Assembly (NCBI GenBank): GCA_003281365.1
Contig: QCCF01000001.1
Coordinates: 1 to 64,000, forward strand
DNA length: 64,000 bases
Origin: Prochlorococcus sp. AG-347-K18
GTDB taxonomy: Bacteria; Cyanobacteriota; Cyanobacteriia; PCC-6307; Cyanobiaceae
Reading direction: 5' to 3'
Shown: positions 1 through 64,000 of the stretch, one piece after another
Layout: each line of letters begins with the position of its first letter
Position numbering within the stretch: position 1 is the first letter of the stretch
The notes under the pieces: generated by a model
What the model saw: the letters and a program-made list of their open reading frames with translations, nothing else
Told to the model about the DNA's origin: nothing
The model's database searches: none
Made by a program: the position numbers and the translations under genes

Positions 1-143
1 TTATTTTGTAAAACTTCATCTTCGCTTATTTTTTCTAATTCATTAAAACTACTTTCAAGAAAGTTTCCAATTCTCCCTCCAGAGCATGATTGTAAGAAAA
101 TTAAAAAAATTAATAAAAAAAATTCTTTTTTTTTAAAAATCAT
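1..143 (-). CDS. Putative lipoprotein, N-terminal fragment (runs off the left edge)
   Basis: A minus-strand reading frame starts with ATG at 143 and is still open at base 1, so only about 47 residues are visible. They show a lipoprotein signal peptide: lysines at residues 4-6, a hydrophobic stretch, then a lipobox ending LQSC with the acceptor cysteine at residue 20. The start lies only 7 bases beyond the topA stop, so it is probably cotranscribed with topA. The visible mature part (serines, acidic residues) gives no family. It is probably an envelope lipoprotein; the function is unknown. Confidence 0.6.
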   Translation of the reverse strand, partial: MIFKKKEFFLLIFLIFLQSCSGGRIGNFLESSFNELEKISEDEVLQN

Positions 144-150
144 ATTTTTT

Positions 151-2757
151 CTAACTTTTAGTATTCCTATTATTTTTTTTATTGCTTATTTTTGTTTTTT
201 TTAAAATAGACCCTTTTTTATCTTTTAGTTTTTCTTCTAAAAGAGTTACAGCATCATCTATGGTAAATTTTTCTAAGTCAGTACCTTTTGCAAGAGAAAC
301 GTTAGTTTTACCACATTTTAAATAAACCCCATATCTTCCATTTAATATTTGGATTTTTTCTTTGAATTCTTTCGGTTTTCCAAAGTCTTTAAGTACCTCT
401 TGACCACCTCTACCCATTTTTGGCATCGAAAGAATTTCTAGTGCTCGTTTTATATCAACTGTAAAAACATCATCCTCTTTCTTTAAGGATCTATTCTCTG
501 ATTCGTTTTCATTTTTAGTCCATTTGATATAAGGGCCAAATCTTCCTCTATCAGCCTCAATAAAACCTCCTTCAGGATGAACACCTAACAATCTAGGCAA
601 ACTTAAAAGTAGAAGAGCCTCATCTAGAGTTAGATCATCAGTTTTCAACTCTTTGGGTAATGAAGCTCTTCTTGGTTTAGCTTTACCTTGATCATTATTT
701 CCCAATTGTACATAAGGTCCATAAGGGCCAAATCTTAGAAATACTTTTTCCCCAGTTTTTGGATCAGTTCCAAGATCTGATGGGCCACTTAAAATTTGAT
801 CAACTTGCTTTATATCTAAATCTCCAGGAGTAATATCCATTGGAAGATTACCTTTCGCCTGTATTTCATTACCATATTCATCAATTTTTGTACCCTCTAG
901 CCAAGGTCCGTTAGAGCCTATTCTGACTACGCAAGGAAGGTCTTCGAAATCAACTTGTCTATAAGCTTTACCATCAATATCACCCTCTGTTTTCTGAACT
1001 TTTACCTCAAGACCATTTTTACCTTTATAGAAAGTCTCAAGGTATGGTAGCCACTCAAGATTACCTGAAGATATTTCATCCAATGAAGATTCCATTTTTG
1101 CAGTAAAAGTTGTATCAACCAAATCAGGAAAATGTTCTTCTAAAAGAGCAGTAACAGCAAAAGCTGTAAACGTTGGAGCCAAGGTATTGGAAGATATATT
1201 TGCATAACCTCTATCCACAATTGTCCCAATAATGCTTGCATAGGTAGATGGTCTTCCAATCCCTTCTTTTTCAAGAATTTTAACTAATGCAGCCTCTGTA
1301 TATCTTGCGGGCGGTTTAGTTTCATGAAAAGTAGATTCCTTATTAGTAACTTCAAGACATGTTCCGGTAGTCAAGTTTGGGAGAATAATTTCCTGTTGTT
1401 CAAGGGATGAGCTCGGGTCATCACTTCCCTCGACATAAGCTCTGAAGAATCCTGGGAAATCAATACTCTTCCCACTCGATTTAAATAATCCATCCCCCAC
1501 ACTAATTTCAGCATTAATCATTGTTAGCCTAGCTTCCGCCATTTGACTAGCTACAGTTCTTTTCCAAATTAAATCGTAAAGAGATAAGTCTCTACCAGTT
1601 AGATTTGTTTCCTTTGGTGTTTTAAAAACCTCACCTGCAGGCCTAACTGCTTCGTGTGCTTCTTGAGCATTTCTTGCAGTTGAATTAAATTGTCTCGGTG
1701 AGTTAGATAAATATTCTTTTCCATACATAGAGCTGACACATTCTCTAGCAGCTTTTGTGGCTTGCTCGGAAAGATGAACCGAATCAGTCCTCATATATGT
1801 TATGAACCCTCTCTCATATAAGCCTTGGGCACATCTCATTGTTTCTCTTGCAGATAAACGAAGCTTCCTATTTGCTTCTTGTTGCAATGTACTAGTTGTA
1901 AATGGAGGAACTGGCTTACGAGTAGATGGCTTTTTTTCGATTTTTGAGACTAACCAATTCTCAGAGGAAAAAATCTTCAATAAATCATTTACTTTTTCTT
2001 CTCCAATTATTAGAGATTTATTTCCTTGTTTTAATTTGCCGGTCTGTTCATCGAAATCGGAACCATTAGAAATTCTTTGACCATTTAAACTAAATAATTT
2101 AGTTTCGAAAGTAATATTATCTTTTACAAGGGAAGCTTTAATCCCCCAGTAACTTGCTTTTTTAAAGGATCTTCTCTCTCTCTCTCTCCTAACAAGAAGT
2201 CTTACGGAAACTGATTGAACACGACCAGCAGATAGTCGGGGAGCTACTTTCTTCCAAAGTAAAGGAGATAATTCATATCCAAAAAGCCTGTCCAAGATTC
2301 TTCTCGTTTCTTGAGCCTGAACAAGTTCCATATCAATTTCTCTTGTTTGGTCTAAAGCTTTATTAATTGCCTTTTTCGTAATTTCATGAAAAACCATTCT
2401 CTTAGTTGGTATTTTAGGCTTAAGTATTTGCAGAAGATGCCAGCTAATACTCTCTCCCTCTCTATCTTCATCAGTTGCCAGTAATAGCTGGGTCGCACCT
2501 TTCAATGCGTCTTTTAACTCTTTAACAACCTTTTTCTTATCTTTTGGAACTATATAAAGTGGTTCAAAATCTTCTGTTGTATTAACTCCTATCCTTGACC
2601 ATTTTTCCTTTTTAACCGCCGCAGGTATTTCAGCAGCTCCTTTTGGAAGATCTCTTACGTGTCCCATTGAAGCGAGAACTTCATAATTAGAAGGCAAAAA
2701 CTTTCTTATGGTTTTTGCTTTGGTGGGACTTTCAACAATTACAAGTGTGTGATCCAA
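151..2757 (-). CDS. topA: DNA topoisomerase I (TopA)
   Basis: Type IA topoisomerase that relaxes negative supercoils through a 5'-phosphotyrosine intermediate. The N-terminal TOPRIM domain opens with VIVESPTKAKTI and carries the acidic ATDEDREGE motif. The active-site tyrosine is in FITYMRTDS at roughly residue 320. The C-terminal third has several GPYGPYVQLG / GRFGPYIKW / GRYGVYLKC repeats in place of four-cysteine zinc fingers, as in other cyanobacterial TopA. The last residues are a lysine/asparagine-rich basic tail. At 868 residues the length is normal. It is divergent from ndhB across a 175-base gap. Confidence 0.97.
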   Translation of the reverse strand: MDHTLVIVESPTKAKTIRKFLPSNYEVLASMGHVRDLPKGAAEIPAAVKKEKWSRIGVNTTEDFEPLYIVPKDKKKVVKELKDALKGATQLLLATDEDREGESISWHLLQILKPKIPTKRMVFHEITKKAINKALDQTREIDMELVQAQETRRILDRLFGYELSPLLWKKVAPRLSAGRVQSVSVRLLVRRERERRSFKKASYWGIKASLVKDNITFETKLFSLNGQRISNGSDFDEQTGKLKQGNKSLIIGEEKVNDLLKIFSSENWLVSKIEKKPSTRKPVPPFTTSTLQQEANRKLRLSARETMRCAQGLYERGFITYMRTDSVHLSEQATKAARECVSSMYGKEYLSNSPRQFNSTARNAQEAHEAVRPAGEVFKTPKETNLTGRDLSLYDLIWKRTVASQMAEARLTMINAEISVGDGLFKSSGKSIDFPGFFRAYVEGSDDPSSSLEQQEIILPNLTTGTCLEVTNKESTFHETKPPARYTEAALVKILEKEGIGRPSTYASIIGTIVDRGYANISSNTLAPTFTAFAVTALLEEHFPDLVDTTFTAKMESSLDEISSGNLEWLPYLETFYKGKNGLEVKVQKTEGDIDGKAYRQVDFEDLPCVVRIGSNGPWLEGTKIDEYGNEIQAKGNLPMDITPGDLDIKQVDQILSGPSDLGTDPKTGEKVFLRFGPYGPYVQLGNNDQGKAKPRRASLPKELKTDDLTLDEALLLLSLPRLLGVHPEGGFIEADRGRFGPYIKWTKNENESENRSLKKEDDVFTVDIKRALEILSMPKMGRGGQEVLKDFGKPKEFKEKIQILNGRYGVYLKCGKTNVSLAKGTDLEKFTIDDAVTLLEEKLKDKKGSILKKTKISNKKNNRNTKS

Positions 2758-2864
2758 GGTTTATTTCAAAAATTGGTGTTTTTGTTCAGTTAGGGCATAT
2801 TATGATTATTTGAAGCTTTTTCAAGTAATTTCTTCTTAAAATTTCAAAAATCATACCCACAAAT

Positions 2865-2870
2865 TATAAT
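2865..2870 (+). promoter_or_regulatory. Possible -10 box (TATAAT) upstream of ndhB
   Basis: A perfect TATAAT lies 62 bases before the ndhB GTG start, in the divergent topA-ndhB gap. No convincing -35 box is visible at the right spacing, so this rests on the -10 match alone in AT-rich DNA. Confidence 0.35.
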
Positions 2871-2932
2871 CAAGTTAAGATTAACTCTAAGACCCTCAGA
2901 ATCAAACATCTAATTTAATCCAATTTAATAAA

Positions 2933-4453
2933 GTGCCCAACGAAATCTTTACAATTAATCTAAATGCTCAAGCCATTATTCCAGAAGCTTTTATTTTATT
3001 AGGTATTGTTGGAACACTTCTTGTAGATTTAGCTGGAGAAAAAACTGCATCAAAATGGGCACCAATAATTTGCTATTTATCAATCGGCAGCTCCCTTGTA
3101 AGTTTGGCATTGCAATGGAGTAATCCGGTAGAGAGCGCATTCCTTGGATCCTTTAATTCAGATAATTTAGCAATCGCATTTAGAGCAATAATTTCTTTAT
3201 CAACATTAGTATCTTTACTTATAAGTTGGCGGTATACAGAACAAAGTGGCAGCCCAATTGGCGAGTTTGCCGCGATAGTTCTATCGGCAACCCTTGGTGC
3301 AATGCTTTTGTGTGGATCTACTGACCTTATTAGCGTATTTATATCTCTGGAAACTTTATCTGTAGCAAGTTACTTACTTTCTGGTTACCTCAAGAGAGAT
3401 CCAAGAAGTTCAGAAGCGGCCTTAAAATACCTTCTTGTTGGATCAGCTGCTGCTGCTGTTTATTTGTATGGATCATCTTTTCTTTATGGATTAAGTGGTT
3501 CAACAAATTTAGCGACAATTGGCTTAGAGATTATCAATAAGCCATCCTTCATAACTTCACTAGCTCTTGTATTTGTCTTATCAACAGTTGCATTTAAAAT
3601 TGCTGCTGTTCCCTTTCATCAATGGACTCCTGATGTATATGAGGGTTCACCTACGCCTGTAGTTGCTTTTTTATCTGTTGGTTCAAAAACAGCGGGTTTT
3701 GCATTTGCAATAAGAATATTAAGCACAACTTTCTCTTCTTTTGACGAAGAATGGAAACTTTTATTTACCATTTTGGCCATATTAAGCATGGCTCTAGGAA
3801 ATGTTGTAGCCCTTGCTCAAACTTCAATGAAAAGAATGTTAGCTTACAGTTCTATTGGACAAGCTGGCTTTGTAATGATTGGAATAGTATCTGGGACTCA
3901 AGATGGTTTATCAGCGGCTGTTTTATATTTAGCTGCATATTTGTTTATGAATTTAGGTGCCTTTTCATGTGTAATACTTTTCTCTCTAAGAACTGGCTCT
4001 GACAGAATTCTTGATTATTCAGGACTTTACCAAAAAGACCCCCTCATTACATTAGGCTTAAGCCTTTGTCTTCTCTCTTTAGGAGGTTTGCCTCCAATGC
4101 TGGGATTTTTTGGAAAGATATATTTATTCTTTGCTGGCTGGGCTAATCATCAGTATTTATTAGTAATAGTTGGACTAGTAACTTCAGTTATTTCTATTTA
4201 TTACTACATTTCAGTAATAAAAATGATGGTAGTTAAAGAACCACAGGAAGCTTCTGAAATAGTCAAATCATATCCTGAAATTAATTGGGGAACTGTAGGT
4301 TTGCCTCCCTTAAGACTTGCACTTTATACTTGCGTAGCGGTCACAGCTCTAGGGGGAATCCTTTCTAACCCTCTTTTTAAATTAGCCAACACAGCAGTTT
4401 CAGAAACTTCTTTTTTACAAGACATGATAGCTATAACAAACAATATTTCCTAA
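2933..4453 (+). CDS. ndhB: NAD(P)H-quinone oxidoreductase subunit 2 (NdhB)
   Basis: Integral membrane, antiporter-like subunit of cyanobacterial NDH-1, which feeds electrons into plastoquinone in respiration, cyclic electron flow and CO2 uptake. The 506 residues are almost wholly hydrophobic helices. Family motifs include the [19 protein letters not shown] loop with its conserved lysine and the [16 protein letters not shown] segment. The start is GTG in the context aaagtgcccaac; no upstream in-frame ATG fits better. An ABC ATPase gene follows after 18 bases on the same strand. Confidence 0.97.
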
Positions 4454-4471
4454 AAAAACTTTTTTCAATAG

Positions 4472-5158
4472 ATGTCTAAGAAAGTCGCAACTTTAGAGAG
4501 AATATCTAAAACATATGGGAAAGATGATCTTACTGTTAAAGCCTTAGACAGTATAAACTTAGAAATTTATAAAGGAGACTACTTAGCTGTAATGGGAGCA
4601 AGTGGCTCAGGTAAAAGTACAGCAATGAATATTATTGGATGTCTGGATAGACCATCTGAAGGTGTTTATAAATTAAATGGTATCCCTGTTGAGAAATTAT
4701 CTGATGATGAGTTAGCAGAGATCCGTAATCAAAAATTAGGGTTTGTTTTTCAACAATTTCATCTTCTTTCAGACGCAACAGCACTTGAGAATGTGATTTT
4801 ACCAATGATTTATGCTGGCGTTGAGCCCGAACAAAGATTAGAGCGAGGTAAGAATGCCTTAAAAAAAGTGGGCCTTTCAGAAAGAATGAATAATCGCCCT
4901 AACCAATTATCAGGAGGACAACAACAGCGAGTGGCTATTGCTAGGGCTATCATCAATAACCCTGCAATATTATTAGCGGACGAACCCACTGGAGCACTTG
5001 ATTCAAAAACAACTGAAGATGTTCTTGATCTTTTTGACAAACTGCATGAGTCTGGAATAACTATAGTTTTAGTTACGCACGAAGATGAAGTTGCAAATCG
5101 CGCAAAAAAAATAGCCAAATTTAAAGATGGAAGAATAGTTGAATTAAAAGTAAATTAA
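4472..5158 (+). CDS. ABC transporter ATP-binding protein, MacB/LolD/DevA type
   Basis: A 228-residue single-domain ATPase. Walker A is GASGSGKST (about residues 42-50), the signature is LSGGQQQR, Walker B is ILLADEP, and the switch histidine lies in VLVTHEDE. The sequence fits the family working with MacB/LolCE/DevC-type permeases in export or lipoprotein release; in cyanobacteria similar genes are called devA. No permease gene is adjacent, so the partner must be encoded elsewhere. The gene ends two bases before the stop of the convergent birA. Confidence 0.85.
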   Translation: MSKKVATLERISKTYGKDDLTVKALDSINLEIYKGDYLAVMGASGSGKSTAMNIIGCLDRPSEGVYKLNGIPVEKLSDDELAEIRNQKLGFVFQQFHLLSDATALENVILPMIYAGVEPEQRLERGKNALKKVGLSERMNNRPNQLSGGQQQRVAIARAIINNPAILLADEPTGALDSKTTEDVLDLFDKLHESGITIVLVTHEDEVANRAKKIAKFKDGRIVELKVN

Positions 5159-5160
5159 AT

Positions 5161-5910
5161 TCAAAACCTTCTAATTACTTTCAGTTGAGTTTCATTTTCA
5201 ATTCTTAAATTCCCATTTGAATCAATATCTTGAATTTTCCATGTATGAGGACAATAACCACTAGGTAAAAAACTTTTAGTAAGAAACTTATTTGCTGATT
5301 TGATGACATACTCTTTTTTGTTATTACATTCAACTGAATCATGGAAAGCCTTAAGAACTTTAGCTGTCCAATAATGATTATTAATATTCTTAGTTTGAAG
5401 TACTTTTGATAATGAAATACCCTCCGATGGAGTGTAATTTAAAACATTCATGCCAAGTCCTACTCTTACATAGATAATTTCTTTGCCTCTTGTTATCACC
5501 CTTGGTAAAAATCCAATCAACTTTTTTGAACCAAAAAAAATATCGTTTGGCCATTTCAAACAAACATTTATATTCTCTTGTCTAAGCATTTCACATAACT
5601 TAATACCTAAAGACAAATTAAATATTTGACATGCAAATTCTTTTGAAAATATTGGGTAAGCTGCACTTAACCAAATCCCGCCTTTTGGAGAAAACCAAGT
5701 TTTTGAGTTTTGGCCAACCCCTGAGAACTGTTCTCTTGCGATTATCGCTACTGGCTGATTTTTCTTTATTTCAGAATATCCAAGCAGGTTTGTTAGCTCA
5801 TTTTCGGTACTTTTACATTTTATTTTGTAAAGAAGTCTCCAGCTCGGATATTGACCCTGAATTTTTTTTAAATAAAAAACTGTCTTAGCTGCAGGTCCAA
5901 TAACTTTCAC
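5161..5910 (-). CDS. birA: Biotin--[acetyl-CoA carboxylase] ligase (BirA)
   Basis: It attaches biotin to the biotin carboxyl carrier protein of acetyl-CoA carboxylase. The catalytic-loop motif appears as SGVGQNSKTWFSPKGGIW, a relaxed form of the usual GRGRxxRxWxSP, followed by LKWPNDIFF, the signature biotin-ligase motif. There is no N-terminal helix-turn-helix, so it is a monofunctional ligase and not a repressor. At 249 residues it has a typical length. It is convergent with the ABC ATPase gene. Confidence 0.88.
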   Translation of the reverse strand: MKVIGPAAKTVFYLKKIQGQYPSWRLLYKIKCKSTENELTNLLGYSEIKKNQPVAIIAREQFSGVGQNSKTWFSPKGGIWLSAAYPIFSKEFACQIFNLSLGIKLCEMLRQENINVCLKWPNDIFFGSKKLIGFLPRVITRGKEIIYVRVGLGMNVLNYTPSEGISLSKVLQTKNINNHYWTAKVLKAFHDSVECNNKKEYVIKSANKFLTKSFLPSGYCPHTWKIQDIDSNGNLRIENETQLKVIRRF

Positions 5911-5940
5911 AAATTCTTTATTAAAACAACGAGCATCTTT

Positions 5941-6471
5941 TTGAAGATTAGATTAACTTTAGTCTTAATAAGTAAATTTTACAAATTGGACAAAAAGTAT
6001 TTGCCAATAGTGAATAAAAGGAATCCTCATCCATTAAAAAATTGTCTTGATAATTTCAAAAAATCATGGGGAGATTTAGATAAACTTTCCAAAATTAATG
6101 AAAACTGGAAGAACTTAATCGGTTTGGAACTATTTCAAGAATGCAAACCATTAAATATTGAAAAAAAAATACTTACTATTGCAGTAAATCATCCACAGTG
6201 GCGCCAAGCTTTAATTTATAACAAGCATAAATTAAAAGAGAGAATCGAGAAAATTGGAATAACTTTGAATGAAATAAAAATAATACAAAATTATGAAATT
6301 AAAAATAAAAAAATTAAAGCTAATAATGCAAAGATAGTTTGGGCAAATCATCCAAGCAGAATCCATCAAAATAATATGTGCATTTGTACTCTATGTAATT
6401 CCCCAACTCCTGAGGGCGAAATCAAAAGATGGGGAAAGTGTTCTTTTTGTTGGAGAAAAATAAATAACTAA
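5941..6471 (+). CDS. DUF721 (DciA-like) protein with C-terminal zinc ribbon
   Basis: The central region (SWGDLDKLSKINENWKNLIG, then LTIAVNHPQWRQAL and a helical tail) matches the DUF721 fold; DciA proteins of this family help load replicative helicase. The C-terminus adds CTLC and CSFC motifs, probably a zinc ribbon, as seen in cyanobacterial members. The longest frame begins with TTG at 5941; an in-frame GTG at 6010 just ahead of the conserved region is a plausible alternative. A DciA-like role is inferred from the family only. The gene is convergent with ubiE, 5 bases apart. Confidence 0.75.
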   Translation: MKIRLTLVLISKFYKLDKKYLPIVNKRNPHPLKNCLDNFKKSWGDLDKLSKINENWKNLIGLELFQECKPLNIEKKILTIAVNHPQWRQALIYNKHKLKERIEKIGITLNEIKIIQNYEIKNKKIKANNAKIVWANHPSRIHQNNMCICTLCNSPTPEGEIKRWGKCSFCWRKINN

Positions 6472-6476
6472 ATTCC

Positions 6477-7178
6477 TTATTTAGTTAAAATTAGTATTCC
6501 CATTTGCCCCCCCAAAATAGTCCTATATTCAGCTTTTTTAAATCCAACTCCCATAGCAATATTTATAAGCTCATTTTTCTTTGGAAAATTTCTAATACTT
6601 TTCTCAATATATGCGTACTCTGTACCTAAATTAAAAAGCCGCGAAATGGTTACTACAATTAACCTCAAATAAATTTTCTGGAAAATATTGGATAAAGAAT
6701 TTTTTTTTGAGTGATTAAAATCCAAAAATCCTGCCCTTCCTTTATCCTTCAAAAGATAAAAAACTTTTTTTATTCCTTCTTCAACATTATTCAAGTTTCT
6801 TAGTCCATATGACATGCAAATCCCATCAAAATTTTTTGAATAATCATTAATTTCTAATACATCTTGAATTTCCCACTTAATAAATTTATTTTTTTTTAGC
6901 TCTGACTTTTTTTTGGCAATCTTTAAGATATCCCCTGCACTATCAATCCCAGTAATTGAGCCCATTGGACTAACTCTCTCAGAAATTAAGAATGCTAAAT
7001 CTCCAGTTCCACAGCATAAATCAGCCCAATCTTCACCATTTAAAGGTTCCAATAAATTAACTAATTTCCTTTTCCATAATCTGTGTAGCCCAAAACTTAA
7101 TAGATTATTTAAAAAGTCATATTTATGAGAAATTCTATTAAATATATTTTTGACTTCGATAGTTTTTGTGAATTTCAT
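6477..7178 (-). CDS. ubiE: UbiE/MenG-type quinone C-methyltransferase
   Basis: SAM-dependent methyltransferase. In cyanobacteria the member of this family methylates 2-phytyl-1,4-naphthoquinol, the last step of phylloquinone synthesis for photosystem I. Motifs: FNRISHKYDFLNNLLSFGLH near the N-terminus, the SAM-binding LCCGTGDLAFL, and MSYGLRNLNN. The 233-residue length is normal. hisF lies 45 bases upstream on the same strand, so the two are probably cotranscribed. Confidence 0.92.
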   Translation of the reverse strand: MKFTKTIEVKNIFNRISHKYDFLNNLLSFGLHRLWKRKLVNLLEPLNGEDWADLCCGTGDLAFLISERVSPMGSITGIDSAGDILKIAKKKSELKKNKFIKWEIQDVLEINDYSKNFDGICMSYGLRNLNNVEEGIKKVFYLLKDKGRAGFLDFNHSKKNSLSNIFQKIYLRLIVVTISRLFNLGTEYAYIEKSIRNFPKKNELINIAMGVGFKKAEYRTILGGQMGILILTK

Positions 7179-7223
7179 TTTTAAAGTTTCAACTTATTTC
7201 TTTTTGGTATTAAATTAAATTTT

Positions 7224-7994
7224 TTATTCATATGGCCTAATAGGAAGTTTTTTTTCGAGGAGGAAAGTCTTTATTTCTCTTAAAGAAAGTTTCTTATCAT
7301 GAAGTAATGATGCCAAAAGTGCAGCAGATGCCCTGCCTTCATTGAAAACATCATAGATATCTTCTAAACAACCCGCTCCTCCAGAAGCAATCACTGGAAT
7401 ATTAACAATGTTAGTTACAGATTCAGTCAGATGTAAATCATATCCATTCTGCGTGCCATCACCATCCATTGAAGTAAGCAAAATTTCCCCTGCGCCTAAC
7501 TCCTCAACTTTCTTTGCCCAACTTAATACATCTATTCCAGTATTTTCTCTCCCTCCTTTTACATATACCTCCCATTCATCACTCTTATTAACTTTTCTTT
7601 TAGCATCAATTGCTATCACGATGCATTGATTACCAAATTCTCTAGAACTTTTAGAAATTAAATCTGGATTTCTAACAGCAGAAGAATTCAAACTCACTTT
7701 GTCCGCTCCAGCTCTTAAAAGATCATTAATTGAAGAAACAGAATCTATTCCTCCACCTACTGTAAATGGGATTTTTACTGATTTTGCCGTCCTAGAGACA
7801 AGGTCAACTAATGTATTTCTATTTTCTACACTAGCTCTTATATCTAGGAATACTAATTCATCTGCGCCCTCATCAGAATACATGCAAGCCAATTCAACAG
7901 GATCGCCTGAGTCTCTCAAGTTAACAAAATTTACACCTTTAACCACTCTGCCATGGGCGACATCTAAACAAGGAATTAAACGAAGAGCTACCAT
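7224..7994 (-). CDS. hisF: Imidazole glycerol phosphate synthase subunit HisF
   Basis: Cyclase subunit of the HisFH complex of histidine synthesis; it uses ammonia from HisH to close the imidazole ring and release AICAR. The (beta/alpha)8 barrel opens with [20 protein letters not shown], containing the catalytic aspartate. Phosphate-binding GGG and SGGAG loops are present ([17 protein letters not shown]). At 256 residues it is full length, with an ATG start. Confidence 0.97.
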
Positions 7995-8053
7995 TTTAGT
8001 AAAAATTGTCCAAATGCTGTTAATCTTGCATAATAGCTTCCATTTTACCTCTT

Positions 8054-8278
8054 ATGGCTGAAACAAAATTATTACCTAAAATCGGTAGTAAAATCAAAAT
8101 TAACATTAACAAAGTAAAGGATAGACTACCAGCTAAATTAATCGATCAAATATCCTCTAATCCTAAAGCCGTAATAACAGGCTATAAGATGACAGACGGT
8201 AGAAGTATTGGAATCACCGCAAAATTTCAGAATGGTGAGCAAAATTGGTTTTTCCCAGAAGAAATTGAGAAAGGTTAA
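8054..8278 (+). CDS. DUF2862 small conserved cyanobacterial protein
   Basis: A 74-residue protein with a small beta-rich core: KIGSKIKININKVKDRLP, then a GYKMTDGRSIGI segment and the C-terminal WFFPEEIE. This pattern fits DUF2862, a short family restricted mainly to cyanobacteria with no known function. The gene is 8 bases upstream of chlG on the same strand, and the pair is probably cotranscribed, so a link to pigment metabolism is possible but untested. Confidence 0.75.
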   Translation: MAETKLLPKIGSKIKININKVKDRLPAKLIDQISSNPKAVITGYKMTDGRSIGITAKFQNGEQNWFFPEEIEKG

Positions 8279-8286
8279 AGAGTAAA

Positions 8287-9234
8287 GTGAATGATCCAAA
8301 ACAACTATTAGGAATTAAGGGTGCCTCTGAAACATCAAGTATATGGAAACTCCGTATACAGTTAATGAAACCTATAACGTGGATTCCTTTGATATGGGGA
8401 GTTATTTGTGGAGCAGCCGCAAGTGGGAATTTTGAATGGACATTTAGTAATGTTCTAGCTTCATTAGCATGTATGTTGATGAGTGGACCACTTCTGGCTG
8501 GTTATACCCAAACCATAAATGATTTTTTTGATAAAGAAATTGATGCAATTAATGAACCAAATAGACCGATTCCTTCTGGGAAAATTTCAATAAAAGATGT
8601 AAAAATACAAATCTGGGTATTACTTATAGCGGGTTTAATAGTTGCTTTTCTATTAGATTTATATGCTAAGCACAGCTTCCCCTCCGTCTTACTTTTAGCC
8701 TTAGGAGGTTCCTTTGTTAGTTATATATATTCTGCTCCACCCCTCAAATTAAAACAGAATGGTTGGCTTGGAAATTATGCATTAGGCGCATCATATATAG
8801 CTTTACCTTGGTGGGCAGGACAAGCCTTGTTTGGGAAATTAACTATTGTAACGGCATTACTAACACTTGCTTATAGCCTCTCAGGACTTGGAATTGCTGT
8901 TATTAATGATTTCAAAAGCGTTGAAGGAGACTCAAAGCTAGGCTTAAATTCGTTACCAGTAGTATTTGGAATTAAAAATGCAAGCAGAATAAGTGCGGGA
9001 CTGATTGACATTTTTCAATTAGCAATGGTTGTAGTATTAGTCATTATTGGTCAACATTTAGCATCTGTAATTTTAGTTTTATTGGTAATACCTCAAATTA
9101 CATTTCAAGATATGTGGTTACTAAGAGATCCTCTAAAGTTTGATGTCAAATATCAGGCAAGTGCCCAACCGTTCCTCATAACTGGAATGTTAGTTACCGC
9201 TTTAGCGATAGGACATAGTTTTTTAGTTGCTTAA
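8287..9234 (+). CDS. chlG: Chlorophyll synthase (ChlG)
   Basis: UbiA-superfamily prenyltransferase that attaches the phytyl (or geranylgeranyl) tail to (divinyl-)chlorophyllide in the thylakoid membrane. The two aspartate-rich motifs are clear: NDFFDKEIDAINEPNRPIPSG and VINDFKSVEGDSKLGLNSLP. Several transmembrane helices make up the rest. The start is GTG; 315 residues is the normal length. Its last bases overlap the possible TTG start of the PBP gene that follows. Confidence 0.96.
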   Translation: MNDPKQLLGIKGASETSSIWKLRIQLMKPITWIPLIWGVICGAAASGNFEWTFSNVLASLACMLMSGPLLAGYTQTINDFFDKEIDAINEPNRPIPSGKISIKDVKIQIWVLLIAGLIVAFLLDLYAKHSFPSVLLLALGGSFVSYIYSAPPLKLKQNGWLGNYALGASYIALPWWAGQALFGKLTIVTALLTLAYSLSGLGIAVINDFKSVEGDSKLGLNSLPVVFGIKNASRISAGLIDIFQLAMVVVLVIIGQHLASVILVLLVIPQITFQDMWLLRDPLKFDVKYQASAQPFLITGMLVTALAIGHSFLVA

Positions 9235-11005
9235 GGTGCAAAAGATTAAATTCAAATCTTTTGTTTTAATAATTCCGATAATAATTTTTTCTGGAATATC
9301 TTTTTATTTTTTTAGTCTAATATTTAGCACGTTAAAATTTGACGCTTCTAAAAATAAAAAGTCCCGGGACACCAAATATTCTTATGTAATATCATCTTCT
9401 GATAATAAGATACTAAGCAAATTAAGCCGCAAATTTGAAATAGATAATAGTAATCATAAAATTCCATTTTTTCTTAAAAATTCTTTTATATCTTCTGAGG
9501 ATAAAAATTTTTATAAACATAATGGAATAGATTTAAAAAGTATTTCACGCGCCCTTATTCAAAACATTAGAAGTGGTTATGTTAAAGAGGGAGGAAGTAC
9601 GATTACACAACAAGTTGCTAGATTACTTTTTTTAAATAATGATTTAAGTTTTCAAAGAAAAATCAAAGAAATATTTATATCACTCATACTTGAATTTAGA
9701 TACGATAAAAATCAAATTTTAAAATTATATTTAAATAATATTTATCTAGGATCAGGAGCATACGGGGTAGATGAAGCTGCCCAAGTTTATTTTGGAAAAT
9801 TTATAGAAGAATTGACATTATCAGAGATCGCATTAATTACAGGATTAGCTCCAGCTCCATCAATTTATTCACCTTATCAAAATTTAGAATTAGCTATTAA
9901 AAATAGAAATAAAGTTCTTGAATCAATGTATGTTGATGGATATATTTCTCTTGAAAATAAGAATAAGGCTATTAAAGAAAAAATAAAATTAAATTATCAA
10001 ATAGCTGATAATTTTTTAGATGATAAATTACTAATAAACTTTATTCTTCAGGAAACAAATAAAAAAATTGGAAGTAAAAATGATTATAAGTTTTTAAGAA
10101 TTAAATCTTCTATCAACAAAGATTGGCAAGAAAAAGGTCAAAAAATATCAAGATATGCAGGGCCTAAAGAACTTGAATTTGGTCTGTTATCTATCGAATC
10201 AAACACAGGACTAATCAGGACCATGATAACCAGCAAAAATCCATCAATTAATGAATACAATAGAGTAATTTTATCTGTAAGACCTTTAGGTTCTACTTTT
10301 AAAATAATCCCTTATGCTGCTGCATTAATAGAAGGAATAAAATTAAGCGATAAATTTGAAGACTTACCAATATGCTGGGAAAGTTATTGCCCAAAAAATT
10401 TTTCAGAAGAATATAGAGGTTCAATATCTTTGATTGAATCATTTAAAAGTTCATCAAATATCGTTCCAATATCAATAACAAAAAAAATCGGCTTAAAAAA
10501 TATTATTAATTTAGCGAATTCATTTGGACTAGGTTACGAGCAAGAGCTTGAGGAATTCCCATCATTAGCTATTGGCGCCTACGGAGATAATCTTTTAAAC
10601 ATCACAAATGCATATTCTGCAATAAACAATAATGGGAAGATTCAAAGCCCTGAAATCATAGAAAAAATAGAATTATTTAAAAAACAACCTATTTGGGAAA
10701 ATAAATCTATTTCCAAGAAAATATTAGATTTAAAAATAAACAAGAAAATAAATAAACTTCTTGAAAAATCCGTAGAAGAAGGCACTTCAAAAGCAGCCTT
10801 TATAAAAGGAAAGAAAATTTATGGGAAAACAGGAACATCTGATGGAAATAAAGATCTCTGGTTTATTGGTTCCATTGATAACCTTACAACAGGGATCTGG
10901 ATAGGTTACGACGATAACAAGGAATCTGAATTATCTAGTGGGACTGCAGCTTATTTATGGAAGAAGTTCATATCTGAAATTTATAAAATTCCAATAAAAA
11001 AATAA
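9227..11005 (+). CDS. Class A penicillin-binding protein (transglycosylase/transpeptidase)
   Basis: Bifunctional cell-wall synthase. Residues 10-35 form an N-terminal membrane anchor. The GT51 glycosyltransferase domain carries SSEDKNFYKHNGID and GGSTITQQVARLL. The transpeptidase domain has the SxxK motif in RPLGSTFK, an SSN motif (FKSSSNIVP) and KTGT (YGKTGTSDG). At 592 residues it is compact for the class. The longest frame starts at TTG 9227 inside the chlG end; a GTG at 9236, one base past the chlG stop, is equally plausible. Confidence 0.92.
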   Translation: MLKVQKIKFKSFVLIIPIIIFSGISFYFFSLIFSTLKFDASKNKKSRDTKYSYVISSSDNKILSKLSRKFEIDNSNHKIPFFLKNSFISSEDKNFYKHNGIDLKSISRALIQNIRSGYVKEGGSTITQQVARLLFLNNDLSFQRKIKEIFISLILEFRYDKNQILKLYLNNIYLGSGAYGVDEAAQVYFGKFIEELTLSEIALITGLAPAPSIYSPYQNLELAIKNRNKVLESMYVDGYISLENKNKAIKEKIKLNYQIADNFLDDKLLINFILQETNKKIGSKNDYKFLRIKSSINKDWQEKGQKISRYAGPKELEFGLLSIESNTGLIRTMITSKNPSINEYNRVILSVRPLGSTFKIIPYAAALIEGIKLSDKFEDLPICWESYCPKNFSEEYRGSISLIESFKSSSNIVPISITKKIGLKNIINLANSFGLGYEQELEEFPSLAIGAYGDNLLNITNAYSAINNNGKIQSPEIIEKIELFKKQPIWENKSISKKILDLKINKKINKLLEKSVEEGTSKAAFIKGKKIYGKTGTSDGNKDLWFIGSIDNLTTGIWIGYDDNKESELSSGTAAYLWKKFISEIYKIPIKK

Positions 11006-11014
11006 ATTATATTT

Positions 11015-12331
11015 TTAAGATTTATAAGAAATTATTGCAGAATAAAACCCATCACCAGGATAATCCAAGTTAGGTAAAATTTGCTTTTGGCTAACCAATT
11101 TTAAAGTTTTGTTTTTTTCAATAAATCGTTCAATTAATAGATTATTTTCATCCGGACAAATAGTACAAGTTGAATAAACTAAAGTGCCATCTTTTTTTAA
11201 AAGAGGGAAAATATTCTCCAAAAGTTTTTCCTGTAATAAAGTTAAAGATTTTATTTTTTCTTTACTTAAAGACCATCTAGAATCTGGATTCCTGGAGAGA
11301 GTTCCAATGCCTGAACATGGAGCATCTAATAAAATCTTATCAAAATAAGAAATAAACTTAGGATTTAATTCAATCAAACTCGTAGCATCAGCCTTAAGGG
11401 TATTAACAGATTTCAAATTTAACCTTTCTAAATTTGATTGCAGTATTTTCAATCTTTTTTCTGATCTATCTACGGCAATGATTTCAGCATTATCATTTGT
11501 TAATTCTGCAAGGTGGGTAGACTTACTTCCTGGAGCTGCACAAGCATCTAAAATCTTTTCACCTTCTTTTGGTTTTAAGAGAGGTGCTATCCACTGAGAA
11601 GATCTATCTTGAATTGTCCAAAGTCCATCACTATATCCTGGTAAATTTTTTATAGATCTTGGATTAGATTTTAAAGTAATTCCATTATGTAAATCATTAA
11701 TAATTTCAGCATCAATATTATTTTCATGAAGTACTTTCAAAAAGTTATCTAAATTAGTTTTTAGTTGGTTAATTCTCAAATCAATTGATGGTTTTTTATT
11801 AAATGCCTTAATGATATTTTCACCCTCGTTATTGCCGACCCATTTATAAAGATCCTTTACAAGCCATAATGGAAATGATTCAAGATATGAAATTCTTTCT
11901 TTTCTATCAGAAGATAATTCCGGAAAGATTTTTTGTTCTAATTTTCTTGATGCATTTCTCAATATCGCATTTACAGTTCCCGCTAAACCATTTAAATCTG
12001 TTTTTTTAGCTACTTCTACAGTGGTAGAAATAGCAGCAGAAAATGGGATTTTGTCCATTTTCAATAGTTGATACAGACCGATATGTAGAAGCCACCTTAA
12101 CTTTGGAGGCTGCTTTTTATGAGTAATTTTTGATGTATGATCCGTCCAAAGATCAAGAAATTTTCTATACCTTATGCATCCAAAAGATAATTCTGTAATA
12201 AAGGCTATATCAAGAGGATTAAATTGATAATTTTTTAAAACCTTTTCAAGAGCATGATCAGAAAAATCACCAGAACTAACTTTTAATAAAATTTCCCAAG
12301 CTGCCTTTCTTTGTAAATATCCTATGCTCAA
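11015..12331 (-). CDS. rsmB: 16S rRNA (cytosine-967-C5)-methyltransferase RsmB/Sun
   Basis: The N-terminal 140 residues are NusB-like (RKAAWEILLKVSSGDFSDHALEK), followed by a Rossmann methyltransferase domain with the SAM motif LDACAAPGSKSTHLAEL. The two family cysteines are seen in LDAPCSGIGTLSRNPD and VYSTCTICPDEN; one forms the covalent adduct with the target base. The 438 residues match the family. It is convergent with the PBP gene, 9 bases apart. Confidence 0.95.
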   Translation of the reverse strand: MSIGYLQRKAAWEILLKVSSGDFSDHALEKVLKNYQFNPLDIAFITELSFGCIRYRKFLDLWTDHTSKITHKKQPPKLRWLLHIGLYQLLKMDKIPFSAAISTTVEVAKKTDLNGLAGTVNAILRNASRKLEQKIFPELSSDRKERISYLESFPLWLVKDLYKWVGNNEGENIIKAFNKKPSIDLRINQLKTNLDNFLKVLHENNIDAEIINDLHNGITLKSNPRSIKNLPGYSDGLWTIQDRSSQWIAPLLKPKEGEKILDACAAPGSKSTHLAELTNDNAEIIAVDRSEKRLKILQSNLERLNLKSVNTLKADATSLIELNPKFISYFDKILLDAPCSGIGTLSRNPDSRWSLSKEKIKSLTLLQEKLLENIFPLLKKDGTLVYSTCTICPDENNLLIERFIEKNKTLKLVSQKQILPNLDYPGDGFYSAIISYKS

Positions 12332-12381
12332 AATACAATTAATTTTTAAAGATAACTTTAATATACAAAAAATTCAAAAAT

Positions 12382-12498
12382 TTAAACTACTTTTTCAATT
12401 GCAGAATTAAACCAAATAAAACCTAAGATAGAAATAAGTGAAAGATTAAATCCTAAAAAAGAAAGATATTCAAAGAGTGGATTCTTTCCCGAAAAAAT
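12382..12498 (-). other. Possible mini membrane ORF without a standard start codon
   Basis: An open frame on the minus strand ends with TAA at 12382-12384 and runs up past an ATT at 12496-12498. It would encode about 38 residues with one hydrophobic segment (LSFLGFNLSLISILGFIWF) flanked by polar ends. No ATG, GTG or TTG is in frame before the upstream stop. It may be a tiny membrane protein with an unusual start, a decayed gene, or chance. It sits between rsmB and the 59-residue gene. Confidence 0.2.
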
Positions 12499-12539
12499 AT
12501 TTTTTTCTCTTTTTGATACTTATTAAAATAAAAACTTAT

Positions 12540-12719
12540 TCAGGATTTCAAACGGCAACCAATATTGATAGATCCTGCATCAAGCATTCTTCCTAATTTA
12601 ACTGCTATGGATTCCTCCAACCTTGTGAAATTAGATTGATGGGTAGTTATCCAATCTAATTCAGAAAAAGTGATAATTCCCGTCGAATTACTTTTTAAAA
12701 AAAGTGTTCCAATTTCCAT
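12540..12719 (-). CDS. Conserved small cyanobacterial protein (59 aa)
   Basis: ATG at 12717-12719 to TGA at 12540-12542 gives 59 residues beginning MEIGTLFLKSNSTGIITFSE and ending GSINIGCRL plus two residues. I recognise this as a short conserved hypothetical protein of marine picocyanobacteria. It has a beta-like N-terminal half and a helix (RLEESIAVKLGRMLDAG). The frame is dense in conserved-looking residues and stands out in otherwise AT-rich DNA. Function unknown. Confidence 0.7.
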   Translation of the reverse strand: MEIGTLFLKSNSTGIITFSELDWITTHQSNFTRLEESIAVKLGRMLDAGSINIGCRLKS

Positions 12720-12824
12720 TAGAGGAATCTAATTTTCTCAAAGTTAACATCTGTACTTAATTTTTCTTCATAACATAATATTCTTTTAATTTTTCAAAGA
12801 CAACTGTAAGTTATTAATCTGAAT

Positions 12825-14315
12825 TTATTGAATATCTCTTAAAAATTTATTGGCCGTTTTTAAGTGATTATTTAATTTTTCCTCTGACATTTTATCGAGA
12901 TTTCTCGTTAACATTGCCAGACGATATTGCTTTCTAAAAAAGCTTTCATTATCTTTAATAAATTTCCAAAATAAGCCATCCCATATTTCACACCAAGAGC
13001 CACTTTTAAAATCTGACATTTTTTTTACATAATTAGAACTTGATATATATGGTTTGGTTGAGAAAATACCTCCATCACTAAACTGACTCATTCCATAAAC
13101 ATTAGGAACCATAACCCAATCATAAGAATCAATAAACATTTCCATAAACCATTTATAAACTTGATTGGGGTGAATTCTACATAAAAGCATAAAGTTACCA
13201 ATAATCATTAGCCTTTCAATATGGTGACAATAACCAAATTTAATAATATTTTTTATAACAATGTCTACTGGTTCAATTCCTGTATCGCCTTTATAAAAAG
13301 ATTCTGGAATTGGTTTATTTTCAAAATTCCAAAAATTACTATTTCGCATCTTTGTTCCATACTTCTCATAGACAAGGCAAATAAATTCTCTCCATCCAAT
13401 AATTTGACGAAGAAAACCCTCCAAAGAGTTAATTGGAATATTATTATTTTTGGCATAAAGTAATGCTTTATTTACTACTTCATATGGGGTTAATAAGCCG
13501 CTATTTAAGAGAGGAGAAAGTAAACTGTGCCATAAAAAAGAATTTTCTTTAGAAATAGCATCTTCATAATCTCCAAACAAGAAAAATCTATGTTTAAAAA
13601 AATCATTTAACCAATCATCTGCCTCATCAAAATTAGTTGGATATAAAAAGTTATTACTTTCTCCAATAAACTCAATATCAAAATTGGCTAATGAATTTTC
13701 GGCTTGAACTACAAAGTTATTTTTTGTTAATTCAGTTATATTAGGTATGCTTATTTTTTTTGGTAATTTTTTTCTATTCATTTCATCGAAACTCCACTTA
13801 CCACCTTCAGGAGTATCATCCGGATTAACTAATATTTTTTGACTTTTTCTTTGATTTTCATAAAATCTTGCCATAAGAGGTTTTTTTGTATTTGATGCAA
13901 ATAACTCTTTTAAATCTTCACTGGTCATAAACATAGGAGAGGGCAAGACATTTAATGATAAATTATTGCTTTCAACAAAATTATTAATCCTCTTCATTAT
14001 TAAAAAATCATGAGGATCAATGAGATTTATTCTCTGATATTTATCTTTAATAAATTCTGATAAATATTCAACTGTAGAGGTATTATTTCTGTTTTCGATA
14101 TATAAAACTTTAAAGCCAGATATTTCTAAATATTTTTTATAAGCGAGCATAGATGCTCTATGAAAAACTAACTTATTTTTATGATTAATTAATTTATAAA
14201 ATTTATCATTTCCAAAAAATAATGAGTCTTCTAAAATTAAAATTTCGCAATTTATTTTTAAGATTGGGCTTTCTCTAAAAAGTTGGTTCGGGAAAATAAT
14301 AGATATTTGATTCAT
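12825..14315 (-). CDS. Photolyase/cryptochrome-like protein, FeS-BCP ((6-4) photolyase) family
   Basis: A 496-residue protein of the DPRP/FeS-BCP photolyase branch (COG3046), whose studied members repair (6-4) photoproducts with FAD and light. Family marks: [17 protein letters not shown] with the catalytic-region HH pair, [13 protein letters not shown], and the [15 protein letters not shown] block. Cysteines near 363 and 442 remain, but the C-terminal CxxC expected just after MSD reads FKSGSW, so the usual four-cysteine iron-sulfur site looks incomplete. It ends a minus-strand cluster and overlaps the DUF2256 gene by 4 bases (ATGA). Confidence 0.9.
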
Positions 14316-14443
14316 CTTTGCGACTTCCTGTTACTGCATCTTTTTGAACAGTAAATAACATCATCCCAACAGTTTTTCCATTTTTTACGCCATTCGAACG
14401 GCCTATTGCAAACAGGGCAAGTTTTAGTAGAAAGATTTTTCAA
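14312..14443 (-). CDS. DUF2256 zinc-binding mini-protein
   Basis: A TTG at 14441-14443 opens a 43-residue frame with the exact DUF2256 layout: [20 protein letters not shown] followed by [11 protein letters not shown]. The CxxC...C...CxxxC cysteines suggest a zinc ribbon. The stop overlaps the photolyase start as ATGA, so the two are translationally coupled. DUF2256 genes often neighbour photolyases of this branch; its role is unknown. Confidence 0.85.
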
Positions 14444-14446
14444 AAT

Positions 14447-14683
14447 TTATAATTTTCTTTTATGAGTAGATTTAAATCTAGTTGAATCTTTAAGCGCCAT
14501 ATGCTTTGTATTTCTTCCAGAAACTCTTTTTCTCCATACTTTGAAGGATTTAGGTTTAAGGTTTTGACGCATAATTTTTATAGCATCTTCTTCTTTTAAA
14601 CCAAATTGATACTCTATGGCTTCAAAGGGTGTTCTATCTTCCCAACACATTTCTATTATCCTATCTATGTCAATATTCTTCAT
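14447..14683 (-). CDS. TIGR03643 / DUF2805 family protein
   Basis: A 78-residue basic protein. The core IIEMCWEDRTPFEAIEYQFG, then LKEEDAIKIMRQNLKPKSFK and WRKRVSGRNTKH, is the TIGR03643 pattern; the first part resembles a helix-turn-helix. It lies 3 bases upstream of the DUF2256 frame in the photolyase cluster. Members are widespread in marine bacteria beside photolyase genes. A nucleic-acid-binding role is inference only. Confidence 0.85.
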   Translation of the reverse strand: MKNIDIDRIIEMCWEDRTPFEAIEYQFGLKEEDAIKIMRQNLKPKSFKVWRKRVSGRNTKHMALKDSTRFKSTHKRKL

Positions 14684-14686
14684 AAT

Positions 14687-15091
14687 TTATTGTTGACATT
14701 GAGAGGTACAAAGTTTTTTAATATTGGATCGACCTGTAATTTGAAGTCTATATTTTGCCCAATATCTATAGCCAAGCCTTAATAGGGGAGATAAGAATTT
14801 AATCTTCAAAGGGTAATAAACCCAACCTAAACCAATTAATTCATAAGAGTATGCAAGTACGTCTAATCCCCTAATAATTTCACCGTTTTCCATAATCCCA
14901 TGCAGGTTAGACATGGCTTCTGAATATGAGATATCTTTAAAAAGACTTTGATCATAATCTTTAGTATTAATATCTACGAATAAAATTTTGTTTGTGATGT
15001 CTCTTTTTTTTAGGAAATTTGTTTCTCTCAAACAAAGCGGGCAACCACCATCGAATAAAAAAGTTAATTTATTTTTCATATTTATATACAA
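14687..15091 (-). CDS. DCC-family thiol-disulfide oxidoreductase-like protein (DUF393)
   Basis: Motif FDGGCPLCLRETNFLKKRD near residues 13-31 has the DxxxCPxC signature of DUF393, a thioredoxin-like fold. A second helix pair with LHGIMENGEIIRGLDVL follows. The 134 residues match the family. The start could be M1 or M5 (MKNKL). It is the first gene of the photolyase cluster, 3 bases from TIGR03643. Substrate unknown. Confidence 0.85.
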   Translation of the reverse strand: MYINMKNKLTFLFDGGCPLCLRETNFLKKRDITNKILFVDINTKDYDQSLFKDISYSEAMSNLHGIMENGEIIRGLDVLAYSYELIGLGWVYYPLKIKFLSPLLRLGYRYWAKYRLQITGRSNIKKLCTSQCQQ

Positions 15092-15230
15092 ATATAGAAT
15101 TTAAATAACTTTTTTGTGGGATTTAAAAAAATTTTTTTTGTATAAAGAAACTTTTATAAGTACAAGCTTTATAAAGCCTTAATAATTACCAGTTCTAATT
15201 TTATAAAATTATATTATCTTATTAATTAAT

Positions 15231-15262
15231 AAACCATTGATTAAGGGATACATCAATGGTTT
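15231..15262 (-). terminator. Perfect inverted repeat, likely terminator of the 67-aa gene
   Basis: AAACCATTGAT at 15231-15241 pairs perfectly with ATCAATGGTTT at 15252-15262 around a 10-base loop. It lies 13 bases past the stop of the minus-strand 67-residue gene. The following tract on that strand is AT-rich but not a clean T run, so a weak terminator or an RNA-stabilising hairpin fits. Confidence 0.55.
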
Positions 15263-15275
15263 AAACTATTCACGA

Positions 15276-15479
15276 TCAATCATCTAAAAGATGAACTCCT
15301 TCTCCTACATCAGGAGTAAACTTGCAATATTTTTCAAAAACAATTCCAACACCTCTCATTTTTTCTCCTAATTCATCGTTGAATTTATTCCATTCTTCAG
15401 AATCTCGTTCAGGTAAATGCCATCCTTGTTTTTCTACCATGCTTGTGATTACTGTATAGTCCCATTCTATGTATGCCAT
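15276..15479 (-). CDS. Small conserved hypothetical protein (67 aa)
   Basis: An acidic 67-residue protein starting MAYIEWDYTVITSMVEKQGW and ending VGEGVHLLDD, with several Trp/Tyr and charged residues and no membrane segment or cysteine pair. It has its own upstream gap and a downstream hairpin, so it seems to be a single-gene unit. I recognise the type as a picocyanobacterial hypothetical but know no function. Confidence 0.65.
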   Translation of the reverse strand: MAYIEWDYTVITSMVEKQGWHLPERDSEEWNKFNDELGEKMRGVGIVFEKYCKFTPDVGEGVHLLDD

Positions 15480-15546
15480 TGAGGTAATTCAAACTACTAA
15501 AATATTATAAACCAAGAGATTTAATAGGTAATAAATATTTTTTTAA

Positions 15547-15552
15547 TATAAT
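15547..15552 (+). promoter_or_regulatory. Possible -10 box of trmH
   Basis: TATAAT lies 22 bases before the trmH ATG. The surroundings are very AT-rich and no -35 box is clear, so this is a modest call. Confidence 0.35.
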
Positions 15553-15574
15553 TTAAAGGTCTGAAAAATTATAA

Positions 15575-16246
15575 ATGTCAATTTTGCCAAGAAGATTTGA
15601 AAGAATCAAAAGTGTTCTAGATTGCAGAATGTCAAATTTGACTGTTTTAGTTGAGGATGTCAATAAACCACATAATCTATCCGCGATATTAAGGACTTGC
15701 GATGCAGCAGGAATTTTCGAAGCAAATTTTATTAGCAAAATGGATTCCGTCAAGACTTTTAATAGTACTGCTCAAGGAAGTCAAAAATGGGTCAAACTAA
15801 ATAATCATGAAAATACTATCATGGCAATATCTAATTTAAAGAAGAAGGGTTTTAAATTATATGGAACTACTCTTAATAGTGGATCAGTAGATTATAGAAA
15901 TTTTGATTATTCTCAAAATACATGTTTCGTTTTAGGAGCAGAAAAATGGGGATTAAGTAATGAACTCATATCAATGGTTGATCAATCAATTTTCATACCT
16001 ATGAGAGGTATGGTTCAATCCCTGAATGTTTCAGTTGCTGCTTCTATACTATTATTTGAAGCTATTCGCCAGAGGAAAAATAAAGATATATTGCCAACTA
16101 ATGGAGAAGGTTTAAGTAAAGATGAATATCAAAAGACACTTTTTGAATGGTGTTACCCTGAATTAGCTGCAATGTATAAAAAATCAGCTAAAGAATATCC
16201 AAAGTTAAACGATCAAGGAGAATTTGATCATATTGCAAATAACTAA
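15575..16246 (+). CDS. trmH: tRNA (guanosine-18-2'-O)-methyltransferase TrmH
   Basis: SPOUT-family 2'-O-methyltransferase. VLVEDVNKPHNLSAILRTCD holds the N/R motif 1 region; FVLGAEKWGLS and IPMRGMVQSLNVSVAASILL form the trefoil-knot SAM-binding motifs 2 and 3. The C-terminal tail after residue 165 is the TrmH-type extension. Length 223 is normal. It is convergent with the ABC permease, two bases apart. Confidence 0.93.
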   Translation: MSILPRRFERIKSVLDCRMSNLTVLVEDVNKPHNLSAILRTCDAAGIFEANFISKMDSVKTFNSTAQGSQKWVKLNNHENTIMAISNLKKKGFKLYGTTLNSGSVDYRNFDYSQNTCFVLGAEKWGLSNELISMVDQSIFIPMRGMVQSLNVSVAASILLFEAIRQRKNKDILPTNGEGLSKDEYQKTLFEWCYPELAAMYKKSAKEYPKLNDQGEFDHIANN

Positions 16247-16248
16247 AT

Positions 16249-17094
16249 TTATTCAGACTTTTGACTATCAAAAATTTCTTCAAGATCCTCTCCTATAAAT
16301 GAAAGACCTAAAACTAAAAAAAACATCGCCAAACCTGGGAACAAAGCAGTCCACCATATACCTGTAGGTAAAGCGGCAAGAGCAAGATTTAAATCACTTC
16401 CCCACTCTGGGACATCTGCAGGGACGCCAAGACCTAAAAATCCTAAACTTCCTAATACCAAAACTGCATCCGCAGCATTTAGGGTAAGCAGAATAGGTAA
16501 AGGTGTTATTACATTTGGGAGAATATATTTAAAAATAATTGTTTTAACATCAGCTCCTGAAACTTGAGCTGCCTCCACATAAGTTTCAGCTTTAACCAAT
16601 ATTGTTTGATTTCTGATTAATCTAAAATATTGAGGCGAGTAAACAATACACAATGCCAAAGCTGCGTTGAGAATACCCTTACCCAATACAAAAGCAACAA
16701 CAACTGAAAGCAAAATTACAGGAATTGAAAAAATAGTATCCATTAATAGTGATAAGCATTTATCAAAAAAACCACCTAAATATCCACTTAACAGTCCCAA
16801 TGGCAAACCCAAACTTAATGAAAAAAGAATAGCTAAAAAAACAACTTCTATCGCTAGGGATGCTCCTTGCAAAGTTCTTAAGCAAACATCTCTTCCTAAT
16901 CTATCTGTTCCGCAAAAATGATTTAGTGAAGGAGGTGCAAAGATATCATTACTTAACATTGAAAATGAATAACCAAAAAAATTATTGACCTCTAAAAATT
17001 TCATTATTAAAACAATAAGAAGATAAAAAAGTACAATTAGAAATCCAGCTTTTCTGATATTTGCGCCGACGCGATTAAATGAGTTAATATCCAA
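16249..17094 (-). CDS. ABC transporter permease, DppC/OppC type
   Basis: A 281-residue membrane protein. The FAPPSLNHFCGTDRLGRDV segment is the typical DppC/OppC N-terminal signature; the EAA-type loop VEAAQVSGADVKTIIFKYIL contacts an ATPase. About six transmembrane helices. The family imports peptides or nickel, but no binding protein, ATPase or second permease is adjacent, so the substrate cannot be deduced here. Confidence 0.9.
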   Translation of the reverse strand: MDINSFNRVGANIRKAGFLIVLFYLLIVLIMKFLEVNNFFGYSFSMLSNDIFAPPSLNHFCGTDRLGRDVCLRTLQGASLAIEVVFLAILFSLSLGLPLGLLSGYLGGFFDKCLSLLMDTIFSIPVILLSVVVAFVLGKGILNAALALCIVYSPQYFRLIRNQTILVKAETYVEAAQVSGADVKTIIFKYILPNVITPLPILLTLNAADAVLVLGSLGFLGLGVPADVPEWGSDLNLALAALPTGIWWTALFPGLAMFFLVLGLSFIGEDLEEIFDSQKSE

Positions 17095-17170
17095 AACATT
17101 TTTTTAAGATATGAATGAAATATACCTAATTCTTTTAAAAAAAATAGGTATTAATTTTAAATTTAAAAAT

Positions 17171-18979
17171 TTACTGGTTTAGTTTCAAGACTGCCATAAA
17201 CGCTTCTTGGGGGACTTCAACTTTACCCATCGCCTTCATTCTCTTTTTACCTTTGGCTTGTTTCTTTAAAAGTTTCTTTTTCCTAGAAATATCTCCTCCA
17301 TAACATTTAGATAAAACATCTTTTCGCAAAGCACTTATACTTTCGCTTGCAATTATCCTGCTACCTATCGAGGCTTGAATTGGTATTTTAAATTGTTGTT
17401 TTGGAATAAGTTCCTTTAATTTCTCAACTAAACTTCTTCCAATTCCATAAGCCTTATCTTTATGAACAATAGAAGTTAATGGATCTGCTCTTTCTGAATT
17501 TATTAGGACATCTAATCTAACAAGGTCATTCTTTCTATAACCAATCAAATGATATTCCATTGAGGCATAACCCTGAGTCCTACTTTTCATTTGATCAAAA
17601 AAATCTGTAACTACTTCTGCTAATGGAATTTCATAAATCAAAGTAACTCGATCTGTTGTTATGTATTTCATATCTATAAATACTCCCCTTCTTTCCTGAC
17701 ATAAACCCATTAATGTTCCATTAAATTCGTTAGGCGCATAAATTTCCATTCTCACATAGGGTTCTTCTATTGATTCTCTAAGTTGTGGATCAGGAATTGT
17801 AGAGGGATTATCAATAAATATATGTTCTTGCTGATTTAAATTAACCTTATATATAACAGATGGTGCCGTTACGATTAGATCTAAATCATATTCTCTTTCT
17901 AATCTTTCTTGAACAATCTCCATATGAAGAAGTCCAAGGAATCCGCACCTAAATCCAAAGCCCATCGCGCTACTGGTTTCAGGCTCATATTTTAAAGCTG
18001 CATCAGATAGTTGTAATTTTTCAAGTGATACTCTTAAATCCGGGAATTGATCAGCATCAGTCGGGAATAAGCCACAAAAAACCATAGGATTTGCCGTCTT
18101 ATAACCAGGTAAAGGATCATGGGCTGGTGAATTTAAAAGAGTAATCGTATCTCCCACTCTCGCATCAGCAACTGATTTTATAGAAGCAGCTAAATAACCA
18201 ACTTCTCCTGCATGTAATTCATCAACTTGCTGCTGATCAGGTGCCATTATTCCTATTTCATCTAATTCATAATTTTTTTTACTCGCCATCAATAATATTT
18301 TTTCTCTCTTATTAAGAGACCCAGATATCACCCTGAAATAAACAATAACTCCTCTGTACGGATCATAATAAGAATCAAAAATGAGTGCCTTTGTAGGTAG
18401 TTTAATTTCATCTTGAGGAGGAGGCACTCTTTTTACGATTGCTTCCAAAATATCTTTAATACCAACTCCAGTTTTTGCTGAACAATTTATTGCATTAGAT
18501 GTATCAAGACCAATAATTTCCTCTATTTCTTGTTTTATTTTTTCAGCATCAGCACCTGGTAAATCAACTTTATTTAAAACGGGAATTATTTCAAGATTAT
18601 TTTCTAAGGCAAGATAAACATTAGCTAAGGTTTGAGCTTCTACCCCTTGACTTGCATCAACAACTAGTAAAGCGCCTTCACAAGCTTGAAGAGATCTACT
18701 TACCTCATAAGAGAAATCAACATGCCCTGGAGTATCTATTAAGTTCAAAACATATTCTTGAGAATCGTCAGCTTTATATTTCATCCTTGCAGCCTGTAAC
18801 TTAATAGTAATTCCTCTCTCTCTTTCGAGATCCATACTGTCCAAAAATTGTTCTTGCATATCCCTTTGCTGCACAGTACCAGTATCTTGAAGCAACCTAT
18901 CTGCAAGGGTAGATTTACCATGATCAATATGAGCGATTATGCAGAAATTTCTAATTTTTGAAACCGATATATCAGTCAT
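17171..18979 (-). CDS. lepA: Elongation factor 4 (LepA)
   Basis: Ribosome-associated translational GTPase (back-translocase/assembly factor). G1 appears as [15 protein letters not shown], the switch-[14 protein letters not shown], and G4 NKVDLP. The LepA-specific C-terminal domain ends the protein ([18 protein letters not shown] and [11 protein letters not shown]). At 602 residues it is full length. The next minus-strand gene upstream is mqo, which stops 55 bases before the lepA start. Confidence 0.98.
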
Positions 18980-19034
18980 ATAGAAAGAAAAATTCTCCTC
19001 TTGTTACATCTTGATTAATACTAGCTAATTAGAA

Positions 19035-20531
19035 TTATGGATGGAAACCAAAAATGGAATTATTTCTTTTTTTAATATCTTTTATGGAGGTACTGTAATT
19101 TTCAGAGACTGATAGTTCTGGATAAATTAAGTCATTTATTTTTTTTTGAAGATTTTGCTTATCGTTTAAAAATAAAACAGATTTTTCTAGAACCTCAACC
19201 ATAATTGATACCGCAGTACTTGCTCCCGGAGAAGCTCCCAGCAAAGCAGATAATGATCCATCAGATGAATTTACAATCTCCGTTCCAAATTTCAAAGAAC
19301 CACCACCTTCAGTTTTTTTAATTATTTGGACTCTTTGACCAGCAGTCTTTAAATACCAATCAGAAGGATTAGCTGATGGCATCATATTCTTTAAATTATC
19401 AACTCTTGAGTTATGGTTCTTTAATGATTGTGATATTAGGTAATTAATTAAATCGTTGTTCTTGAAACCAACGTCTAACATAGAAAAAATATTATTCTTT
19501 TTAATTGAACTAAATAAGTCAAAGTATGAACTTTGCTTTAGAAATTTTGTTGTAAATCCAGCAAAAGGTCCATACAAAAGAAGTTTTTTATTATTGATCC
19601 ATCTGGTATCTAAATGAGGCACAGACATTGGTGGCGATCCAATATCAGCTTTACCATAAACTTTTGAGTTATGTTTTTCTGTTAGATCTTTTTTCTCGCA
19701 AATAAGCCATTTCCCACTAACAGGAAATCCACCATAACTCTTTGCTTCTGGAATTTTCGATTTTTGCAAATAATTAATTGTTTTCCCCCCAGCACCAAGA
19801 AAAACATAGCCAGTTCTAATTGAAGTTTTTCTACCTTCAGAACTGATTTCTAGTTCCCATTGTTTTTTATCAATTTTCTTTAAATCTACTAATTCTGTTT
19901 TATATCTAATTTCAACATTTTTGTTTAAGGAAACTAATGACAAATACTCTTTAGTTAAAGCCTCAAAATTAATATCAGTTCCTCTACCTATTCTGGTAGC
20001 CGCAATTTGAGTAGATGGATTTCTATCTTTTGTTATTAGAGGAGCCCATGATGAAATTTCATCAAAAGATGTAGAAAATTCCATATCGATAAATTCAGGG
20101 TTTTCGGTCATTTTTTGAAATCTTTTTTTTAAAAAAGAAATATTATCCTGACCAGACACAAAGCTAATATGAGGAATAAATTCTAGAAACTTCTTAATAT
20201 CAATTTTCCCTGCTTCATACAATGAGGCCCATAAAGACATGGATGTTTCAAAAGAACGATTTATTGAGAGCGCTTTATCTATTTTTATATTTCCTTTTTC
20301 ATCTAAAGGGGTATAGTTTAATTCGCAATTAGCCGCATGCCCTGTACCTGCATTATTAAAAGCGCCAGTACTTTCACTTCCTGGAGCATTTAATTTTTCT
20401 ATAATAAGAAATTTTATATCTGGTAAAACTTCAGAAATTAGGAGGGCTAAAGTACTACTCATTATCCCTGCTCCTACTAAGACTGCATCAAAGTAGCTTT
20501 TGTCATTAGTGGGATTTTTAGATGAAGTCAC
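19035..20531 (-). CDS. mqo: Malate:quinone oxidoreductase (Mqo)
   Basis: FAD-dependent, membrane-associated enzyme oxidising malate to oxaloacetate with quinone as acceptor. The dinucleotide fold is at the N-terminus ([17 protein letters not shown]), with [15 protein letters not shown] and [19 protein letters not shown] characteristic of the family. 498 residues, normal. In these cyanobacteria it is thought to replace NAD-malate dehydrogenase. It is divergent from the NifU-like gene. Confidence 0.95.
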
Positions 20532-20601
20532 AACAGAAAATTATCTTTTTTGCAATTAATCAGATTTCTTTCTAGGCTTATTATAAAGTTAATCCAAAAT
20601 T

Positions 20602-20847
20602 ATGAGTACTGAAACACTCTCGCTGACAAACGAAAATGTTGAAAAAGTCCTTGACGAGCTAAGACCTTTTTTAATTTCTGATGGAGGTAATGTAGAGATT
20701 GCAGAAATAGATGGTCCAATTGTCAAAGTCAGACTTCAAGGAGCATGTGGTAGTTGCCCAAGTAGCACTATGACTCTCAAAATGGGTATTGAAAGAAAGT
20801 TAAAAGAAATGATTCCTGAAATAAGCGAAGTTGTCCAGATTTTATAA
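20602..20847 (+). CDS. NifU-like iron-sulfur cluster scaffold
   Basis: An 81-residue protein equal to the C-terminal domain of NifU (NfuA type). The cluster-binding CxxC is in [20 protein letters not shown], and [16 protein letters not shown] is the conserved lead-in. It acts as scaffold/carrier for [Fe-S] clusters, needed for photosystem I and ferredoxins. ATG start; divergent from mqo. Confidence 0.95.
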
Positions 20848-20869
20848 AAATTTTTAACTGAAGTATATA

Positions 20870-21127
20870 TTATTTAGTTTTTAATTCCTTCAACAAAGAT
20901 GATTCCATATCAAGGCAATCAATTGGAAGCCCTTGACCAATAGCGATTAAAAGAGGTGCAAGTATTCCTAAAGTAAAAACTAAATTTGATTGGCTTACAT
21001 CATATTTACTCAAAGTAAAAGTTATCAAATAAATAATTGAAAAATAAGCATGTAGTGAAAAAAATTCTTTTGGCTTCAATACTGGCCACCTTAAAGTATT
21101 TCCCAAGAAATATAAAAAACCTGTCAT
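20870..21127 (-). CDS. Small membrane protein, conserved hypothetical
   Basis: An 85-residue protein with two predicted membrane helices (about residues 27-42 and 48-65) separated by a short polar loop, and a lysine-rich C-terminus. LRWPVLKPKEFFSLHAYFSI near the N-terminus looks conserved. I recognise no family. It stands alone, convergent with the NifU-like gene, with the nitrogen-responsive riboswitch region on its other side. Confidence 0.65.
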   Translation of the reverse strand: MTGFLYFLGNTLRWPVLKPKEFFSLHAYFSIIYLITFTLSKYDVSQSNLVFTLGILAPLLIAIGQGLPIDCLDMESSLLKELKTK

Positions 21128-21253
21128 AAATAAATAGTTACATGAAGATTAAACCAAATATAAACATAAACCTTTTTAGAGACTATTTATAAAAAAATTT
21201 ACCTAAGATAATAATTAAAAAAACATTAAATCTTCGTTTCTATTTGTAAAAGC

Positions 21254-21283
21254 TAGACATCCCTAGAAAAATAAGTTTATAAT
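21254..21283 (+). promoter_or_regulatory. Promoter of the glutamine riboswitch/DUF4278 unit
   Basis: TAGACA (21254-21259), an 18-base spacer and a perfect TATAAT (21278-21283) form a good sigma-70-type promoter. Transcription would start near 21290, about 20 bases ahead of the riboswitch aptamer. Confidence 0.65.
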
Positions 21284-21289
21284 AATTTG

Positions 21290-21303
21290 GTAGCAATTGC
21301 TAC
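21290..21303 (+). promoter_or_regulatory. NtcA-type palindrome at the predicted transcription start
   Basis: GTAGCAATTGCTAC is a perfect match to the NtcA consensus GTA-N8-TAC and a fully palindromic 14-mer. It overlaps the predicted start just after the TATAAT, a position expected for repression and not for classical activation near -41. The same bases transcribed would form a small GUAGC/GCUAC hairpin followed by five U, so an RNA role is an alternative. Confidence 0.5.
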
Positions 21304-21308
21304 TTTTT

Positions 21309-21366
21309 CGTTCACCCTCATTTGAGGGCGCAGTTCGAGTCATACCATGGAACGGGGGATGGCCGT
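21309..21366 (+). ncRNA. Glutamine-II riboswitch (downstream-peptide motif)
   Basis: The region matches the cyanobacterial downstream-peptide RNA, a glutamine-binding aptamer. P1 pairs CGTTC (21309-21313) with GAACG (21350-21354); P2 pairs CCCTC (21315-21319) with GAGGG (21324-21328) around ATTT; the conserved GCGCAGTTCGAGTC core and the GGAACGGGG 3' side are present. It precedes a short ORF, as expected for this class. The ATG at 21347 lies inside P1 and is part of the aptamer, not a likely start. Identification is from remembered consensus. Confidence 0.88.
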
Positions 21367-21382
21367 GTTGTCACATCGAATC

Positions 21383-21556
21383 ATGACTACTTTAACTTAC
21401 AGAGGTAAAAACTACGTTCAAAACAAAGAAGCTGCTAAAAAGCAACTTGTTGAACTTACCTACAGAAGAAACGTATACACCAACAGAATGGATGACGCTT
21501 CTTCAAGTAATGAAAAGGCAGAATTAAATTACAGAGGTGTTAATTACACTAAATAA
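21383..21556 (+). CDS. DUF4278 mini-protein controlled by the glutamine riboswitch
   Basis: From ATG 21383 the product has 57 residues. It contains three spaced copies of L-[TN]-Y-R-x-x-x-Y: LTYRGKNY, LTYRRNVY and LNYRGVNY, the hallmark of DUF4278, a family of small cyanobacterial proteins. Longer frames from ATG 21347 or 21359 would begin inside the riboswitch and are less likely. A strong terminator follows. The riboswitch implies output linked to glutamine, hence nitrogen sufficiency; the molecular role is unknown. Confidence 0.85.
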   Translation: MTTLTYRGKNYVQNKEAAKKQLVELTYRRNVYTNRMDDASSSNEKAELNYRGVNYTK

Positions 21557-21570
21557 TTTAATTAAACAAA

Positions 21571-21604
21571 AAAAAAGCCCCTTTTTCAGGGGCTTTTTTT
21601 TTGG
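21571..21604 (+). terminator. Rho-independent terminator after the DUF4278 gene
   Basis: GCCCC (21577-21581) pairs with GGGGC (21589-21593) around TTTTTCA, extended by flanking A/T pairs and followed by a run of nine T. It is one of the cleanest terminators in the window and closes the riboswitch transcript. Confidence 0.9.
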
Positions 21605-21633
21605 CTATATTTATCAAGAGTCCTTTAAAAAAT

Positions 21634-22428
21634 ATGTCTGAAAGTTGCTGTAATACAAACACATCGAATAAAGCGCCTAATCAATTCGATCATAAAGATG
21701 CGATTCAAGAAAGATATGGCTCAGCCGCACAAGAAAAAGAAAGTTGTCTTTGTACACCAGTTGGGTTTAATCCCGTTTTACTTGAAGCAATTCCTCAAGA
21801 GGTTATAGAAAGAGACTATGGGTGTGGTGATCCGACAAAATATGTTCAAAAAAATGATATAGTCTTAGACCTTGGAAGCGGTAGCGGCAAAAATGCTTTC
21901 ATTTGTGCCCAAATTGTTGGAAAAGAAGGGAAAGTTATTGGCGTTGATCAGAATTCGGACATGCTTTCTTTATCAAGATCAGCCTCTAAAGAAGTTACAA
22001 AAAATATAGGTTTCAACAATACCGAATTTCTAGAAGGTTCAATTGAAAAACTTGATGAATTAGATAAAGATTTAAATCCATTAATCGCAGATAAATCAGT
22101 TGATATTATTTTAAGTAATTGCGTTTTAAACTTGGTAAGTCCAGAATCTAGAAATAACCTTCTAAATAACATAAAAAGAGTTTTAAACGATAATGGAAGA
22201 ATTGCAATTAGCGATATCGTCTCTAACAAAAAAGTTCCTTTAAGATTGCAAAATGATCATGATTTATGGACAGGATGTATTAGTGGAGCATGGTATGAGC
22301 CAGACTTTATAAGTGATTTTAAAGAACTAGGATTTAAAAATTTAAAATTTGCAGAAAGGAGTGCTGAACCTTGGAAAGTAATTGAGGATATAGAGTTTAG
22401 AACAGTAACTTTGGTAGGCAATATCTAA
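21634..22428 (+). CDS. ArsM-like SAM-dependent methyltransferase
   Basis: SAM motif I is LDLGSGSGKNAF. The layout (IERDYGCGDPTKYV before the motif, LSNCVLNLVSPE after it, then TGCISGAWYEPDF) matches arsenite S-adenosylmethionine methyltransferases, including the two conserved cysteines of the SNCV and GC-GA motifs; further cysteines sit near the N-terminus (ESCC, CLC). A longer frame from TTG 21601 starts inside the upstream terminator, so ATG 21634 (264 residues) is preferred. Arsenic methylation is likely but unproven; no other ars gene is nearby. Confidence 0.75.
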   Translation: MSESCCNTNTSNKAPNQFDHKDAIQERYGSAAQEKESCLCTPVGFNPVLLEAIPQEVIERDYGCGDPTKYVQKNDIVLDLGSGSGKNAFICAQIVGKEGKVIGVDQNSDMLSLSRSASKEVTKNIGFNNTEFLEGSIEKLDELDKDLNPLIADKSVDIILSNCVLNLVSPESRNNLLNNIKRVLNDNGRIAISDIVSNKKVPLRLQNDHDLWTGCISGAWYEPDFISDFKELGFKNLKFAERSAEPWKVIEDIEFRTVTLVGNI

Positions 22429-22463
22429 CAAATTCAAGAGTTGAAAATATAATATAAATTTCC

Positions 22464-23639
22464 ATGAGAAATAATCTAAGAGATCAAATACCCGCATTAA
22501 AAAATAAGTATTATTTCAACTATGGTGGTCAAGGACCATTACCAAAATCTTCTCTAGAAGCAATAATTAAAACTTGGGAAACCATCCAAGATTTAGGACC
22601 ATTTACCAATGATGTGTGGCCTTTTATTTACAAAGAAATATTGACTACAAAAAGAATCATTGCGCAAAAATTAGGTGTCAATTCAAAGAATATAGCTTTA
22701 ACCGAAAATATCTCTTCCGGTATGATTTTGCCCTTTTGGGGAATAAAAGTAGAAGAGGGAGAAGAGTTGTTAATAAGTGACTGTGAACATCCTGGTGTAG
22801 TGGCTGCAAGTCGAGAATTTTGCAGAAGAAATAAATTAATATTCAAAATTTTGCCAATCCAAAAAATTAAAAATCTAAATGACGAAAATATAATTTTAGA
22901 GATTTTGAAAAATCTAAATAGTAAGACTAAGATCCTAATTATTTCTCATATCTTATGGAACTTTGGATATAAAATTCCTTTAAAACAAATTTCTATCGAA
23001 TTAAAAAAAAATCGAGAAAACTCTTATCTACTTGTTGATGGTGCTCAGACCTTTGGGCACATAAATATTGAAGAAGAAGTTCTTTATTCTGATTTATATT
23101 CAATAACCTCTCATAAGTGGGCATGTGGACCAGAAGGTCTTGGAGCAATTTATGTCTCGGATAAATTTATTCATGAAACAGATCCAACAATAATTGGTTG
23201 GAAATCATTAAAAAAAGAACAAGGAATCTATGAGCCTTCAGATAATCCTTTTCATAATGATGCAAGGAAATTTGAAGTAGCTACCTCTTGTATACCTTTA
23301 CTTGCAGGGCTGCGTAATTCTTTAGATATTTTGGATAAAGACTGCCCTGAAAAAGATAAAACTAAAAATATAAAAAAATTAAGTGGAAAACTTTGGGATG
23401 AATTAAATCAATTAAAGGAAATTGAATTAGTTTTAGAAAAAAAATACTTAAATGGGATAGTTAGTTTTAATATCGAAAATATTAAAGAGAAGGATAAATT
23501 TGTGAAGAAACTTGGAGAAAAGAAAATTTGGATTAGAGTTTTAGAAGATCCAAAATGGTTTAGAGCATGCGTACATCAAATGACTACAGAAGATGAGATT
23601 GATTTACTTTCTAAGGAAATTAGAAAAATTATAAATTAA
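22464..23639 (+). CDS. Class V aminotransferase-fold PLP enzyme (L-cysteine/cystine lyase-like)
   Basis: A 391-residue PLP enzyme. LLVDGAQTFGH supplies the PLP-binding aspartate and SITSHKWACGPEGLG the Schiff-base lysine. It resembles the cyanobacterial cysteine/cystine C-S lyase (C-DES) group more than NifS desulfurases, lacking an obvious catalytic cysteine loop. It could deliver sulfide or persulfide for Fe-S synthesis. It follows the ArsM-like gene by 35 bases in the same direction. Confidence 0.8.
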   Translation: MRNNLRDQIPALKNKYYFNYGGQGPLPKSSLEAIIKTWETIQDLGPFTNDVWPFIYKEILTTKRIIAQKLGVNSKNIALTENISSGMILPFWGIKVEEGEELLISDCEHPGVVAASREFCRRNKLIFKILPIQKIKNLNDENIILEILKNLNSKTKILIISHILWNFGYKIPLKQISIELKKNRENSYLLVDGAQTFGHINIEEEVLYSDLYSITSHKWACGPEGLGAIYVSDKFIHETDPTIIGWKSLKKEQGIYEPSDNPFHNDARKFEVATSCIPLLAGLRNSLDILDKDCPEKDKTKNIKKLSGKLWDELNQLKEIELVLEKKYLNGIVSFNIENIKEKDKFVKKLGEKKIWIRVLEDPKWFRACVHQMTTEDEIDLLSKEIRKIIN

Positions 23640-23716
23640 ATAATTAGAAATTTTTTTGATGAGAAGCACTTGCATTTCAAGAAAATAAAGAGAATATAAA
23701 GAAAATGATAATTTAA

Positions 23717-23896
23717 ATGGAATCAATTAAACCTCCCAAAAGAATTATTAAGAAACAGCTTAAAAATGTTAATAAAGCAATTATTGAAATTGCTGAAATG
23801 AAATTTAAAAATATTGAAGAAAAAGAAGAAAAATTAGATGCGCTTGTTTTTTTAAAGAATCAAATATTGAGGAAGGCCGAGAAGTTAGAAATTTAA
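23717..23896 (+). CDS. Small basic coiled-coil-like hypothetical protein (59 aa)
   Basis: ATG 23717 to TAA 23896 encodes 59 residues, nearly all helix-forming and charged: PPKRIIKKQLKNVNKAI, then EEKEEKLDALVFLKN and a basic end. It has no cysteine or membrane segment. The long uninterrupted charged frame supports a real gene, but there is no recognisable family. Confidence 0.45.
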   Translation: MESIKPPKRIIKKQLKNVNKAIIEIAEMKFKNIEEKEEKLDALVFLKNQILRKAEKLEI

Positions 23897-23947
23897 TAAC
23901 TAAATAATTTTAAAAAAGTTATCTTTAAATAATAAATTTATTTTTTT

Positions 23948-23966
23948 CTTAATAACTTCTTAACTC
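23948..23966 (+). promoter_or_regulatory. Weak PHO-box-like tandem repeat
   Basis: CTTAATAA and CTTAACTC are two near matches to the cyanobacterial PhoB half-site, separated by three bases, 75 bases before the small gene at 24041. Only two of three half-sites are seen and each has a mismatch, in AT-rich DNA, so chance is a real possibility. Confidence 0.2.
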
Positions 23967-24040
23967 AATAATCTTAGATTTTGTATGTCTTCATTATTTT
24001 ATGCCTTGAATATTGAAGACAATCTCATAAAAAAAAATAA

Positions 24041-24256
24041 ATGATTATAAAAAATTCACCTTCTACCAAAAGATCAAATCAAGCAAAAGACAAGGAGCAA
24101 ATCAAATATTCCTATAAAGAAAGTTTTAAAAGAGAAAATAAATCTCTTTTGAATGATTCGGAATTAATCAAAAATTACAATGATTATCTCAAATCACCTC
24201 AATCAAGGAGACTATACAAAATAACAGAGAGTGAATTTCATACAGACATAATTTAG
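24041..24256 (+). CDS. Small hydrophilic hypothetical protein (71 aa)
   Basis: A lysine/serine/asparagine-rich 71-residue frame with an ATG start, no cysteine and no membrane segment. The C-terminal half (LIKNYNDYLKSPQSRRLYKI) looks more ordered than the first 25 residues. It stands alone between two gaps and is convergent with the SDR gene. No family recognised. Confidence 0.45.
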   Translation: MIIKNSPSTKRSNQAKDKEQIKYSYKESFKRENKSLLNDSELIKNYNDYLKSPQSRRLYKITESEFHTDII

Positions 24257-24327
24257 GTCAACCTTTTTTTCTAATATTTTTAAATTCTTTATCAATCAGC
24301 CTTATTTAATATAAAAAAAGATTTATT

Positions 24328-25032
24328 TTACCAAGGAATTTCTGAGCTGTCCCATGCAATAAATTTTCCACTAGATGCTGGATTTTGATTTTTAATAATA
24401 TTGATCAAAAATTGGGATGATTTTTCTTTACTAAATAATTTATGTTCTGGAACAAATTTATGAAAAGGTCTAGATAGATCAGTATCTACTGTACCTGGAT
24501 GAAGCAATGTAATAGTAGCCTTTGGGAAACGTCTAGCCCATTCAATACTTAAAGACTTAAAAAACTGATTTTGCGCAGATTTTGCAGCTCTATATGAATA
24601 CCAACCTCCAGTTTGATTATCTCCAATGCTGCCCACTCTTGCACTTATACTTGCAAAATTAAAATAAGAATCTTTTGGTATAAATTCTTCAATAGTTTTA
24701 GCTAATAAAATAGGAGAAAAAGCATTTATTGAAAAACTTTCCATCATATTTTTTTTATCAAGATGTTGTAATCTTTTTTCTGGTTGAAGAGAATCACTAT
24801 GAAGTCTACCTGTAGCATTAACAACTAACCTTAATTTTGAAGGGTGATTTGATATTTTATTTTTCAACTGCAAAAGGGATTCAGAATCCTCTATATCTAA
24901 TTCCCAAAAAGAATTAAATTCACTATTTCTTCCACACAAAACAACATCTAAATCTTGTTCACTTTCATGCAGATCATTAGCTAGTTGTGTCCCAATTCCA
25001 CCTGCGCCTACAACTAAGGCTAAGCCTTTCAT
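24328..25032 (-). CDS. Short-chain dehydrogenase/reductase (CsgA-like)
   Basis: The N-terminal nucleotide-binding motif is VVGAGGIGTQLA, the catalytic pair YxxxK is WYSYRAAKSAQN, and the family serine lies in FASISARVG. The C-terminal LLHPGTVDTDLSRPF is typical of C-factor/CsgA-like SDRs. 234 residues. Substrate unknown. It lies 81 bases downstream of murE in the same direction. Confidence 0.88.
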   Translation of the reverse strand: MKGLALVVGAGGIGTQLANDLHESEQDLDVVLCGRNSEFNSFWELDIEDSESLLQLKNKISNHPSKLRLVVNATGRLHSDSLQPEKRLQHLDKKNMMESFSINAFSPILLAKTIEEFIPKDSYFNFASISARVGSIGDNQTGGWYSYRAAKSAQNQFFKSLSIEWARRFPKATITLLHPGTVDTDLSRPFHKFVPEHKLFSKEKSSQFLINIIKNQNPASSGKFIAWDSSEIPW

Positions 25033-25113
25033 TTTAATAAAAGTAACTTGATTGATTCTAAGAAACTTTTCTTGTGATTTGCGTAAATATCTTTCTTATT
25101 TGAATAGGAATTT

Positions 25114-26649
25114 TTATTGAGATTTACTTTTTTCTTTTAATAATTTATAAGCTATCTTTCTATCATCAAAATTAATAACTTTATCCTTGAGAATTTGGTA
25201 GTCTTCATGTCCTTTCCCTGCAATTAAAACAATATCTTCTTTATTGGCAAATTTAATAGATTCATTTATTGCTTTAAATCTATCAATTTCAATTATTATT
25301 TTTTCTCTTTTTTTTATACCCATCAAAATATCATTTACTATTTTTTGGGGTTCTTCTGATCTTGGATTATCTGAAGTTATAAAAAGTTGATCAGAAAACT
25401 CTTCAGCTATTGATCCCATTAAAGGCCTTTTACTACTGTCTCGATCTCCGCCACAGCCAAAAACAGTTATGAGTTTACCTTCACAAAGGTTCTTAATTGA
25501 TTGCAAAACTTTTTTTAATCCATCAGGAGTGTGGGCATAATCAACAATTACTGTTGGAAGTGATCTTAAAACGACATCATTATCAACTTGTATTTTTTCC
25601 ATTCGCCCAGGAGCGCCAGGGAAAGATTTAATTAACTTTGATAGATCTTTTAAAGAAAAATTTAGTTTATACAAAATTGTTATTGCTTGAATTGCATTCA
25701 TTAAATTAAATTCACCGACAAGTGGAACAAAAAGTTGAATTTTTTCTCTCGGTGTATGAAAAATACAGGTGGAACCACTTTCAGTAAATTTTTTATCTGT
25801 TACGAAATAACAATCATCATTTTCAAATTCACTGTCAATAATCTTTGTGGAGACTAATGAAGATCTTTTTTCAAGATCAGATGATAATTTAGATATCCAA
25901 GGGTCATCATGATTTAATACACAAATTCTATCTTTTTCTTTTAAGTAAGGTGGGAAAAATAATTTTCTTTTTATTTGAAAATATGATTCCATATCTGAGT
26001 GATAATCAAGATGATCTTGAGTTAAATTAGTAAAAATAGCCGCCTCAAATTCGCATCCTGATATCCTGTTTTGAGCAATAGAATGAGAACTTACCTCTAA
26101 TATCGCAAATTCAGATTCTGCCTCAACAGCAGCATTTAATTTCTTTTGAAGTTTATCGGCGAAATCAGTTGTATGAGAAGCCACTTCTGAAAAGCCAGGC
26201 CATCTATTAAACAAGGTCCCAAATAATGCAGTCTTTTTCCCTAATTTTTTTAAAAGATATTCCAATAAGAAAGTAATTGTCGTTTTTCCATTTGTACCAG
26301 TAACACCAATAACTTTAAGTTTTCTTGAAGGCCTATTCCAAAACTCAGCGACAATTTGACCAAAAATATAATCTAAATTATCTTCAATAACTAAAATCCT
26401 TTCTCGATCAATAGATCCAATTTTCTCTTTTGCCGCAGACCCAATAATGGCAGCCTCCGCGCCATTTTCAATTGCCTCAATACAAAATTTTCCTCCATCA
26501 ACATTTAAACCAGGCATACCTAAAAATAAAGTTCCTTTTCGCACTTCTTTAGAGTTAAAAGAAATATTATTGATTTCTTGATCGATAAGATTTGATGAAG
26601 GAATAATTCCTACCAAATCTAAAAGTTTATGTAATTTTATAGATCTCAT
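25114..26649 (-). CDS. murE: UDP-MurNAc-L-Ala-D-Glu:diaminopimelate ligase (MurE)
   Basis: Adds the third amino acid of the peptidoglycan stem. ATP site VTGTNGKTTITFLLEYLL, central VDYAHTPDGL, and the DNPRSEEP motif, whose DNPR selects meso-diaminopimelate. 511 residues, ATG start. A short glutaredoxin-like gene and yidD lie directly upstream, making a minus-strand run of envelope-related genes. Confidence 0.97.
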   Translation of the reverse strand: MRSIKLHKLLDLVGIIPSSNLIDQEINNISFNSKEVRKGTLFLGMPGLNVDGGKFCIEAIENGAEAAIIGSAAKEKIGSIDRERILVIEDNLDYIFGQIVAEFWNRPSRKLKVIGVTGTNGKTTITFLLEYLLKKLGKKTALFGTLFNRWPGFSEVASHTTDFADKLQKKLNAAVEAESEFAILEVSSHSIAQNRISGCEFEAAIFTNLTQDHLDYHSDMESYFQIKRKLFFPPYLKEKDRICVLNHDDPWISKLSSDLEKRSSLVSTKIIDSEFENDDCYFVTDKKFTESGSTCIFHTPREKIQLFVPLVGEFNLMNAIQAITILYKLNFSLKDLSKLIKSFPGAPGRMEKIQVDNDVVLRSLPTVIVDYAHTPDGLKKVLQSIKNLCEGKLITVFGCGGDRDSSKRPLMGSIAEEFSDQLFITSDNPRSEEPQKIVNDILMGIKKREKIIIEIDRFKAINESIKFANKEDIVLIAGKGHEDYQILKDKVINFDDRKIAYKLLKEKSKSQ

Positions 26650-26657
26650 ATAAAAAA

Positions 26658-26960
26658 TTATTTCTCCAGAATGGTACTAATATTTTTTTGAAACCAATTC
26701 TTTAATTGATCATCTTTTAATCTTGGAGAAATGCGAGGCAATTCTATAATCTCCTCTGACCTAATTCCTTCAACAGCAATAACAGGCACCTCATAATCAT
26801 ATTTTTTATATTTGTCTTTATATAAATCGACTCTATCAATATCAATTTCTTTAAGCTCCTCTAGATTAGGGAATAACTCATTAAGATTTATTTTTGCCAG
26901 TTTGTTTTTTAATGAATCACAAAGGCAACACCCCTGCCTAACAAAAATAAAGATTTTCAT
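26658..26960 (-). CDS. Glutaredoxin-like protein (DUF836)
   Basis: A 100-residue thioredoxin-fold protein with an N-terminal CCLC active site in FVRQGCCLCDSLKNKL and a YEVPVIAVEG loop holding the cis-proline. This is the short DUF836/glutaredoxin-like type. It lies 8 bases upstream of murE and 4 bases downstream of yidD, so the three are probably cotranscribed. Redox partner unknown. Confidence 0.85.
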   Translation of the reverse strand: MKIFIFVRQGCCLCDSLKNKLAKINLNELFPNLEELKEIDIDRVDLYKDKYKKYDYEVPVIAVEGIRSEEIIELPRISPRLKDDQLKNWFQKNISTILEK

Positions 26961-26964
26961 TCAT

Positions 26965-27201
26965 TTAGTCAGGCACAGGGTCACATCCACAGGGAGTTAA
27001 AGGATGACATCTGCTTAATCTTTTTAAAGTTAACCACCCTCCCTTCCAAGGACCATGTCTAGTAATTGCCTCATATCCATAAGAGCTGCAACTTGGAATA
27101 AATCTACATCTTGGTCCGAAAAAAGGAGAAAACCACTTTTGATAAAACGAAATTATAAAAAGAAGTATGGAAGTAATTGATTTATTAATAGTTTTGAACA
27201 C
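26965..27201 (-). CDS. yidD: Membrane protein insertion efficiency factor (YidD)
   Basis: A 78-residue protein with the family block [21 protein letters not shown] and the C-terminal [14 protein letters not shown]. It has an amphipathic/hydrophobic N-terminus (about residues 8-22) and assists YidC-dependent insertion of membrane proteins. The start is ATG, with no better alternative. It is divergent from rpsD. Confidence 0.95.
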
Positions 27202-27296
27202 TTTAATGATGTAAAATAAAATTTCCTGTAGTAATTAGTTTAATTGAATTTAATCAATTATCCAATTTATTGCAATTTTCTATTTAATTTAAAATT

Positions 27297-27905
27297 ATGT
27301 CAAGATACCGCGGCCCCAGATTAAGGGTTACGCGTCGCTTGGGAGAACTACCAGGTCTCACCAGGAAAGCTTCAAAGAAGTCTAATCCTCCAGGTCAGCA
27401 CGGCCAAGCCCGTCGCAAGCGATCAGAATATGCAATTCGTCTAGAAGAAAAGCAGAAACTTAGATTTAATTATGGAGTTTCTGAAAAACAACTAGTACGT
27501 TATGTGAAAAAAGCTAGAGCTCAAGAAGGATCTACAGGAACTAACCTACTAAGACTTTTAGAGAACAGACTTGATAATATTTGTTTTAGATTAGGTTTTG
27601 GAGGTACCATTCCAGGCTCAAGACAATTAGTAAATCATGGCCATGTAACCGTTAATGGAAAGGTTCTTGATATTGCTGGTTATCAATGCAAATCAGGCGA
27701 TGTAATCGGAATTAAAGAAAACAAAGCAAGTAAAAAACTTGTAGAAGGTAATATAGAATTCCCTGGTTTAGCAAATGTCCCACCTCATCTTGATTTAGAC
27801 AAGCCTAAATTAACGGGAAAAATAAATGGGAAGTGCGATAGAGAGTGGGTGGCTCTTGAAATAAACGAACTACTAGTTGTTGAATATTATTCAAGAAAAG
27901 TTTAA
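27297..27905 (+). CDS. rpsD: 30S ribosomal protein S4 (RpsD)
   Basis: Primary 16S rRNA-binding protein of the small subunit. It begins [20 protein letters not shown] and has the S4 RNA-binding domain around [14 protein letters not shown] and [13 protein letters not shown]. It ends in VVEYYSRKV. 202 residues, full length. The codon and GC pattern is slightly richer than its neighbours, as expected for a highly expressed gene. Confidence 0.99.
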
Positions 27906-27927
27906 TACTACTTTTCTTTGGATTATT

Positions 27928-27957
27928 AAATCTCTCATTAAAAAGAATGAGAGATTT
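27928..27957 (+). terminator. Terminator hairpin of rpsD
   Basis: AAATCTCTCATT (27928-27939) pairs perfectly with AATGAGAGATTT (27946-27957) around AAAAAG, followed by a T-rich tract. It ends rpsD transcription. The ATG at 27947, which would give the longest frame of the next gene, lies in the 3' arm, arguing for the later ATG at 27983. Confidence 0.8.
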
Positions 27958-27982
27958 AATTTTATTCTTATTTTTAAAAATA

Positions 27983-29146
27983 ATGGGAAATAAGGAAAAT
28001 AATATAAAAAAGCCAGGTTTTAAGACCTTATCTATTCACCATGGGGAAACATTTGCAGAAGAAACTGGATGCGTTATGCCTCCTATTTTTTCTACATCTA
28101 CTTTCAAACATGGAAATAAAGATAATTTCGACTACACCAGATCAGGCAATCCAAACTTTAGAATTCTAGAAAACATCCTTAAATCAATAGAAGATTCTAA
28201 ATACTGTACAGTTTTTGGATCTGGAATTAGCGCGGTAACTGCAGTTTCATCAACACTAAAATCAGGTGACAAGATACTCTGCGAGTCAAATCTCTATGGT
28301 TGTACAGTGAGGATGTTCGAAAAAGTTTTCAAGAAATTTGGACTAGAAGTTTTATACACAGATTTTACAAACGAAAACAATATCAAAAAGATTTCAAACT
28401 TCGAGCCAACATTGATATGGCTAGAAAGTCCAACTAATCCACTTTTGAAGGTACTCGATATTAAGGCGATTTGTGATGAAGCGAATAAACTCGAAATACC
28501 AGTAGTTGTAGACAACACATTTTCTACAGCGCTTATTCAAAAACCATTGGACCTTGGTGCAACACTATCGCTTATAAGCACAACAAAATTCATAAATGGG
28601 CATAGTGACGCACTTGGTGGAGCAGTACTTACAAATAATGAGGAATGGAATAGTAAGATGCTTTTCTCTCAAAAAGCTCTTGGGCTTCAACCATCTCCTT
28701 TTGATAGTTGGCTCATTACGAGAGGAGTAAAAACTCTTCCTTTAAGAATCGAACAACAAACTAAAAGTGCAGAATTTATTTCTGAAGAATTAGGTAATCA
28801 TAAAATTATTAGTAAAGTAATTTACCCTTTTAATCAAGAACATCCGCAATTTAATTTAGCAAAATCGCAAATGAAATCTGGAGGTTCAATGATCACCCTG
28901 AAATTAAAATTAAATAAAGAGGATACTTTTAAATTTTGCAAATCTCTCAAATATTTCTCTCTAGCAGAAAGCCTTGGAGGAGTTGAAAGTTTAATTTGTC
29001 ACCCTGCAACGATGACTCATGCTTCTGTTGATGACAAAACAAAAAATCTACTAGGGATAGATAATGCTCTTGTCAGATTATCAATTGGATGTGAAGATAC
29101 AAACGATTTAATCTCGGACATTTTATTTGCTTTAAATAAATTCTGA
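27983..29146 (+). CDS. Cys/Met-metabolism PLP enzyme (cystathionine gamma-synthase/lyase family)
   Basis: PLP enzyme of the MetB/MetC group. PLP contacts are seen in YTRSGNPNFRILE, FGSGISAVTAV and VVVDNTFSTAL; the Schiff-base lysine is in STTKFINGHSDALGG. From ATG 27983 it has 387 residues; the longer frame from 27947 starts inside the rpsD terminator. Sequence alone does not separate synthase, beta-lyase or gamma-lyase activity. It is followed after 3 bases by a second family member, then cysK, a sulfur amino acid cluster. Confidence 0.88.
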   Translation: MGNKENNIKKPGFKTLSIHHGETFAEETGCVMPPIFSTSTFKHGNKDNFDYTRSGNPNFRILENILKSIEDSKYCTVFGSGISAVTAVSSTLKSGDKILCESNLYGCTVRMFEKVFKKFGLEVLYTDFTNENNIKKISNFEPTLIWLESPTNPLLKVLDIKAICDEANKLEIPVVVDNTFSTALIQKPLDLGATLSLISTTKFINGHSDALGGAVLTNNEEWNSKMLFSQKALGLQPSPFDSWLITRGVKTLPLRIEQQTKSAEFISEELGNHKIISKVIYPFNQEHPQFNLAKSQMKSGGSMITLKLKLNKEDTFKFCKSLKYFSLAESLGGVESLICHPATMTHASVDDKTKNLLGIDNALVRLSIGCEDTNDLISDILFALNKF

Positions 29147-29149
29147 AAA

Positions 29150-30619
29150 TTGAGAGATTTACTTAAAAAACCTATATGGAAAAATTTAGAGTTGGGATAT
29201 GCAATTCCTGATAGTATTCATGCTGTTTCTGTAGCATTACCAACTTGGAATGATGTAATAAATTACGAGGAAAAAGATCAAGAATGCATGAATTTATTGA
29301 AGTCCATTTACCCACGATTCGGGCTAAACCCCATAGTGAAAAGATTATGCGAAAAAGTAAAAAAACAAAATTACTACAACAATAAAAGTATCTGGCCATA
29401 TCCGAATGAAAGAATAGCTATTAAAGCTAAAAAATACATTGATAGAAATACTTCTGAACAATTCTCGTTAATAGAAAAAAGAAATAATTTAGCTTTCTTA
29501 ATAACTGAAAAAGAAGGAAGTATTTATGCAAAATATTTTTGGCAACATACTGGTCTTGGTCTGTCTTCAAGAGCTGCCGCTATAGAACTAGGTCTTGAAG
29601 ATTGCCCTCCAAAATCTTACGTAAATGAATGTTCTCAAAGAATAAAAAATAGAATTTCTAAATCTACAAAAATTGACTCTAATGATATTCACTTAACTTC
29701 ATCTGGAATGTCTGCATTGCATACATCATTAGAAATCATATATAAATTATTTCCAGCTAAACCAACACTCCAAGTTGGTTTTCCATATGTAGATGTACTT
29801 AAATTACCAATGAAAATCTTTCACGGAGCAAAGTTAATTACAGAAGAAAATTGCGCGGATACTGAATTAGAAATCAAAAGAATAAATCCATCAGCATTAA
29901 TTATTGAACTTCCAAGTAATCCAATGCTCAAATGTGTAAACATTAAAAAAATTTCAAAAATTGCAAAAAAGCTAAATATTCCGTTAATTGTTGACGATAC
30001 GATTGGTTCGAATTTAAATATAAATTCTATAGAACATGCAGATATAGTTTTTACTTCACTTACAAAAATTTTTTCAGGTAGTGGTGATATTCTTGCCGGA
30101 TCATTAATACTAAATCCAAAAAGCAAATGGATTGATCAGTTTAGAAATGCATTAAACGAGATTAATATTCCAATACTTTCCGATGGAGATATAGTTTATC
30201 TAGAAAAAGTTAGTAGAGATGTAAATCAAAGAGTTTTTGAACAAAATAAAGCATGTTTAGAATTAAAAAAAAGATTAGAGAATCATAGCGAAATTAAAAA
30301 TATTTTTCATCCTGAAAATTGTCCAAATTTTAATTCTTTACTTACTTCTAATGGGGGATACGGCTGCTTATTGTCGTTTGAATTAAATGGAGGATTGAAC
30401 AAAGCTAAAAAATTTTATGATTCTCTAAAAGTATCTAAAGGGCCTAGTTTAGGTACAAAATTTACTCTAGTTTGTCCTTATGTTTTACTTGCTCATTATG
30501 ACGAGTTGGATTGGGCTGAAAGTTTTGGTATACCTTCGTACCTTATTAGAGTATCAGTTGGATTAGAAGACCAAGATCAATTATGGAAAACCTTTTCTGA
30601 AGCACTAAATAATTTATAA
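29150..30619 (+). CDS. Cystathionine gamma-synthase-like PLP enzyme with N-terminal extension
   Basis: A second Cys/Met PLP enzyme, 489 residues, with about 100-150 extra N-terminal residues relative to MetB and a layout like fungal long-form synthases. The core keeps the LTSSGMSALHTSLEII cofactor loop, PLIVDDTIGSN and the lysine motif TSLTKIFSGSGDILAG. The start is TTG (context ctgaaaattgagagat), or a later codon. It is cotranscribed with the previous gene. Its product would feed methionine synthesis; this is inferred from family and context. Confidence 0.85.
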   Translation: MRDLLKKPIWKNLELGYAIPDSIHAVSVALPTWNDVINYEEKDQECMNLLKSIYPRFGLNPIVKRLCEKVKKQNYYNNKSIWPYPNERIAIKAKKYIDRNTSEQFSLIEKRNNLAFLITEKEGSIYAKYFWQHTGLGLSSRAAAIELGLEDCPPKSYVNECSQRIKNRISKSTKIDSNDIHLTSSGMSALHTSLEIIYKLFPAKPTLQVGFPYVDVLKLPMKIFHGAKLITEENCADTELEIKRINPSALIIELPSNPMLKCVNIKKISKIAKKLNIPLIVDDTIGSNLNINSIEHADIVFTSLTKIFSGSGDILAGSLILNPKSKWIDQFRNALNEINIPILSDGDIVYLEKVSRDVNQRVFEQNKACLELKKRLENHSEIKNIFHPENCPNFNSLLTSNGGYGCLLSFELNGGLNKAKKFYDSLKVSKGPSLGTKFTLVCPYVLLAHYDELDWAESFGIPSYLIRVSVGLEDQDQLWKTFSEALNNL

Positions 30620-30704
30620 ATTCCTAGTATTTACCGTATAGAAACTTATATACTCTTTTTCTGAATAATAGTTAGTATTAATATATATTTTCTCAATATA
30701 TAAA

Positions 30705-31691
30705 ATGGCAAAAATTTATGAGGACAACAGTTTTGCTATTGGAAACACTCCATTAGTAAAATTAAAATCAGTTACTAAAAACTCGAAAGCTACAGTACTT
30801 GCAAAAATTGAAGGGAGAAACCCCGCTTATAGTGTCAAATGCAGGATTGGCGCAAACATGATCTGGGATGCCGAGAAAAGTGGGAAACTTACAAAAGACA
30901 AAACTATTGTTGAGCCAACTTCTGGAAATACAGGAATTGCTCTAGCCTTTACTGCTTCAGCAAGAGGTTATAAACTGATCCTTACAATGCCAGAATCCAT
31001 GTCAATTGAAAGAAGAAGGGTTATGGCAGTGTTGGGTGCTGAAATTGTTTTAACAGAGGCATCTAAAGGCATGCCAGGGGCAATAGCTAAGGCTAAAGAA
31101 ATTGCTGACAGTAATCCTTCTCAATATTTTATGCCAGGTCAATTTGATAATCCAGCAAACCCTGAAATTCATTTCAAAACTACTGGACCAGAAATCTGGG
31201 ATGATTGCGATGGTGAAATTGATGTCCTAGTTGCAGGGGTTGGAACTGGCGGCACAATTACAGGAGTTTCAAGATACATCAAGCAAGAGAAGGGTAAGAA
31301 TATTACTTCTGTGGCTGTAGAACCATCACACAGTCCTGTTATTACACAGACAATGAATGGAGAAGAGGTTAAATCCGGACCACATAAAATCCAAGGAATT
31401 GGAGCAGGATTTATTCCTAAGAACCTTGACTTGTCAATTGTTGATAAGGTCGAACAAGTAACAAATGACGAATCAATTGAGATGGCTCTTAGGTTAGCTA
31501 AAGAGGAAGGTCTCTTAGTAGGAATATCTTGTGGGGCTGCCGCTGCTGCTGCTGTTAGATTAGCTGAACAAGATGAATATGCTGGTAAGACAATTGTAGT
31601 TGTTCTACCTGATTTAGCAGAGAGGTATTTATCATCAATTATGTTTACTGAAGTTCCAAGTGGAATCATTCAAGAACCAGTCAAAGCCTAA
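30705..31691 (+). CDS. cysK: Cysteine synthase (O-acetylserine sulfhydrylase, CysK)
   Basis: Makes cysteine from O-acetylserine and sulfide. GNTPLVKL opens the enzyme, the PLP lysine is in [16 protein letters not shown], the substrate loop is [12 protein letters not shown] and the phosphate loop VGTGGTITG. 328 residues. It lies 85 bases after the cystathionine enzymes, behind an AT-rich gap that may hold its own promoter. It is convergent with queA, two bases apart. Confidence 0.97.
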
Positions 31692-31693
31692 AT

Positions 31694-32818
31694 CTATTTT
31701 TTCTCCAGTAGTGAATCTGGTGAAATATACATAGCATCGCCATAAGAGAAGAATCTAAATTTTTCTTTTATGGCTTTTTTATAGAGATCTAATAATCTTT
31801 CTCTACCAATCATTGCACTTACTAAAAGTAATAATGAACTTTTAGGGAGATGAAAATTAGTTAATAATCCATCAACTACCTTAAATTTATAACCTGGCTT
31901 AATTACTAAATCTACGTATTTAGCTATGGGAATAAAGTCATTAATTTCGTGAGAATAACAACTTTCAAGAGCTCTTACGCTAGTTGTACCAATAGCAATT
32001 ATTTTTCTATCTGTTTTCTTTATTCTTTTTATTTCCTCCACTACTTCCTTATTAACACTTACCCATTCTTTGTGAAGTTTTAAGTTACTTAAATCTTCTT
32101 GATCAATTGGTTTGAATGTTCCATAACCCACGTGCAAAGTTATCGGTAAGATTATTACGCCTTTTTTTTTTAGATTGGAAATAAGACTTTTGCTTAAGTG
32201 TAAACCAGCTGTTGGCGCAGCAACTGCCCCCGGATTTGTCGCATACTCAGTTTGATAACTTTTCTCATGAAAAGATTCTTCTTCGGAATTTTTTATATAA
32301 GGAGGGAGTGGGATTTCCCCGTATTTATCAAGAAGGTCATTCATTGAATTGAGACAAGTTATATTTTCCGGAAATTTAATAAATCTTCCTCCAGTTTCTT
32401 CATCAACCCCATCAACAATCAAGTTAATATCTCGTGCTAGAGGAGATTTTAATTTTAATTTTCTATTTATTTTTAACTTTTTCGCCGGCTTTGCCAAACA
32501 TAACCAAACACATTCATGGGATCTTTCTAAAACTAATAATTCGACTAATGTCTTATTTTCTAATTCAAGCTTTAACCTAGCTTTCATTACTTTAGTATTG
32601 TTTACAACTACAAGATCGCCCTCTCTAAATTCATCTAAAAGATTCTTGGTAAATTTATTAGTCAAGCAGTCTTCTTCTAAAACACTACTTCTAACTATCA
32701 TCAATCTTGATTCATGCCTAATTGAAGAGGGTTTACTAGCAATTAATGAAGGATCAAGTAAATAATCATAAGCTTCAAGCTTATAATCTCTTTCTTCATT
32801 ATTAATTTGAGAAATCAA
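31694..32818 (-). CDS. queA: S-adenosylmethionine:tRNA ribosyltransferase-isomerase (QueA)
   Basis: Transfers the ribosyl part of SAM to preQ1 in tRNA during queuosine synthesis. Motifs: YDYLLDPSLIA at the N-terminus, NPGAVAAPTAGLHLS, HVGYGTFKPI and the C-terminal FFSYGDAMYI. 374 residues. It lies 6 bases downstream of the E2 gene pdhC on the same strand. Confidence 0.96.
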   Translation of the reverse strand: MISQINNEERDYKLEAYDYLLDPSLIASKPSSIRHESRLMIVRSSVLEEDCLTNKFTKNLLDEFREGDLVVVNNTKVMKARLKLELENKTLVELLVLERSHECVWLCLAKPAKKLKINRKLKLKSPLARDINLIVDGVDEETGGRFIKFPENITCLNSMNDLLDKYGEIPLPPYIKNSEEESFHEKSYQTEYATNPGAVAAPTAGLHLSKSLISNLKKKGVIILPITLHVGYGTFKPIDQEDLSNLKLHKEWVSVNKEVVEEIKRIKKTDRKIIAIGTTSVRALESCYSHEINDFIPIAKYVDLVIKPGYKFKVVDGLLTNFHLPKSSLLLLVSAMIGRERLLDLYKKAIKEKFRFFSYGDAMYISPDSLLEKK

Positions 32819-32824
32819 TTAAAT

Positions 32825-34192
32825 TTAGGAAACAAGAGTCTCTGGCTCATCTTCAATTAGGGAAGCCAAGTCTTTTAAGAATGAAGCTCCATCAGCTCCA
32901 TAGATCACTCTATGATCAGCTGTTAGATTTACTTGCATTATTTTTTTAACAGATATTGAACCATCACTATTAGCAAGAACGGTTGGTTTCGATGATGCTA
33001 TGGCTAAAATAGCACCGGTACCTGGAGGAAGAATTGCGTCAAATCTATCAACTCCAAACATCCCAAGGTTAGATAAAGTGAAGGTTCCAGTTGAGTATTC
33101 ATCAGGTTCTAATTGTTTTGATCTTGATCTTTTTACGAGATCTTTCCATTCCCTAGACAACTCAAATAAATCAGTATTGCATGGTTCTTTTAAAACTGGA
33201 GTTATTAGTCCACCATCTTCCATCGCAACAGCAACAGCAATATTTATATTTTCTGGATAAGAAATTCCATTTTCTGAAAAACTTGAGTTAACTTGAGGAT
33301 GTTTCTTTAGTGTCTTTGCAACTGCCTTTACTAGTAAAGCAGTCATAGTCACTCCGTTCTGTTTTACTTTTTTGTAGAAATTATCTAATTTATCTGTGTT
33401 GATGGAGTATCCCACCCTAAAACATGGCACATCTAAACTAGATTCCATATTTTTATTTACCGCTTTTTGAAGAGTATTAAATTGAATTGTTTCTCCAGGG
33501 TTACCAAAACTATTCCCTATAGTTTCTGGTTTACTTTCAACTCCTAAATTTGAACCAGAAATACTTGCAGGAGAACCACCTTCTCCTATCCATGGTATAG
33601 AAACAGGCTGGCCATTAGCTTTTAAAATATCATCGGCTTGAATCCTTCCGTGCGGACCAGATCCATGAACTTTTGCTAAATCAACACCCATTTGAGAGGC
33701 TAGTTTTTTAGCTTTTGGAGATGCAATTATCCTCGAAGAAACATTATTTGTAGCAGCATTAATTTGATCGCTATTAAAAGATGGGGCTACCTTTTCACTC
33801 TTTAATACAACTTCTTTTTCTTGTTTTTCGACAATTTCACTTTTGACCACTGGTTTTTCTTCAGTTTTATTACTTTCCAATTCAAGTTGATCCGAGCTAG
33901 AAACTTCGAGTTGATTTCCTTTATTTTGTTCTTGAACAGAAGCTATCTCATCTTCATTTTCTACAATAAGACCAATAGTCTCTCCTACTGGCGCAGTGCT
34001 GCCGGCAGGCATTAAAACTGCTGCAAGATATCCATCTTGAAAAGATTCAACATCCATATCTGCCTTATCAGATTCAACAACCAAGACAGATTCGCCTCTT
34101 TCAACCTTATCCCCGGGATTTTTCAACCATTCCACTATCTTGCCCTCCGTCATAGTAGAACTCAAGGCAGGCATGAATATTTCGTGAGACAT
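32825..34192 (-). CDS. pdhC: Dihydrolipoamide acetyltransferase, pyruvate dehydrogenase E2
   Basis: Core of the pyruvate dehydrogenase complex. The single N-terminal lipoyl domain has the lipoylated lysine in VVESDKADMDVE (about residue 43). A Glu/Lys-rich linker follows, then the E3-binding domain ASPKAKKLASQMGVDL, and the catalytic domain with the acetyltransferase motif DHRVIYGADG near the C-terminus. 455 residues. Its lipoyl group depends on lipoate pathway enzymes such as LipB, encoded nearby. Confidence 0.95.
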   Translation of the reverse strand: MSHEIFMPALSSTMTEGKIVEWLKNPGDKVERGESVLVVESDKADMDVESFQDGYLAAVLMPAGSTAPVGETIGLIVENEDEIASVQEQNKGNQLEVSSSDQLELESNKTEEKPVVKSEIVEKQEKEVVLKSEKVAPSFNSDQINAATNNVSSRIIASPKAKKLASQMGVDLAKVHGSGPHGRIQADDILKANGQPVSIPWIGEGGSPASISGSNLGVESKPETIGNSFGNPGETIQFNTLQKAVNKNMESSLDVPCFRVGYSINTDKLDNFYKKVKQNGVTMTALLVKAVAKTLKKHPQVNSSFSENGISYPENINIAVAVAMEDGGLITPVLKEPCNTDLFELSREWKDLVKRSRSKQLEPDEYSTGTFTLSNLGMFGVDRFDAILPPGTGAILAIASSKPTVLANSDGSISVKKIMQVNLTADHRVIYGADGASFLKDLASLIEDEPETLVS

Positions 34193-34404
34193 AAGAAAAT
34201 TGTTATTGCATAAGTTTCAAGGGATTTTTAACAAACTTTCAAAAGTTTTTATGATTAAGAACCCTTTTAACTCTTGATCTAATTATACGAAATCATGTTC
34301 ACAGTGGGAACTCTTAAAACTTAAGAAAGTAATAATTTAGATCGATTATAAATTTAAATTTTTTTCACTTAGATTTCTTATTTTAAAAGACTCTGCTTCT
34401 TCCT

Positions 34405-34848
34405 TTAATTATTATCTATAGATTGAATAACTCCATCTTTAACAGTAATTGAGACTTGCATTTTTTCAATAAGATTGTCGCCCACAGTGACATCACAGAA
34501 ACTATCCACTTGACCTTGATCAACAATTTCGTCCATTTTTAATTCGCGAACTTGACTTTGTTGTTGAAGCAGATTTCTTTTTTGTTCTTCAATTTCATTG
34601 CGTTTTGCTGCAACTTGTTGTTGCACCTGACTAACCTGTTCTTGAACCCTTGGATCTAAAGGATTAACAGATTGGGATCTAATATTATTTACTATTTGCT
34701 GCCCTTCCTGCTCAAGTTGAGATAATTGCTGATCAATATTTGAAATTGCTTGACTTAATTCTTTTTCAGCATCTTCCTTCCAAGTTGGTGTAACTACAGC
34801 TTTAATAGCTATTGAGCGCTTTATAGATATTGAGTTTTTTGTTTCCAT
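34405..34848 (-). CDS. YlqD-family protein
   Basis: From ATG 34848, 147 residues: a short beta segment (RSIAIKAVVTPTWKEDA), a long glutamine-rich coiled coil over about 80 residues, then a beta-rich end (VTVGDNLIEKMQVSITVKDG). This is the YlqD pattern; function unknown. A longer frame from 34890 would add a 14-residue leader and overlap the acyl-CoA synthetase stop by 4 bases; the METKNS start fits better. Confidence 0.8.
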   Translation of the reverse strand: METKNSISIKRSIAIKAVVTPTWKEDAEKELSQAISNIDQQLSQLEQEGQQIVNNIRSQSVNPLDPRVQEQVSQVQQQVAAKRNEIEEQKRNLLQQQSQVRELKMDEIVDQGQVDSFCDVTVGDNLIEKMQVSITVKDGVIQSIDNN

Positions 34849-34886
34849 AAAAAAATAAATTACCTTTTCAATATAGATAGAACAAA

Positions 34887-36830
34887 TCAAATTTTCTTAC
34901 TAAATTTGTTTTCATACATATTTTCTATTTGTAATGAATACTTTTTTTCTATTTCTTTTCTTTTTTGTTTAAGTGTTTGTGTTAACAAACCATTTTCTAA
35001 AGTGAAGGCATCAACAAAATAACAATCTAATATTTGTTCTTCTGATCTTGCTCCTAATCTACTTTTAAGCAAATTATTAATTTGTGATTTAAAAAATATA
35101 CTAATATTTTTATTAAAGTTTAATTGTGATAGGTTTTCTTCCAAAAACTTGTTTTTAACCATTTCAACATTTGGCACTACTAGGGCTGTTAAACATTTTT
35201 TGTCTTGTCCTACTAGTTGAATCTGATTAATAAATTCCGAACTAAGGATTTCAGTCTCAAGCGGATTTGGTTCTATATTTTCACCACTTGATAGCACTAT
35301 TGTATCCTTGGCTCTTCCTGTTATAAAAAGAGAGCCATTTGGTATTAGGAAACCTAAATCACCAGTATCAAACCAACCATCCTTGGATAAAACATCTTTT
35401 GTAGCTAATTCATTATTAAGATAACCTTTCATTACTTGTGGTCCCTTAACAAGAATTTTTCCGACTTCTCTGAACTTCAGAATCTTTTTTTTATCATCAT
35501 TTACTATTTTGATTTCAGTAAATGCTAGAGGCTGACCAGATGATCCTCTAACGTTTAATTCTCTTCTTCTACAAGTTAATACTGGACTAGTTTCTGTGAG
35601 GCCATATCCCACCAAAACATCTACGCCTAAAGATTCAAAAAAAAGATCTACATGTTCTGGCAATGCCCCTCCGCCATTAATAGGAAATTTAAGTTTTTCT
35701 CCGCATAGTTGTCTGAGAATATTCGGCCATAAAAAAATAGTAGACAATTTATGTAAAGGATATCGGCCAATAACAGAAATCAGTAAGGGGATTTTTGATT
35801 TAAAAGTTATTTGATTGATATCTAAATTTCTTATCTTTCTTAGATTTCTTTTGAAAACTGAACTATTACTTATCAAAAACTTAACAAGTTTTTGCTTTTT
35901 GGAAGGCATTTTTTTCAACGCCTGAAAAAAACCATCATGTATTGCCTCCCATAGTCTTGGTACAGTAGCCATGACAACAGGTTTTATTTGTGTAATATCA
36001 TCTTTCAGAAATTTTGGAATTGTATAATATTGAGAACAACCACATGAAAAAAAGAAGTATTCAGCACTCCTCTCATAAGAATGCCAAATAGGCAAAACAC
36101 TTAATACAGAGGTCCCAGGTTCTGGATCAGCGATATAGGCTAAATTGATTATTTGATGTAAAAAATTTGCATGAGTCAATGGGACACCTTTGGGTTTTCC
36201 TGTTGTCCCAGAAGTGTAAAGAATAGTAGCAACGTCATCAATGTCTGGATTAAATTTTTCAAGATTATTATTTTGCGAATTTTCTTTTTCTTCTGAACTT
36301 ATAAATTTACTCCAACTTATTAAACTTTCAAATTGTTCATCTTCTAAATTAATTATAAATTTCAGTCTTTTTTTTAATTCTTCTTTTTTGTTTAACTTGA
36401 GCCAAATCTCCTTAGACTGAACTATTAGACCTACTGAATTAGAGTGCTCAATTATATAATCTAATTCTACTGAGGGAGAATTAATACCTCTCACTGCATT
36501 TATAGCTCCTAAACGCATTAAGCCTTGATCTACTACTAGCCATCTTGGAGAATTTTCAGATATTACAGTAACAACATCCCCCTTTACTAAACCATAATTT
36601 TTAAAAGAAAAAGAGACTTTTGTTATTAAATCAGCTAGTTCAGAATAAGAAAATTTTTCTTTATATTTCCCTCTTAAATCGCTGACAGCTAAAGTATCAC
36701 CACATTTAAATTTTAATTTGTCCCAAATTTGATCTATATGATGAAGGTTCTTAATAAAATCTCTATTTTTAGCAAATTTATCTTTTTTAGAAAGAGGTTT
36801 GGCTGAAGGCCAATACGCTAAATCACTCAT
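34887..36830 (-). CDS. Long-chain acyl-CoA/acyl-ACP synthetase (AMP-forming)
   Basis: ANL-superfamily enzyme that activates fatty acids as acyl-AMP. P-loop-like motif ILYTSGTTGKPKGVPLTH; adenylate motif GYGLTETSPV; hinge GWFDTGDLGFL and GRAKDTIVLSSGENIEPNPL. 647 residues, the long-chain type used in cyanobacteria to recycle free fatty acids from membranes. It lies 26 bases downstream of lipB. Confidence 0.94.
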   Translation of the reverse strand: MSDLAYWPSAKPLSKKDKFAKNRDFIKNLHHIDQIWDKLKFKCGDTLAVSDLRGKYKEKFSYSELADLITKVSFSFKNYGLVKGDVVTVISENSPRWLVVDQGLMRLGAINAVRGINSPSVELDYIIEHSNSVGLIVQSKEIWLKLNKKEELKKRLKFIINLEDEQFESLISWSKFISSEEKENSQNNNLEKFNPDIDDVATILYTSGTTGKPKGVPLTHANFLHQIINLAYIADPEPGTSVLSVLPIWHSYERSAEYFFFSCGCSQYYTIPKFLKDDITQIKPVVMATVPRLWEAIHDGFFQALKKMPSKKQKLVKFLISNSSVFKRNLRKIRNLDINQITFKSKIPLLISVIGRYPLHKLSTIFLWPNILRQLCGEKLKFPINGGGALPEHVDLFFESLGVDVLVGYGLTETSPVLTCRRRELNVRGSSGQPLAFTEIKIVNDDKKKILKFREVGKILVKGPQVMKGYLNNELATKDVLSKDGWFDTGDLGFLIPNGSLFITGRAKDTIVLSSGENIEPNPLETEILSSEFINQIQLVGQDKKCLTALVVPNVEMVKNKFLEENLSQLNFNKNISIFFKSQINNLLKSRLGARSEEQILDCYFVDAFTLENGLLTQTLKQKRKEIEKKYSLQIENMYENKFSKKI

Positions 36831-36856
36831 ATTAAATTGATTTGAAATTTTAATTT

Positions 36857-37507
36857 CTATTTTGATACAAAATCAAAATTAAATTCTTCCTGGATGATTT
36901 TTTTAACAATTCTCTTGACTTCTTGGATATTTAAATTTTTATTGTAATCAATCATATTTGCCATAATACAATTTTCTATTCCGCAAGGAACAATTTTATT
37001 AAAGTTTTCTAATTCGCAGTCAATATTGATTGAAAATCCATTTATCGTAATCCATCTTTTACACCCAATTCCAATTGATGCAATTTTCTTATTTCCTATC
37101 CAAACACCTGTAAACCCTTTTCTAGAATGACAATTTATATTAAAAGTTCCAAGGGTTTTTATAATAATTTCTTCAATTTTTCTTAAGTACCAATTTAAAT
37201 CTTTATTAAAATTTTTCAAATCTAAAACCAAATACGTTACTAATTGTCCTGGCATATGACAAGTGACCTCACCACCTCTATCAATCTTAAAAACATCATA
37301 TTTAGCATCATTCAGAGAAAATAGTAAATTATCATAATTAGATCCTCTCCCCAATGTATAACAGAGTTGATGCTCCCCTATCCAAATAAAATCAGGGTTA
37401 GAATTATCTAAAATTAATGACTCCTGATATTCTTTTTGTAATTTATAAACATCATTAAAAGAAGAAATATTATCAGGTTGTTTAATTATTGCTGTCCTAT
37501 TATCCAT
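36857..37507 (-). CDS. lipB: Lipoyl(octanoyl) transferase (LipB)
   Basis: Moves octanoate from acyl carrier protein to lipoyl domains, the first step of lipoate assembly on E2 and GcvH. Conserved [31 protein letters not shown], the lysine in [17 protein letters not shown] and the acyl-thioester cysteine in [12 protein letters not shown]. 216 residues. It is divergent from hpf. Confidence 0.95.
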
Positions 37508-37551
37508 ATTTAAGTAGATTTAGAAAGTAAGTAAATATTTTTAGATTTGTT

Positions 37552-38136
37552 ATGAAAATTTTAATCCATGGAAAGAATCTTGAACTCACTGGAGCCTTAA
37601 AAGAATATACTGAGGCAAAGATAGAAAAAGCAACACATCACTATAAGGATATCGTTAAAGAAGCTGACATACACCTTTCAATTGAAAAGAACCCAAGAGT
37701 CTCGTTCCAGACTGCAGAAGTTACTATTTTTGCAAATGGTACCGTAATTCGAGCTGAAGAAAAAACAGAAAATCTATACTCAAGCATTGATTTAGTTTCA
37801 AATAAACTTTGTAGAAAATTACGCAAATACAAAGAAAGAAACAATAAAACAATCCATAATAAACAATTTAAAAATAAAGATGCTTTACCAATTGAAAGTA
37901 TGGAATCAAATTTTTTAGATAAAGCTCTATTTAAAGAGGGAACTGAAGCAAGTCTGCCTGAGCCATCTATTAAAAATAAATACTTTGAAATGATTCCAAT
38001 TTCATCAGACGAGGCAAGAAAACAATTAGATCTAATTGATCATGACTTTTATGTTTTTCGAAACAAGAAAAATAATGAACTTCAAGTTATATATAAAAGG
38101 AATCATGGAGGTTATGGACTGATTCAATCTAAATAA
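37552..38136 (+). CDS. hpf: Long-form ribosome hibernation promoting factor (HPF/LrtA)
   Basis: Residues 1-100 form the S30AE domain (MKILIHGKNLELTGALKEYT, then VSFQTAEVTIFANG). A linker leads to the C-terminal dimerisation domain (MIPISSDEARKQLDLIDHDF to GYGLIQ). The long form joins two 70S ribosomes into inactive 100S dimers; in cyanobacteria it is the light-repressed LrtA. 194 residues. Confidence 0.95.
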   Translation: MKILIHGKNLELTGALKEYTEAKIEKATHHYKDIVKEADIHLSIEKNPRVSFQTAEVTIFANGTVIRAEEKTENLYSSIDLVSNKLCRKLRKYKERNNKTIHNKQFKNKDALPIESMESNFLDKALFKEGTEASLPEPSIKNKYFEMIPISSDEARKQLDLIDHDFYVFRNKKNNELQVIYKRNHGGYGLIQSK

Positions 38137-38143
38137 GTTTTAA

Positions 38144-38803
38144 ATGCCTAATATTGAATATGAATTAAATGAGAAAATTCATGCGATTATTATTAACCCT
38201 TATCTATCATGGGAAGATTTCTGTTTGAATTGCGATTTAATAAGAAAATATAATATCAAAAATATTTCTACTTCACTAAATTATTTAACTGATCTTAAGA
38301 ACTGTTTGGGTAATTATAGTGCGGATATAAACGCACTTATTTCTTACCCTTTAGCAGATTTACCAGTTTCATTTATTGAACAATTAGTTTGTTTTGCAAA
38401 AGATAAGGGTGCAAAAGGGATTGAATATATCCCAAACTTTATCAATTTATCCAAAAGAAATTTAGAAAATTTCGCTGCTGAAATTGAGCATGTTAAATTA
38501 TCTGGATTACCAGTTTCAATAATCATAAATAAATCAAAACTACAAGAAGAAGTTTTTATTAATGCGATAGAAATATGTTTGGAATTAGGAATAAAAAATT
38601 TTCAATTCGGGGACGGGTTTGGGTCTCCTCTTGCATCTGATGATATCGCCGAAATACTAAAAATAACAGGCTCTCAGAATCAAATCAAAGTTGTAGGTGG
38701 CATAAAAAAACTGACGCAAGTAATTGATTTGTTTGATATTGGAATTAGTTGCGTGGGAACTTCCAATTATTGTGAAATTTTTGAAGAAGTTAACGTAATT
38801 TAA
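38144..38803 (+). CDS. DeoC-like protein with degenerate active site
   Basis: A 219-residue TIM-barrel protein aligning with deoxyribose-phosphate aldolase over the whole length. The family VKTSTG motif with the Schiff-base lysine reads NFQFGDGFGSP, so that lysine appears lost; the region normally holding the catalytic aspartate reads GIEYIPNF. The second lysine and phosphate loop remain (IKVVGGIKK, CVGTSNY). It probably lacks aldolase activity. It lies tightly between hpf (7 bases) and recO (adjacent), suggesting an operon. Confidence 0.75.
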   Translation: MPNIEYELNEKIHAIIINPYLSWEDFCLNCDLIRKYNIKNISTSLNYLTDLKNCLGNYSADINALISYPLADLPVSFIEQLVCFAKDKGAKGIEYIPNFINLSKRNLENFAAEIEHVKLSGLPVSIIINKSKLQEEVFINAIEICLELGIKNFQFGDGFGSPLASDDIAEILKITGSQNQIKVVGGIKKLTQVIDLFDIGISCVGTSNYCEIFEEVNVI

Positions 38804-39589
38804 ATGTCTGGTTCTGGTGAGTGCAGACTAGAGGGTCTCTGTATTAAAGCTTCTCCATTAGGCGAGAATGATAGATTAATAACTATTCTTACTGATGCGC
38901 AGGGGATTGTTCGATTAGCGGTACCTGGTGCGAGACGTCCTAAGAGTAGTCTTGCCGCAGCTACTCCATTAACATATTTAAGTCTGCAAATTTTTGGAAA
39001 AAGAAATCTTAAATCTGTACGTCAAATTAAAATATTAAAAAGCTATTCTGGTCTAGGGAAAAATATTGAATGTCTTGCAGCCGCGCAAGCAATAACTGAA
39101 TTAACTTTTTTATTAGTAGGTAATAATGATAAGCAACAAAACTATTTATCTTGCGTTCTTGCACATCTAGATAGGATTTATTTGTATGAAGAATCTAAAG
39201 AAGAAGATATTAAAATGCTCTCAATGAGTATTCAATCTTTAATCCATCTATTAGCCATTGGAGGTATAAATTTACCAATTCAGCATTGCTGTAAAACTGG
39301 AGAACCTATTATTCCGCCTTTAGGAAATTGGGAATGGAGTTGTTATTATTTGCCAAGTGAAGGGTTTTCATCAATAGAAGATCCTCAAAGTAATCTAAAA
39401 ATAAATGCATCTGAAGTTGCTCTATTACAAAGACTTCTTTTTCCCGAATTACCCATAAAATCTAATGGAGAGTTATTGGGACCTAAAAAAGTCTGGCTTA
39501 AAATATTATTTATTATTGAGACTTGGATTTCTGCTCAACTAGAGAAAGATCTATCTTCACTAAAAATGTTGAGAGAAATATATAGTTAA
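38804..39589 (+). CDS. recO: DNA repair protein RecO
   Basis: RecF-pathway mediator that helps load RecA. The N-terminal OB fold has LCIKASPLGENDRLITILT and GIVRLAVPGARRPKSSLAA; the helical C-terminal part includes the family CCKTGE segment. 261 residues. The ATG follows the DeoC-like stop directly, so translation is likely coupled. Confidence 0.92.
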   Translation: MSGSGECRLEGLCIKASPLGENDRLITILTDAQGIVRLAVPGARRPKSSLAAATPLTYLSLQIFGKRNLKSVRQIKILKSYSGLGKNIECLAAAQAITELTFLLVGNNDKQQNYLSCVLAHLDRIYLYEESKEEDIKMLSMSIQSLIHLLAIGGINLPIQHCCKTGEPIIPPLGNWEWSCYYLPSEGFSSIEDPQSNLKINASEVALLQRLLFPELPIKSNGELLGPKKVWLKILFIIETWISAQLEKDLSSLKMLREIYS

Positions 39590-39674
39590 GATTTTAATAA
39601 ATCATTAATAAATTTTAAAATTATGATCATGGCGGCTTTGACTGTTAACTTTATAAATAGCTAAATCAATTAAT

Positions 39675-40829
39675 GTGGTTCATATTGCCTGGTTGGGTAA
39701 AAAATCCCCTTTTTGTGGAAATGTAACTTACGGTAATACAACTACTAAGGAATTGAAGGCGAGAGGGCATAAAATTAGTTTTATTCATTTCGACAATCCC
39801 TCTAGATTAAATTCATCAAAACCATTATTTCTTGCAAATGATCCTGACGTAAGTCTTCCATATTTAATTAAGTCTCAAGTTTACACAATACCTTCGCCGA
39901 GAGCTGAAAAAGAGCTAAGGCTATCATTGGAAAGATTAAAACCTGACATAGTACATGCAAGTCTAACTTTATCTCCTTTAGACTTTAGACTTCCAGAGCT
40001 TTGTAATGAAATTAATGTTCCTCTTATAGGAACATTTCATCCAGCATTTGATGCAAAAAATAGAAATCTAACTGCGAGCACTCAACAATTAACGTATCAA
40101 CTTTATGCTCCCTCTTTAGCAAAGTTCGATAAAATAATTATTTTTTCTGAACCTCAAAAAAATGTCCTTGAGAAATTAGGAGTACCTAAAGAAAAATTAA
40201 TAATTATTCCAAACGGCGTTGACGAAAATATTTGGAAACCTTTTTGTGAAAAAAATAAAAAATACGATCAGGTAAAAAACAAACTTGGAAAAGAAAGAAT
40301 CTTTTTATATATGGGAAGGATTGCAAATGAGAAAAATATCGAGGCACTTTTACGTTCTTGGCGTCAAACAAAAACTCAAAATTGCAAATTAGTTATTGTT
40401 GGGGATGGGCCAATGAAGCCAATACTTGAAAATAGTTTTTCTAACCTTGGTAATGAGAAATTAATTTGGTGGGGTGCTGAATTAGATTTAGAAACTAGGA
40501 TAGCAATAATGCAAATAGCTGAGGTATTTTTCTTACCAAGCTTGGTAGAAGGTTTGTCATTATCACTTTTAGAGGCAATGTCTGCTGGCACTGCTTGTGT
40601 AGCTACAGATGCTGGAGCTGATGGTGAAGTTTTAGATAATGGAGCAGGGATAGTAATCTCAACTGATAATGTTTCAGCACAACTAAAAACTATAATTCCA
40701 ATTCTGGTAGAACACCCTTCATTTACAAAAGACCTTGGGAACAAAGCAAGAGATCGAGTAATTGAAAAATACACAATAACTAAAAATATCGATTCACTTG
40801 AGAGGGTTTATATTGAATTACAAGGGTAA
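39675..40829 (+). CDS. GT4-family glycosyltransferase
   Basis: Two-domain GT-B enzyme. The N-terminal part holds CGNVTYGNTTTKELKARGH and GTFHPAFDA; the C-terminal donor domain has the FLYMGRIANEKNIEALL, GDGPMKP and PSLVEGLSLSLLEAMSAGT motifs (E-x7-E). 384 residues with a GTG start one base off an out-of-frame ATG. A lipid, polysaccharide or sulfolipid role is possible; the acceptor cannot be read from the sequence. It is convergent with proC. Confidence 0.9.
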   Translation: MVHIAWLGKKSPFCGNVTYGNTTTKELKARGHKISFIHFDNPSRLNSSKPLFLANDPDVSLPYLIKSQVYTIPSPRAEKELRLSLERLKPDIVHASLTLSPLDFRLPELCNEINVPLIGTFHPAFDAKNRNLTASTQQLTYQLYAPSLAKFDKIIIFSEPQKNVLEKLGVPKEKLIIIPNGVDENIWKPFCEKNKKYDQVKNKLGKERIFLYMGRIANEKNIEALLRSWRQTKTQNCKLVIVGDGPMKPILENSFSNLGNEKLIWWGAELDLETRIAIMQIAEVFFLPSLVEGLSLSLLEAMSAGTACVATDAGADGEVLDNGAGIVISTDNVSAQLKTIIPILVEHPSFTKDLGNKARDRVIEKYTITKNIDSLERVYIELQG

Positions 40830-40838
40830 TTTCAGAAA

Positions 40839-41651
40839 CTAACCAAACTCTTTACTTCGATTACTAGCTGCAACTATTGATTCAATTAATGCTGATCTTA
40901 TACTCTTTTTTTCTAATACCCTTAAGGCAGAAATAGTAGTTCCACCTGGAGATGTTACCAAATTTTTAAGCTCAGAAGTAGTTAGTTTATTTTCTTTTAT
41001 CAAGCTGATAGTTCCAATTATCATTTCCATTACAAGTTCTTCTGACATTTTTTTTGGTAATCCACCGCTCAAACCACCATCACTTAATGCTTCAATAATT
41101 AATGCAATAATTGCGGGCGCTGATGAAGTTAACGCTAAAAATATATCAAGGTAATCTTCAGTAAATTCATATACCTTACTAGAATTTTCAAATAATTTTT
41201 TTGTAACTTGTTTCTGATCTTTTGTAATTTTCTCACCCCAAGAAATTCCCGTTAAACCTTTTCCAACAGTTATTGGAATATTAGTAACAACTCTCACACA
41301 TGTATGCTTAGGAAATTTTTGAGCAAGTTTATTTAATGAGACTCCCGCAAGAATTGAAACTAATAAATTGTCTTTGATTTTTACATTATCAGTTTCAATT
41401 ATATCTTTAAAATGCTGCGGTTTAACCGAGAGGAGCTTAACTTGACAATCCCAAATTATTTTTGAGTCCTTAGAACCAGATTCATAGACATTTATTTTAT
41501 GTTTGTAATTTTTTTTTATATTTTCTAAACTTTTTTCTGATTTTACAACGCAATAAACATTCTCTGGTTGGATTAAATTTTTATCTAATAAAGGAGTTAT
41601 TATAGCCTTTGCAATATTTCCAAAACCAATTATCGCAATTTTATCAGTCAC
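40839..41651 (-). CDS. proC: Pyrroline-5-carboxylate reductase (ProC)
   Basis: Last step of proline synthesis. NADP-binding IAIIGFGNIAKAIITPL at the N-terminus; C-terminal signature VTSPGGTTISALRVLE with the substrate-binding threonines. 270 residues. It follows sepF by 7 bases, a neighbourhood (pipY-sepF-proC) common in cyanobacteria and Gram-positives. Confidence 0.96.
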   Translation of the reverse strand: MTDKIAIIGFGNIAKAIITPLLDKNLIQPENVYCVVKSEKSLENIKKNYKHKINVYESGSKDSKIIWDCQVKLLSVKPQHFKDIIETDNVKIKDNLLVSILAGVSLNKLAQKFPKHTCVRVVTNIPITVGKGLTGISWGEKITKDQKQVTKKLFENSSKVYEFTEDYLDIFLALTSSAPAIIALIIEALSDGGLSGGLPKKMSEELVMEMIIGTISLIKENKLTTSELKNLVTSPGGTTISALRVLEKKSIRSALIESIVAASNRSKEFG

Positions 41652-41658
41652 AGATTAA

Positions 41659-42234
41659 TCATGAATAAGCACCTATTTTAGAATTACCCCATGCTGGTTC
41701 TGGAGCAGTATTATTTCCCATACTATATTGTGGAGCACTTTTTGTGGTTTCATTTGAGGGCGAAGCTTCCTCTGAGAAAGAACTAGTTACATTTACACAA
41801 CTTGGTGCAAACAGAAAGATGCTTTCACCTACTCTCTCTTGATGCCCATCAATTGCGTATGTCCCACCTGCAATAAAGTCAACTGCTCTTTGAGCCTGGT
41901 CAGGATCCATCATTGTTAAATTAAGAATTACAGTTTTTCTCTCTCTTAAAGCTTGTATAGCTTGGGGCATCTCATCGAAACTTCTTGGTTCCATTAAGCT
42001 TACTTCAGAGGATGAATTAGAGATCCCAGGCATACCAACAACTTTTGACGACCTGCTGTTATTCATGAATTCGAATGGATTTGCATTAGCAAGAGCATTT
42101 TGGTTCCTTTGATTTTGTTTTAAATCATTAAAATCATTTAATTCATCCCCTGATGGATATTCAAACTCTTCAAAATCATCATCGAGATACTCATCCCCTG
42201 CAACAACTGCCTTTAATCTAGAAAAAAGTGACAC
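41659..42234 (-). CDS. sepF: Cell division protein SepF
   Basis: FtsZ-binding membrane anchor of the Z ring. The N-terminal 20 residues can form the amphipathic membrane helix; an acidic, asparagine-rich linker follows. The conserved core [20 protein letters not shown] to [17 protein letters not shown] is diagnostic. 191 residues. It lies downstream of pipY across a 147-base gap. Confidence 0.96.
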
Positions 42235-42381
42235 CTTTTAAATCCTCATAAAATTGATTACTAAGGTATGAAAACCTTATGTAATAGATTCATTTTTAAA
42301 TGAATAAACTACCTATACTTAGATAACGTTACTTATACTTTACCGCAAGTTTATAGATAAGATTTTTAAAAAAATAACCAA

Positions 42382-43017
42382 TTAGAATCTATCTCCAAAA
42401 ATTAATGATCCTAATCTCAACCATGTTGATCCAGCATCAATAGCCTCTTCCCAATCCCCTGACATTCCCATTGAACAATCTGAAAGTTGAAGTGAATCCG
42501 CCAAAGCGCGACATTTTTGAAATAATTCAAAATTTTCCTTGGAGCTTAGCCCTTTAGGATTAATAGTCATTAATCCAGTTAATTTGATATTTTTCAATTC
42601 TTGAATTTCGCTCCATTTCGTTATCAAAAGTTCAGGATTAAAACCGCCTTTAGAAGGGTCTTCACTGAATTTAACTTGCAGCATTATTAAAGGATTTTTC
42701 TTCTCTTCACATGAAATATCAGAAATTCTTTGTAACTTTTCAAATGAATCTACTGAATGAATGTATTTAAAATTTTTAACTATCTTTCTGATCTTATTAC
42801 TTTGAATTCTTCCTATAAAGTGCCATTTTATATCTTTAAGGTCTTTCAATATTATTTGCTTCTCAAAAGCCTCTTGAAACTTACTCTCACCAAAATCATT
42901 TTGACCTACATTTTGAATGGTCTTGATTTCTTGACTTTTAAATCCTTTACTTACGGCAAGAATATTTACATTTGATGGTATTTTATTTTTAATTTTTAAA
43001 TAATTTGCAGGGTTCAC
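42382..43017 (-). CDS. pipY: PLP homeostasis protein PipY (YggS/PROSC family)
   Basis: A single-domain PLP-binding barrel of the COG0325 family. The PLP lysine is in ILAVSKGFKSQEI; HFIGRIQSNKIRKI and MGMSGDWEEAIDAGSTWLRLG are family motifs. 211 residues with a GTG start. It sits 3 bases after pipX, the conserved cyanobacterial pipX-pipY pair, linking cofactor balance with nitrogen signalling. Confidence 0.96.
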   Translation of the reverse strand: MNPANYLKIKNKIPSNVNILAVSKGFKSQEIKTIQNVGQNDFGESKFQEAFEKQIILKDLKDIKWHFIGRIQSNKIRKIVKNFKYIHSVDSFEKLQRISDISCEEKKNPLIMLQVKFSEDPSKGGFNPELLITKWSEIQELKNIKLTGLMTINPKGLSSKENFELFQKCRALADSLQLSDCSMGMSGDWEEAIDAGSTWLRLGSLIFGDRF

Positions 43018-43020
43018 CTT

Positions 43021-43287
43021 TTATAAGAAAGTTTGTGTAAATAAGTTCTCCCATTTAGATAAATCCTCAGATCCTCTTCTTCTTGCCTTTTGAAGGTTTA
43101 ATTCGGCCTGATTGCGGGCATCTAAATATGGTATAACTTCAAAAAAAACTTCTCTCTGTCTAACTTCAACCAAAAAAAACATTTTTTGTGCATATAAAGT
43201 CGCATAAATATCTCTTCCATCATTTCCTGGAGAGACTTGGTACAACATTCCAAATGTTGGATGGTTTAAATAACGCTCGGAACTCAA
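43021..43287 (-). CDS. pipX: PipX, PII-interacting NtcA coactivator
   Basis: An 88-residue protein with the Tudor-like N-terminal domain (YLNHPTFGMLYQVSPG, then ATLYAQKMFFLVEVR) and two C-terminal helices (RNQAELNLQKARRRG). PipX swaps between the PII protein and NtcA according to 2-oxoglutarate and ADP/ATP, tuning NtcA targets. An NtcA-type site is seen elsewhere in this window (21290). Confidence 0.97.
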   Translation of the reverse strand: MSSERYLNHPTFGMLYQVSPGNDGRDIYATLYAQKMFFLVEVRQREVFFEVIPYLDARNQAELNLQKARRRGSEDLSKWENLFTQTFL

Positions 43288-43305
43288 ACTTAATTTTTGT
43301 GTTAT

Positions 43306-44220
43306 TTATAATGCACCATACAGTTTTCTAAGAAAAATTGCTATGCAAATAAAACATATCGATAATGTATTAACAATTACATTGAAAGATTTATAAGGAT
43401 AAGAAGTTCTAAATCTATTTGTTTTTATAATAATTTCTTTCTTTGATAGCAAAGATTCTGCCCCTTGATCAATTCTCAGAAATATATTTTGAAACAACCT
43501 TTCCACCAAAATTAATAAGACATTGAAGGATTTTTTAAATCCTAAATTTCTAAAATTTATTGACCTAACTGAAACAGATTTAATTATATTTTGAAATTCC
43601 TCCTGAACCAGAGGAATAAAGCGTAATGCAATTAATAACTGAAAAAGCCACTTATTAATTGGTAATCCAATTTTTCTTAATGGATGCAAAAACCAACTCA
43701 ATCCCCATACAATGTCTTCTTGTAATGTAGTTAAAAGCATCAAATTAACGCTATGAATGACAGTAAATATTAAAGTCGAGGTTTTTATTCCTAGTTCAAG
43801 GGCTTTCCTTGATAAGTTATAGGGACCAAAATTTATAAACCATATCTTCAGCGAAGGAATTTGCAAAATATTCCATTTTTTGTAGCTTTCTAGTACTACT
43901 TGCAGCTCGTTGGGATTTCTTAAGTTGCCATCAAGAGACTGAATATCAGAAGAAGCAAGTATTGATATAAATCCAATTAATAGCGATAAACATGAGAGTA
44001 AAAATAATGATCGCCACCATACTCTTGATGGCAATAAACTTAAAAAAGTAATTAATAATAAAAAACCAACTAAACTCAATCTCCATATTGGACCTGCCCA
44101 AATTGGACTGATTAAAAATATCATTACAATAATTATTTTTAATCTGCTATCTATAATTCTTAGCCAACTTCTATTGCCATAAACATATTGACCAACAGAA
44201 AATTTGGTTAGTAAATTCAT
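43306..44220 (-). CDS. EcfT/CbiQ-type transmembrane protein
   Basis: A 304-residue membrane protein with about six helices. The cytoplasmic coupling region around VQEEFQNIIKSVSVRSINFRN resembles the two-motif EcfT segment that contacts ECF ATPases. ECF transporters import vitamins or metals; the substrate component is not nearby. Its ATG overlaps the der stop (TAATG), so translation is coupled. Confidence 0.85.
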   Translation of the reverse strand: MNLLTKFSVGQYVYGNRSWLRIIDSRLKIIIVMIFLISPIWAGPIWRLSLVGFLLLITFLSLLPSRVWWRSLFLLSCLSLLIGFISILASSDIQSLDGNLRNPNELQVVLESYKKWNILQIPSLKIWFINFGPYNLSRKALELGIKTSTLIFTVIHSVNLMLLTTLQEDIVWGLSWFLHPLRKIGLPINKWLFQLLIALRFIPLVQEEFQNIIKSVSVRSINFRNLGFKKSFNVLLILVERLFQNIFLRIDQGAESLLSKKEIIIKTNRFRTSYPYKSFNVIVNTLSICFICIAIFLRKLYGAL

Positions 44221-45593
44221 TAATCTTTTTGAATTAGCTCAATATTTTCCCTTTCGACTTCTTTATTTAATGCTCTTTGCTGTTTTCCTCTCCAAAGTAA
44301 AATGAGGGGCGTGCCTTCAAAGCCTAAATTTACTCTAATTTGTTTTTCAATATATCTTCTATAAGTTATTCCGAATAATTTAGGGTCATTTACAAAAAGA
44401 GTAAAAGTGGGAGGTTTGTTCTTTACTTGAGTACCGTAATAAAGCCTACCTTGCTTGCCGCTTCTCTTCGTTGGAGGACTTTTCCAACTGATTGATTCTT
44501 TTAGTACTTCATTTACTACAGATGTTGTAACTCTTCTTCTATGTTGATTTACAGCATTAAGAGCATGCTCAAAAATATTATCAACTCTTTGACCAGTTAG
44601 GGCAGATATAAAAATCATTTTTGACCAGTGTAAAAAATAAAGTTTAGATCTAAGTTCTTTTTCTACTTGATAAATTGTTGAACTATTTTTTTCTACAAGA
44701 TCCCATTTATTAACAACAATTATACAAGCTCTACCTTGTTCTTCTATACGCCCAGCCAGCTTCTGGTCTTGATCAGTTACTCCATCTACAGCATCTATAA
44801 CTAAAACACAAACATCACTTCTATCTATAGATTTAAAAGCCCTATTAATACCAAAGAATTCAGTGCCATATTTAACATTTTTCTTTCTTCTAATCCCTGC
44901 AGTATCAATAATTTTCCAATGATTATCACCTTTTTTAATAAGCGTATCTATTGAATCAGTTGTAGTTCCACTAATATCACTAACTATTGCTCTTTTTTCT
45001 CCACAGATTGAATTTAACAAACTAGATTTACCAACATTAGGCCTACCAATAATTGACATCATGATCTTTTCTTCGTCATCCTGAATTTTATTTTCAGGAA
45101 GTTGGCCAATAACGAGATCTAAAAGATCTCCAGTACCTGAACCATGAATAGCTGAAACAGGATTAGGTTCGCCCAATCCTAATTTCCAGAACTCTGAAGC
45201 TAGGGATATTCCTAAAGTAGTCGATTCGCATTTATTAACAGCAACAATTGTTTTGCAGCTTGAGTTTCTTAACCATTTTGCTATTGATAAATCACCATCA
45301 GTAACTCCTTGATTTCCATCTACCACCAGTAAAGCAAGTGAAGCCTCTTCTAGAGCCAAGAAGACTTGTGTCCTTATTTCTGGGAGAAATTCACTATCGT
45401 CATCAAAAACCAAACCTCCAGTATCAACTATTTGAAATTCCTTACCTCCCCATGAAGCATTTTGATAAGTTCTATCTCTTGTAACACCAGGCTTATCAAA
45501 TACTATTGCATCATTACTTTGGCAAAGACGATTTACTAAGGTAGATTTCCCAACGTTCGGCCTTCCGATAATAGCTATTGTAGGAAGAATCAA
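44220..45593 (-). CDS. der: GTPase Der (EngA)
   Basis: Essential double-GTPase of 50S ribosome assembly. Two G domains: [15 protein letters not shown] with DTGGL, and [15 protein letters not shown] with [12 protein letters not shown]. The C-terminal KH-like domain ends with [15 protein letters not shown]. 457 residues, normal. Confidence 0.98.
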
Positions 45594-45667
45594 TTCTTCT
45601 CTCCAAAGAAAGTAGTATCCATTACAACTATAACTTTAATAGAGTCATTTACCTTATTCAAAAAAAC

Positions 45668-46153
45668 TTATTTAATTTCTGGATCGCCAAAATGTCCTTT
45701 AACTGGATTTGCCGGTTGTGAACTTGGACTTGGCATTAATCCATTATCTTCTGAAAAACAATCATTTTCAATCGCCCAATAAATTAACCAATTTACTGCC
45801 GTCGCTCTTCTAGTTCTTCTTGGATAGAGTTCATTAATCTTATAACCTTTAAAATTAAGAAAATTTTTCAATCCCTGTTTATATTCTTTTGGAATTGATC
45901 GAGTCAAATGTACTGAGGCTGGTCGCTCTGAAATGATTTGAGGAGCTTTTTCAAATTTTTCTGACCAATAAGAAGGAGTTAATGCGCTATAGACCCAATC
46001 ATTTATAGATAGTTCTTTAGTATAAAAAAGTCTTTCCCAAACTAATTCACAAACAAATACATCACTAACCTTATCTTCAAGAATAAGAAATAATAGTTTT
46101 TTACATATTGACCATGTAAATTGATTTTCAACTAATTTTTCTTTTTTATACAT
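45668..46153 (-). CDS. DUF1823 cyanobacterial conserved protein
   Basis: A 161-residue protein rich in Trp/Tyr/Lys. Blocks VFVCELVWERLFYTKE, ALTPSYWSEKFEKAPQIISE and LYPRRTRRATAVNWLIYW fit DUF1823, found in cyanobacteria and plastid-bearing organisms, function unknown. The start overlaps the cobI stop by one base (TAATG). Confidence 0.82.
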   Translation of the reverse strand: MYKKEKLVENQFTWSICKKLLFLILEDKVSDVFVCELVWERLFYTKELSINDWVYSALTPSYWSEKFEKAPQIISERPASVHLTRSIPKEYKQGLKNFLNFKGYKINELYPRRTRRATAVNWLIYWAIENDCFSEDNGLMPSPSSQPANPVKGHFGDPEIK

Positions 46154-46908
46154 TAATCGAACCTTATCAAAATTAAAGAAAAATAAGGCATAAATTCCTT
46201 TTTATATTGTGATGCATATTGAATAATTTGATCAGGCATCCCAACACTTAAAGCTATTAATGTTGTATTGATGATATCCTCTTTTTTCAAAATTTCCCTG
46301 ACTAAATTCCATCTTTTGCCAACTTTCATAATGGCCAATACCGTTCTATTTGCCTTACTTTCCCTAATTAGGGTTGTTAATTCAGATTCTGAAGAAGAGC
46401 ATTCTTTGATGATCAATGTCTCGCCTTTTTTTACCAAATCAAAATCATTCAAAGCTGCTGCTGCTGAAATAGAGGAAATACCAGGTATGGTTTTGGTAAT
46501 TATTTCAGCATGATTATTTTTTATTAACCTCAAGATATTAGAAGAACTTGCAAATAGTGAAGTATCTCCAAGACAAAGTAAAACAACTGATTCGCCATTT
46601 TGTATAAATTTCACAATTTTTTCTACAGCATTAGACCATATTTCATCTGGATCAAAATCCTTCCTAGCCATTGGAAAGATGATAGGGATATTTTTTTTAA
46701 ATTTGGTGTATTTCTTGACTATTTCCGCAGCAAAACTCTTTTTATTATCATCTGATATTGGGAAAACTATAACTTTCGCTTTTTTTATTGCATCCACAGC
46801 AGCAATTGTTAAAAGCGATGGATCTCCAGGGCCTACACCAACGATGGTGAATGTTGGCAAATCAGTTTTATATGGATTAAGTAAACTTAAGAACTTTTTT
46901 ATTATCAT
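46153..46908 (-). CDS. cobI: Precorrin-2 C20-methyltransferase (CobI/CbiL)
   Basis: SAM-dependent tetrapyrrole methyltransferase of the cobalamin pathway. The N-terminal FTIVGVGPGDPSLLTIAAV and the second glycine loop VVLLCLGDTSLFASSSNI define the family; PGISSISAAAAL follows. The longest frame begins at 46977 inside miaE; the ATG at 46908 (251 residues), 17 bases past the miaE stop, is preferred. Confidence 0.92.
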   Translation of the reverse strand: MIIKKFLSLLNPYKTDLPTFTIVGVGPGDPSLLTIAAVDAIKKAKVIVFPISDDNKKSFAAEIVKKYTKFKKNIPIIFPMARKDFDPDEIWSNAVEKIVKFIQNGESVVLLCLGDTSLFASSSNILRLIKNNHAEIITKTIPGISSISAAAALNDFDLVKKGETLIIKECSSSESELTTLIRESKANRTVLAIMKVGKRWNLVREILKKEDIINTTLIALSVGMPDQIIQYASQYKKEFMPYFSLILIRFD

Positions 46909-46924
46909 TTTTATTTTATTAACT

Positions 46925-47533
46925 TTAGCTATGTACCCTTGGCAATATAAAAGTTTCAGCCAGTATTGCTGACTCAATTTCAGACAATTCCTCTAACCTT
47001 CTCAAAGTTTGATTTTTAGAGAATTTTGTTTGCGCTAGTTTCCAATAAACCCCAAAATGTCTTGCCTCACTCTCAAGCAGAGACTCATAAAGGGATTTAA
47101 ACGATTTATCTTCAGAATTCAGCGCAAGCAAGCTTAACCTTTCATGACTTCTTGCTTCAATAAGTCCTGCTATTAAGAAACTATCAAGCATTCTATTGGG
47201 CTCTTCCTTTCTTATATTCTTGGACAATTCAGCACCATATGGAGGCGGTTTTAAGGATTCAAGAGAATGTCCAAGATCCTTTAAAAAATAAAGTATTTTT
47301 TCAAAATGCTCTAACTCTTCTCTTGCAATTGGACTTAGAACTTCTGCAAGATTTGGTTCTGATGGATATCTAAACATCAATTGAATAGCTACTCCTGCTG
47401 CTTTTCTTTCACAATGAGCATGGTCAATAAGAATATCTATTGGATTAGATAATGCGAGTTTAATCCACTCATCTGAGGTAAATGACGATAAATATTTAAT
47501 ATGAGAAGTGGGCCTTTTAAAATCAACTAGCAT
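46925..47533 (-). CDS. miaE: tRNA-(ms2io6A)-hydroxylase (MiaE)
   Basis: Ferritin-like diiron enzyme that hydroxylates the isopentenyl side chain at tRNA position 37. Iron-ligand helices include LSPIAREELEHFEKIL and LLESEARHFGVYWKLA, with AHCERKAAGVAIQLMFRYP before them. 202 residues. Its ATG follows the aroQ stop directly. Confidence 0.92.
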   Translation of the reverse strand: MLVDFKRPTSHIKYLSSFTSDEWIKLALSNPIDILIDHAHCERKAAGVAIQLMFRYPSEPNLAEVLSPIAREELEHFEKILYFLKDLGHSLESLKPPPYGAELSKNIRKEEPNRMLDSFLIAGLIEARSHERLSLLALNSEDKSFKSLYESLLESEARHFGVYWKLAQTKFSKNQTLRRLEELSEIESAILAETFILPRVHS

Positions 47534-47980
47534 TTAATTTTTACTACTTAAATATCCAATGATTCCTTCAAGAGCTAAGGAATAACTTGATATACCGAAT
47601 CCACTGATTATTCCTATAGCTTTATCTGTAAGAAAAGATTCTTTACGAAAATCTTCTCTACTAAAAATATTTGAAATATGTAACTCTACAAAGGGAATTT
47701 TTGATCCAATTAAAGCATCACGAATAGAAATAGAGGTATGAGTAAAAGCTCCAGCGTTTATAAGAATGCCTTGGATACTTTTTACAGAGTCTTGAATTTT
47801 ATCTACTATTTCTCCTTCGTGATTACTTTGAAAACATTCAAGATTAATACTTTTTCCCTTAGCAACTTTAGTTAAATCTTGCTCAATATCATTTAATGTT
47901 TTATTGCCATATATTTCAGGTTCTCTAGTCCCCAAAAGATTTAAATTTGGGCCATTTATCAATAGTATATTCATCATCAA
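47534..47980 (-). CDS. aroQ: 3-dehydroquinate dehydratase, type II (AroQ)
   Basis: Third step of the shikimate pathway. The N-terminal [22 protein letters not shown], the [13 protein letters not shown] loop, [16 protein letters not shown] and [14 protein letters not shown] are diagnostic of type II. 148 residues; the third methionine is the probable start. It leads a ten-gene minus-strand run ending in proC. Confidence 0.97.
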
Positions 47981-48075
47981 TAAAGTCTTTTCTATTAAAT
48001 GCTATCTAGAAAGAAACAAAAAAACCAAAACAATTTCACACAAAGTGACCATTAACTGATAAGTTCAAATAGTGG

Positions 48076-48157
48076 GGGTCGGTGCCCGAGTGGTTAAAGG
48101 GGGCGGACTGTAAATCCGCTGGCTCTGCCTACGTTGGTTCAAATCCAACCCGGCCCA
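48076..48157 (+). tRNA. trnY: tRNA-Tyr (GTA)
   Basis: An 82-base class II tRNA with a long variable arm. Acceptor GGGTCGG pairs with CCGGCCC (one G-U), discriminator A at 48157. Anticodon stem GCGGA/TCCGC encloses CTGTAAA with anticodon GTA. T arm GTTGG-TTCAAAT-CCAAC. No CCA is encoded. Confidence 0.97.
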
Positions 48158-48167
48158 CTTTAAAATT

Positions 48168-48239
<72 letters not shown>

Positions 48240-48401
48240 TAGGCCGAAAGCAATCTACCGCAAAGCTATTGTAGAATTAAGAATGAATAAATAAATTTAT
48301 AATCAATAACAAATTTCATAATTTAAAAATTTCTTGATTTCAATTAAAACTTACTTAAATTTCCCAAAACCTATCATAATAATCAAAATATACAAAAAAC
48401 C

Positions 48402-49670
48402 ATAAAAAACCTTTTATCAAACAAGCCAACTTTTATTGATTTATTTGCTGGATGTGGTGGCCTCTCTCTGGGCCTAGAAAAAGCAGGGTTTTTTCCTCTA
48501 TACGTAAATGAGTTAAATAAAGATGCTTTAGAAACCTATCTTATTAATAGGGATTATCATTTTCCTCATTTAAGAAGAGATTTTTATTCTCAAGATATAA
48601 AAGAAGTAATTAAAGATAAAAAATATTTTTCTAATCTATTTTCAAAACTAAAAGAAGAGTTTGGGAGAGATTTTAAAAAAGATACAGTTGACTTAGTTAC
48701 AGGAGGTCCTCCATGTCAGGGTTTTTCTGGTATTGGAATAAGAAGATCCTATTCAGTTGATAAAGAGCAATTACCTTCAAATCATCTTTATCAAGATATG
48801 GCTTATTTTATTCACAAAGTTCAGCCAAAAATATTTCTTTTTGAGAATGTAGAGGGTTTAATAAGATCTCGTTGGACAAAATCTGGAATTAAAGGAGAAA
48901 TATTTAAGGATGTTTTAAATACCTTTAGAAATCTAAAAGGTTATGAGGTTAAATCCAAACTTGTTTATGCAAAAGATTATGGAGTCCCCCAAAATCGTCC
49001 ACGTATATTAATAATCGGGATAAAAAGAAAACTTCTTAAAAAGAAGAATATATCTTCAGACGCCTTAGAGGGAGGTTTTCTGCCAAATCCTACAAATGAT
49101 TACCCAAACTTAGAAGATGTTTTATCAGATCTAATTGATCAATCTTATGAAAATGGCGGAAGTACAGATATTTATCTTTCTGAGCCTAAATCAAATTGGC
49201 AAAAACTTATTAGATCGAATGAATTTAGTGGTAAATCCCTTAGCAAAGGAGATCAATTAAATGAACATAAATATAGTAATCACAAAGAATCCGTTATAAA
49301 TAGATTTGACTATATGATTAAAAATAACGGCGCGATCCCTGATACATATAAAACTAAGAAATTTGCACAAAGAGTTCTACCAAAAAAATGGAATGAAAAA
49401 GGTCCAAATATTACTGCTTGTTCTTTAGCTGATGATTTTGTTCATTTTTCTCAGCCCAGGTCATTAACAGTCAGAGAATGGGCAAGATTACAAACATTTC
49501 CTGATTGGTATTTATTTGCAGGTAAAAGGACTACTGGTGGAATAAGAAGAGCTGGGAATCCTAGAGAATCTATTTTTGATAGAGAATTACCAAAATATAC
49601 TCAAATTGGAAATGCAGTTCCTGTCAAATTAGCTTATGAAATAGGGAAACACTTTCTTAGTCTCATTTAA
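48402..49670 (+). CDS. C5-cytosine DNA methyltransferase, start codon not standard
   Basis: The frame contains a complete catalytic core: motif I FIDLFAGCGGLSLGLE, motif IV GGPPCQGFSGIG with the catalytic cysteine codon at 48714-48716, motif VI FENVEGL, motif VIII PQNRPRILIIG, and motifs IX-X SLTVREWARLQTFPDWY and QIGNAVPVKLAYEI. The frame is open from 48348, but the only ATG is at 48798, after motif IV. An ATA at 48402-48404 followed by AAA AAC is one base away from ATG and would give 422 residues. It is followed by a GIY-YIG-type nuclease-like gene. Confidence 0.85.
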   Translation: MKNLLSNKPTFIDLFAGCGGLSLGLEKAGFFPLYVNELNKDALETYLINRDYHFPHLRRDFYSQDIKEVIKDKKYFSNLFSKLKEEFGRDFKKDTVDLVTGGPPCQGFSGIGIRRSYSVDKEQLPSNHLYQDMAYFIHKVQPKIFLFENVEGLIRSRWTKSGIKGEIFKDVLNTFRNLKGYEVKSKLVYAKDYGVPQNRPRILIIGIKRKLLKKKNISSDALEGGFLPNPTNDYPNLEDVLSDLIDQSYENGGSTDIYLSEPKSNWQKLIRSNEFSGKSLSKGDQLNEHKYSNHKESVINRFDYMIKNNGAIPDTYKTKKFAQRVLPKKWNEKGPNITACSLADDFVHFSQPRSLTVREWARLQTFPDWYLFAGKRTTGGIRRAGNPRESIFDRELPKYTQIGNAVPVKLAYEIGKHFLSLI

Positions 49671-49726
49671 AAAATTTTTACTAATTAAGAAGTCAAGAAA
49701 TAATATAATTTAAAGTAATTATTTTC

Positions 49727-50794
49727 TTGAATTTGAAAGAACAATCTGAAAACTCTAAAAATAATATCGGTTATGTTTACTTTATGACTGAAAAGGATCT
49801 CTTTGAAAATCCAAGTGGTCCATATGTAAAAATTGGCAGAGTTAAAGGTAATGAAGAAGGTAGATCATCTATTGATCGCAGAAAGGAGCATCAAACTGGG
49901 AACCCTCGTCAAATAATTGTTCTCGATGAAGTTAAAACATATGCATCAGATTCGACGCTTGAATCAATAGTTCATCAAAGACTTGCTAATTTTAGAATTC
50001 ATGGTGAATGGTTTATTTATGGCGATGATGGAATTAAGCCTTATGTAGATTTAACAAAAAATATTAACAAGCATTTAGAAGCAGAATTAAAAAACGAAAA
50101 TTTGCTTGAAAAACTTTCTGCTCTTGAAGATAATGGCGAAGAAATAAATCCCTGTTCTGAATCTGAAGATATCCATCAATATTTACTTAAAATCAAATCA
50201 GATCTTCAAAAAATAAAAATTAGAAAAGAATTAGCAAGTATAAAACTAAAATCTTTTAATAAAAAAAACTGTCAAAATATTAAGGGAATATGTTCTTTCG
50301 AGAAATCGAAACCAGTTGAAAAATTTGATACAAAAACTTTCGAAAAAGATTATCCTCAAATTTTTGATAAATTATCAAAATTTTCAATCAACTCAAAACT
50401 TTCAATAAAAAAAGATACTAAATCTTTGGAAAGTAATGAATTAAATAAAATCAAAGAAATTATTGATTCACAAATCTTTGATGAAAAATTGATCTCAAAT
50501 AATCTTGAGAGAGATGATTATTCTATTGCTCTTCACAAAGAGTGGATAGATGCTCATGTTGAAATGCAACCTTTTGAATTTAAGAAAAAATTTTATGAGA
50601 ATAAATTAAGATTAATAATTGGTGAAAAATTGGGCATTAAAAATATTTGTTCCTGGAAAAGAAAATTATCAAAAAAAATAAGTAAGACAGATTTAAAAAA
50701 TTATGATCAAAAATTGGCGTCAAAATATATTAAATTAGGCGAACCTATTGTTAGGTTTAAAATCAATGACTTTAGACCATATCCATTTTCATAA
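49727..50794 (+). CDS. GIY-YIG superfamily (T5orf172/MUG113-like) nuclease-like protein
   Basis: A 355-residue protein with TTG start. Residues about 14-105 show the T5orf172/MUG113 pattern: YVYFMTEKDL (GIY strand), YVKIGRVKG (YIG strand), the arginine in RRKEHQTGNPRQIIVL, and LESIVHQRLANFRIHGEWF, whose glutamates would bind metal. The remaining 250 residues are lysine-rich with a helical middle and no recognised domain. It lies 56 bases after the methyltransferase on the same strand, as a restriction partner would. Nuclease activity is inferred from fold only. Confidence 0.75.
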   Translation: MNLKEQSENSKNNIGYVYFMTEKDLFENPSGPYVKIGRVKGNEEGRSSIDRRKEHQTGNPRQIIVLDEVKTYASDSTLESIVHQRLANFRIHGEWFIYGDDGIKPYVDLTKNINKHLEAELKNENLLEKLSALEDNGEEINPCSESEDIHQYLLKIKSDLQKIKIRKELASIKLKSFNKKNCQNIKGICSFEKSKPVEKFDTKTFEKDYPQIFDKLSKFSINSKLSIKKDTKSLESNELNKIKEIIDSQIFDEKLISNNLERDDYSIALHKEWIDAHVEMQPFEFKKKFYENKLRLIIGEKLGIKNICSWKRKLSKKISKTDLKNYDQKLASKYIKLGEPIVRFKINDFRPYPFS

Positions 50795-50803
50795 TTTTTT
50801 ATA

Positions 50804-50995
50804 ATGACACTATCTTCATACAGGATGCACAGAATATATCTTGCGGCGACCATGAATTATGGTCTTGGTTCTAATGATCCAGAAGAGCTGGCCTACTACA
50901 AGAAAATCAGAAAAGAGATGGATGACATGAAAAAGCACTCAGTAAAAAAAGGGATACCCCTAAATTGGGATATCCCAGAAATAATGGATAAATGA
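50804..50995 (+). CDS. Small conserved hypothetical protein (63 aa)
   Basis: A 63-residue frame starting at ATG 50804, with an alternative ATG at 50825 (MHRIYLAATMNYG). It has a short hydrophobic stretch then a charged helix (ELAYYKKIRKEMDDMKKHS) and ends IPEIMDK. I recognise the type as a picocyanobacterial hypothetical. Its TGA overlaps the next tiny ORF's ATG. Confidence 0.55.
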   Translation: MTLSSYRMHRIYLAATMNYGLGSNDPEELAYYKKIRKEMDDMKKHSVKKGIPLNWDIPEIMDK

Positions 50996-51087
50996 ATCTG
51001 AATACTTTTTTATTAATTGATGGGAGTCTGATGCTTATTGGTCTACCTTTGCTTTTGATTTTCAAAGGCAAAAAGAAGACTCTTTAA
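50992..51087 (+). CDS. 31-aa single-helix membrane peptide
   Basis: ATG 50992 overlaps the preceding stop (ATGA), a common coupling signal. The product has one hydrophobic helix (LIDGSLMLIGLPLLLIF) and a lysine-rich end (KGKKKTL), so N-out/C-in topology is likely. It is shorter than most annotation cut-offs. It is convergent with the SIMPL gene. Confidence 0.5.
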   Translation: MNLNTFLLIDGSLMLIGLPLLLIFKGKKKTL

Positions 51088-51092
51088 GTAAA

Positions 51093-51875
51093 TCACTTAA
51101 CGGCGAAAGTTACTCCCATAACTGCAGTGATATCCTTCTTTATAGTAGTAGTATCATAAGAACCCCAGCTACTAACTCTCGTTGAATTTGGAACTGTGAT
51201 CTGAAAAACACCTGTGTTCACTTTCTTAAGGCCACCCACTTCAGATCCTGCCTGAAGCGCAATGGCCTCAGCTCTGATTCGAGCATCCTTTGCTGCTTTT
51301 GCGAGCATATCAACTCTTTTATCTGCAAGCTTTGAATATGTAAATTCCGGAGAGCTTGGTCTTACTAAAACACCATCACCAAGAAGTTCAGTTATCTTGC
51401 TGTGAGTCTTTTGAATTCGATAAACATCATTGCTCTGGATTTCAATACTTTGATAGGTGATCCATTCTGTTCTTATGATTTCATTGGTCTTTGGATGCTT
51501 GGTTTCATATTCTTTTATGCTGGCAGGTCCAAGATAAACTTCCTGTTTTATACCATCTTTAATTCCATTGGCTTTAAGGAAATTCATAGTCTTTTTCATT
51601 GACTCTTTATGCTTATTAAATGAGTCAATCTGAGTCTTGCCTGTAGCCCTGACCTGAACAGACCATTTAGCTATATCACTCTCAAAACTTTCAGTACTTG
51701 CTCCCGTAACAGTGATGGAATTCTCAACCATTCTGAACCCTCTCACAAGCACCGTGGAGGCGCCTATAAATCCTCCGAGAGATAAGACTGCCATTGCAAA
51801 AACAAGTGGCGGAGTGCGGCGTATAACGCTCAGAGAATCACCTGGCAGCGACCTAAGTCTCTTAATAATTTTCAT
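51093..51875 (-). CDS. SIMPL domain protein (DUF541)
   Basis: A 260-residue periplasmic protein: a basic N-terminus, one signal anchor (about residues 22-45), then the SIMPL domain (ITVTGASTESFESDIAKWSV, LADKRVDMLAKAAKDARIRAEA, EVGGLKKVNTGVF). The family is widespread with no firm function. Codons are visibly more GC-rich than in neighbouring genes, which suggests transfer from a higher-GC relative. The 477 bases upstream hold no clear gene. Confidence 0.85.
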   Translation of the reverse strand: MKIIKRLRSLPGDSLSVIRRTPPLVFAMAVLSLGGFIGASTVLVRGFRMVENSITVTGASTESFESDIAKWSVQVRATGKTQIDSFNKHKESMKKTMNFLKANGIKDGIKQEVYLGPASIKEYETKHPKTNEIIRTEWITYQSIEIQSNDVYRIQKTHSKITELLGDGVLVRPSSPEFTYSKLADKRVDMLAKAAKDARIRAEAIALQAGSEVGGLKKVNTGVFQITVPNSTRVSSWGSYDTTTIKKDITAVMGVTFAVK

Positions 51876-52352
51876 TTTCTATCAGTATGTGTTTAGGAGC
51901 TTTTTAACAGCTGAAATGAAAGAAAAAATATTAGAAAATCCCTGACTTTTATTCCTTCGTTTCTATCTGGCCATTAATGGAAACATCTTATGTTGATGTG
52001 CCAATTTTGGAGTCGGTTACTTATATTGCCAAATGAAATAATTTTACGCAAGAGGTATATTTGTATTATGAGAATAGTTATTTAGAGCTAAACAAAATAA
52101 CTAAAATAAACGAAACTTGATAGGCTAACAATGGAAGTATTTAAGAGAAACGATTGGGTACTATTAGGAGGTAAAAATAAGGATTATACATAACCAAAAA
52201 TCAATTAAAAAGCTATTTGGATATTTTAAAAATGCAACGATCAGTCCTTTTACAAAATCTTCTAATATCGTAAAATTCAAAAAGCTACAGACATAAATGT
52301 TAGCAACCGAATTAGATATCAAAAAAATAAGGTAAGCTTTTTCTTAAATGAA
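51876..52352. other. 477-base gap without a convincing gene
   Basis: The gap lies between the divergent SIMPL gene and the nuclease-helicase. Only very short frames occur, the best being a 20-codon frame from ATG 52132 and a 31-codon frame near 51991, neither with conserved-looking sequence. The half next to the SIMPL gene is more GC-rich, like that gene. It must hold both promoters; I see no clear boxes. Confidence 0.6.
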
Positions 52353-55300
52353 ATGAAAAGAAAAAAAATAACACCTTCGCAACTTTCACTTTTCAGCAGG
52401 AGTCCTGTAGTTGGTGCTTGGTGGAATGAGTTAAGGGTGCAAGGACTTTTTAAAGATAAAATCCCGGAAAGAAATGAGCTCGAAAAACAACTTTTAAAAG
52501 ATGGTATACGACATGAAGAATTACTGATTGCAAATCTGAAAAAACAAGGTTACAGAATTGCTGAACTCAGAGGCAAACAAACTGAAATTGACTATCAATC
52601 ATCAATTGACGCGATGGCAGAAGGCTACGACTTTATATGGCAAGCATCCCTAAGTAATGAAGAGATGAGAGGAACTGCAGATTTGTTAGAAAAGATAAAA
52701 GGATCTTCACCTTTTGGTGCCTGGACATATCAGCCAATTGAATGCAAACTTTCCTCTAATACAAAAACAACATTCCTAGTGCAAGCATGTTGTTACTGCG
52801 AATTACTAACACCAATACTTGGGAGCAAACCAAACAATTTTAAACTTTATTTGGGAGGAGGAAATTTTAAGGAATTTCAAATTGATAAATTTTGGTATTG
52901 GTATTTGCATTTAAGGGATCGTTTTAGAGATTTCCAAAATCATTTTGATTCGGACAAAAAGCCTATTGATACTCCGGGTGATCATGGCGATTGGACAGCA
53001 TTTATTGATGAGAGACTTGCCAAATCACGAGATTTGATGATGGTAGCAAAAATGCGACAAACTCAGCGTCTGAAACTTAAAGAAGCAGGTATTAATAGCA
53101 TTGATGATTTAGCACTATTAAAAGATGGTTCAAAAGTAAAAGGATTAAGAACAAAAATATTGAATGATCTAAAACAGCAAGCTGAATTACAAGTTTCTCC
53201 AAAGGGTTCGGATGGGAGACCAAATTATCTTTTAAAAAAAATCGAAAAAGATAAAGGATTGATGCTCTTAACTAAACCAGATGAAGGTGACATATGGTTT
53301 GATTTGGAGGGTATTCAGGATGCAGTTCTTGGAACCCAACTGGAATATCTTATTGGGATTTGTTTTAAAGAAAAAGATAGTATTCAAACTACATATAAAT
53401 CATGGTGGGCGCATAATGCCTTAGAAGAAAAAAAAGCTTTTGAAGATTGGGTTGATTGGGTTGAAAAAAGGTTAGAAAAATATCCAAATTTAAAAATTTA
53501 CCATTACGGTAGTTATGAAAAAAGTGCTATCAAACGCATAGCTCAGCAATACTCAACAAAAGAGGCGGTAATAGATAAATGGCTTCGTTCTAATTTATTA
53601 GTTGATCTTTTACCTATTGTCACCAGTGCAATTGTTTTGGGAGAAGATAGTTATTCAATAAAAAAAGTTGAGAAGCTTTATATGGATAAACGTGATGCAG
53701 ATGTCAAAACTGCAGGCGATTCATTAGTGGCATATAGGATCTGGTCGAACTCAGGTGAACCAAAAATTCCTGGCAAATCTCCTACAGGCAGTCCAAGACT
53801 TCAGATAATTGAAGATTACAATAGAGAAGATTGCGAATCTACTGAACGTCTTCAAAATTGGCTTATTAATCTAAAAGAAGCGCATGGTCTAACTTATGAA
53901 TTTCATGAAGAGGAGAAAAAAGAGGAACAATCTCAAGAAATCAAGCCGCTGGAATCTTTATCGCAAAAGTTATTGGAAGAGTTACCTGAAAGATATAAAA
54001 CACTGAAATCATCAGAATTAAATGATGAAACTTATGGGGAAAATAAAACAGGTAAAAGAGGAATGAGTTTTCGGGCACAACTTTTATTAAGTCATCTTTT
54101 AGCCTTTCATCACAGGGAAAATAAAATAGATTGGTGGAATTATTTTGAACGTAAGGAAATTGCGGGTCTTGACTCTAATGAATTACTAGAAGATAGCGAG
54201 GTCATAGAAGATGCTATCTGGCAAAAATGTGAGGAGAAAAAATCTGCAAGAACTAGTGCTTACTATCATTCATTCAAATTCAATCCAGAACAGCAACTTA
54301 AACTTTTCTGTGATAATAATTCAAGGGTAACATTGGAAATTGCCTCAACCAATTTAAGAATTGATGCTGTTGCGATTGATAATGAAAATGGTGAAATAAC
54401 TCTTAAATATCCTAAAAATAAGCTAGAAAAAAGAATTGAGGAAGGAGAATCAGAGGGCATTCCAAAATCTTCTTGTACATTAATTAAAAGGCCTGTAGAT
54501 ATTTCAAAACCATTACGTGATCGCCTTGAAAAGCAAGCTAATTCATGGATCAATGGAAATAAAAAATTACCAGTTGCATTAAGTAACTTTTTGGAATGCA
54601 ATTCTGTAAAAGGTTTGGTTGATTTAAATCAAAGAATCTATAAAAATGAGACTGATATCCCAAAATCTTTAGCTGAATTTTTAAAAAAAGAATCAGGAAT
54701 AACACTTGCGATACAAGGACCTCCAGGGACTGGCAAATCATCAGTTACAGCGAAATTAGTAACCGAGCTTCTAAAACTTGATAAAAAAATAGCCATAAGC
54801 TCAAATAGTAATCAGGCGATTAATAATTTACTTATAAAGACAAAAATTGTTTGCCAAGATCAAGACCTCGAAATTGAGATAATAAAAGCAACAAGTAATA
54901 AAAAAGATCAAGAGCTTTCAGAAAAAGATATTTTGCTCATACCTCCAAAATCTTTAACGCTTAAAGAAAGGGTAGTTGGCGGAACTACTTGGGTTTTCTC
55001 GAGAGAGGAAATGAAAAAAGCTTTTGATTTTCTAATTATTGACGAGGCAGGACAGATGTCCCTTGCGAATCTCCTCGTAATCGCTCAATGTGCAAATACA
55101 ATTATTTTAGTAGGGGATCAACAGCAACTTTCACAACCAACAAAAGCTGCTCATCCTGGCGAATCAGGGAAATCCTGTCTTGAATATTTAATTAAAGGTG
55201 CAAATGTTGTGCCTAAGGATAAGGGTATATTTTTAAATAAAAGTTGGCGTATGGAACCTTCATTAACAAATATTATTTCTGACCTTTTTTATGATAAAAA

Positions 55301-55865
55301 ATTAATAGGCTGTCATTCAAATAAGATTAACTCAATAAAGTGGGGCAAGCCGCTAACTTCTAAGTCAGGAGATTCTTTTCCAAACAAGGGAATTATCTTT
55401 AAAAAAATTGAACATAATGGCTGCGGTGTAAAAAGTTTTGAAGAAATAAAATTTATAGAACAAATAATTGATTCTCTTTTAGGCGGAAGTTTTGAGTATG
55501 CACAATTTGATAAAAATATAACTGGTGAAATTACAGCTAAACACATCTTGGTGACTGCTCCATATAATGTTCAGGTGAATCTTTTAGAACAGAGATTAAA
55601 AGGCAAGGCCAGAGTTGGAACTGTTGATCGCTTTCAAGGAGAGGAAGCTCCAATTGCTATACACTCATTAACTTCAAGTTCGGGAGATAATGCGCCTAGA
55701 GGTATTGACTTTTTATTAGAGCCAAACAGACTAAATGTTGCTATTAGCAGGGCTCAATGTTTATCCATAATTGTTGGATCCCCCAACCTTGCGACAGGAT
55801 TAATTAATACTGTAGATGAAGCTGAAAAGATTAATAGACTTTGCAGACTGATGATGCTCGATTAG
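52353..55865 (+). CDS. RecB-like nuclease / RNase H-like / Upf1-like helicase fusion (TM0106 type)
   Basis: An 1170-residue three-part protein. Residues 1-200 are a TM0106-type RecB-like nuclease with PD-(D/E)xK residues D110, E130 and K132 (GTADLL, IECK). Residues 310-505 are a YprB-like RNase H-fold exonuclease: WFDLEG (D317, E319), IYHYGSYEKSAI, LLVDLLPI and DYNREDCEST. Residues about 785-1165 are an SF1 helicase: Walker A GPPGTGKSS (789-797), Walker B DEAG (897-900), QGEEAPI (1095) and NVAISRA. It suggests nucleic-acid processing or defence; substrate unknown. Confidence 0.85.
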   Translation: MKRKKITPSQLSLFSRSPVVGAWWNELRVQGLFKDKIPERNELEKQLLKDGIRHEELLIANLKKQGYRIAELRGKQTEIDYQSSIDAMAEGYDFIWQASLSNEEMRGTADLLEKIKGSSPFGAWTYQPIECKLSSNTKTTFLVQACCYCELLTPILGSKPNNFKLYLGGGNFKEFQIDKFWYWYLHLRDRFRDFQNHFDSDKKPIDTPGDHGDWTAFIDERLAKSRDLMMVAKMRQTQRLKLKEAGINSIDDLALLKDGSKVKGLRTKILNDLKQQAELQVSPKGSDGRPNYLLKKIEKDKGLMLLTKPDEGDIWFDLEGIQDAVLGTQLEYLIGICFKEKDSIQTTYKSWWAHNALEEKKAFEDWVDWVEKRLEKYPNLKIYHYGSYEKSAIKRIAQQYSTKEAVIDKWLRSNLLVDLLPIVTSAIVLGEDSYSIKKVEKLYMDKRDADVKTAGDSLVAYRIWSNSGEPKIPGKSPTGSPRLQIIEDYNREDCESTERLQNWLINLKEAHGLTYEFHEEEKKEEQSQEIKPLESLSQKLLEELPERYKTLKSSELNDETYGENKTGKRGMSFRAQLLLSHLLAFHHRENKIDWWNYFERKEIAGLDSNELLEDSEVIEDAIWQKCEEKKSARTSAYYHSFKFNPEQQLKLFCDNNSRVTLEIASTNLRIDAVAIDNENGEITLKYPKNKLEKRIEEGESEGIPKSSCTLIKRPVDISKPLRDRLEKQANSWINGNKKLPVALSNFLECNSVKGLVDLNQRIYKNETDIPKSLAEFLKKESGITLAIQGPPGTGKSSVTAKLVTELLKLDKKIAISSNSNQAINNLLIKTKIVCQDQDLEIEIIKATSNKKDQELSEKDILLIPPKSLTLKERVVGGTTWVFSREEMKKAFDFLIIDEAGQMSLANLLVIAQCANTIILVGDQQQLSQPTKAAHPGESGKSCLEYLIKGANVVPKDKGIFLNKSWRMEPSLTNIISDLFYDKKLIGCHSNKINSIKWGKPLTSKSGDSFPNKGIIFKKIEHNGCGVKSFEEIKFIEQIIDSLLGGSFEYAQFDKNITGEITAKHILVTAPYNVQVNLLEQRLKGKARVGTVDRFQGEEAPIAIHSLTSSSGDNAPRGIDFLLEPNRLNVAISRAQCLSIIVGSPNLATGLINTVDEAEKINRLCRLMMLD

Positions 55866-55919
55866 AAAAATAAATTTAAAGATTATTTTCGATGTATAAT
55901 TTGAAAAACTTTACTCAAA

Positions 55920-56459
55920 ATGGATCGAATCAAATTTCAAGTTGATGGATATCTTGAAGGTGGGTTTCCCATCGAAGAAGATGATATTGAGACAATAACC
56001 GAGCTGGATTGCTATCAGGAACTGATAGGTTTTATAGAAGAGGGAAATGATAAAGAAGCAGCAAGTTTAGCTAATCAGAATTTAGACGCTGAATTTATAA
56101 TTGAAAATATTTCATCTTTTGAGGATGAGGGTTTTGAATTTATTGAAGTAAAAAATATCTCCATCTTAAATCCTTATATTGAAGAAATTAATGGAATCAA
56201 GATACCTTCATTCAAATATTTTCAATCAAGTTTCATACTGGAAGGTCCAAAAGAGGTAATAAGCAATTGGATGGATAAAGAAGATAATATTTATAAATTC
56301 AATGAGGAACTTTTTGAGGAATGGATGGATGAGAATGGAGGAGATGGACTCCAAGATGGCTGCAGTTATTTTTTTGGCGGTGCTTGTTATGATTTAGATG
56401 GTGTGGGATGTAATGCCTGTTCCATAGACCCTGAATCAATTGAAAAATCATTTAAATAA
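55920..56459 (+). CDS. Very acidic hypothetical protein with C-terminal cysteine cluster
   Basis: A 179-residue protein with about 43 Asp/Glu against 11 Lys/Arg, counted by eye. The C-terminal GCSYFFGGACYDLDGVGCNAC carries four cysteines that may bind metal. No membrane segment and no recognised family. It begins 54 bases after the nuclease-helicase stop on the same strand, so it may be cotranscribed and act with it. A DNA-mimic or regulatory role is speculation. Confidence 0.6.
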   Translation: MDRIKFQVDGYLEGGFPIEEDDIETITELDCYQELIGFIEEGNDKEAASLANQNLDAEFIIENISSFEDEGFEFIEVKNISILNPYIEEINGIKIPSFKYFQSSFILEGPKEVISNWMDKEDNIYKFNEELFEEWMDENGGDGLQDGCSYFFGGACYDLDGVGCNACSIDPESIEKSFK

Positions 56460-56466
56460 AAATTAG

Positions 56467-56724
56467 TCAATCTTTTTTTGCTATAAAATCGCAGGTCAAA
56501 CCCGCAAGAATTCGATTACCTTTATGGCTCTTCTCAGGAGGTAATTTGCCAAACTTAAACAAAATAATCATCTCGTTAAGTCTGTTGCTCGACCAATTTC
56601 CATCGTCCATAGTACATAATTCACTAAGCATTTTATTCTGATCCTCCTCCTCTAGTGGGCATGCATTTATAGTTCCAACAAAAACAAAAGTTGCTGAAAA
56701 AATAGTTAATAGTATTTTTCTCAT
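56467..56724 (-). CDS. Small secreted hypothetical protein (85 aa)
   Basis: It starts with a clear signal peptide (MRKILLTIFSATFVFVGTIN, cleavage probably near NAC-P). The mature part of about 65 residues holds three cysteines and a LTCDFIAKKD end. It is convergent with the acidic protein gene, 7 bases apart. No family recognised; probably periplasmic or exported. Confidence 0.6.
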   Translation of the reverse strand: MRKILLTIFSATFVFVGTINACPLEEEDQNKMLSELCTMDDGNWSSNRLNEMIILFKFGKLPPEKSHKGNRILAGLTCDFIAKKD

Positions 56725-56750
56725 TTCAATTCAGATGGCTTGAATAATTT

Positions 56751-56987
56751 TTAATAGGGACAATGAATTGAGTGTTTTTCCGTCTTATGCCTAACAAATC
56801 CAGAAGACCACTCATTTCCAGGTACATACTCCTCATAACGGACTACTTTATAACACGTTTCAGTCCTGTTTCTTATTCTTGAATAATTCTGTGTACTTTC
56901 GACAAATGGCTCCCAAAACTCAGCCCATGTAAGGGCATTTGCTGACGGAACAGAAAGCAAAATAAAGGAATAAATGAAAGCTCTCAT
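56751..56987 (-). CDS. Small secreted hypothetical protein (78 aa)
   Basis: Signal peptide at residues 1-18 (hydrophobic, ending PSANA-L). The mature part, rich in Trp/Tyr/Glu with two cysteines (ETCYKVVRYEEYVPG and IHCPY at the very end), may be held by one disulfide. It lies 26 bases upstream of the other secreted gene, same strand. No family recognised. Confidence 0.6.
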   Translation of the reverse strand: MRAFIYSFILLSVPSANALTWAEFWEPFVESTQNYSRIRNRTETCYKVVRYEEYVPGNEWSSGFVRHKTEKHSIHCPY

Positions 56988-56991
56988 AATT

Positions 56992-57165
56992 TTAAGGATT
57001 AATTAGATCTATTAAATGCCCTGCTTCATCCACTAATCTATATCTCCTATTTTGGTTAGATGCTCTATTTTTAGCAGTCCTATATGCAGATGCTTGGTGA
57101 TGCATAGTTGTATAATGCTGCCAATTGCCAAATTGATCCTGCCACTGAATAATTAATTTTTTCAT
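56992..57165 (-). CDS. Small basic conserved hypothetical protein (57 aa)
   Basis: ATG 57163-57165 to TAA at 56992-56994 gives 57 residues, with LIIQWQDQFGNWQHYTTMHH, a basic middle (AYRTAKNRASNQNRRYRL) and VDEAGHLIDL at the end. The pattern of a short beta pair plus basic helix recurs in small marine cyanobacterial proteins. The gene is 4 bases upstream of the secreted 78-aa gene. Confidence 0.65.
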   Translation of the reverse strand: MKKLIIQWQDQFGNWQHYTTMHHQASAYRTAKNRASNQNRRYRLVDEAGHLIDLINP

Positions 57166-57218
57166 AGTTTTATTTAAATAATTTTTGCTTCAAATTTTTT
57201 TATTGAATAATCCCCTAG

Positions 57219-57452
57219 TTACAGTTTGCCCCCAATACTAATAAAAGTTTCTCTATTACATAAGCAACTTTTATAACCCGGATAATGAATTTTCATTAGA
57301 TGCGGAACTGCTAATGTAGTTGGAAATCCTGAGGCTATATAAACCCAGACTTCCCTTTTTTCTTCATTTACAAAATGCGGGAATCTAAAACTTGAAGATG
57401 ATTTTTCAAGCCTAAACTTTCTAGGATTTTTGTTAATAATTTTTTTTGCCAT
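57219..57452 (-). CDS. Small basic hypothetical protein (77 aa)
   Basis: ATG start, 77 residues. The N-terminal third is Lys/Arg/Ser-rich; the middle has WVYIASGFPTTLAVPHLM and the end contains a CLC pair. No signal peptide. It probably heads the minus-strand set running to 56467. No family recognised. Confidence 0.55.
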   Translation of the reverse strand: MAKKIINKNPRKFRLEKSSSSFRFPHFVNEEKREVWVYIASGFPTTLAVPHLMKIHYPGYKSCLCNRETFISIGGKL

Positions 57453-57769
57453 TGAGTTTTTAGTTTTAAAAAAAATATTTATATTTTTTAGAAGAATATC
57501 TTGAATTTGAAAAAATTATATATAGATTCAATATTTAATTAAATTAAAAATCTAAAGTAATTAAAATTAAAGTTGAATAATAATTTAAAATTTAAGATAT
57601 AGCTCTAAGCCTGTTCTCAAATCAATTGAGGGGTTTTAACGACAGTCAGGTCTTGTCTTAAATTAATATTAAATGAAATTATAAATATGTCTATTAATAA
57701 TGTTCTTTTTTAAAACTGACACATAGTGTGGATCTTCATGTCTTTAGCAAATATTCAAAGAAAATTGAT
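57453..57769. other. 317-base AT-rich gap with a possible structured element
   Basis: No frame longer than a few codons looks real. Within it, 57609-57660 is more GC-rich than its surroundings and can fold: CTCAA (57616-57620) with TTGAG (57626-57630), and an outer CTGT (57611-57614) with ACAG (57642-57645). It may hold the promoter of the 77-aa gene or a small RNA. Confidence 0.35.
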
Positions 57770-59293
57770 TTACTCAAATTCACTAATTAAATCTAAAAGT
57801 TGATTTGAATGAGTTCCCTCAATTGTACTTGAATAGTGATAGGAAATAAAATGAGGTTTACCTTCACTATTTATTTTATTGTAGAAATAACATGCATTTT
57901 TTATTTTTTTGGGAGCCTCTGCAATTTGCATAAATATTTCTAATTTTATAGGCCTCAAATTGATTGAAGAAATTAAATATAAATTATCTTTAAACAATAT
58001 ATATGGTATGTTTTTGGATTTTCTTTTAAAAATAGTGTGAGATCCCATAAGATTAGAATATTGGTGTAAAATTTTTTGTTCTGAAAAAACTTCTGAAGAT
58101 TCAACTCTAATTAATTCTTTTTTATCCCAAATATCCCCCATATTATTTTTAAATAATTCAAGCAATTTAAAAAGTTTATTATTCATATTGACAGCTTCTT
58201 CAGCGTCAACCCATGAACCATGAGCCTCTTGGGTATTGCGAATTTCTAAGGCAGAAAGAAAAATATTTACAAGTTTTTTATTACTCAAAACTTTGGGCAA
58301 CAATAACTCATTATCTTTAAATATATCCTTACACAATTCTTTATCTTGATCTAATAAAATTCTTGTTTGCTTACTAATAAGAGCATAAATCTGTACCCAA
58401 TCTCCAAAGGTAAGTCTTTTAAATTGAATTTTTTTATCGTCTTTTAAAACATTCTTTATTAAAGAAAACTTTTTCTCATTTTCTCGGAAGGCTCCAAAAT
58501 ATATTGTGGAAAGAAAAGCAACAGCACATTCAAAAAATTTCAAAAGCAATCTGAACTTAGCTAAATCGTCATCTTTCAGTGATATGTATTCTCGTAGCAC
58601 TATCGCCAAAGGGAAAGGGTTTGTGTCTATCCATTTCTCGAAAACATTTTGATCTTTAAAATTTTCATTACTTTTATCTTCTGTATTTTTTGATAATATT
58701 TTATTTATATGTTGCTTATTTAAGAGTTCAGCACATTCCAAGCATTGTTCAGCTAAATTACAACTTATTTCCCCAATTTCTATTAAAGGTAATACTAATT
58801 CATTAAATAGCTTTGGATGCTGAGAAAATGCTTCGAAAATAGTTGAACCCCTAGAAATTTCGTCCCTTATTTTGCGAATAGCTACGAATAACTTTTTATT
58901 ATCATTTAATTGTTGCGCACATATTTGTAATGCATCCAAAATTGGGGTTCCACTTTTCAGCAATAATTGAAAATCAAAAAAAAATTTTGAAATATCATTT
59001 AAATAGCTGAGTCTCATACCTATATTTTTGAGAGATTCAACTAGTATTCCTTCTTCTTCACCTTTTTTTAAAACCTCTAAAATTAGAGGATCACACAATG
59101 AGTGTTCTTCAAATGATTCAACTAATGATGCACCCCTTCTAATATCATCTATTACTTTTGACAAGATTTTTTGAAACTTTTCATCGCATTGCGGCGAGCT
59201 AGAAAAATTCAATAAACTTTCGCAGATTGGAATTCCTGAGCACAGAGATGTGGAAAAGTAACTATAAAAAATATCTAAATTTGTTTTTTGCAA
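57770..59293 (-). CDS. Soluble protein with two tandem GspF/PilC-like domains
   Basis: A 507-residue protein with TTG start. Residues about 9-93 (SLCSGIPICESLL, DDIRRGASLVESFEEH) and 104-190 (LLLKSGTPILDALQICAQ, RDEISRGSTIFEAFSQHP, LIEIGEI) both show the T2SSF helical pattern of type II secretion and type IV pilus platform proteins. The three membrane helices normally flanking these domains are absent. The C-terminal 300 residues are unrecognised, mostly helical, with an SSTIEGTHSNQL end. No other secretion gene is near. Confidence 0.65.
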   Translation of the reverse strand: MQKTNLDIFYSYFSTSLCSGIPICESLLNFSSSPQCDEKFQKILSKVIDDIRRGASLVESFEEHSLCDPLILEVLKKGEEEGILVESLKNIGMRLSYLNDISKFFFDFQLLLKSGTPILDALQICAQQLNDNKKLFVAIRKIRDEISRGSTIFEAFSQHPKLFNELVLPLIEIGEISCNLAEQCLECAELLNKQHINKILSKNTEDKSNENFKDQNVFEKWIDTNPFPLAIVLREYISLKDDDLAKFRLLLKFFECAVAFLSTIYFGAFRENEKKFSLIKNVLKDDKKIQFKRLTFGDWVQIYALISKQTRILLDQDKELCKDIFKDNELLLPKVLSNKKLVNIFLSALEIRNTQEAHGSWVDAEEAVNMNNKLFKLLELFKNNMGDIWDKKELIRVESSEVFSEQKILHQYSNLMGSHTIFKRKSKNIPYILFKDNLYLISSINLRPIKLEIFMQIAEAPKKIKNACYFYNKINSEGKPHFISYHYSSTIEGTHSNQLLDLISEFE

Positions 59294-59416
59294 AACTTGT
59301 CAGCTTATTTTTATTATTATAAAATTTTTTTCGTTAATTACAAAACTATCAAAAACAATTAGTAAATTAGTAAAACTATAAAAAAGCATGATATATTCAT
59401 AAAAAATTTTTGATAA

Positions 59417-60067
59417 ATGACAAATGATATTGAGAAAGTTGGACCATCTATCGAACAAGAATTTCAAAAGGCTTTGGAACAAGGAATAGATAATGGTTAT
59501 GAAGAAATATTGGATTCCGAATTAACATTTAAACCTAAGGATAAGATTATCTATTTTTTATTTGAAGGTTTTTGCAATAGTCTTCAGGAAATAACATTAG
59601 AAAACTATGACGGTGATGATTTGGATAATTCTGAATTTTTTCTTTCAAATTCTCAAGAAATTGGATTGGGATGTTATTTTTACCTCCCTGACGAGAAAGA
59701 GGCATTAAAAAAATATATTTCATATGACGACACTTATTGGATTTTCCCTGATAATGAGGCTTTCATCAAAGAAATCTTATCAAATGATAAAAATTTAATT
59801 CTTGTTAAAACAAAAAATTTAGAGTTTAAATTCCCAGAGTCATGGGAAGAAACATATGGGGATATATATAAATTAAATTCAGGAAATTACACAAGATTAG
59901 ATGGAGATTATTCCTATGATTTTGGATGGGAAAACGAAGGGGGTATGTACTCCACTAATTCTCTAGCAAAAGTTTTATATGTTGATTGTCAAACACGAGA
60001 AGATTTTAAAATTATAGAACTAGGAATCGATTATAAAAGCAAGTTGAGGGAATTAGATTTAATCTAG
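59417..60067 (+). CDS. Acidic hypothetical protein (216 aa)
   Basis: An acidic, aromatic-rich 216-residue protein with ATG start. It has an N-terminal helix (EQEFQKALEQGIDNGYEE), then beta-like segments with GCYFYLPDEKEALKKYISYD, a DYSYDFGWENEGGMYS stretch and a C-terminal VLYVDCQTREDFK. It has no signal peptide or membrane segment. It is divergent from the GspF-like gene. No family recognised. Confidence 0.55.
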   Translation: MTNDIEKVGPSIEQEFQKALEQGIDNGYEEILDSELTFKPKDKIIYFLFEGFCNSLQEITLENYDGDDLDNSEFFLSNSQEIGLGCYFYLPDEKEALKKYISYDDTYWIFPDNEAFIKEILSNDKNLILVKTKNLEFKFPESWEETYGDIYKLNSGNYTRLDGDYSYDFGWENEGGMYSTNSLAKVLYVDCQTREDFKIIELGIDYKSKLRELDLI

Positions 60068-60241
60068 GATTTTAAAAAATGATTTTTGTTTAGCTTATCC
60101 AAAATCACATCTGATTTTAACCATATTCAAATTTATTTGTTGATCCTTTATCCGTATATGGGAGTACCTTAAACCGTACATATTTATTAGTCGGATGGCT
60201 TTACTTATTAGTTAGAAAATAGTTGTAGTCGTCATGAGCAA

Positions 60242-60379
60242 ATGTCTACCAAATCCACATTAAAAGAAGATCATAAATCTGAGACTGAAAAAAGATCAGA
60301 AGAAGAACTTCTTGAGGAAGAAATCAGAAATCAACAAACAATAGATAATTTTGTTGAATCTGATAAAAATTGGAGCTGA
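60242..60379 (+). CDS. Micro-protein, charged (45 aa)
   Basis: ATG 60242 to TGA 60379 gives 45 residues, highly charged and helical (ETEKRSEEELLEEEIRNQQ) with an SDKNWS end. It heads a run of short plus-strand frames. A real gene is plausible but unsupported by a recognised family. Confidence 0.4.
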   Translation: MSTKSTLKEDHKSETEKRSEEELLEEEIRNQQTIDNFVESDKNWS

Positions 60380-60406
60380 TTAAAACTTATTTATTTGGAA
60401 ATTATT

Positions 60407-60592
60407 ATGAACTTAAAAAGATCACCATTCTCAATTCTGGATAAAGATAAAAGAGAAATGGACTATATCAAAGGTATTTATAAGAAAAAAATTCAGTCTG
60501 AAATCGAATCTTATAAAGACTCCGAGGATGAAGATAAGAGAGATACAATCCAAGCACAAGATGTATTGATGCTTGATAGTATTTCGATTTAG
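60407..60592 (+). CDS. Small conserved hypothetical protein (61 aa)
   Basis: The preferred start is ATG 60407 (MNLKRSPFSILDK), with ATG 60395 upstream in frame. The product has a lysine-rich helix (KGIYKKKIQSEIESYKD), an acidic turn and the end QAQDVLMLDSISI. It lies 27 bases after the 45-aa frame on the same strand. Family unknown. Confidence 0.5.
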   Translation: MNLKRSPFSILDKDKREMDYIKGIYKKKIQSEIESYKDSEDEDKRDTIQAQDVLMLDSISI

Positions 60593-60608
60593 TTAATCTT
60601 TCCTTTTT

Positions 60609-60884
60609 TTATTCTTCTCCTTTAACTTCACTTGCGTTTAACTCCTCCTCTTTTACTTCAACTAATTTTACCTTTGCCTCTTCCGCTTTAACTTCAACTA
60701 ATTTTGATGCTATAGACTCAAACTTTCCCTTAATAAAATTTACTATGAAGATTAATATTGGAACATGGGCTAGACCACCAATTATCACTTTAGTTTCTGA
60801 ATAATACATTTGTAAGTTAATGAGAACTGAAATATTTAAGCACAAATTTAATTTTTTAATTGCTTTTATTAAGCTAATAAACAT
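60609..60884 (-). CDS. Small membrane protein with charged repeat tail
   Basis: A 91-residue frame; ATG 60809 (MYYSETKVIIGG) may be the true start. It has one membrane helix (LAHVPILIFIVNFI) then a charged tail with a near-repeat: LVEVKAEEAKVK and LVEVKEEELNA. The tail is encoded by repeated Glu/Val/Lys codons, probably from slippage or duplication. It is convergent with the 61-aa gene. Confidence 0.5.
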   Translation of the reverse strand: MFISLIKAIKKLNLCLNISVLINLQMYYSETKVIIGGLAHVPILIFIVNFIKGKFESIASKLVEVKAEEAKVKLVEVKEEELNASEVKGEE

Positions 60885-60950
60885 TAATAATCATTTCTTG
60901 ATTCATACATCCATAATCTTGCTATTAATTTATTAGAAACGTTTTTATTA

Positions 60951-61040
60951 ATGCCAGTAGACGTCTTTCTAATGAACATGTGTATTGTAGTTATAGCTTT
61001 GCTTATTAGAAGAGAAATCAAACTTAGAAAAGCGAGATAG
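60951..61040 (+). CDS. 29-aa single-helix membrane peptide
   Basis: ATG 60951 to TAG 61040. One hydrophobic helix (FLMNMCIVVIALLI) followed by a basic end (RREIKLRKAR), the classical layout of a tiny membrane protein with cytoplasmic tail. It is 3 bases before the next mini ORF. Confidence 0.4.
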   Translation: MPVDVFLMNMCIVVIALLIRREIKLRKAR

Positions 61041-61043
61041 ATT

Positions 61044-61163
61044 ATGAAGACACAAATTTTTAAACAGCATTACATTCCAAATGTACATGCTATTACTCTT
61101 TTACTAATGCTACTTTTATGTCTGTGGTTACCTCTAGCACTCAGGTTCTTATTAATAATTTAG
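61044..61163 (+). CDS. 39-aa single-helix membrane peptide
   Basis: ATG 61044 to TAG 61163. Polar N-terminus (MKTQIFKQHYIPN) followed by a leucine-rich hydrophobic helix of about 22 residues to the end. It is closely spaced with the 29-aa frame, so the two may be coexpressed. No family recognised. Confidence 0.4.
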   Translation: MKTQIFKQHYIPNVHAITLLLMLLLCLWLPLALRFLLII

Positions 61164-61217
61164 TCAAAACGATTTAGATAAGGTTAATTTACTATTAATC
61201 AAAAAAATCAACTGATA

Positions 61218-61243
61218 AAAAAGAGGCGCAACTATCTCTTTTT
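61218..61243. terminator. Hairpin, likely bidirectional terminator
   Basis: AAAAAGAG (61218-61225) pairs with CTCTTTTT (61236-61243) around GCGCAACTAT. On the minus strand it follows the DUF1651 stop and is continued by T residues; on the plus strand it lies 55 bases after the 39-aa ORF. Confidence 0.55.
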
Positions 61244-61490
61244 ATTTTAGCCAAATCTCCTCAGTTTTCCTCCAGCCTTGAGAGATTAACCTTTCATAAA
61301 TTTCTCTAGCTAAATCTATATCTACAGAAATTGTTGTTGTCATAACAGGTGGTTCTTTCCCAAACACACCAACTATTTTTCCAGTATCCACAAACATATA
61401 CTCGAAAACTCCATCAATACTTTTACCGTTTTTTATAAATCTTTTAACTTCTGTTCTTTTTGAATTAATCAACCAATGAGATTTAGCCAT
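61242..61490 (-). CDS. DUF1651-like protein
   Basis: An 82-residue protein with W-L at the start (SHWLINSKRTEVKRF), a TTTISVDIDLAREIYERLIS segment and the C-terminal GWRKTEEIWL, matching my recollection of DUF1651, a small multi-copy family of marine picocyanobacteria. It has no membrane segment or cysteine. A hairpin terminator overlaps its end. Function unknown. Confidence 0.7.
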   Translation of the reverse strand: MAKSHWLINSKRTEVKRFIKNGKSIDGVFEYMFVDTGKIVGVFGKEPPVMTTTISVDIDLAREIYERLISQGWRKTEEIWLK

Positions 61491-61521
61491 TAATTACAAG
61501 GTATAAGTAGTAAGCCTTTTA

Positions 61522-61743
61522 TTAACAATATACAGCTACTGTTTGATCTAAGTCTGCACAAGGTTCAATAGTAAACTCCAATAATTCTCTCCAAGGGCTC
61601 CACTGTTTCCAAATAGTTTCTAAAGAATCGGCATCTACAACAGAGTAACCATTGCCATTTTGAGGTAAGAAAATCCAAGATTTAACGTAATAACCCTCTG
61701 GTCTATTTTGTGGCCCTCCTTTGTCATACCATTCTTTTAACAT
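61522..61743 (-). CDS. DUF3303-like protein (73 aa)
   Basis: A 73-residue protein. GGPQNRPEGYYVKSWIFLPQ, NGNGYSVVDADSLETIWKQW and LLEFTIEPCADLDQ show the dimeric alpha/beta-barrel-like DUF3303 pattern, in which a strand ending in VxxADS is followed by a helix with conserved Trp. It lies 31 bases upstream of DUF1651. It may be a stress-related small protein; function unknown. Confidence 0.65.
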   Translation of the reverse strand: MLKEWYDKGGPQNRPEGYYVKSWIFLPQNGNGYSVVDADSLETIWKQWSPWRELLEFTIEPCADLDQTVAVYC

Positions 61744-61842
61744 TTTGGATCCCTTGTCTTAGGCGTTTGTATCAATAAATTTGTAAGAAATTAATAAAAG
61801 CATAAATAAATATAAATCTAAACTTATTTTAGAAGTCTAAAT

Positions 61843-62121
61843 TTAAAAGTAACTTGATATGACAGTAGAATCATATATGTGTCCTGCACTTTCAATTAAT
61901 GGTTTCACTGCTGGATCTTCAAACATAGCTATTGATTTACCTTCTTCACCCTGTTCAATAAGAATTACACTGGTTGGATCATCTTTCTTTACCCCTTTAT
62001 ATAAGCAAAAAATTCCACGTTCTTTATTCATTTGTATATTTTCTTGGCTATCGTACACTGCAGCCCATTCCTCAAAAGGGACACTTATTTTGAATGTAAA
62101 AATAGTAGTTTCAAGAGACAT
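61843..62121 (-). CDS. DUF3764-like protein (92 aa)
   Basis: A 92-residue protein fitting DUF3764: TIFTFKISVPFEEWAAVYDS at the start, GIFCLYKGVKKDDPTSVILIEQGEEG in two short strands, and VKPLIESAGHIYDSTVISSY at the end. A ferredoxin-like dimeric fold is likely. It is preceded by a terminator hairpin at 62127, so it has its own promoter or depends on read-through. Confidence 0.7.
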   Translation of the reverse strand: MSLETTIFTFKISVPFEEWAAVYDSQENIQMNKERGIFCLYKGVKKDDPTSVILIEQGEEGKSIAMFEDPAVKPLIESAGHIYDSTVISSYF

Positions 62122-62145
62122 AAAAAAAGGAGCTAGTTGCTCCTT
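62122..62145 (-). terminator. Rho-independent terminator of the 106-aa gene
   Basis: On the minus strand AAGGAGC (62145-62139) pairs with GCTCCTT (62133-62127) around AACTA, followed by T residues across 62128-62122. It lies between the 106-aa gene and the DUF3764 start, ending the upstream transcript. Confidence 0.85.
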
Positions 62146-62173
62146 ATTCTAGATCGACTGTCAATCGATTAAA

Positions 62174-62494
62174 TTATCCCATTGCGGCAACAGAATCAGC
62201 AACTTGTTTATTTCTTTGAATAACCTCATCATCATTTAAAACAGCAGTAATATTCCAATCAAGACCAAATTTTGCTCTCCACACTCCAAAATGTTGAGAT
62301 ATTGCCAAGTGATTATCAGCCTTGAAAGTAACAAAAACCTCTCCTGTTTCAGGGGCATGGAATCTACTTATCAATTTAAATCCATCAAAATTATCCATAG
62401 GTGCACCTGAAGCAATATACTGCTCAAACATCTTGTAACCTTCGGACTGAGAAATTCCGTCTGGAATAAGTCCATGAACGTGATAGTAAGCCAT
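62174..62494 (-). CDS. DUF3303-like protein (106 aa)
   Basis: A 106-residue protein: an MAYYHVHGLIPDG start, KMFEQYIASGAPMDNFDG, ISRFHAPETGEVFVTFKADN and HFGVWRAKFGLDWNITAVLN. The layout parallels the 73-aa DUF3303-like neighbour (strand, Trp-containing helix, strand ending in a conserved acidic pair). It has its own strong terminator. Function unknown. Confidence 0.65.
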   Translation of the reverse strand: MAYYHVHGLIPDGISQSEGYKMFEQYIASGAPMDNFDGFKLISRFHAPETGEVFVTFKADNHLAISQHFGVWRAKFGLDWNITAVLNDDEVIQRNKQVADSVAAMG

Positions 62495-62664
62495 AAATAA
62501 AAAAATTAATATAAATTCAATTTAAAAAAGATAATTTAAAAAGCATTTAAATTATCTTTAAATTTAGATTTTTAAGCCTTTTTTAATGTGAATTCAAGAA
62601 AAAATAATCTTAATTTGGTATCGCATGTACCGTTTATAAAATTTTTGTTAGCTATTAATTGGTT

Positions 62665-62847
62665 ATGAGTTATTTTGCCGAACCTAACCATATTGAATAT
62701 GATGCATGGTTCGATGAAAATATCGACCCATTAGACCTACTAGATTATATAGATGAAAAGGAGTTCAGTGACTCCGTACACAATAAGTTTCATAAGATTT
62801 CAACTAGAAATTTAACAATCGGGTCTTCTGATAATTTTCACTGGTAA
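62665..62847 (+). CDS. Small acidic hypothetical protein (60 aa)
   Basis: The ATG at 62665 (MSYFAEPNHIEYD) is preferred over TTG 62659. The product is acidic and aromatic: AWFDENIDPLDLLDYIDEKE, then a HNKFHKISTRNLTIGSS end. It has no signal or membrane segment. The sequence looks constrained, but no family is recognised. Confidence 0.5.
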   Translation: MSYFAEPNHIEYDAWFDENIDPLDLLDYIDEKEFSDSVHNKFHKISTRNLTIGSSDNFHW

Positions 62848-62883
62848 TTAAAAAGTTTTTCATTCCATAGATATTTACGAAGC

Positions 62884-63261
62884 TTACGCAGAATATGTTC
62901 CATCACATTCCCTTCTTGCCTTAGCTAATACAATTTCATCTACAACTTTTTCAATCATGAAAGCACTTTTTTTACCATTACATTTTTCTTTTTTAATGCT
63001 CTCAAAATCATTTCGGATTAAATCATTATGTTCACAACAATCACATTTAATATCAATTTTCATACCTTTAAAAACATCCAAAGCTCTAGAAAAAATCCAT
63101 TGCTGAGCTGAAATACTTTCCCAACTATCAAAATTCGACCATTCATCAAAATCCCTATTGAGGATGTCTTTTAATCCATCAGCCTGATTTATACAGACTA
63201 GGTGTGAATCTTTTCTTGATTCATCTTTAATACCAATTGTTTTTACAGAATTTTGATTCAT
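62884..63261 (-). CDS. Hypothetical protein with cysteine motif (125 aa)
   Basis: A 125-residue protein. A Trp-rich centre (EWSNFDSWESISAQQWIFSR) is followed by IDIKCDCCEHNDL, a CxCC cluster that may bind metal with the later cysteines (KKEKCNG, RRECDG). It is convergent with the 60-aa gene, 36 bases apart. No family recognised. Confidence 0.5.
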   Translation of the reverse strand: MNQNSVKTIGIKDESRKDSHLVCINQADGLKDILNRDFDEWSNFDSWESISAQQWIFSRALDVFKGMKIDIKCDCCEHNDLIRNDFESIKKEKCNGKKSAFMIEKVVDEIVLAKARRECDGTYSA

Positions 63262-63332
63262 GCAATATAAATTGATTAAATAGCCCTATAAATCTACAAG
63301 GAAATTTCTAAAACTATAAACGAAAATATGTT

Positions 63333-63795
63333 TTAAATAAGATCATTAATTACTTTATCTAATCTAGAGGTATGATTTGTATTTCTTAGCAATTCAAAAT
63401 CCTTAAAATCAACTCCAAGACCAACACAACAACTGACCAAAGTTAATTCTCCTTTACTTTTTGCTGCTTGCCAGTATCCAGATGGGATCTTCTCTACTGG
63501 ATTATTAGAATCATAAATTAAATTTCTTATTAACTTATTATCATTATCTAAGCACTATAAATTCGAAGGATCGCCACTTAGATAAATCCAAATTTCATCA
63601 GCATTTTTTACTCTGTGCCAAGCACTTTTTGCATCTCTCTCCAAAAGATAAGAAAATTCCCGTAATAAAGTTTCTAATTTGGCCGTATTCCCTTATTAGA
63701 GAATTTTTACTTTTTACTATCTCTCTAAACCATCCACTTTCAGGATGCGGAGATAAATTAAATTGTTTAATTATTTTTTTTTTATTAGGATTCAA
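63333..63795 (-). pseudogene. Decayed cupin protein (DUF985 family)
   Basis: The N-terminal frame from ATG 63795 reads QFNLSPHPESGWFREIVKSK, the classic DUF985 start. Near 63649-63652 the frame shifts by one base; the next frame continues YLLERDAKSAWHRVKNADEI, then hits TAG at 63555-63557 and still goes on with SGYWQAAKSKGELTLVSCCV to TAA at 63333. One frameshift plus one stop break an otherwise complete gene, so decay looks recent (or a sequence error at one site). Confidence 0.8.
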
Positions 63796-63871
63796 ATTAC
63801 GAAAATATCTTGTAAATTTCTCTTATAGTTAAAGCTACCTGAAAATAAATCAAAATATATTTTCTAAAAAC

Positions 63872-64000
63872 TTAAGCACAAATAACTGACAAATCTACGA
63901 AATTTTTATTTTCATCTGCCAGTTCAGTAATTATTCTATTGAGCCATTCAGAAGTCGTTTCACAATAACCTACATTTAAAATGGTTGTTTGCTTTGCTGT
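63872..64000 (-). CDS. Possible CDS, C-terminal fragment (runs off the right edge)
   Basis: A minus-strand frame with stop TAA at 63872-63874 is open to the window edge: 42 codons ending in TSEWLNRIITELADENKN and VDLSVICA. It has no internal stop and reads like a protein C-terminus, but it is too short to identify. Confidence 0.35.
   Translation of the reverse strand, partial: TAKQTTILNVGYCETTSEWLNRIITELADENKNFVDLSVICA

What the first reader, a model, noticed from the sequence alone, without database searches (positions are those of the whole stretch)
48402..50794. Candidate restriction-modification or defence pair: C5 methyltransferase plus GIY-YIG/T5orf172-like nuclease
A complete C5-cytosine methyltransferase is followed after 56 bases, same strand, by a 355-residue protein with a T5orf172/MUG113 GIY-YIG-type N-terminus and a large unknown C-terminal region. 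Prochlorococcus genomes rarely carry restriction systems. The nuclease is unlike classical type II enzymes and could represent a new restriction or phage-exclusion nuclease type; its C-terminal 250 residues may give specificity.
Basis: partly seen in the sequence, partly recalled or inferred. Interest (0 to 1): 0.68.

Follow-up and report, generated by a model that had tools for sequence, protein, structure and literature searches.

The report
Roving nuclease beside unrelated DNA methylase
Two neighbouring genes in an ocean cyanobacterium that look like a restriction pair are probably not one: the DNA-marking enzyme belongs with a different, well-known kind of cutter, and the nuclease next to it is an independent gene found beside many different anti-virus systems.

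Summary
In detail: an intact C5-cytosine methyltransferase (48402-49670) is followed 56 bases later by an intact 355-residue T5orf172/GIY-YIG protein (NUC, 49727-50794). The reading as a restriction-modification pair is poorly supported. Close relatives of the methyltransferase accompany EcoRII-C-like or MvaI/BcnI-family restriction enzymes, and the window's own genome has an EcoRII-C-like gene on another contig. NUC is only a fragment in 2 of the 5 genomes that keep the methyltransferase. Of 17 full-length NUC genes in 266 genomes of the genus, 15 are not beside this methyltransferase; 13 of the 17 are near other recognised defence genes (type I, III, IIG, IV, BREX, GmrSD-like and others). 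Distant full-length relatives occur in marine archaea and actinobacteria; no full-length relative was found in the phage and viral collections searched. NUC is a GIY-YIG domain plus two tandem copies of a C-terminal domain, under purifying selection. Best reading: a stand-alone nuclease carried as cargo of tRNA-linked islands, probably anti-phage; a homing-type role is the main rival. Gene-limited exchange of NUC hints at homing, but small controls show it for other defence genes too. The methyltransferase lacks ATG, GTG and TTG starts; an ATA codon is conserved in 5 of 5 copies.

The parts
48076..48158 (+). tRNA-Tyr (GTA), left edge of the hotspot
   Evidence: ARAGORN
48167..48240 (+). tRNA-Thr (GGT). 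Variable cargo follows it in many relatives. Partial 3' copies (about nt 28-74) of it or of tRNA-Pro lie beside cargo in relatives
48402..49670 (+). C5-cytosine methyltransferase. Probable ATA start at 48402. Placed near the EcoRII/MvaI class of type II systems by its companions in relatives
   Evidence: Pfam/NCBIfam; start codon; companions
49727..50794 (+). NUC: T5orf172/GIY-YIG nuclease with tandem C-terminal domain
49769..50026 (+). GIY-YIG (T5orf172) domain of NUC, residues about 15-100
50135..50476 (+). first C-terminal repeat of NUC, residues about 137-250
50498..50791 (+). second C-terminal repeat of NUC, residues 258-355. The part from 50598 on (codons 291-355) survives as a deletion scar at the hotspot of three genomes (G197, G079, G103)
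50804..50995 (+). 63-residue conserved ORF, right flank of the hotspot
51093..51875 (-). SIMPL (DUF541) protein gene, right flank

Best explanation
The two genes are neighbours in a tRNA-Thr-linked island of Prochlorococcus, not one system. (1) The methyltransferase is the modification half of an EcoRII/MvaI-class type II system. In this genome a likely restriction partner, an EcoRII-C-like protein, is on another contig (C19) and not beside it; that it is the functional partner is inferred. (2) NUC is an autonomous gene. Its N-terminal GIY-YIG domain should cut DNA and its two tandem C-terminal domains should bind it. It needs no one dedicated methyltransferase, because it occurs beside C5, type I, type III, IIG and BREX modification enzymes and also beside systems without one. 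The most likely role is a stand-alone restriction-type nuclease against phage or other incoming DNA, recognising a feature that host DNA lacks. Shown: gene family, conserved active site, tandem domain, purifying selection, changing defence neighbours and decay in some genomes. Inferred: DNA cleavage, target and anti-phage effect.
For: MTase side. EcoRII-C-like ORF next to the same MTase in G165 (E 1.7e-5, 25.4 bits, cut-off 25) and an MvaI/BcnI enzyme in G070 (5.7e-44); MvaI/BcnI also in G048, about 4 kb from its MTase; EcoRII-C match in the window's own genome on C19 (E 9.1e-7), 56% identical to that of G165. The two best plasmid homologues (52% and 48%) are directly followed by annotated MvaI/BcnI enzymes. 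NUC side. 17 full-length copies in 266 genomes, 15 not beside this MTase. Recognised defence or restriction-modification genes near 15 of 17, nine kinds by my count. Six close NUC copies (86-93% DNA identity; dN at most 0.085 among the five of them compared) stand beside six different systems with mostly non-homologous flanks. NUC is optional for a system: 13 of 16 genomes with an HsdR match have no NUC match. Two distant relatives whose neighbours I scanned lie near a C5 MTase plus LlaJI-type enzyme (L124, marine archaeon) and a NERD-helicase (L118, actinobacterium). None of 43 viral-contig candidates was confirmed; no match in 50,697 phage records.
Against: No activity or phage data. No PADLOC model matches NUC. 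Defence neighbours may merely reflect that NUC and defence genes share tRNA hotspots; no location-matched control was made. Two of 17 loci show no recognised defence gene (G147, G238). The actinobacterial loci L116 and L117 show no obvious defence neighbour, though their neighbours were not scanned. NUC or a remnant lies beside the MTase in 5 of 5 carriers, which a functional link would also give. A 705-residue AAA/WYL gene occurs in 4 of 200 genomes, and all 4 carry NUC nearby, so stable partners may exist in some lineages. A 291-residue ORF beside the MTase in G115 is unidentified.
Confidence: 0.47

Rival explanations
1. NUC is a homing-type (selfish) endonuclease or cargo-exchange nuclease. 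It cuts islands that lack it and is copied in, carrying or swapping neighbouring defence genes.
For: T5orf172 nucleases are proposed homing endonucleases at boundaries of exchange in phages (PMC10448857, passages). N-terminal nuclease plus tandem C-terminal domains. DNA homology among close NUC copies is mostly confined to the ORF, more often than in the small bait controls. Breakpoints fall at the NUC stop codon in G027 versus G139 and in G029 versus NUC-minus G126, G090 and G193. Decay: 6 genomes with only an internal remnant, one undecidable.
Against: Gene-limited homology is not peculiar to NUC: it was seen in 3 of 24 HsdR pairs (overhangs 5-141 bp) and in 1 or 2 of 6 pairs of a 778-residue helicase. 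No simple insertion into a conserved site was found: upstream genes differ in the NUC-minus alleles. No full-length relative in the phage or viral collections searched.
Confidence: 0.3
2. One reading: the MTase and NUC are the modification and restriction halves of one new type II-like system.
For: Same strand, 56 bases apart. NUC, a contig-cut NUC or a remnant is beside the MTase in 5 of 5 carriers among 200 genomes, including G048 where the locus lies near tRNA-Phe rather than tRNA-Thr.
Against: 15 of 17 full-length NUC genes are not beside this MTase. 4 of the 5 MTase carriers also have an EcoRII-C or MvaI/BcnI enzyme. NUC is a fragment in G070 and G048 while the MTase stays under strong constraint. 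The two closest plasmid MTases have MvaI/BcnI partners and no neighbour annotated as GIY-YIG, though some neighbours are hypothetical.
Confidence: 0.08
3. NUC is a modification-dependent (type IV) nuclease like the winged-helix/GIY-YIG fusions Ahi29725I and Apa233I, its tandem C-terminal domains reading modified bases. A special case of the best explanation.
For: wH-GIY-YIG fusions are reported as 6mA-dependent enzymes and wH fusions mostly lack an adjacent methyltransferase (PMC11037411, passages). In the full-length model the second repeat runs helix, strand, two short helices, strands, an order that winged helices also show (recalled).
Against: Domain order is reversed (nuclease first). The single-repeat model is poor (pLDDT 77.3, pTM 0.34) and shows no strands; no solved fold matches with confidence. 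Many NUC neighbours are adenine methyltransferases, which a general 6mA reader could not tolerate.
Confidence: 0.1

Closest known systems
T5orf172 (PF10544) / MUG113 (PF13455) GIY-YIG nucleases, including the proposed homing endonucleases of phage ICP1
   Same: N-terminal domain by profile and by predicted fold; nuclease at one end, repeated putative DNA-binding domains at the other (PMC10448857, passages)
   Different: C-terminal repeats match no Pfam family at E up to 1; full-length relatives seen in cells, not in the phage or viral collections searched; beside defence systems rather than essential phage genes
EcoRII / MvaI-BcnI class type II restriction-modification
   Same: The MTase is C5 type and its relatives accompany EcoRII-C-like or MvaI/BcnI enzymes
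   Different: In the window no such enzyme is at the locus; an EcoRII-C-like gene is on another contig and NUC lies downstream of the MTase
wH-GIY-YIG type IV enzymes (Ahi29725I, Apa233I; PMC11037411, passages)
   Same: GIY-YIG nuclease with an extra putative DNA-binding part and no fixed methyltransferase
   Different: Order of domains reversed; tandem C-terminal domain; no modification test
Tycheposons of Prochlorococcus (described second-hand in PMC10872708, passages; original not held, and recalled)
   Same: tRNA-linked cargo; NUC cassettes in G154, G082 and G238 lie between copies of the 3' part of tRNA-Pro, or the tRNA itself
   Different: No partial tRNA copy seen at the window locus and no recombinase gene recognised beside it; the link is inferred

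Membership tests
T5orf172 / GIY-YIG nuclease | profile match over curated cut-off | tested here: met
   T5orf172 31.6 bits (cut-off 20), MUG113 31.4 (22.3)
T5orf172 / GIY-YIG nuclease | conserved GIY tyrosine, (K/Y)IG, arginine and glutamate | tested here: met
   Y18, K35, G37, R51, E79 invariant in 27 of 27 sequences, window included, (roles assigned from recalled family knowledge)
T5orf172 / GIY-YIG nuclease | GIY-YIG fold | tested here: met
   Full-length model pLDDT 89.0; N-terminal part matches predicted viral GIY-YIG/T5orf172 proteins, best E 2e-7
T5orf172 / GIY-YIG nuclease | DNA cleavage | not testable with these tools
   needs protein
Type II restriction-modification with NUC as the restriction enzyme of the adjacent MTase | nuclease and methyltransferase occur as an exclusive linked pair | tested here: not met
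   15 of 17 full NUC genes not beside this MTase; NUC a fragment in 2 of 5 MTase carriers
Type II restriction-modification with NUC as the restriction enzyme of the adjacent MTase | methylation protects against the nuclease | not testable with these tools
   needs enzyme and MTase
C5-cytosine DNA methyltransferase | profile match and catalytic motifs | tested here: met
   PF00145 8.8e-63; FAGCGG, GGPPCQGFS, ENVEG, QNRPR and QIGNAV read (their roles recalled)
EcoRII/MvaI-class type II system (the MTase) | partner restriction enzyme of that class | tested here: inconclusive
   Present in G165, G070, G048 and on contig C19 of the window's genome, but not beside the window MTase; target motif not determined
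Homing endonuclease | insertion in a conserved site, with NUC-minus alleles holding both flanks joined | tested here: inconclusive
   3' flank shared with NUC-minus G126, G090 and G193 from the stop codon on, 5' flank different
Homing endonuclease | gene-limited exchange beyond that of other island genes | tested here: inconclusive
   NUC 26 of 40 ordered pairs versus 23 of 385 of other ORFs (116 of these cut by a locus end), but the loci were chosen by NUC; baits: 3 of 24 HsdR pairs and 1 or 2 of 6 helicase pairs, many pairs cut by the held sequence
Type IV wH-GIY-YIG | winged-helix domain | tested here: inconclusive
Tycheposon-type cassette | cargo between copies of a tRNA 3' part | tested here: inconclusive
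   met in G154, G082, G238; no partial copy found in the window stretch 40001-64000 at E up to 1e-3
PADLOC-listed defence protein | match to a PADLOC model | tested here: not met
   NUC has 0 families at E up to 1

The most novel reading that the evidence does not exclude
NUC is a cellular homing-type nuclease that drives the exchange of whole defence systems between tRNA-linked islands of Prochlorococcus: a gene drive for immunity, with one nuclease family found beside about nine kinds of defence system and breakpoints at its own stop codon.
Probability: 0.2. Interest if true: 0.82.

Novelty: new variant of a known kind. Interest (0 to 1): 0.5.

Why it matters
It corrects a tempting misreading: adjacency of a methyltransferase and a nuclease is not proof of a restriction system. 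It also points to a family of nucleases, not matched by the defence library used here, that recurs beside many unrelated defence systems in abundant ocean photosynthesisers and, in distant form, in marine archaea and actinobacteria. If autonomous, it is a candidate anti-phage nuclease; if homing-type, it would offer a mechanism for how defence islands are shuffled.

Tried and rejected
Vsr-like mismatch repair partner of a C5 methyltransferase: set aside because NUC also occurs beside non-C5 systems. Phage-borne homing gene: no full-length relative in viral contigs or phage records, though single-domain T5orf172 relatives in viruses are many; plasmids gave only two weak domain matches. Insertion-site test at the core-gene junction of G197: that NUC copy lacks its first 46 residues, so it says little. 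The 'empty' alleles of G197, G079 and G103 first looked like an ancestral site; they are better read as deletion scars, because the remaining codons 291-355 belong to a part conserved in the family. The ascertainment bias was recognised; the bait control shows that gene-limited homology is not peculiar to NUC, but it is small and many pairs are cut by the held sequence, so it weakens rather than removes the argument for homing. The MTase was first taken to have lost its restriction enzyme; one search found an EcoRII-C-like gene on contig C19, so 'orphan' was dropped. Fold searches gave no trusted match for the C-terminal half (best Z 5.0, in the range the tool calls common); the model of one repeat alone was too poor to search. 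The type IV enzyme as bait gave only one close relative (G026, 67%), so it was no use as a control.
Full report
What is there. The frame with the C5 methyltransferase is open at 48348-49670 and NUC runs 49727-50794, both + strand, 56 bases apart. The MTase matches PF00145 (8.8e-63) and TIGR00675. NUC matches T5orf172 (2.4e-7) and MUG113 (2.9e-7) within residues 15-97 and nothing else in Pfam at E up to 1. It matches no PADLOC model. tRNA-Tyr and tRNA-Thr lie just upstream. The named near relatives are Prochlorococcus records.

Start of the methyltransferase. No ATG, GTG or TTG precedes motif I. Five genomes of 200, the window's included, hold close copies (93% identity or more). In all five an ATA codon stands 8-9 codons before TFIDLFAGCGG. 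In G165 it is the only start codon of table 11 between the last in-frame stop and the motif, so no other is common to all five. The gene is under strong purifying selection (dN/dS 0.041-0.080 over 10 pairs). I infer an ATA start.

The methyltransferase has other companions. In G165 an EcoRII-C-like ORF (E 1.7e-5, just over cut-off) lies upstream on the same strand; in G070 an MvaI/BcnI enzyme (5.7e-44) lies divergently next to it. PF15515 was found in 3 of 200 genomes of the genus; two of these, G070 and G048 (about 4 kb from its MTase), are among the five MTase carriers, and the window's genome has none. PF09019, searched in those five genomes, was found in G165 and in the window's own genome, there on the 3-kb contig C19 as an intact 313-residue ORF, 56% identical to that of G165. 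So 4 of 5 carriers have such an enzyme. In G115 none was found, and the 291-residue ORF beside its MTase is unidentified. Of 4391 plasmid records that match the MTase I examined the two best (52% and 48%): both have an annotated MvaI/BcnI enzyme directly downstream. The recognition motif was not determined; a CCWGG or CCSGG type site is a recalled expectation.

NUC is largely independent of the methyltransferase. A profile search of 266 genomes of the genus found NUC in 27: 17 full-length, 2 cut by a contig end (G115, G151), 1 lacking its first 46 residues (G197), 6 with only an internal remnant, and 1 fragment at a contig start (G005, undecidable). Of the 17, only those of G000 and G165 stand beside this MTase: 13 others are in genomes without a close MTase, and for G238 and G262 no MTase homology lies within 6 kb. 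NUC is a fragment in G070 and G048, which keep the MTase. Against my reading: NUC, a contig-cut NUC or a remnant is beside the MTase in 5 of 5 carriers.

Its neighbours. Annotated neighbours of full-length NUC: C5 MTase (window, G165), another C5 MTase with an HTH (G154; its homologue in G082), type I HsdM/S/R (G118), type III-like helicase and MTase (G072), BrxB/BrxC with PglX on the same contig (G078), type IIG with DrmD-like helicase (G029), type IIG with Snf2 helicase (G262, locus L100), type IV enzyme (G164), GmrSD-like (G135), NsnB-like/AAA protein (G159), proteins with an N6 MTase domain (G148, G139, G027). For G147 (an exonuclease I-like gene) and G238 (a DUF6998 gene) no defence gene was recognised. 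That is 15 of 17; not every ORF of every locus was scanned. NUC is not needed by these systems: of 16 genomes of 151 with an HsdR match (one of them, G143, weak), 13 have no NUC match, one has it linked (G118), one on another contig (G147), one as a fragment (G005). Some lineages may have steady partners: a 705-residue AAA/WYL gene occurs in 4 of 200 genomes, and all four carry NUC in the same locus.

Islands. Many NUC copies lie in the tRNA-Thr hotspot. In G154, G082 and G238 the NUC cassette lies between copies of the 3' part of tRNA-Pro (about 46 nt), one of them in G082 being the tRNA itself; partial tRNA-Thr copies occur in G115, G070 and others. This resembles tycheposons (PMC10872708, passages; the original paper is not held, and is recalled). 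The window stretch 40001-64000 has no partial copy at E up to 1e-3. In G197, G079 and G103 the hotspot is tRNA-Thr, about 45 bp, then NUC from window position 50598 on: one shared deletion junction with a short A/T-rich similarity.

Protein. Y18, K35, G37, R51, E79, H55, N59 and H83 are invariant in 27 of 27 sequences, the window and 26 relatives, including archaeal and actinobacterial ones at 21-24% identity. The AlphaFold2 model (pLDDT 89.0, pTM 0.83) has the N-terminal domain and two similar C-terminal units; the units are homologous to each other (hhalign probability 98.2, E 3.6e-14). The N-terminal part matches predicted viral GIY-YIG/T5orf172 proteins (best E 2e-7). No confident match to a solved structure was found. 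NUC is under purifying selection (0.076-0.319 in pairs with dS under 0.5).

Distribution. In the GTDB genome collection 80 stretches matched a search pattern and 32 encode relatives: 20 from Prochlorococcus, 12 from others, mainly marine actinobacteria and Euryarchaeota/Poseidoniales; the pattern search is not exhaustive. I scanned neighbours in two distant loci, chosen by eye: L124 (Poseidoniales) has a C5 MTase and a LlaJI-type enzyme within about 7 kb, and in L118 (actinobacterium) a NERD-helicase follows. In 400 genomes of the family only the window's genus gave matches over most of the profile; six other genomes gave domain-size ones. None of 43 viral-contig candidates was confirmed; no phage record matched.

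Exchange. Among six close NUC copies (86-93% DNA identity; G164, G118, G029, G072, G078, G262) beside six different systems (two of them IIG-plus-helicase systems of only 21-22% identity in the IIG protein), homology is mostly limited to the ORF. Over 15 pairs the 5' end lies between 36 bases before and 78 after the called start, but for G078-G164 (140 before); the 3' end lies within 9 bp of the stop in 11, 58-84 bp beyond in 3, and 1548 bp beyond in 1. G027 and G139 are 97% identical upstream and part at the NUC stop codon. NUC-minus G126, G090 and G193 share the genes downstream of NUC in G029 from that stop codon on, at 95%; upstream G126 has a different helicase (28%) and IIG-like protein (25%). 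In these NUC-chosen loci 26 of 40 ordered NUC pairs and 23 of 385 pairs of other island ORFs (116 of them cut by a locus end) have both overhangs at most 100 bp; that comparison is biased by the choice of loci. With HsdR as bait, 3 of 24 pairs are gene-limited (overhangs 5-141 bp), while in the other 21 the 5' end is near the gene start but the 3' homology runs to the end of the held sequence; with a 778-residue helicase as bait, 1 or 2 of 6 pairs are. So gene-limited exchange is not peculiar to NUC, but may be commoner in it; it is weak evidence for homing.

Mechanism and novelty. The best-supported account is an autonomous nuclease carried as island cargo, probably anti-phage; homing is the main rival. 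T5orf172 proteins as proposed homing enzymes and GIY-YIG fusions as type IV enzymes are in print (PMC10448857, PMC11037411; passages read). I saw no paper on this family or its defence association in the listings of searches; these cover open-licence papers only.

Noticed in passing
48330-48438: MTase with no ATG/GTG/TTG start; ATA conserved in 5 of 5 copies, with a stretch like TTTCTTGATTTCAATT conserved about 60-70 bases upstream.
   Followed up: partly
52353-55865: 1170-residue protein: TM0106-type RecB-like nuclease joined to an IGHMBP2-like helicase; its helicase part matches PADLOC MkoA (2.1e-50).
   Followed up: no
57770-59293: Type II secretion F-domain protein (3.9e-23) whose residues about 189-504 resemble (27-34%) parts of the 965-996-residue N6-methylase-domain proteins next to NUC in L078-L080.
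   Followed up: no
L237 38-979 and 1140-1185 (own genome, contig C19): EcoRII-C-like gene beside a copy of the 3' part of tRNA-Pro, on a 3-kb contig.
   Followed up: partly
L067 1704-11199: Five copies of the 3' part of tRNA-Pro within 9.5 kb, an apparent array of small cassettes.
   Followed up: no
L081 5600-6015, L084 6241-6656, L085 6089-6504: Same deletion junction (window 50598) leaving NUC codons 291-355 in three genomes, one of them (G103) clearly diverged in core genes.
   Followed up: partly
23640-24327: Junction of two core genes, only a few bases in many of 20 relatives searched, holds a 690-bp insert here, a truncated NUC in G197 and an insert of about 400 bp in G139.
   Followed up: partly
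L100 9363-9974: A second, small T5orf172 protein (203 residues, 7.9e-16) follows NUC about 330 bp downstream.
   Followed up: no
L072 6265-7743, L071 2652-4103, L165-L167: Module of three small proteins (about 151, 175 and 164 residues, starts that look like signal peptides) shared with and without NUC; relatives of the 175-residue protein in 37 of 200 genomes.
   Followed up: no
L078 9402-11519 and homologues in L077, L079, L080: 705-residue protein with AAA_33 and WYL matches, in 4 of 200 genomes, all of them NUC carriers.
   Followed up: no
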